A stretch of 64,000 bases of DNA from assembly GCA_963924555.1 (NCBI GenBank), contig OZ004592.1, forward strand, positions 4,712,001-4,776,000, read 5' to 3'. The notes beneath the pieces were generated by a model. It ran no database searches, was not told the DNA's origin, and was given only the letters and a program-made list of their open reading frames with translations. Below, piece by piece: positions 1-64,000 of this stretch. Made by a program: the position numbers and the translations under genes. Numbering within the stretch: the first letter of the stretch is position 1; each line of letters opens with the position of its first letter. The stretch is from Crambe crambe. Taxonomy: Eukaryota > Porifera > Demospongiae > Poecilosclerida > Crambeidae.

Positions 1-2500
1 TCCAAATGTGAAAAATTTAGAAACGTTTGGTTTAGTGATCGTTCCAAGATCCACTTATCTTCAGTGCTTTCTCTTCCATTTCCATTTTATTCTATCCATG
101 ATACTACAGATGTAAATTTGAGTGATATTGAATTACAACAACCAGTTTTACTGAGAATCCTTTCTGATGATCTTAATAATAATTACCTTTGTAGCAGGCT
201 CAGCCTGATTAACTGTGGTATTGATGATGAAGGAGCTAAAATACTTGCTAATGGGGTCAGAAACAGTTGTCTTGAAGTGCTTGAATTAAACCTCAACTTT
301 ATATCAGATGATGGAGCATTGGCTCTGGCTGATAGCATTAGAGTGCTGTTTGATGACTGCATTGAATACAATACTAATCTCCACATGCTAAATCTAAGTT
401 GTAATAGTATTGGTGATAAAGGGGCATTGGCTTTAGCCAGTGCTGCAAAGAAATTTAAACTCCTGATATGGAATAACAAGGTCACAGAGGAGGGTATCCA
501 TGATATGCTTAAGATTAAGCCTGACATTCAAATTGACACACTTGAAATTGACAGTCGATGTATTGGCGAAAGTATAGCAGCTATTATTGCCTCTCAACTT
601 ATAGAAGGTAAAGACTTCAGTAGCTTGCATACAATTAATTTAGCAGAAAACTACATTGGTGATGGAGGTATCAAAGTGCTTTCTGATGTCCTAAGGGAAG
701 CAACTAATTTGCATTCTCTGAATTTATCCAGCAATTCCATAACTGACAATGGTGCCGTGTTACTTTTTAATATCCTAAAAAATTGCAACAACTTATCTTC
801 TTTGGACTTATCAAACAATTCCATTACTGATGAAAGTGTTATAGTGCTTGCTGATGCCATAATGAACTGTACCAACTTGAATTCATTGAACTTCTCCAGT
901 AACTCCTTTAGTGATTATGGTACTTGTTCACACTCTGAAAAACTGCACTAAGTTAGTTTCTCTCAACCTAGCTTCAAACAAAGTGAGAAGTGCTGGGGTT
1001 AAGTGTATTTCTCAAGCTTTATTGTGCTTTAAGAACTTGAACACGCTAATTCTGAGTGATAACATGATTACACATGACAGTATAAAGAATCTTGCACTTT
1101 CTTTGAGACAATGCCACCATTTGTATGAACTTGATCTTAGTAGAAATTCTATTGGCTTGGATGGCGCAAAGGCTCTTTTTGAGCTACTTGGAAGCTGCAA
1201 AAGCTTGCAAATAATTGATGTTAGTTACAACAATATTGATGAGAGTGGTATAGCAGGTCTTTCTTGCATGCATGATAGTGCTCTGTATCTAGCTTATGCC
1301 CTGGAGCACTGTATCTACATGAATTCACCATACTCGAATTCACTAGATAATGGAATTGGATGTATAGGTACCAAAGCCATTGTGTGTGCCCTGGGTAAGG
1401 CTATTATGGATATTGGCAATGATGATATGTGTAGAAAGTTAAATTCACTCAGTTTGACTTTGAGTGAATGTAATTATAATGGCCTGAAAGCTCTTTTCTC
1501 AAAATACTCTCATTCCCCTAAGTTGAGAAAATACAGTTCGTTAAGTAGTGCTGGTATGAGACTTAATGAATTTAAGTGCTGTGATAACCTATGTACACTC
1601 CATCTAAGTGATACTTTATTTTGGTTAAATTATGATTCAGTTACCTTTCTTCTTGGAGCATGCCATTATCCGAATCCGCATATATTTCAGATTCGTATGA
1701 CAAAAAATATAAAAGATACTAATATCTCTGAATTTCATTAAAAAGATTATAATATTCATAATCTGGAAATAATCGATACTGATGTTATAAAGGATGTAGA
1801 GAACTTCATATTGCATAATAGCTCTAGCCTGTGTATACTCAATGTTGAAGATATCAGTCTATGTGGTGATGGAGCAAGGGTTCTGGCTGGTGCTCTTATG
1901 TATTGCAGCAATTTGCAAGTTCTTAATATCAGTGGGAATAGTATTGGCCTTGATGGCATAACAGCCTTAGCAGTTACACTGAAGCACACTGTCACATTGA
2001 ATGTTCTTGATGTCAGCGACAATTGTATTTGTAGTCGTGGTGCAAAGATCCTTGCCAATAGTCTCCAGTGCTGTGTTTGCCTGCATACATTGCGTATTGA
2101 TGACAATGATATCAAGAGTCATGGAGCAGTGGCTCTGTTAGTGAAGTGCACTAAAATTCGCACAATTTCTCTTAACAGGACTGGGATTTATGATATGAAA
2201 GGACTCTGTGAAGCCTTGAAACATTGTCTTCACTTACGGTCACTAGGTCTCGCTGGAAATTATATTTACAGTGATAATGTCAAGGTCCTTACTGAAATAA
2301 TTGAGCATTGTGTTACCTTACGCACATTGGATATCAGTCAGTGTTATATTAACTGTGATGGTATGAAGGCTCTGTTGGAACGTAGCAATATTGGACATCT
2401 GCTAACACTTGATATCAGCAATAATTGGGTACCCGAATGTTGTACTGAAATTCTTTCATCCAACTATGGCAGCAGCTTGGAAACGTCTGTTAAGCTTTGA
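1..2500 (+). pseudogene. RI-type leucine-rich-repeat gene, 3' part, reading frame broken twice
   Basis: The frame is open from the left edge, so the 5' end lies outside the window. The product is almost entirely ribonuclease-inhibitor-like LRRs of about 28 residues (pattern LxxLxLxxNxIxxxGaxxLaxxL), for example LHSLNLSSNSITDNGAVLL and LNVLDVSDNCICSRGAKIL, as in the C-terminal sensor region of NLR-type receptors. No NACHT or other domain is in view. The LRR pattern leaves frame 1 and resumes in frame 2 at about 918-925, where DYG is followed at once by VLVHTLKNC, as if about five bases were lost. A TAA at 1739-1741 interrupts frame 2, after which the same frame stays open and LRR-like to the stop at 2498-2500. 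No intron is needed. It may be a pseudogene, or two assembly errors in a real gene. Confidence 0.7.
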
Positions 2501-3478
2501 TAGCCATTCTTTTACATAGCTACTGTATGTCTCTTCACTTGCACCTATTTGCTATGATAAATGGAAGGGAAGTAGCTCTCTTATAACCATAGGTGGTCTC
2601 AACCAGGCTGTATGCTGGTGTTTCTTCTGGTGGTTCACCAAGGGATTTTGTTAAACTTAAGAAGCAGTATTAAAGCTAATGAGCTGACACAATTTGTCTT
2701 GTGTCAAAAATTCACAATTTTTGGGTTACCATGCACTCTGGGGTCCTCGTCCCGTAACCTGGGGTCAGAGTTTTAAATTCTCTGATGCTGACGAGAGTGC
2801 AAAGTACTGCTAACTATGTAGTAGGCCCATATACATGCACAGGGGCAGGGGTTAGGGATTTCAGACCCTCATAATATTATTTGAACCGGTTTTATAATGT
2901 CATTGAGTTTGATTATGCAGAATCCCATGGTTAATAGTAACCTTGCTAATACACACATGTATAGAGTTCTGAAAGAAACCCTAATTAAAGGGTTAATACG
3001 TAACTTGGGCCCATGCAGTACACACTTCAATTTTGTAAACATGCCTGGGAATGAGGCTAGGCTATAGCTAGTTAGCTATGGTATATCTGAAAAAAGTAGC
3101 TAGCTATAATATAATACTAGAACATTTGACAGTGAGCGAGCAAGCATGTATTCCTGTAAGAAGAAGGAAGAAGATTCTTTTCTATTTAAGGAGAGTTCTG
3201 TATTTCATGTGGGTGGATCAAAGGAGCAGTTAACCTTGTCCCCAAGGAGTGGTACCGTACTATATCCTTCATACAGCACTGTTTTTTTTAATATAGGCTG
3301 TGCTGTATGTATATGTGACTATTGACCTCTAAATCTAATCAAGACTCAATGAATAGTAACAAGTTAGTCTTTAAAAAAGACTGTTGAAAATTCAATTCTG
3401 AATTTTGTAATCAATGAAGGGTCTGGGGTTATGTATGTAAATGTTAGATGTCAATTCATGTGATGAGTTACAACTTAG
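2501..3478. other. Intergenic, no gene seen
   Basis: AT-rich sequence between the LRR gene and the first MITE. I see no coding pattern, RNA gene or clear repeat. Confidence 0.5.
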
Positions 3479-3481
3479 TTA

Positions 3482-3698
3482 GGCAGTTCCAAACAAATCA
3501 TTTGTTTAACAGCTCCTTTCTTATAGGCAGGCAGGACAAAATAAACTTATAAACTACCTCGGTATACTATGCATGGTCATGTGTTCTAGTATACAGAGAA
3601 ACAGGAGTATACTGGGATCTAGGTATACAAAGATAAACAGTGCGCAGTATACTGAGAATATACTGTTTAAAATTATTTAAATAATTTTTTGAACTGCC
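3482..3698. mobile_element. Harbinger/Tourist-like MITE, 3-bp TTA target duplication
   Basis: A 217-bp non-coding element begins GGCAGTTCC and ends GAACTGCC (inverted). It is flanked by TTA at 3479-3481 and 3699-3701. A related copy at 34519-34802 shares the ends and internal blocks such as gtcatgtgttctagtatac, and is flanked by TAA. Three-base TTA/TAA duplications are typical of the PIF/Harbinger superfamily. Confidence 0.75.
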
Positions 3699-3701
3699 TT
3701 A

Positions 3702-4173
3702 GTGCCCTCTGATTCACTTCCATGCAAGGCCTGTAGTCTTATTTCATTGTTCTTGCCTTTCCTGATATCTCGTCTGACATGACACGTGGTCGTCTCTGCT
3801 TTACTTTCTGGTTTGTAATCTTTGTTTTCTTGGTGGTCTGACCTATATATAGTCTTGATTGTTCACACTCCTGCTATATCCTGGCTTTCATATTCGACTT
3901 TCTGGCAGTACTTGGATGTTCTCTTGTGGTCTTAGCTTTCCTGTTGCCCGGCTAAGATGTTCTCTTGTGCTCCTGGTTCCTGTTACCTGGCCTGTAGCTA
4001 TGTATTTGTTCAGGCTTTCTTATTCAACTAGACTTTCGTCTCTGCTGTTCTGTTGAGACTGTTCCTCTGACAGGATTTGGTAAGATATAGGTTAATCATC
4101 TGTCTATATGTTACAAAATTCCCTCCATGACAGTTGCCTATTGGGTGGGAAATAAAGAGTTCATTTCATGTAG
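3702..4173. other. Intergenic, no gene seen
   Basis: No supported coding sequence. The short open frame near 3859-4056 lacks any recognisable pattern. The right end carries a retained 3' splice acceptor (TAG, 4171-4173) in front of the exon relic at 4174. Confidence 0.4.
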
Positions 4174-4278
4174 GTGATGGACAGATGAAGGAGTATGCCA
4201 GCCTCCATCATCACTTCCCTTCAAGATGGTGGAGAAAACAGGACATGACGCTTCTTGCAAGATGGCAGTCGTATGAGT
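4174..4278 (+). pseudogene. Relic of the last exon of a fourth ABCC transporter copy
   Basis: After a conserved acceptor (tttcatgtag) the sequence matches the terminal exons at 13255-13428 and 23217-23363: GTGATGGACAGATGAAGGA, then atgccagc, then a gap of about 20 bases, then atggtggagaaaacagga and a decayed cttcttgcaagatggcag. The internal deletion shifts the frame. It lies in the same orientation and directly upstream of ABCC copy 1, so the tandem array once extended further left. No other exon of this lost copy was seen. Confidence 0.8.
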
Positions 4279-4323
4279 ATACTCTAAGCTCTAAAATTAA
4301 TTAAGATCATTAAAAATTTGTCA

Positions 4324-4331
4324 TGACGTCA
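4324..4331. promoter_or_regulatory. Perfect CRE palindrome upstream of ABCC copy 1
   Basis: TGACGTCA lies about 115 bp upstream of the start codon at 4444, a usual promoter position. It is the consensus for CREB/ATF bZIP factors. Its use here is inference. Confidence 0.4.
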
Positions 4332-4443
4332 TGGTGATCATTATCTCTAGTCTCTTGACGACCCTGTGCCATGTACAGTCAGATACACTGGGCCTAGGGT
4401 ATATCGAGCCGGCCTAACTAGTACTAGCTACGTATCTCTGCTG

Positions 4444-13428
<8,985 letters not shown>

Positions 13429-13747
13429 ATAATTGAGGTTGTACTCCAAATTTAGGTTATATGCTGTTTTATTATTTTGAGCAAAGCAATAACAAATTTT
13501 GCTTGTGATCACAGTTTAATAGTAGTGTCATATGCTACATGATCTAGCTCAAACTACACAGCACATAGCGATCACCAGACCCTCATGGGGGTGTGTCTAT
13601 GCCATCAGTCGGATTCATTCTTTGAACACGCGGAAGATGTTTAGTTTACCCAAGGTCGTCACCAAAAGAAACTGAATAATCTCGCTGGTCGACCCTTTAC
13701 CAACCCGCGAGTGACAATTTTATGGTCGTTTATTGCTACTATTAATT

Positions 13748-23363
<9,616 letters not shown>

Positions 23364-23568
23364 GAAACAAAGCATTCCTAGTCTCATAGCATAGTCATAG
23401 ACATTAATTCTTAATTGGTGTAATTGGGGTGAGCCTTGTGGGCCCCACACCTGTTGGAAATAATGTTGATCACATCAGGGCTGGCTCATCCAATGAATAT
23501 TGGGTGGCCCACTTTTTTAGGATATTGAAAGAGCTCTAAATATAATAGCATGTCTATTCTCCAGCAGC

Positions 23569-23574
23569 AATAAA
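23569..23574 (+). other. Candidate polyadenylation signal of ABCC copy 2
   Basis: AATAAA about 205 bp after the stop codon and before the MITE at 23797. It is a plausible mRNA 3' end signal, not tested. Confidence 0.35.
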
Positions 23575-23796
23575 TTCAATACCAATATTAACTTGTCCAG
23601 ATGCAAGTAAAATTAGTAGGTTAGTCTATGTTGGTAAAGGATCGCGAATCTAAAAACGCCTCTTATTAGTTTTATAGCTTCTTTTTAGTTTTACGACCTC
23701 ATCCAAATTTTGGTCCCGTGACTCGATGATGCAGCATGCAGCAGCCAGACTAGGCGGAATTACCTGGGGCAGACTACTAAGGTCAGGTGCAGAATA

Positions 23797-24173
23797 GTCT
23801 GGCATAGCACCGCCCACCGACTTGAGTAGTGGTCTGGCGACATACAATACAACGAGTTGTGCCGTTTAGCAGGAAAACTGCTAAATCAATGAATATCATT
23901 AAATGACGTTTAATGACGTAAAATTACGCAAACACTTGGCGCCTTTTCCTGTAAGTGTTCGCGCGCTAAAATTGTACCTGCCATCGCGCCATGCGTGCCA
24001 ATTAAATTAAAAATAACTATGACAACTGTGATGTCACTGGCTGATTATAATACCGGTTTATACGACACTTCCTGTTAGTAACGCGCGTGCGCATTAGAAT
24101 CCGCCGGCACAACTCGTTGTATTGTATGTCACCAGACCACCTACTCAAGTCGGTGGGCGGTGCTGTGCCAGAC
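23797..24173. mobile_element. TA-flanked MITE forming the upstream region of ABCC copy 3
   Basis: A 377-bp element has inverted ends of about 67 bp (23797-23863 against 24106-24173), starting GTCTGGCA and ending TGCCAGAC, flanked by TA on both sides as in Tc1/mariner elements. Inside are two TGACGT half-CREs (23904-23909, 23914-23919) and TTACGCAA (24-base spacing region, 23924-23931). The start codon of ABCC copy 3 is at 24184, 10 bp beyond the right end, so the 5' leader or promoter must include this element. Confidence 0.85.
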
Positions 24174-24183
24174 TAGGTGCAGA

Positions 24184-39499
<15,316 letters not shown>

Positions 39500-40071
39500 C
39501 TAGTCATGGTCCAATTGAGTCACCAATCATAATAGTTATTGTTGATTTTTGTTTTTGTGTGATCATGCCTATCACTATACCATTATCTGATGTTGTTGAT
39601 GATGATAATAATAATTTATAACTTGTAGATTTCTGGAAGAACTCCCACCATAATTTTTGATGTTACTGTTTGGGTGTATGGGAGAACTGATAGGGTAACT
39701 CTGCTAGTAGTGCAGCCATAATTTCCTAATTAGTGTACACAGAAGGTGTGTGTGTATATAATAAGAGAATCCTTTTGGGATTGCATCTATAAAACAAACA
39801 CTCTATAGCTGTTATTTTAATTTTGATATGGAGGTCTTGACCAGTGTCCTAAATATACTAAATAATGAGTTTTACTCAGTGCAACTGAACCTCTCTAAAT
39901 GAAGGGCACACTAGGACTACCCAAAATTATAGACACTGCAGTAGCATGACACTGTACTTAGCTAGCTATTAACATTATTCATCCAAAGGCCTTTTGATTT
40001 TCTTGATGATATCCAAAACTACTTAGATGCACATATATATGTAAACAATAATGATGTCATTACTATGTTAA
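39500..40071. other. Convergent intergenic region
   Basis: Separates the 3' ends of ABCC copy 3 (+) and the SRCR receptor gene (-). AT-rich; no gene or clear repeat seen. Confidence 0.5.
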
Positions 40072-43000
40072 TTAATTTTGGTTTGTACTTTGACCCCCAC
40101 TGATTCCATTTCCTGATGATTCATAAGCATTATTTATGACCATGTCATCATCTTTACCAGTTTCATGTTGCTGACCAATATAGACTTCCTGTATCTCTCG
40201 ACTACTTGCATCCTGTATGCTGGCTGTCTCATATCTTGATGGATCCATTACATTTCCACCACTGCATACAGCACTGCTGGGTGATTTCTGGCGCTTTTCA
40301 TTGCGCGAGAACATACGACTGCGATCACTCTCACCATCAAAGATGTGCAACTTTGAGTAGCCAGTAGAACCCACTTCATCCTTGACGGTGGAATATGTGT
40401 GAGATGTACTTGCACTTGTGCCAGTTTCATTCGGACTGAAAGGGATTTCATATGGCTGAGGTAGAGTACTTGATTCTTCTTGCTGCTGTTGATGACCATG
40501 AGTGAATATTTCCTGTTGGTTCGCATCAAGTGTAGAATAACCCTTTGAATTCATGCTGTCCAGCTTGGAATACTGATGTGCTTTATCGATATGCGAATAC
40601 TCCCTTGGATCGACTTGGGAATTGCTCAGAGAATTGCCATGAGTGTTGTCCAGTTTGGAATAACTCAATTCATTCTCCACTTCGGAGTAACCTGCAGCTG
40701 AGGTGTCCAGTGAGAAGCTGTTTCCAGTTTTATTGTTTGAGCAGGGCGTGGTGGGCTTGCTGTACGTGTGGGAACCCGAATCCGACGTGTTTGAAGAGTG
40801 AAGCAAAGTGTGCTGAGGTACAGAAGTAGACTGGTAACTTCTCGAACTCTCCAACTCTGCATAGTTGTCGACATTATGTGGTGACGAGGCAACATCTGTT
40901 TGTGTGTAAAGGATGTTTGTCACAGTCCTCTCGTCCGCATTGGTTGGTTGTGGTTTCGAGCTCAGCTCATAATTGATGTTAGACCTGCAGGATATGGTAT
41001 ACAACAGAAAGGAAGTAGCCATAATAATGCTCAGTCATGCTTGCTGAATTCTATGTTTTCTCCAATGTTTGGAGCAGTACATAGCTACCCTTCAAAATTG
41101 GTGTACAACTACAACTCCATTGGTCAACCATCAAATGATTTAAAACTCTGACAAAGAGTACAAAGGACAGCTGGCAAGTACCCTCAGGCCCTCTTTGCAG
41201 TTCTGTAGCATGTAATAATTATAGCTAATAGACCTGTAACAGAAGCCTGAGGCTATAGTAGAACCTATTGTGATATATCTGGCTATATATGTAAACTTTA
41301 CTCATGGACCACCAGGCACCAGTGAAAATATAATGAGGAAATGAAATCATATAATAACAATGTGGTCATTGTAAACACAGTTCTGCTCCCTGACCACATG
41401 CAGTTCACCACAATAAACTTATTTGGTATAACAAAGTGTCCAAGTTTAAAATCTATGACATTTGGCTCCATCAGAGAACATGATAATCTGGTCAGAGCTC
41501 AGACTACTAGGTTGGGTTGAAGTGCCTACCTAGACTGCCTCACCCTTGTAACTAAATGTACAGCAGCTCTAAGCCAACATGCTTGAAAATGACTCATAAG
41601 TTAAAGAAACTTGGCGAGACATAAATTATATCTGAAAGATGATGGTAATACTATTATCAAGCACACCCTGATTAGGCAATAAACAGTGAAAACAGCTCAA
41701 CCACAACATCCCTAAGGGCATATCCCCTCAGGGCATATCTTGATTTCTTATACTAGATGCAGAGTAATGATCACTATTTATGGTTTAACCATTGTTTACC
41801 TTTCTGGCTACAACAACTATGATAATATGAGGTATGCATGGATTAATTTTGTCCATAAAGAATGAGAAATAGGTAGTGGCTTTTAATCCTTTCATGATCC
41901 ATGCAGTTGTGCAACAATAGAACAAATTGTATACACCTATTCCCCAAACCAATTAACCTGCAATGGACAGTAGCTATCGACCATGAATTAAGGAAATAAT
42001 TACGTATAGCTAGCTGCAAACCTCTGAGCAGGAAAGGTGTAAGTTTCAATATGGTGTTTCACAATGTTTTGTTTAGAGGTCATATAGTGTCTGGATAACA
42101 TTACACAGGTAAGTGAGTTTTCATAGCATGTTTGTTTTTGGTATGAGTGATTACTGTATATCACACACAGACTGAATATCAACTTGTTTGACTTACATTG
42201 CAGTCCCATTCTTGTCCAAAATGACTTTACTACTCCCCATCTTGCACTTTTTCCTCAGAATCAGTGCTAGGAAGATCCCACCACACAACAACAGGAGGAC
42301 CAGCACCCCACACACCACTCCAAGAACAATGCCGACTACAGTAGGGGGAGCTGGTGTGTTATCAGCAACATTATCAGCAGTGTTAGCAGCAGTGCCAGTG
42401 CCAGTGCCATCAGTGCCAGTGCCAGTACTAGTGCTAGCAGCAGTAGCAGTTGTACATGTGGAAGTGGTGGCAATATCTGTATTTCCAGATCTTGAGCCAC
42501 TACTTGTGTTGGTACCTTCCTCAGTACTGTCACCACGTCTTGATTCTGCATACCCCCCAAAAGCTTTGAGACTCTATTTTTATTTATGAGTAATTATTAG
42601 TATACCTGGACAGTTTAGTCTGACTCGTGAACATAATTGGAATACTGATATTGACTGACACTGGTCAAACCCTATCTCATCCCCAGTACATGTACAGTGT
42701 GATGTAGAGATTCCTCTAGAGTAAGATATTGCACCAGTTCCACTTCCATCTATAAGAAAATTAATTATTATGATGTAGTACAAACAAAAGACTTTGATGT
42801 GTATTTACTGGCATTGTTGGTACTGAGTCCAAGCTGTCTGCACAATACTCTAGCAATTTCAGGAGTGAAATTTTCATAGCATAGTCCAGCTCTAAATCCA
42901 GATTCACATATCTCCACCCTTCCTTCAGTTGATGTTATATTATCCGTCAGCCTCACTTCACCATTATTATTATTACAAGTTGGATCTAATGGATTCAGTA

Positions 43001-43622
43001 CACATCCAAATTGTATACTAGTGGCAAGTAGTGGATTTATTGTTATGCACCTTACCATGAACAAATATACTTGATTATCCAAATTACTTACCTCTGCAGT
43101 ACAGGCCCACATCGCTACAATTGCCTGGTGCAGTAGTGCTTGTATGCATGCACTCAGTGATATTGTTCTCTGTTCCTTGACAGGAGACATTACTAATGGC
43201 AGACGACTCATTTCCTATACCATAGGATCCCATTGGAAAAACACCACCTGGAGAAGAACCAAAGATCATCTCTCTGCCAGTGGTTCAAGTGTATGTGCCT
43301 GGATTCACCTTCATCATGTCCCAACTGTCTGCATACTACTCTAACAGTAGTTGTATTAATACTGCCTCCAGGGTGACACCATCTTGCCCAAACTCCTCCC
43401 TCATAGACCTTCACACGTCCCTCAAACTCATTGGGTCCTCCAACCAGTCTCACATCTCCATTATTTTCTGCTACATGTTAAATCACTCCTTACTAGCTCA
43501 ACTCGGTTAAAGCTGCATGCAGTTTATCTGCTACCCATGTATCTCTTACTTGCATAGCAGTAATAGTGGAGAAGACAGCAGAATATTATTGCTCTTGCAG
43601 TGATCACGAAATAAGATGCCAT
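40072..43622 (-). CDS. SRCR transmembrane receptor with tyrosine-motif-rich tail (unit 1, intact)
   Basis: Seven exons on the minus strand, phase-consistent, 685 residues: 43550-43622, 43309-43470, 43092-43247, 42809-43069, 42606-42749, 42197-42545, 40072-40984. Residues 1-24 form a signal peptide. SRCR 1 (about 28-130) has GGVWARWC, VRVVCRQLG and NNITEC. SRCR 2 (about 140-265) has EGRVEIC, ARVLCRQLG and FDQCQS. A Ser/Thr/Gly stalk (266-330) leads to one helix (about 334-362) and a basic RKKCK stop. The last exon encodes a tail of about 304 residues with 16 tyrosines, including YAEL, YSEV, YSKL (three), YSHI, YSTL and YSTV. YSKL and YSTL are separated by seven residues, which fits ITAM spacing. 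The acceptor before exon 2 is a NAGNAG site (tagcag). Family knowledge: SRCR receptors bind microbial or self ligands. Tail signalling through SH2 proteins is inference. Confidence 0.88.
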
Positions 43623-43813
43623 TGCTCAGCTGCTAGACGAAATACCAGAGTGATGTGGTAGAAGTGTATTTATGCCAAGATTTAATTTCCTCTTTTGACC
43701 ACATCCGGTATAAACTTCCACGTACCTTCCCGGCCGGCCGCATGCGCTACGGCCACCATTACGTAACCACAAGAATTATTATAGCTAAAAGCTCTAGCTA
43801 TGTGGTTTCGAAG
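43623..43813. promoter_or_regulatory. Divergent promoter of unit 1 (SRCR / DED)
   Basis: 191 bp between the SRCR start codon (-) and the first codon of the DED pseudogene (+). It matches the region at 46684-46893 in long blocks (tttaatttcctcttttgacc, acatccg, gcatgcgcta, gccaccattacgtaa). Candidate sites: GCATGCGC (NRF1-like half, 43740-43747) and TTACGTAA (bZIP-like, 43759-43766). Confidence 0.6.
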
Positions 43814-44365
43814 ATGCTTCTGACACAAATTTCAAGTGCTCTATTGCAATGGGACCTCAAGAATTTGCTGTGGAGATATTCTATTTGAGGCTGCGCAGCC
43901 GAGAAATCGAAAGTGGAATTGACTTATTCAGAACATTGAAGCACCACAATAAACTGGAACCAGGTCACTATGAATACTTGAGAGAGCGCTTGAGGGCAAT
44001 TGGAAGAGTGGACTTAGCCAAGAAGCTACCAAGTCCAATTGAAGCCATGATCTATCAAGTCCCCTCAAATAAGAGATCATTTTTCCTCTGGGGAGGATAT
44101 TCTCCACCCTCTCCAAGCAAAAAATGTGGCATCCATATTAATAGATCATTCTCCTGTTGATGCATCTTTCTCATTTAGAGGTCTATTACTGAAAGTGGAG
44201 TTGAGATGACGTATCAAAACTATAGCATACCTCTTTGATGATCACTTGTCACTTGACAAGCACAGGAGTTCAAAGGCAGATAATGCTACAAGACCTGGAA
44301 AAAGTTGGTGCCGTTGATGCCGTTGATCCAAGTGAACCCACAATGCTGGTTAGTACTTTGAGTGG
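43814..44365 (+). pseudogene. Tandem-DED gene, unit 1, broken and truncated
   Basis: Starts at the sequence coding MLLTQISSALLQWDLKNL, lacking the nine N-terminal codons seen at 46894. A deletion of about 12 bases plus small changes near 43860-43905 shift the frame, after which KIESGIDLFRTLKHHNK-like coding returns in another frame. A second deletion comes before 44115 (part of the linker is lost), and small insertions and deletions follow in the DED2 region (44180-44350). Homology to the intact paralogue stops at about 44360 (tgctggttag), where a tandem repeat begins. The unassigned C-terminal region is gone. Confidence 0.85.
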
Positions 44366-44514
44366 CAGTGTGTGCAGGAACTATTCTGGCATTTTGTGTG
44401 TGCAGGAACTATTCTGGAAATTTGTGTGTGCAGGAACTGTTCCGGCATAGCAGTGTGTGTGCACAGGAACTGTTCTGGTACTTTGAGCAGCAGTGTGTGC
44501 AGGAAATATTGTGA
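44366..44514. repeat. Tandem repeat of about 30 bp at the pseudogene break
   Basis: About five imperfect units of gtgtgtgcaggaactattct with gg and a short spacer. It replaces the sequence that follows codon 200 in the intact DED paralogues, so it may mark the deletion or rearrangement point. Confidence 0.75.
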
Positions 44515-44844
44515 CAATAGATCAGCAGGAACCAATATGCTACTCACTGCATCTTGCAAGTGGATCAGTCTAATATCACTTCCAGTGCTCTTTCAACATT
44601 CCTCATTTTGTGGGAAACTTTACACATATCTGCAATTTTGTAGGAAGCATACTTCCTACATTTTGAAAAGTGAACGTAAAATTAACTAACTTTGATTCAT
44701 GCCCTTGCTCTCTCATTCCCCTTATTTCTTTCGGACTATGGCTATCAGCAGCATGTAAGGAGAGACTATAGTGAGTGATTTGGTTATGCACTTATCTTAT
44801 TCTGTAGCTAGTTAAAGGTCCACATGCATGCAGTTTTAATATGT
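44515..44844. other. Intergenic, no gene seen
   Basis: Sequence between the repeat and the possible tail fragment. No coding pattern found on either strand. Confidence 0.4.
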
Positions 44845-45040
44845 AGTCTCCATCATCTCCCTCTTCAACCTTAATGGAAGGAGCAACAACAGACTCTTTT
44901 TCTTTGTCAGGATTGAACATGCACTGTTTCATATGCTATATCACCATCAATAGCAAAATGTTCGTATTCTGGGCCACTACTCTCATCAATACGCAGTTAT
45001 TTTCTCTCTTGTGACTTCCCTATAGGATTAGAGTGGAAAG
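44845..45040 (-). pseudogene. Possible decayed cytoplasmic-tail exon of the unit 2 SRCR gene
   Basis: The minus strand reads EYEHFAIDGDIAYETV in one frame and then PDKEKESVVAPSIKVEEGDD and DYILKL in the next, with a single-base shift between them and a stop upstream. YEHF, YETV and YILK resemble tyrosine signalling motifs. It lies where the tail exon of unit 2 is expected, but it is not similar to the unit 1 tail. Low confidence. Confidence 0.3.
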
Positions 45041-45390
45041 TATATAACTACATGGTGAGGAAGTGAATCTCTGCTCATTTGTTCTTAACATACATGGATA
45101 TCAAAGGTTGCAGGGATGAGGGATCAAAATCCAATAAGACCATGCTATCATAGCTGTGGCTCGATCTCCTTTAATATTAATCATGGTAGATAGCTATGTA
45201 TCAATTCTTAAAAGTTACAGCTATAGCTGTACAGAAATCTTATGCAACACTGCATGAGCTGTATTGGGACATTTTAGTATGCATATAACACTACAGTGTA
45301 TGGGTACAAGGCTATGAGCTATGCATGCATGCAGGAAGGCACAGTGAGATATTACATGCATACTATATTATGTTGAAAGTGGCTACTTAC

Positions 45391-46683
45391 GTTTCAGTCC
45401 TGTTCAAAGAGACTTGACTGCACTTGTTCCTGAGAATCAAGATCCCACCACATAACAGCAGGAGGACAAGCACCCCACACACCATTCCAAGAATAATGGC
45501 TACTACATTAGGGGGATCAGCAACATTATCAGCAGTGCTAGCAGCAGTGCCATTGCTATAGTGCTAGAAGTAGTGGCAATATCTGTATTTCCAGATCTTG
45601 AACCATTGGTATCTTCCTCAGTACTGTCACCACGTCTTGATTCTGCATACCCCCCAAAAGCTTTGACACTCTATTTTCATTCATGAGTAATTATTAGTAT
45701 ACCTGAACAGTTTAGTCTGACTCGTGAACATGATTGGAATACTGCTGACATTGACTGACAATGGTCAAACCCTATCTCATTCCCAGTACAGTGGGATGTA
45801 GATTCCTCTAAAGTAAGGTATTGCACCAGTTTCACTTCCACCTATAAGAAAATTAATTATTATGATGTAGTAAAACAAAAGACTTTGATGTGTATTTACT
45901 GGCATTGTTGGTACTGAGTCCAAGCTGTCTGCACAATACTCTAGCAATTTCAGGAATGAAATTTTCATAGCATAGTCCAGCTCTAAATCCAAGTTCACAT
46001 ATCTCCACCCTTCCTTCAGTTGAAGTTGTATTATCTGTCAGCCTCACTTCACCATCATTATTACAGGTTGGATCTAATGGATTCAGTACACATCCTACTA
46101 GTGGATTTATTATTTCGCATGTTACCATGAACAACCTAACTTAGCTGTAGTTACACTCCTTTGCTTACCTCTGCAGTACAGGCCCACATCAATACAGTTG
46201 TCTGGTGCAGTAATGTTTGTATACATGCACTCAGTGATGTTGTTCTCAGTTCCTTGACAGGTGACATTACTAATGGCAGATGACTCATTTCCTACCCCAT
46301 ATATCCCTCTGGAGGAACACCACCTGGAAAAGAACAAAAGATCATCTCTGTCAATGGTCCAAGTGCATGTGCATGGATTCACCTTCATTCATATCTCCAT
46401 GTCCCAACTCTTTGCACACTACTCTAATTATTGTAGTTCTATTAATACTGCCTCCAGGGTGACACCATCTTGCCCAAACTCCTCCCACATAGACCTCCAC
46501 ATGTCCCTCAAACTCATTGGGTCCTCCAATCAGTCTCACATCTCTACTATTTTCTGCTACATGTTAAATCAATACTCCATACTAGTTCAACTCAATTAAT
46601 AACATGTAGGTATCTCTTACTTGCATAGCAGTAATAGTGGAGAAGACAACTACTCTTGCAGTGATCACGAAATAAGATGCCAT
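45391..46683 (-). pseudogene. SRCR receptor gene of unit 2, broken by several frameshifts
   Basis: Same exon order as the unit 1 gene: signal exon (46683 down to about 46619), SRCR 1 (about 46405-46559 and 46168-46312), SRCR 2 (about 45899-46110 and 45700-45843), stalk and membrane exon (45391-45642). The signal exon has lost 10 bases, so it no longer joins exon 2 in frame. The second half of SRCR 2 has a 2-base loss after GGAATC that leads to a TGA. The stalk has a one-base shift before the membrane helix, which leads to TAG. Apart from these the sequence is close to unit 1 (GGVWARWCHPGGSIN, EGRVEIC, ARVLCRQLGLSTNNA). Three independent lesions make a real pseudogene more likely than assembly error. 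Confidence 0.8.
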
Positions 46684-46893
46684 TGCTCAGCTGCTAGACG
46701 AGTCATGTGGTGGAAGTGTCTTTATGCCATGATTTCATGATTTAATTTCCTCTTTTGACCACATCCGATATATCAACTTCCTACTTACTCATTTTTCTAC
46801 GCATGCGCTACAGCCACCATTACGTAATTACCACAAGAATTATAAAGCCAGCTAAGCGCGCCTAGGCTCTAGCTATGTAGTTTCGAAGGGAAA
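46684..46893. promoter_or_regulatory. Divergent promoter of unit 2 (SRCR pseudogene / DED)
   Basis: 210 bp between the two opposed start codons, conserved with 43623-43813. It keeps GCATGCGC (46801-46808) and TTACGTAA (46820-46827) at the same relative order and spacing, and adds a short insertion with aagcgcgcc near the DED side. Confidence 0.6.
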
Positions 46894-48759
46894 ATGACTA
46901 CGATTAGTGAACACTTCGTGCTTCTGACACAAATTTCGAGTGCTCTCTCGCAATGGGACCTCAAGAATCTGATATTCTGCTGTGGAGATGTTTTGTTTGA
47001 GGCTGCAGCCGAGAAAATTGAAAGTGGAATTGACTTATTCAGAACTTTGAAGCACCACAATAAACTGGAACCAGGTCACTATGAATACTTGAGAGAGCGC
47101 CTGAGGGCAATTGGAAGAGTGGACTTGGCCAAGAAGCTACCCAGTCCAATTGAAGCCATGATCTATCGAGTCCCCTCAAATAAGAGATCATTTTTCCTCT
47201 GGGGAGGATATTCTCAAGAAGATTCTAATTGCCATCCACTTAATCTTGCTAGCCCTCCACCCTCTCCAAGCAAGACTGTGGCTGATTGTTCTCCTGTTGA
47301 TGCATCTTTCTCATTTAGAGGTCTATTACTGAAAGTTGCTAAGGAGTTGACTTCAGACGACGTATCAAAACTAGCATACCTCTTTGATGATCACTTGTCA
47401 CTTGACAAGCACAGGAGTTCAAAGGCAGGTGATGCTACAAAGTTGCTGCAAGACCTGGAAAAAGTTGGTGCCATTGATCCAAGTGAACCCACAATGCTGG
47501 TTAGTTCTCTGCATGAGATTGGCAGGAAGGACTTGGCCAATTTGCTTGTTTCAACTCTGACACCTCAGTCACTGTTATCCAGCCTGGATCATCCTCATCA
47601 ACTCTTAGGGATTAAAATCTCCATGCTCAAGAGCAAACAAGGATGCTATTCATCACAGCGTAAATTCATTGCCACACTCACAAAATGTGATAGATCCACT
47701 TATCAAAAGCATCTTGTAGATCCGCTGACAAAGAATGTGGATATTTCTTATGACTACCATACAATGCAGCATCACTCAATGGATATCTTTACATCCATAA
47801 GAGAATCTAGGAAATTGGATCAGATCCTTACTTTGACTCTCCCCGATATCTACGACTTTAGCGAGGTATACTTCCAAACTATTTACCATTATGCAGACTG
47901 TGATAGTGTCAAAATAAGCACCCTTCGAAATTTATTTCAAGTGTCTCACGATTGCTATGAAAGATTTGATGAAGAAATAAAGACAGTTCAATGGAATACA
48001 AAACTCCAAAGATATGTCAAGAATGAATTCACTCAAAGACGAACGCCTCTTGGAACTCCTGCTCTGAATGCTGTTAAGTGTATCTACGAAGTCTGCAGTG
48101 AGCTCTATGGTGGTAGTGACATTGAGGCAGCAATGGAGAAAGCTGATCAGAAACTTTACATGTTGGAATACAGCCATTATTCCTGGTGTCGTAGAAAAAT
48201 CATGACACAATGGTTAGAAAGTATCTTGTATTTGCTGGTTGATAAAGATGACGCTTTAAAGGGCGAGAACTTGTATGACCCTCTCTTGTTGCGCGAAATA
48301 TTGCTAAAGATAGTATCTAAATATAGAGATCGAGTGATCAGCAGCTATGATGAGCTTTCGAGTATCATTGGAGAAAATTTGGCTGAAAGACTGACTGAAA
48401 AATTACACCTTGAAGGAATCAGTATCAATAACAAAACTGAATCTAATTCATTGACAAGTAACAATGATTCCAATGCTTATGTCAAGAGCTTAGGTGTGCC
48501 AATATATTCCTATCTACTGCTGTTGCTTCACTTCTCTTATTTTGGTAGCCAAAACTTAAACCTTAGTGAGATTTTTTCACGGCTAAAGAGATATCATTGG
48601 AATTCCATATCTGACAAGGTATCAGTGACATGCTTGATAAGAATTGTCAGGAATGCAATGAGTGCAAATGAGGTCCAAGTGGATAAGTTCAGGAAGAAGG
48701 CTACTGAGCTAAATGCTCTATGTGCTCCTGTTGTGGACTACATCATATCGTCATATTGA
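46894..48759 (+). CDS. Intronless tandem death-effector-domain protein with unassigned C-terminus (unit 2)
   Basis: 621 residues in one exon. DED1 (about 7-82) runs from LLTQISSALSQWDLKNLIF to GRVDLAKKL. A Ser/Pro linker follows, then DED2 (about 139-220) from FSFRGLLLKVAKEL to GRKDLANLL. Both carry the RxDL motif of DEDs (residues 75-78 and 211-214). The pair resembles the prodomain of caspase-8/10 or c-FLIP, but no caspase fold follows: I see no QACxG-like active site. Residues 221-621 match only the paralogue at 50883 in what I can recognise. They are strongly conserved in blocks such as SLDHPHQLLGIKISML, EFTQRRTPLGTPAL, YEVC.ELYGGSDIE, LEYSHYSWC and YLLLLLHFSYFGS. Expected role: death-fold adaptor or regulator of DED assemblies; the C-terminal function is unknown. 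It is divergently paired with the SRCR pseudogene. Confidence 0.85.
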   Translation: MTTISEHFVLLTQISSALSQWDLKNLIFCCGDVLFEAAAEKIESGIDLFRTLKHHNKLEPGHYEYLRERLRAIGRVDLAKKLPSPIEAMIYRVPSNKRSFFLWGGYSQEDSNCHPLNLASPPPSPSKTVADCSPVDASFSFRGLLLKVAKELTSDDVSKLAYLFDDHLSLDKHRSSKAGDATKLLQDLEKVGAIDPSEPTMLVSSLHEIGRKDLANLLVSTLTPQSLLSSLDHPHQLLGIKISMLKSKQGCYSSQRKFIATLTKCDRSTYQKHLVDPLTKNVDISYDYHTMQHHSMDIFTSIRESRKLDQILTLTLPDIYDFSEVYFQTIYHYADCDSVKISTLRNLFQVSHDCYERFDEEIKTVQWNTKLQRYVKNEFTQRRTPLGTPALNAVKCIYEVCSELYGGSDIEAAMEKADQKLYMLEYSHYSWCRRKIMTQWLESILYLLVDKDDALKGENLYDPLLLREILLKIVSKYRDRVISSYDELSSIIGENLAERLTEKLHLEGISINNKTESNSLTSNNDSNAYVKSLGVPIYSYLLLLLHFSYFGSQNLNLSEIFSRLKRYHWNSISDKVSVTCLIRIVRNAMSANEVQVDKFRKKATELNALCAPVVDYIISSY

Positions 48760-48976
48760 CTATACCATTTGCAAGGATAGGCCCCATCAGTTATCATTTA
48801 GTCACAAGCCATTTAAGTGTGCATGCACGGCTACAAGAATGTCCCTAACCTAATTTGGGAAGTTGTTAATAATTTTGTGGTTACACTCTATTACGGTTTC
48901 ACGCCTAAAATGGAACAATTTTTGTCCTTAAAAGACTTAGCCCTCTCTATAGTTCTATATATCATATGACATTGTA

Positions 48977-49289
48977 GTCTGGCGTCGCCACCAGGAATGC
49001 AAAATTATAGCTAGTTGTCTTTATAGAGAGGCTTTAACTATTAGCTAGCTATGCCTTACCGCCCTTCTAACCAAAAGGACAACTTTTATTTCCACTTAGC
49101 TATCATGTAGCTGATAATAGGTAGTGAACCTTTGAAGTAAGGAACTATATTTCCCACCATGTTATTGTAGCGAACACGAACATGGTTCCACAGGAAATTA
49201 TAGTCTCGCTAGCACCGCCCCGTGAAAAAAAATGTGGTGGCGCCGACCCTTTACCTCCTTTTCTTAGTAAAGGGTCGGCGCCGCCAGAC
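48977..49289. mobile_element. TA-flanked MITE, GTCTGGCG ends
   Basis: GTCTGGCGTCGCC at 48977 is inverted as GGCGCCGCCAGAC ending at 49289, with TA on both sides. It contains a strong inner hairpin (gtggcgccgaccctttac / gtaaagggtcggcgcc, about 49231-49283). The ends resemble those of the element at 23797-24173. Confidence 0.7.
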
Positions 49290-49988
49290 TAAATTATTAA
49301 TAAAGCGCAATGGACGTGCATCGGACAAGCTTTTCGCGAAATTGGCTCGCAAAGCTTTGCAAGAATAGACGCGCAGTAAAGAATGGTTGGAATGTAATTA
49401 ACCTGATGTTTGGTAGGCTGTTTCTCCAGCTTTAAGCGTTTGTAGATGATTTTACCTTGGCACAAGAAAGATCTAGTAAGCTAGTTGCTAGAAAGCAAAC
49501 CAGTTTTAGCTGGGCTTTGAAATTCAGTTAGCAATTAACCTTTTTCTGAATCTCCAAAACAGGACGGTGATGGATTAGGTTCAGTCGATTTTCAGAAATC
49601 TACCTGTTAGATCTATCTATAGTCCAATTCAAGTTCATTCAAAGCGTAAGGTAATGTTGCCTATTCTCGGACACTTTTCGGAAACTTTCAACGCTACTTT
49701 GGGCTGGAAGCAGCTACAGACTTACTGTGAAGTTCAAAATAAAGACTAGCCTTTCCTTTTATCGTAGCACAAGTTTAGTAATCATAGCTGCTGGCACCCT
49801 TGCTTGGCAACACTAAATATCAAGGTGGTTAAGAACTTCCAAAATTACCAGAGTGTCCTAATTCCGGACACTTGCTAATAGCAACCTGAAACACCTATGA
49901 ATTGGAAAGGTTCAGTCACTCTTTAATAGTCTAGCCCTCGCTCTGTCTATGGCTACTTGATTACTGATCTTTTCTTCTTTCCGGTGGA

Positions 49989-50405
49989 TAGGGATGTCCA
50001 CATTATGCTAGCATAATTTTGAGCATAATGGGCTGACCCTAGCATACAAGCATAATAGGCTCTTTATACCTACCATCGAGCATGCTCAGATGGATAAGGT
50101 ATGCTATATCCAGAAAAGGATATGAACTCTAGCTCCTGTAGCTCTCTCCAGATGCTATTTCTAGTCCTAGTTTTACTGCTACAAGTTCTAGCGACACTGA
50201 GGTTCTGTGAGGTTCCTACTGGATGTACTGAAAGGTCCAGCTTCATCTGATTTAGCGCGGAAGAGAAGAATTCCTTAATTTTGCTAATAAACGATGAATA
50301 TTATTGAAGCATAATGGGATAAAATTGAAGCATAATGGGTAATCTTAACTGGAATTTCTGAAAAGCATATTGGGCCAAAAAATAAGAATAATGTGGACAC
50401 CCCTA
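49989..50405. mobile_element. hAT-like MITE with perfect 8-bp target duplication
   Basis: TAGGGATGTCCACATTAT at the left is inverted as ATAATGTGGACACCCCTA at the right. CCGGTGGA is duplicated exactly at 49981-49988 and 50406-50413. Eight-base duplications and TAGGG-type ends fit the hAT superfamily. 417 bp, non-coding. Confidence 0.85.
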
Positions 50406-50719
50406 CCGGTGGACTGTATTGCCCTTTGAAATTGATGACATCATTTTGCGTTAAAATTTACGCGTAATAAAAATTAGAGTTAGCTAGTGCTTGAATCGAA
50501 GGAATCTATTCTTCAAGAGTTGCTGCAGGAGTTATAGCTATCTGCACCAGGTTTGGGCCTCCTTCTCACTGCTGCAGTAGCTTTGGGTGTCCGGGATTAG
50601 GAACTGTCCGAAATTAGGCCACCTTACCTTACATATCTCGAGGAATAGCAACTTCCAAAAATGTATTGAAATTCCATGTGAATAAAAAGTGCCTACTCAG
50701 CAATAATTGACCTTGTCCG

Positions 50720-50720
<1 letters not shown>

Positions 50721-50752
<32 letters not shown>
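50721..50752. repeat. C32 homopolymer upstream of the third DED gene
   Basis: About 32 C, then GG and seven more C, ending about 120 bp before the start codon at 50883. Potential i-motif/G-quadruplex in the promoter. Length may vary or be mis-assembled. Confidence 0.9.
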
Positions 50753-50754
<2 letters not shown>

Positions 50755-50882
50755 CCCCCCCGGACGTGCATAAGCTTATGCGCATATGGACTTGCGTATA
50801 ACTTAGCCCCTCCCAAGCGTATATCTAGTCGCTTAGTATTATCAGCTAAAGGCTAATTAGCTAGCTAGTCACTGGAAATAGA

Positions 50883-52712
50883 ATGGCTACCAAACATTTC
50901 TTGCTTCTGACGCAGATTTCAAGTGCTCTCTCGCAATGGGACCTCAAGAATCTGATATTCTGCTGTGGAGATGTTTTGTTTGAGGCTGCAGCTGAGAAAA
51001 TTGAAAGTGGAATTGACTTATTCAGAACTTTGAAGCACCACAATAAACTGGAACCAGGTCGTTATGAATACTTGAGAGAGTGTCTGAGGGCAATCGGAAG
51101 GATGGACTTGGCCAAGAAACTACCCAGTCCAATTGAAACCATGATCTATCAAGTCCCCTCACATGAAAGATCATTAATCTTTGCAGAAGGATCGGATCAA
51201 GCAGATCATAATGATCCTTCAAGAAGTGCAACATCAACTGATCATCCTCCCATGGAAGTAGAATCTTTCTCATTTAGAGCCCTATTACTGAAAGTTGCCA
51301 AGGAGTTGACTTCAGACGATGTGTCCAGATTAGCATACCTGTTTAATGATCAGCTGTCACTAGACAAGCCAAAGGCGAATGATGCCACAGTGTTGCTGCA
51401 GCAGCTTGAAAAGGTTGGTGCCATTAATCCAAGAAAACCAACATCACTGGTCAGTTCTCTGCATGAGATAGGCAGGAAAGACATGGCTGGTTTGCTTGTC
51501 TCACTCCTCACTCCTCAATCCTTATTGTCAAGTCTGGATCATCCCCATCAACTCTTAGGCATTAAAATCTCAATGCTCAAGAATAAGCGAGGATGCTATA
51601 CATTTCAACGAAACTTCATTGCTACAGTCGCAAAGTGTGATAGATCTACCTATGAAAACTACTTTGTAGCTCCTTTGATGAAAAATGGTATCATTTTTTA
51701 TGACGACCACACTATACGGTGTCACTCCACAGATCTCTATGCCTTCGTGAGAGAATCTGGGAAATTAGATCAGCTCCTTCAATCCACTCTCCCTGATGTT
51801 TACGACTTTAATGAGACTTATTTCAAAGCTATGTATCACTATGTAAGTCGTGATTGTGTCGAGGTGAGCAAACTTCAGTCTTTCCTCAGTGTATGTCATG
51901 GTTGCTACAAAAGATTTGATGAAGAAATAAGCTCAGTTCCATGGAACATGACATTACGAAAAGATGTCGAAAAAGAATTCACTCAAAGACGAACGCCTCT
52001 TGGAACCCCTGCCCTGAAAGCTATCAAATGCATTTATGAAGTCTGCAATGAACTCTATGGTGGTAGTGACATTGAGGAAGCTATGAAAGACATGGATAAT
52101 AAACTCTATGTATTGGAATATAGCCATTATTCCTGGTGCTGTAGAAGGCTCATGATACAATGGCTAGAGAGTATCTTATGCTTGCTGGTTGATAAAGAAG
52201 ATTCGTTGAGGGGTACGAATTACAACCCTCTTCTATTGCAGGAAGTATTGCTGAAGATAGTATCAAAATACCAGGATGAGATCAGTAGCATTTACATCAA
52301 GGTCTCAAATATCATTGGAAAAGAAGTGGCTGAAAGACTATCTGTAAAGTTACACTGTGAGGGTATCAGTATCAATAACGACATTGGACCTGGATCCGTT
52401 CTGTGGCCAAGTGGTAATGATTCCAATGCATATGTCAAGAGATTAAGTGTACCGATTTATACCTATCTTCTGCTTTTACTTCACTTCTCTTATTTTGGTA
52501 GCTGTAATTTAAAACTCAGTGAGATCTTCCCAAGACTAAGAGAACTTCATTTGATTACAGTGTCTGATAAGTTGTCAGTGACATGTTTGATAAGAGTGGT
52601 CCGAAATGTGATGAGTGCATACGAGGCACAAGTGGACGTATTCCGGGAGAAGGCTATGGAACTGAACGCTTCGTGTGCTCCCGTCATAGACTACATTGTA
52701 TCATCACAATGA
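50883..52712 (+). CDS. Intronless tandem death-effector-domain protein with unassigned C-terminus (copy 3)
   Basis: 609 residues in one exon, collinear with the protein at 46894. DED1 has LSQWDLKNLIFCCGDVLF and GRMDLAKKL. DED2 has FSFRALLLKVAKELTSDD and GRKDMAGLL (RxDL relaxed to RKDM). The linker between the DEDs is different and shorter. The C-terminal region keeps EFTQRRTPLGTPAL, LEYSHYSWC and the YLLLLLHFSYFGS block and ends in a similar VIDYIVSSQ. No SRCR gene lies upstream; 48760-50882 holds only MITEs and the C tract. ATTAAA at 52800-52805, about 90 bp after the stop, is a candidate polyadenylation signal. Confidence 0.85.
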   Translation: MATKHFLLLTQISSALSQWDLKNLIFCCGDVLFEAAAEKIESGIDLFRTLKHHNKLEPGRYEYLRECLRAIGRMDLAKKLPSPIETMIYQVPSHERSLIFAEGSDQADHNDPSRSATSTDHPPMEVESFSFRALLLKVAKELTSDDVSRLAYLFNDQLSLDKPKANDATVLLQQLEKVGAINPRKPTSLVSSLHEIGRKDMAGLLVSLLTPQSLLSSLDHPHQLLGIKISMLKNKRGCYTFQRNFIATVAKCDRSTYENYFVAPLMKNGIIFYDDHTIRCHSTDLYAFVRESGKLDQLLQSTLPDVYDFNETYFKAMYHYVSRDCVEVSKLQSFLSVCHGCYKRFDEEISSVPWNMTLRKDVEKEFTQRRTPLGTPALKAIKCIYEVCNELYGGSDIEEAMKDMDNKLYVLEYSHYSWCCRRLMIQWLESILCLLVDKEDSLRGTNYNPLLLQEVLLKIVSKYQDEISSIYIKVSNIIGKEVAERLSVKLHCEGISINNDIGPGSVLWPSGNDSNAYVKRLSVPIYTYLLLLLHFSYFGSCNLKLSEIFPRLRELHLITVSDKLSVTCLIRVVRNVMSAYEAQVDVFREKAMELNASCAPVIDYIVSSQ

Positions 52713-53654
52713 CAGTAACTAGAATCTATAGAGGACTCTATATGATATTCGATTTCTTACTGGAATCGATAATGCTCAATTATGACTTCTCACAGCTACA
52801 TTAAAGTAACAGTTGTTTTTGCATTCTCCTTCAGAAGGACCAATTTAATATTATAGCTAACAAATCACATTTGACCTGACATTTGATGGCATAGCACCGT
52901 TTGCAATGTGCCAGAGCAATAAGACACTCAATTTGAAAAATTTTGGTCAGACATTCAGTATCCTGTAATATTGAAATTTGGTTGGCCATTTCCAAAATAT
53001 AGCTATATAGTAGATTGAGCTTTTAGCTACTTCTTGGGGGAACAGTTAGAGATTTTGGTTGGGAAATTCCTGTTTCATTGCCAACCACTGACTTAAGCTG
53101 ACTCATATTTGGGTAGAATTGGCAGTGCACTCTGAAAATTCATGATAAGCATTTTCAACATAATATCTTACGTGAACCTCATAATTTCGAAACCATGCCC
53201 CCTAGTATCGAAGTCTGTTAGGAATCTTTCTAACCAGTTAGGTCTTGTCTCATACGGGTGTAGAGTAGGTAAAAAGTACACCATTGAGAGTTTCTTTTGA
53301 GACCAAATCAAATGGACGGAATTTTTTAAATTAATTTTTTAAACAGTTGTCCTCTGGAATTTGGCAGAGTTGAAAAAAAAGTCGGCTGGCTGTCGATCAG
53401 AGAGTGCGTTAGGAGTATGCAGCCAATGCTGCGATCCACAAGAAGCTTATAAGAGTTGACGTTAGCAAGAATGTATTTAGCTATCCCTAAAGACCCATAT
53501 TAATATAATAATAATTTAATAATAAAGCTGCAAAAATAATGGAAATGCTAAATTTTTGTATGAGTATTATAATCACGAAGCACAATTTAAAAAAAAATCA
53601 TTAATAGCTGTATGCAGAGAGTTGTAATAATGATTGCTAGCTATATAAAACTCA
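52713..53654. other. Convergent intergenic region
   Basis: Between the third DED gene (+) and the ROCO-like gene (-). AT-rich with A/T runs. Apart from ATTAAA at 52800 I see no defined element. Confidence 0.5.
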
Positions 53655-56600
53655 TTAAGGCCTTGCTATTGACAAGCTATTGTTTGATATCTGCTCTGCT
53701 ATTGATTGTGCTAGTTCACTCAATCCAATATCTTCCAGTACAGCAATTAGTGTTCCCCACGAAACAGGCTTTCTCCCTCCCCCACTCAACCATTCTTGGA
53801 AGATGCGGCGATTGATGTCTTGTGCGTTTCTACATAGCTCTTTTTCCAGGGCAGTAATTCGAACTCCAGTATCATCTTCTAACAGAAATGTTCCAAATTC
53901 GAAATATTTGATTCCAATTTCTTGAGCTAAGTTCACTTTGGAATCTTTCAGAGGGAAACGGATGATATCCATCATTTTGGGGGGTTTGGACATGGAAAGT
54001 CCTGAGATGGAAAACTAACTTTACAACTTTATAATAAGAAACAAATTAATAGTAATTAGCTATTACTTCCCAGAAGAAAGAATGCTATAAATTAACAGTA
54101 GTTACTGCATATGGAATAGCTGCATGTCTCAATGTGAATTTTGGAGGTGAACCCAACTTTCTTTGTGATAGTGTTATAATTACAATATACCTTTCTTAGA
54201 AGAATGCTCCTCCTGATTACACCACAGCTTGTGCCTAGGAGATAGATCTCCAAACACATTGCTGTTCTGACTGCAGATCCAGACTCCATCCCCGAAAGTA
54301 GCAATGTGAGGATCCTCACCTCCACATGGACAGAGCAGTGCTTTTGATGGGATGGAATTGTTGTAGCCAAGGACTAAAGTTGTTTTCTTCACACCTGTAA
54401 ATATGGCTTGAGAAACAAAAGAACAAAGCTTGCAGCAAACTATCTGGGCTGTGTTTACGTGAATTTGAAAATGAGTGAATGTGTCTATCAGTGTAACAGA
54501 GCCAGGGTAGCCAGGGACCGAAAACTGGACACAATTGCGATTGAGGCAAGCCGGAGTGTTAGAATGAGGAAGCAATACTATTTCCCAAGGACAAGGAAAC
54601 TGGTTGTCAGGAGAGATAAGAAAGCATACGAGGCTGCAGTAAGTACCGAGACGAGGACCCCCAAGAGGGAAGGCCAGAGCAAGGGGAGCAATAGGAGAAT
54701 CATTGGAGACACAATATTCGTTAACCTTCCCTGTTTCAAGGACAGGAAGGAGGGCAGGCATGATGTACTCTGAAGTACTAAAGTCAGCTATGATCAGCAA
54801 CTTTTTAAAGAGCTTGACCAGATCTACAGGAGTAAAGATTTCAGGTACATAATGCTTGTCAAATTCTTTCCTCTGAAGAAGATCTAAGCTAATAATACCA
54901 TAATCTTTAAACTTCTGTAAATCTACAAGTGCATGAACTGGGCTACTACTGGCATTTTCCCTCAAGCAGTAGATCTTCTCTACCAACTCGGTCACTTTGT
55001 CCAAGAGGACTTGAGGGTTAGTGAACACTATATCATCCAGAATCTCAGGGAAATAGAAGATTACTGAGATTTCATCTAGAAACTGGAGAGCTGCATCAAG
55101 TGAATGCTCATCAAAGTAAAGCTTTTCTGCTGCTTTAAGGCATTCTTTTTGGCTTAGAACACCTCTACCTAAAGAAATGCTGACTTCTTCTAGGAGTATT
55201 TCCAAAGAGAAATACTGCAGAGGCACATCTACAGGGACATTACTACACTTGCTCAAGATTATACTTTGGATATTTTTTGCAATGCCCTTATCTAATCCTT
55301 CAGGTACTTTGGCATTGACTGGAAAGATCAGTTCATTTTCTGACAAGTTGTAGTAGATGACTTCATTCTTGAATGTTGGAAGCAACAGTTCTGCTAACTT
55401 CTTGTTCTTCTCCTTTCGTGTTTCAGTTGTGCACAGGTGCTCTTTGTCTCTGTGGGTCCCCACGATCATAATTTTGGAGCACCCACTTTTACTGTTGGGG
55501 GAAGATCTGTGGGTGTTCAAGGTACGAAGGCAGTGCTTCAGCAGTTGCTCGTTGGACTGAGCTGATTGGTAAGGGGTCCCAACACGCTTCCCACTCCCAT
55601 CAAAATACTCCACCATGGGCTTGATGGCAAGCTCTTCTGATAGCTTGAAGACAAAGATGTAGAGCGTCATACGACGAAGGAATACTGGAAGTACCTCATG
55701 GAACTGTGGCTGTCCTCCAGAGTCGATCAAGTGGAGTTTGCGGAAGGTGGGTAAGGCTTCATCTAGGTCGAGATAGTCGTCCATTAGCTGCACTAGGTCA
55801 TCATGTGTGGAGATGGACAATAACAAGTCAGATTGAGAAACTTTCTCTATTTTTCTAGTAGATATTGGACTGGAAAATGAAACTGGGTGTACTGCTCTCG
55901 GATATCTGTCATGTATTGAAGACTTTTCTTCACTGCTGTATTCAGGATTTATGCTGCCAACATCTGTTTTAGTTATTATTTCACCAGAGTCAGAATCCTC
56001 ACTAGAAATTGTGCCTCTAGCATAGTACTGAGCATGAATTGCTTGTGCTAAGATTCGTTTTCTTTCTTTTGGAGAAAGCTGAACCCACTCTTCACCAGTT
56101 ACGTCGACATGAAATAGGGTGACTGGACGAGCTGCTAGAGGAGTGCTTATTCTGACTTCCCGTGGAGGATTACCCACAAACAGATCTGTGAAACTGGATT
56201 TACCTGTTCCAGGAGCACCAAACATGAGTATCTTATTAATGTCGGACTTGATGTGTCCTAGCTTCATCGCCTCATTATACAGTCGACGTGACTCAGAGGA
56301 ACCTGAAAGTAAGATTACAGTTGGGAGGATGGAAATCACTTTCACTATCAAGCTGAAATAAATTTTAAGATCATCAGTGATTGAAGTTATATCACAATAC
56401 TATTGGCTCTTCATGAGAACTTGAAATTTTGCACATTTTTGCAAATTTCATGAAGTCACAGTATTGTTGATGCATCATCAAGTGGTTGTATGTCATAAAA
56501 TAAAAATTAGCCATGGTATTAACATATGATGATAGCATGAGTACTGTAGGAGTGAAGTTTTTGGGGTTGTTGCAGTGTGAGAATGGTCAATCTCTCTCAG

Positions 56601-59600
56601 CTGCACTTTATATAATTTCACCATGCGACTACAAAATAGTGCTGTTGATATACAGTCATATAATCCTGCTTCTTCCCTTAGCCTATCTCAAATTTTATTT
56701 CTCTAATGTGATGAATGCTCCATCCCTCGAGTATGCAAAATAATCATGAGAGCTTGAGACTCACCTTTAAGGTAGTGACTCTTCAACACTTCCAGCACTT
56801 GATGGTCACCATGCTGATATAGAGCATCAGCCACATGACGCCATGATGGAGATGGGTGGTTATCCAGGTACCATTCCCAGCAAACCTTCCTGCAAAGGGA
56901 CTCGCTGGAGTATTGATTTTGGATACTTTTAAGTATAGAGCCAGGGACATCAAGCCAAACACCAAAACCATACCAATTCCCCATGTCTTCTAGTAACAAA
57001 GTGAGATTAGCAAGTGTGAGGGAGGGGTCTGCAGGAAGAATAATTAAAACAATGTCATGAGGTGGTTAGACATAGGGATAAACTTAAAATACACCCAATG
57101 ATCATCATAGGATGTATATTAATTCTGCTCACCCTAATGCAGAATTAGCTATTATATCATGCATAATTATATTGTGGGGGACTAATGATTTGTACATCAT
57201 CTAAAATAGCCACTAAAAGCTATTATACATAACAGAGTTGGCATCACATAATTATAGTGTGACATTTTTGATGAGGGACAATTTTTAGCTCTACTAGATT
57301 GTGCATAGCTAATATGAAATGGTAAAATGGTGTTTATAGCTATTAATAAGTGAGGCAAGTAGCTAACTGCTGATCAAAAATCATTTGGTATATACAATAT
57401 TATAAGCACAAGACACCCTCAGTGAATGCGTGAGGGTTACAGTAGCTCCCTCTTCCCCTCTCCTTCTATAGAGGTATAATGGAGATATATACCAGTGAAG
57501 TGAAGCATAAAGCCTGGTGAGTTATGCTACAATGTTGAATTTACTATTCTATAATGTCGATCACTTCTGCACTCGACTGAAAGCTCTGATGCCCTCACAG
57601 AAGGCTCGCATCCATAAATTTCTTATTGAGAAAGTTGCACACATGTAGCTACACTATCAAAAATGAGTAGAGCAAGCTGCTGCATAAGAGATAGAAAATG
57701 ATACAACTTCCATAACTACATGAACAAAGAGACATGTCAATAAATTTCAGGTCCCTCATATTACAGTGTAGTAGTTGCAGAGTGAGCTACTTAGTTACTA
57801 CTGTAAATTGGGAAATTTTTGATGTTAATTTATTTTCATGGTCATGCACAACAACAAACCTTGTACAAAATGTTATATAATGTAAAAGCTAATTACCTAT
57901 AAGTAAGCTGTAACAATGAACATGGAAATTATAAACATGAATTAAATTTACTAAGTTAGCTATAATAATTACTATGAAGAAGATTGTTGGATCAATCACT
58001 CCAAAACTGACATTCTATAAGACTACTGTGATCTCTTCTCTGTGAATCCTAAATTTAGTCGTACAACACAGTAATGGAAGAAGAAAAGCTAACAGGGAGA
58101 TTTTTTTTTCTGAAAATGGAAACTGTTTCAATCCTTATAATCCCTGGGTTTCAAGATCAAGTCTCATAATAGGTATACCTGTCATACCTGCTGTTTTGTG
58201 TAGTCTACCATACACTTACCTTTATCAGGGTTAATCCTCCCTTTCACTTTCTGAAGTGCTCTATATTCCTCATAGTAGAGAAGTACCCCTGCCAGATGAT
58301 TCCAACTTGAGTATGAAGAGCTTCCAATGTAATATTGTGCCAGTTCCTTTCTGTAGTCCACATCTCTAGAGTACTGCTTCTTCATCTCTTCCTTCTTACG
58401 ACCAGGTATCTGAAGTATTTTCTCCAATCTACCATTATAAGTTTCACTTCTGTCCTTTGCACTCTCCACAGTATCTAGAGCGGCCAACAAACTGTGACAG
58501 GTCAGGCTCAAGTCTGGGGATGAACAAGGAATTCTAGTTGATACATAGACACTTAAGGAGGTTTCACACAGAGAGTAAGGGTAGGGGAAGGTTCACTTAT
58601 TACTTTATAGGCAGGCATAACTACCATAACACACACAAATAACATGCAAAACTTGGGGCATCCATTTTTATTTTATGATTAATGTTGAATTGATGACTAA
58701 TGAAGTGATTGCTTTAGATCAGGGACAATCTTTGTTCTGTATATCCAGCCAATAATCTCTACATATACGTCACACTGTAAGCTATGGGTAGCTTTAGGCA
58801 TCGTGTAGTAATGTACATAATTGTAGGCTGGATATATAAAACAAGATTGACCCCAATTTCCTTCTCAGTATACACACTTTTTTTTTTTCAATGTGTGTAT
58901 TGGAACAATTTAGCTAGTGTGCTTCATTCTTACAGTGTATATAACATGGTGACTTACACTGAGTAATCATATAGCCAGCTACGTAAGTTAAGATTTCACA
59001 TGTGTACGATTACTAAGCAAAAGTTATGATATCAATAATTATTTACACTTTTACTCGCTTGCCTTTTCAAATTGGCTACATAAACTGAACCAAAAATGAT
59101 GATTACCTACCTGTTTGTTTCTCTGCATAATTCCGTATCTTATCTGCTAAGTCACACCATCTCATATCAAGATTCCTTATAAGCATCCTCCAGGAGGCAT
59201 ACGGATCCCACAGAATCCAATACCTTACGATAGCTCCTACTCTTTCCCTGTGTGTGGAGTACTCTGATTCGATAGCACTTTTCTTAGAGAAAGGGATTCT
59301 CAGGCAGCCACAAACATCATCCCATGGAAGTTGTTCTAGGACTGCAGTAACATTATCCACACAGAGGGGAGGAGCTAAATTGAAAATGGAACAGGTAACA
59401 GGTATAATTATTACTTACATAGAGCTATATATTATTAAGATTTGAAACCATGGCTATGTAATGCTTATATTAACCCTCAGCGTATGTGCGAGGGTGGGCT
59501 TGCAAGGTTACAGTACTCTGTAGCGATTAGCTATATGTAAGAATCAAGAACAGTAAGCATTCAAAAAAGTAGCTAATCAAAAAGCATGGCAGCATGAATG

Positions 59601-61143
59601 TGATGTAATGAGTAATATGATCTATAGAACACTTTAATTTCAGCCTCAATAATGCCTAGATTTTTTTGTCAAAGGGTTAAGCTAATTCTGGAAAGAAGAT
59701 AAGATTTGTAGCTAAGTTTTATAATTAACTCTGCAGCTTGCAGCAATTGGAACGCTTCAACTTCAGCCTCAGTGATGTCTATATATAGGTGATAATTCCA
59801 GTGCTTAAATTACTCATTTTGATATAGATAGCTTCTACACAACCTGCATGTGCTCCATACAATTAATTTTGCTATTGTCAACCACTTACACTTGATAGAA
59901 TAACACAATGGAATACACATGCCATTTTAGACCGTGTAGCAAACATGCACTTCCAGCTGATCAGTGATCTCCTACTTAGCTATACTGTTAATACACACTC
60001 AGCCAGTTATGCCTTATGTGTGCACTGAGGATGCATTTCATTAGAATACTTCTGTACATTGTTCTATTTTGTAATTAGCTAGTTGTTAATAACATTTCGA
60101 GACCACTAATGAGCTGGAGGTGTTAAATACACAGCATATATGTTTTCATTTTGAATCGTCTATTAAATTGGCATGTGCAGTGTCCTGTATTATATGTAAC
60201 AAGTCCACATTTTCATTAATTTTTGAATAACCAGTGACCATCAGTGCCTGTGTTTATTAGGTACTGACATAAAGCACTTGGTTCTGTACAGAGTGGGCCA
60301 TGTGAGACTAGCATTGGCAGTCATGCAGATGAGTAGGTAATGGTCATATGATTCACTGCAAGCAATCGACCCAATTTAAACACTGGAGAGTACTGACATC
60401 ACTGAGGCTGAAGTTAATATTATACAGAATTGCTACTGGTTGCAGAGTCAATGTAACAGATACACATACAGAGATGCACAGACACACTGACTGAGTACAA
60501 GTACTGTAACCCTCGCACATGCGCTGAGGGTTAAAAATTACAATGGTGGGTGGGCAAGTAAGGGGCATCCATACATCAAGGCACACAAAGTAAACAGAAA
60601 CAGAAACAGTAATTTGAAGGTGATGGTGGTCTAGGCTAGGAATGACCTAGACAAACTGCATCAGACAAGCTGTAGATTAGCTGGGTCAGTAGAAATTATT
60701 TACTCCAGTCTATGGACTAGGATTTAGATTTTACATGGAAGAAATTCTCACAGTTTGACCAGACCTTTATCTTTCCCTCAGTTAGAAAAGAGCTTTATGC
60801 ATAGCTACATATATGGATATGCTAGCTAGTTACCTTTATTGGCTGCTCCTGTCTTGGGTCCAGGGTTTAGTTCCACGTCCCCAGAGAGCAATAGAATACC
60901 TAATAGGAACCAGGCTGGTCTGCCCTTTCCTCTAGAGCGGCGGATCCCTGGTCTTTCCCCCACTACTCTCCTCCATAGTCTCATCTTCCTCAAGTGGCCC
61001 TGTAAGAAGTCCTTGACAGCCAGAGCACAGGTCTTGTTCACCTGCATCACCTGATCAGGCTCGCCTTCCTTCTCAACACACCACTGATGTAGCAAAGAAA
61101 AGCACAGGCTGATCAAAGCGAAGCGAAAGAAAGACGAAATCAT
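53655..61143 (-). CDS. 2A-leader, triple death-domain, Roc/COR-like GTPase, death-domain protein
   Basis: Six exons, phase-consistent, 1196 residues: 60834-61143, 59111-59374, 58220-58513, 56765-57028, 54191-56302, 53655-54001. Exon 1 (1-103) has a hydrophobic start and ends WFLLGILLLSGDVELNPGP, a 2A-like peptide. Exons 2, 3 and 4 (104-191, 192-289, 290-377) each encode one death-fold domain (for example LPWDDVCGCLRIP, SYSSWNHLAGVLLYY, PSPSWRHVADALYQHG). Exon 5 has G1 GAPGTGKSS (about 406), G3 DSGGQ, a GTHRDKE motif in place of NKxD, then a COR-like part (LDEISVIFYFPE, FTNPQVLLDKV). Exon 6 encodes a last death domain (VSWGTLIAVLEDIGLSELAQ). All introns are phase 1. Family knowledge: ROCO proteins are GTP-regulated scaffolds, and DAPK1 also joins Roc-COR to a death domain. 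The N-terminal triple death fold and 2A are unusual. The start at 61143 could instead be Met54; a CCAAT box (61165-61169) is very close to the first ATG. Confidence 0.82.
57029..58219. other. Intron of the ROCO-like gene
   Basis: 1.2 kb of non-coding sequence. At about 57416-57445 it has caccctcagtgaatgcgtga followed by gggttacag, a decayed end of the CCCTCAGC MITE family. No second end was found. Confidence 0.4.
59474..60530. mobile_element. CCCTCAGC-type MITE, 1057 bp, in the first intron of the ROCO-like gene
   Basis: TTAA then CCCTCAGCgtatgtgcgag at the left; ctcgcacatgcGCTGAGGG then TTAA at the right (59470-59473, 60531-60534). The inverted ends continue through a ggttacagtact block. 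Same family as 27297-27860 and the relic near 57416. TTAA plus CCC ends suggest piggyBac-like mobilisation. Confidence 0.8.
60856..60882 (-). other. 2A-like ribosome-skipping motif coding site
   Basis: Codons 88-96 of the gene above read GDVELNPGP, an exact fit to D(V/I)ExNPGP, preceded by a hydrophobic WFLLGILLLS. The family mechanism is release after the Gly and restart at the final Pro (residues 95/96), which would separate a 95-residue leader from the rest of the protein. Confidence 0.85.
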
Positions 61144-64000
61144 GTCTGTTACTGTATGTCTGTGATTGGCGCAGCACTTCAGCGGTCCGTACGTACGTCG
61201 GTCCGCAGTCTAGTAATTTATGTAGTCTCGCAAACCGCGAGGAGACTATTCCGCAGCCCCGGCCCTAGCTCTAGCTTGCAGCTTGGCCGCTATGTGATCA
61301 CGTGAGGTTTGACACTATGATACTTCATCCACAGGGCCGGTGGTTACCATATCAGAATTGTGCAGTTGAGTTATTATGGAGACTATGAGTATTATGCAAT
61401 GGTGGCACTATAATTGGTGTCATAATTTTATTTGTGCCTGTGTCAGTGTTCATCTCTCTCAGTGTCTCTGTGGTCCCATTCTTATGTGTCTGTAAGAAAA
61501 ATAGTCAAGGGACTGGAAGAAACTATCCTGATTCATTTGCCCCCAATGGAATAAGAAAATCTGACTGTTTTATCATTACAGGGTTTTGCGTCACATTGAA
61601 TTCCAAAAGCACCATGCACATACTCAAATTGCTTGGCAACATTGGCAAAAGTGGGTCCATTACTGGCTTGTTATAGAAGGAAGAGCTTGTGAAATCATAC
61701 TGGATGACAATGGAATGGGTTCTACCAGTTTGCCTAGGGTACTAGTTTGAATAACATGTGCATAGCACTTTTGGAATTCAATGTGCAAAGATCACAGCAC
61801 CCTACTACATCATTAACCCTCAGGATATGCACAAGTGTGTGCGTGTGTGTGTATTAGCTATATTCTTCCTTGGGCAATCCATAATTCGTTCCACTGCTGT
61901 CACAAGTGCAGAGATGGTCCATGGTGTGGTGGAATCCTGCATACACACACAACTGCCACTTCTTCACATCCACTATATAGCAATTTTAAAATGTCCTATC
62001 TGAATATCTGCTAACAAAAGTGGCAATGAAAGTGAGAGGGTGAGGGCAGTTGCATTCCTCTACTACAATGTGAAGAACTTGTTTCTATAAGTGGACATGC
62101 AAATGGAAGAAACAACCACATAGACTACCTGTTCAGATCATGGATACTGACAATTAATATGCAGGTACCACATGATCATAAATAGGGATACTACTGATTT
62201 CTAAATGCCAACAGGCATAACTACAGGTGAAATATAAACCCGTAGTTGTCAATGACTATTGCAGTCTAATCATACATAGCTATACATACCAGTCAGAATT
62301 AAGTTATGATATTGCGGATCTCAGGTACCAAATGAACACAAAAATCTCCTTTGTAAATATAACTAGCTACCCTGAGCTACACCATCAGAAGTTCCAACTC
62401 CTCAAGCTCTTAGTAATCTAGCTATTCGATTGGTCAAATCTATCGAATGATGTTACTTCAATAGCTATATATTCATTATCCACCTTTCAACGTATATTTC
62501 TGAGAGTAGCTAGCTAGCTAGCATAAAACGAATTTCTAGCTGGCACTCATCAAGCTGGCATTCTATGCTGGCATTCTGCACTCGGGCTGTGGCTCTCGGG
62601 CTTCTAAATAATACCATAAGTCTCAGTGTCTAACTATTATAGCTAAAGCCTTACATAGTGTAGCTAGAGTAAATGATCAAAGATCGACACACTATATCTC
62701 AGGAACGACAGTATGGAGAACCAAGTTTAAACTATCATAATGGAGTACAAACCTTCCTTGTTCTGTTCCCTAAAAATTGTTTTAGTACCTGTTGTTATTT
62801 CAAAGCAATAGCTAGAAATGTAGCTTCACTTAAACCCATCTATATCTGGAAGAAAAGTTCTATTTGTGGACACCCACAAAAAAGACTTCTGAAATCAAAG
62901 CAGTAAGTTACTAAGCAATTTTCCCGAAGTGGTACACTGCTCTGGAACACCCTTGAAGATATAACAGTGTAAATCTCCAACAATGACCTGGGTGTGGCTG
63001 ATTCAGAGGTCGATATTTAATGTGTCCGGGTACGCGCATGCGTAATTATGACAGGAGCCAGTTGACAAGCTTTTTGTCAAAACCATTGAATTTTGTATTG
63101 AAATAAGTGGGGCTCTAAGTGTAAGTTTTAATTTTGGATATAGTTATAGCTTTATAAGGCTAAACTAGCAAGGTGGAGTCTATATTATGTAGACTATTGC
63201 CACTGCAGTTAAACTGATCTCAAGCAGAATTATCATGAATTTGATAGGTCAAGGTTGTCTCCAGCAAGTTCAATAATGCTGCCATACTATCCTTTAAAGA
63301 GAGGATTTTGAAGGTATCCTCATCTTCCACGAAACTTTGCATTTATGTAGAGTAAGTGATCAATCATCAGACAGATCAATTACTGGACACTTTTTCTGAC
63401 ATCTAGTTTATACCAGTACCTATAATTTAGGTATCAAAAGATAGCCCATTGAAAACTGATTCAGAATCCTGATTTTCAGTCATAGTTGTTAATTCATATA
63501 GATTTTATACATCATTAAAGCAGGTGTCCGAAAAAATCAATAATCATCATATTTCAGACGGCTACCAATTTATGGCAGAGTTTTCTAGGTATGATTGTCA
63601 AAATTGGAAGACAGGAAGTTCTATCCTTCCCCTATCTGTATCTCTATTTATAGAAGTCAAGCTTCAAATACCACTGCATTATAAACCTGAAATTAAAGGC
63701 ACCTTTAGTTAATCAATATTCAGACAGCAAAAAATGGGTTGATTAGTAATTTGACCCTTCACACTGAATATAAGCCAGATTCAACACCACCAGTGGAATC
63801 AGCATCCCCTTTTTGCCTATTGTAACAATTTTCGTAACTAAACTATAAACATTTATGATATGAATAATTGTTCACATTTTCTCAATTTTTACATGGCTAT
63901 AGAGAGCTGCACCTACAGATCACAAAAAACAAGCAATAATGACAGTAACAATAGTACCATTTATTTTCGGGACTTGAAACTTTGGGTAAGTCACATTCAG
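61144..64000. other. Right-hand intergenic region, no gene seen
   Basis: Upstream of the ROCO-like gene. Open frames here show no domain pattern. It contains the hairpin at 61592-61785, a partial TTAACCCTCAG end near 61813, and a CGCGCATGCG (NRF1-like) site at 63033-63042. Confidence 0.5.
61592..61785. repeat. Inverted repeat, 30-bp arms, foldback element
   Basis: cacattgaattccaaaagca at 61592 returns inverted as tgcatagcacttttggaatt ending in caatgtg at 61785. Weaker pairing continues inward (cttggcaa / ttgcctagg). Likely a small MITE; target duplication not found. Confidence 0.65.

Follow-up and report, generated by a model that had tools for sequence, protein, structure and literature searches.

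The first exon of a Roco-like gene in the sponge Crambe crambe encodes a leader that ends in an exact 2A (StopGo) core, and we consider it probable that this exon acts as a ribosome-skipping leader, giving a leaderless cytosolic body together with a minority fusion directed to the ER, and that it has spread as an exon module. The 2A element, its context, its conservation and its placement before different bodies are read from the sequence. The gene lies on the minus strand of the window, the whole stretch of 64,000 nucleotides that was analysed, and was modelled with five exons joined by GT/AG sites (61143-60834, 59374-59111, 58513-58220, 57028-56765 and 56302-54180) in a frame that is open to the stop at 54180. 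Variation at nearby splice sites gave 18 open combinations in all; one of these, the model with symmetrical death exons, places every one of the four introns in phase 1 and gives a protein of 1084 residues. The features of the gene, in the order in which they are read, are:

61340-61475, minus strand: upstream region containing two blocks shared with the paralog at 5.44 Mb of contig C15 (blastn), possible promoter
60834-61143, minus strand: exon 1, the 2A leader, residues 1-103 plus one base, with open frame, ATG and phase-1 donor
61081-61143, minus strand: signal-peptide-like N-terminal segment, residues 1-21, with a hydropathy peak at residues 5-19
60964-60990, minus strand: conserved basic block RKMRLWRRV, residues 52-60, with a pN/pS of 0.10, one of two minima in the leader
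60856-60912, minus strand: 2A (StopGo) element WFLLGILLLSGDVELNPG/P, residues 78-96, with exact core, L-rich context and a core dN/dS of 0.09
59111-59374, minus strand: exon 2, FADD-like death domain by predicted structure and PDB matches
58220-58513, minus strand: exon 3, death-like domain, judged a paralog of exons 2 and 4 from alignment only
56765-57028, minus strand: exon 4, death-like domain (Pfam Death E 0.003, below the cut-off)
54180-56302, minus strand: exon 5, Roc-COR-like (Pfam Roc E 5e-4 and COR-A E 8e-4, both below the cut-off)

The ATG of exon 1 at 61143 lies within an open frame spanning 61209-60826 on the minus strand, and its position is kept in most copies of the leader family to which the window gene belongs (family A). 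From this ATG the frame runs through MISSFFRFALISLCFSLLHQW to WFLLGILLLSGDVELNPGP, which corresponds to residues 78-96 of the leader (window positions 60912-60856). The leader end reads SGDVELNPG/P96, with the skip bond between G95 and P96; the in-frame octapeptide DVELNPGP (residues 89-96) conforms to the D(V/I)ExNPGP core and is directly preceded by ILLLSG, a permissive upstream context of the L-rich class. An exact 2A core at the N-terminus of a death-fold protein, with its proline at residue 96, had been proposed in the first-pass annotation and is borne out by the sequence and the model. The same annotation had described a hydrophobic stretch before the core and had likened the arrangement to a 2A situated inside a signal peptide. 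The stretch is present, but it represents the usual L-rich 2A context, and the comparison with a 2A-containing signal peptide had to be abandoned: the signal-like segment occupies residues 1-21 and is separated from the 2A at residues 78-96 by a gap of about 57 residues. Hydropathy peaks were found at residues 5-19 and 76-90. Residues 24-76 carry a net charge of +8, and RKMRLWRRV sits 35-43 residues ahead of the skip bond. A Pfam search of exon 1 returned no families. The donor after 60834 (AATAAAG/GTAACT) is in phase 1 and compatible with the death-fold exon 2.

Comparison of the gene with its paralog at C15:5.44 Mb by blastn revealed alignments for exon 1 (61150-60826, 94%), exon 2 (59372-59103, 88%) and the upstream blocks 61475-61377 (85%) and 61372-61340 (100%), and none for the intron between exons 1 and 2. 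Such exon-only alignment is the pattern expected of a real, spliced gene, and we infer that exon 1 is joined to exon 2 by splicing. The predicted structure of exon 2 is a six-helix bundle (pLDDT 88.9), as required of a death fold, and its best PDB matches were the Fas/FADD death domains, with TM of 0.72-0.77 and a probability of 1.00, at a best E of only 0.016 and with none at 0.001. Pfam Death gave no match for exon 2 of either the window gene or its paralog, nor for exon 3, which shares at most 24% identity with exon 2. In exon 5, the GTPase motifs GAPGTGKSS (P-loop) and DSGGQ are read directly, and the sub-cut-off Pfam matches occur in the expected order, Roc then COR-A. A phmmer search of exon 5 against solved structures gave no matches at 0.01; the Roc part gave three chance-level matches at 10, two of which are small GTPases, and an NCBIfam search of exon 5 gave none. 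The designation as a death-domain ROCO gene is supported by the death fold, the GTPase motifs and the order of the Roc and COR-A matches. ROCO identity of the body is not proved, because the Pfam Roc and COR-A scores remained below their cut-offs and the predicted fold of the Roc part failed, with a pLDDT as low as 36.

Several other genes were seen in the window. Adjoining the Roco gene, two tandem single-exon-like genes on the plus strand (46873-48756 and 50865-52709) each contain two death effector domain stretches (DED E 4e-31 and 4e-30, respectively). Near-identical tandem exons for ABC transporter nucleotide-binding domains are found at 12300-12956, 22199-22837 and 38052-38780 on the plus strand (Pfam on the second only, E 4e-31). 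Leucine-rich-repeat open reading frames with an NLR-like look, cut by the window edge, occupy 1-2497 on the plus strand (Pfam on 1742-2497), and a scavenger receptor cysteine-rich domain lies at 42771-43214 on the minus strand (SRCR E 3e-6).

A pattern search for the octapeptide D(V/I)ExNPGP across the 143 Mb of the Crambe crambe genome (143,139,886 in total) was used to determine how the core is distributed. D-V-E-x-N-P-G-P was found at 167 places, 87 of them with T and 44 with L at x, and D-I-E-x-N-P-G-P at 40 places. The 207 sites given by both patterns together compare with zero for either of the reversed patterns, used as controls over the same 143 Mb, and a chance origin of the cores was therefore rejected. 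At least 203 of the 207 cores could be mapped; they are spread over 15 contigs, most of them on C10, C9, C8 and C5. Two of the remaining four are the copies L090 and L093 described below, and two are without position. When 64 distinct sites were viewed in their protein context, G preceded the D of the core in all 64 and the L-rich hexapeptide typical of the D-type StopGo class was present in 62, the octapeptide alone having served as query; many of these sites are paralogous and thus do not represent 64 independent events. Both exceptions to the hexapeptide are damaged, L024 by a stop in the leader and L073, a copy on C11, by an insert that splits it. The insert in L073 (C11:2666300-2666850) is about 500 bases long, has a long inverted repeat and the look of a miniature transposon, and parts a family E leader from its core. 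The sponge element resembles the viral StopGo motifs 2/6 described by Li et al. 2026 (PMC12846837) in having D at p12, G at p11 and an L-rich hexapeptide ending in (A/S/C)G. It differs from them in being cellular, within the exon of a host gene, and in having L at p15, where these authors tie S to motifs 2/6.

The sequences preceding the core appear to be of at least eight dissimilar kinds. Ten representative leaders, taken without their last 20 or so residues, showed no mutual match at E 0.05 in short-query blastp, a comparison in which separate origin and fast divergence are indistinguishable; families E and J may nevertheless be remotely related. The shortest leader (MDPGSSQPLNLSFSLVLLSALLMLSGDVELNPGP, on C10) has 34 residues when the nearest Met is taken as its start, and those of families A, C and E combine a separate hydrophobic segment with a basic stretch. 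The core was intact and in place in 122 of 126 leader copies from four families (A, C, E and F). With queries that lacked the core, it was found to be kept in 63 of 64 near-full matches of family E (62 listed cores and L090 with DVEINPGP; the exception is the split copy), in 27 of 28 of family F (the exception, L094, is without any) and in 9 of 10 of family C (eight listed and L093 with DVESNPGP; the tenth has an in-frame stop and was counted as not kept). For family A, where the query included the core, it was kept in 23 of the 24 best matches, among them the broken copy L024; the exception is L016 with DMELNPGP. These counts leave aside 5 of 69 family E matches that were shorter (one with core), 3 of 31 for family F and 5 of 15 for family C (none with core), and 16 of 40 weaker matches for family A.

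Selection on family A was estimated from 19 unique leaders. Over the whole leader dN/dS was 0.39; it was 0.20 in the last 20 residues and 0.09 in GDVELNPGP, where the synonymous difference amounts to 0.34. L016 (DME core), L024 (broken), L015 and L025 (no aligned Met) and one duplicate coding sequence were excluded, and the core value is slightly flattered by the exclusion of altered or broken copies such as L016 and L024. Along the leader, pN/pS showed two minima, one at the 2A end (0.11-0.12) and one at RKMRLWRRV (0.10), with weaker constraint in the windows between them (0.2 to 0.9). Two family A copies on C15 are separated by 4 synonymous and 12 amino-acid changes and are identical in their last 20 residues. 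Decayed pieces of family A leaders were also noted, repeated in tandem as 231-bp units (L036, C13:2951689-2954787), with NPRP for NPGP in the units seen.

The second minimum bears on a reading in which the leader is the product itself. Near-complete skipping would then make read-through irrelevant and yield two proteins, the death-fold body and a cationic peptide that is secreted or sits in a membrane, as would suit the net charge of +8 over residues 24-76 and a basic block that is constrained like the core. Also compatible with it are the skipping levels found by Li et al. 2026 (PMC12846837) for StopGo elements, which extend from 92.7% to almost 100%. The remaining leader is only loosely constrained, however, as reflected by the dN/dS over its whole length, and the families share no detected sequence beyond the 2A end, which would be odd for a common peptide function. 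We regard this reading as unlikely.

The bodies found downstream of the leaders are diverse. Family A precedes death-like exons and Roco on C15, Death-NACHT-LRR at 9.02 Mb on C5 (Death E 1e-9, NACHT E 1e-18), on C12 a Death domain of the kind found in the C5 Death-NACHT-LRR gene (E 3e-8) and, at L014, another death-like exon detected by a custom profile match only, with no Pfam match. Conversely, a family E leader (L088) precedes a Roco body of the window type with one extra death-like exon; here, the exon related to window exon 2 matched Pfam Death at E 7e-4, below the cut-off. Since one leader family is thus found before Roco, Death-NACHT-LRR and other death-like exons, and another leader before the same Roco body, we regard the leader as a shuffled module. 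Family F precedes a death-like exon without Pfam match followed by ankyrin-like repeats (by eye), and the Death matches downstream of families C and D do not reach the Pfam cut-off (E 3e-3, 4e-3 and 2e-4). The one family B locus scanned (L087, C1:3553500-3562000) has Ig domains downstream (Ig_3 E 3e-7); its 2A follows a transmembrane-like stretch and lies before the Ig domains, an odd site for a cytosol-releasing element. At L017 (C5:9225667-9228948), a PDZ open reading frame (E 9e-10) downstream of a family A leader may belong to a neighbouring gene. Loci L084, L085 and L050, which have different leaders, share a similar middle region without Pfam match after the death exon, with for example SAVDLxPCFPFL in L084 and L085 (by eye), perhaps an undescribed domain. 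Between two NLR genes with 2A leaders, an open frame of 734 residues without Pfam match was noted (L083, 5878-8079).

A profile built from eight death exons was applied to the 45 core sites with at least 1.1 kb of flank. A death-like open reading frame was detected within 1.5 kb in 17 of the 45 in sense and in none in antisense orientation, a result that is partly circular because five of the eight exons came from the 17 loci (L012, L084, L085, L086 and L088). The 28 sites without a death-like frame within 1.5 kb comprise nine of family B, twelve of family A at 4.58-6.31 Mb on C5 and seven others (L009, L016, L017, L020, L024, L054 and L055). L009 is the window gene; about 1.48 kb separates its core from the start of exon 2, a distance at the limit of the scanned locus. 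The twelve C5 leaders (L018-L019, L021-L022 and L025-L032) have all kept their cores; the leaders encoded at L018 and L019, two loci on opposite strands with 0.39 Mb between them, are the same, and in L089, one family A copy from this region, about 7.5 kb of downstream sequence was without clear body.

The association with Roco genes was quantified by a search with window exon 2, which gave 99 genome matches; the 78 under E 1e-10 were used and 21 weaker ones dropped. These 78 copies were paired with 203 of the 207 cores on the same strand. Within 21 kb, a core was found upstream of 22 of the 78 copies and downstream of 7; within 8 kb the numbers were 17 and 1, and within 4 kb 9 and 0. No listed core lay within 21 kb upstream of the other 56, which include the exon-2 copies of the Roco array at 3.86-4.55 Mb on C15. 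The link between core and Roco is thus real, but not universal. The Roc exon gave 523 first-look candidates, and all 61 that were scored exceeded 1000 bits. A very large Roco array extends over 1.58-3.84 Mb of C11. Together, C11 and C15 hold about 45 of the 61 Roc exons that were scored, and likewise of the exon-2 copies, and only some of these have a core nearby. Large Roco expansion, exon shuffling and a suggested immune role are also described for the brown algal ROCO families (PMC11378527). The algae shuffle the LRR exons of LRR-ROC-COR proteins, whereas in the sponge the 2A leader and death-like exons are concerned; 2A is unmentioned in the abstract of that study.

The orientation of these neighbours speaks to the origin of the cores. 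Sea urchin has non-LTR elements that bear 2As (Roulston et al. 2016, PMC4981915), and the sponge 2As could likewise be parts of non-LTR retrotransposons that came to lie near immune genes by chance. The strand of the death-like frames (17 of 45 against 0 of 45), the position of the cores within 8 kb of Roco exon 2 (17 of 78 copies with a core upstream, 1 of 78 with one downstream) and the continuation of the window gene into death-like and Roc exons all speak against this, and on this positional evidence we reject it as extremely improbable. The 56 Roco copies without a nearby core bear on a different concern: they indicate that Roco genes, taken as a class, can do without the motif, and in the window gene it might be inert, with exon 1 unjoined to exon 2 or the context non-skipping. 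The conserved donor and frame of family A, the exon-only alignment with the paralog, the strong constraint on the core and its canonical context all argue against inertness, which we consider very improbable.

The closest known system is the sea urchin NLR leader SpNLR2A (Strongylocentrotus purpuratus; Roulston et al. 2016, PMC4981915), for which skipping in vitro was about 80%, a qualitative estimate. When its skipping was abolished the cargo went mainly to the Golgi, and with the wild type it was cytoplasmic (PMC4981915). Li et al. 2026 (PMC12846837) describe StopGo as rare in cellular genes and give the urchin as an example of signal plus StopGo. In both animals an N-terminal 2A with canonical D(V/I)ExNPGP stands on large death-fold immune families, and the sponge Death-NACHT-LRR genes on C5 carry 2A as well. 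In SpNLR2A, the 26-residue 2A is the signal itself, unlike the window leader, whose signal-like segment is separate and lies about 57 residues ahead; sponge leader family D has a layout that resembles the urchin type (PMC4981915). The body of the window gene is Roco-like rather than NLR, whereas other family A copies do precede NACHT, and the sponge goes beyond SpNLR2A in having Roco and other bodies and several dissimilar leaders (PMC4981915). The skipping logic of the urchin can hold for the sponge leader with signal and 2A apart. The dual targeting put forward in the first-pass annotation thus finds partial support only: it is plausible via two separate elements, the signal-like segment and the 2A.

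In the reading that we favour, most ribosomes would release the leader at G95 and resume from P96, so that the death-domain/Roco protein would be made without leader and would be cytosolic; the released leader, with its own signal-like N-terminus, would be a separate product. A minority of ribosomes would read through, and the N-terminal segment would direct the resulting fusion to the ER. The sponge would have spread this leader as an exon module over many death-fold immune-type genes. That skipping takes place and to what level, where both products go and that the genes have an immune role we infer. The wild-type urchin product was mainly cytoplasmic in HeLa cells (PMC4981915), and the share of read-through may therefore be trivial.

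The basic block may add a regulatory layer to such a leader. In artificial signal-2A polyproteins, 2A can be blocked in cells, and not in lysate, by the sequence that lies 28-48 residues ahead of the skip site, an effect that de Felipe et al. 2010 (PMC2978324) attribute to translocon contact. The sponge leader shares with these constructs a separate N-terminal signal followed by a stretch and then the 2A, and RKMRLWRRV, 35-43 residues before the skip bond, falls in the 28-48 zone. On this ground we put forward that, in a translocon-bound ribosome, the block RKxRLWRRV at the exit port might stop skipping so that the whole death-fold protein becomes secretory, while in an undocked ribosome skipping would proceed and a cytosolic receptor would be freed. 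The artificial polyproteins are reporters in which the block of skipping is unwanted (PMC2978324); in the sponge, it would be the function. We regard this proposal as unlikely; RKMRLWRRV might equally be a nuclear-localisation-like or antimicrobial-like element, or simply part of the 2A context. If it were true, such leaders would sit on many receptor classes, and changes in targeting or elongation would shift many death-fold proteins together.

The 2A might also act as a throttle, at which some ribosomes drop off so that the dose of the death-fold protein stays low or tied to elongation stress. A link to eEF2 and stress was proposed by Roulston et al. 2016 (PMC4981915), and with some secretion signals StopGo terminates a significant share of ribosomes (Atkins 2016). 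A throttle would require neither the N-terminal signal-like segment nor the basic block, both of which are kept in family A, and we consider it improbable.

In a search of the open-licence literature, none of the papers listed dealt with sponge 2As. Rao et al. 2025 (Cell Reports 44, 115822), who surveyed 2As of eukaryotes and viruses, is outside that literature and may list sponge sequences, and we therefore claim no priority for the presence of 2As in sponges. To what was known, the present analysis adds that the leaders behave as exon modules and come in several dissimilar kinds, that Roco bodies carry them, and that the window leader consists of two parts. About 200 skipping sites, many of them fronting immune-type genes, suggest that the sponge uses a trick best known from viruses for routine gene control. 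Ribosome skipping would thereby become an ordinary gene-control tool of animals, one that two distant phyla apply to immune-type proteins, and the leaders, with their differing layouts, would offer a natural series on whether the level of skipping sets the location of a protein.
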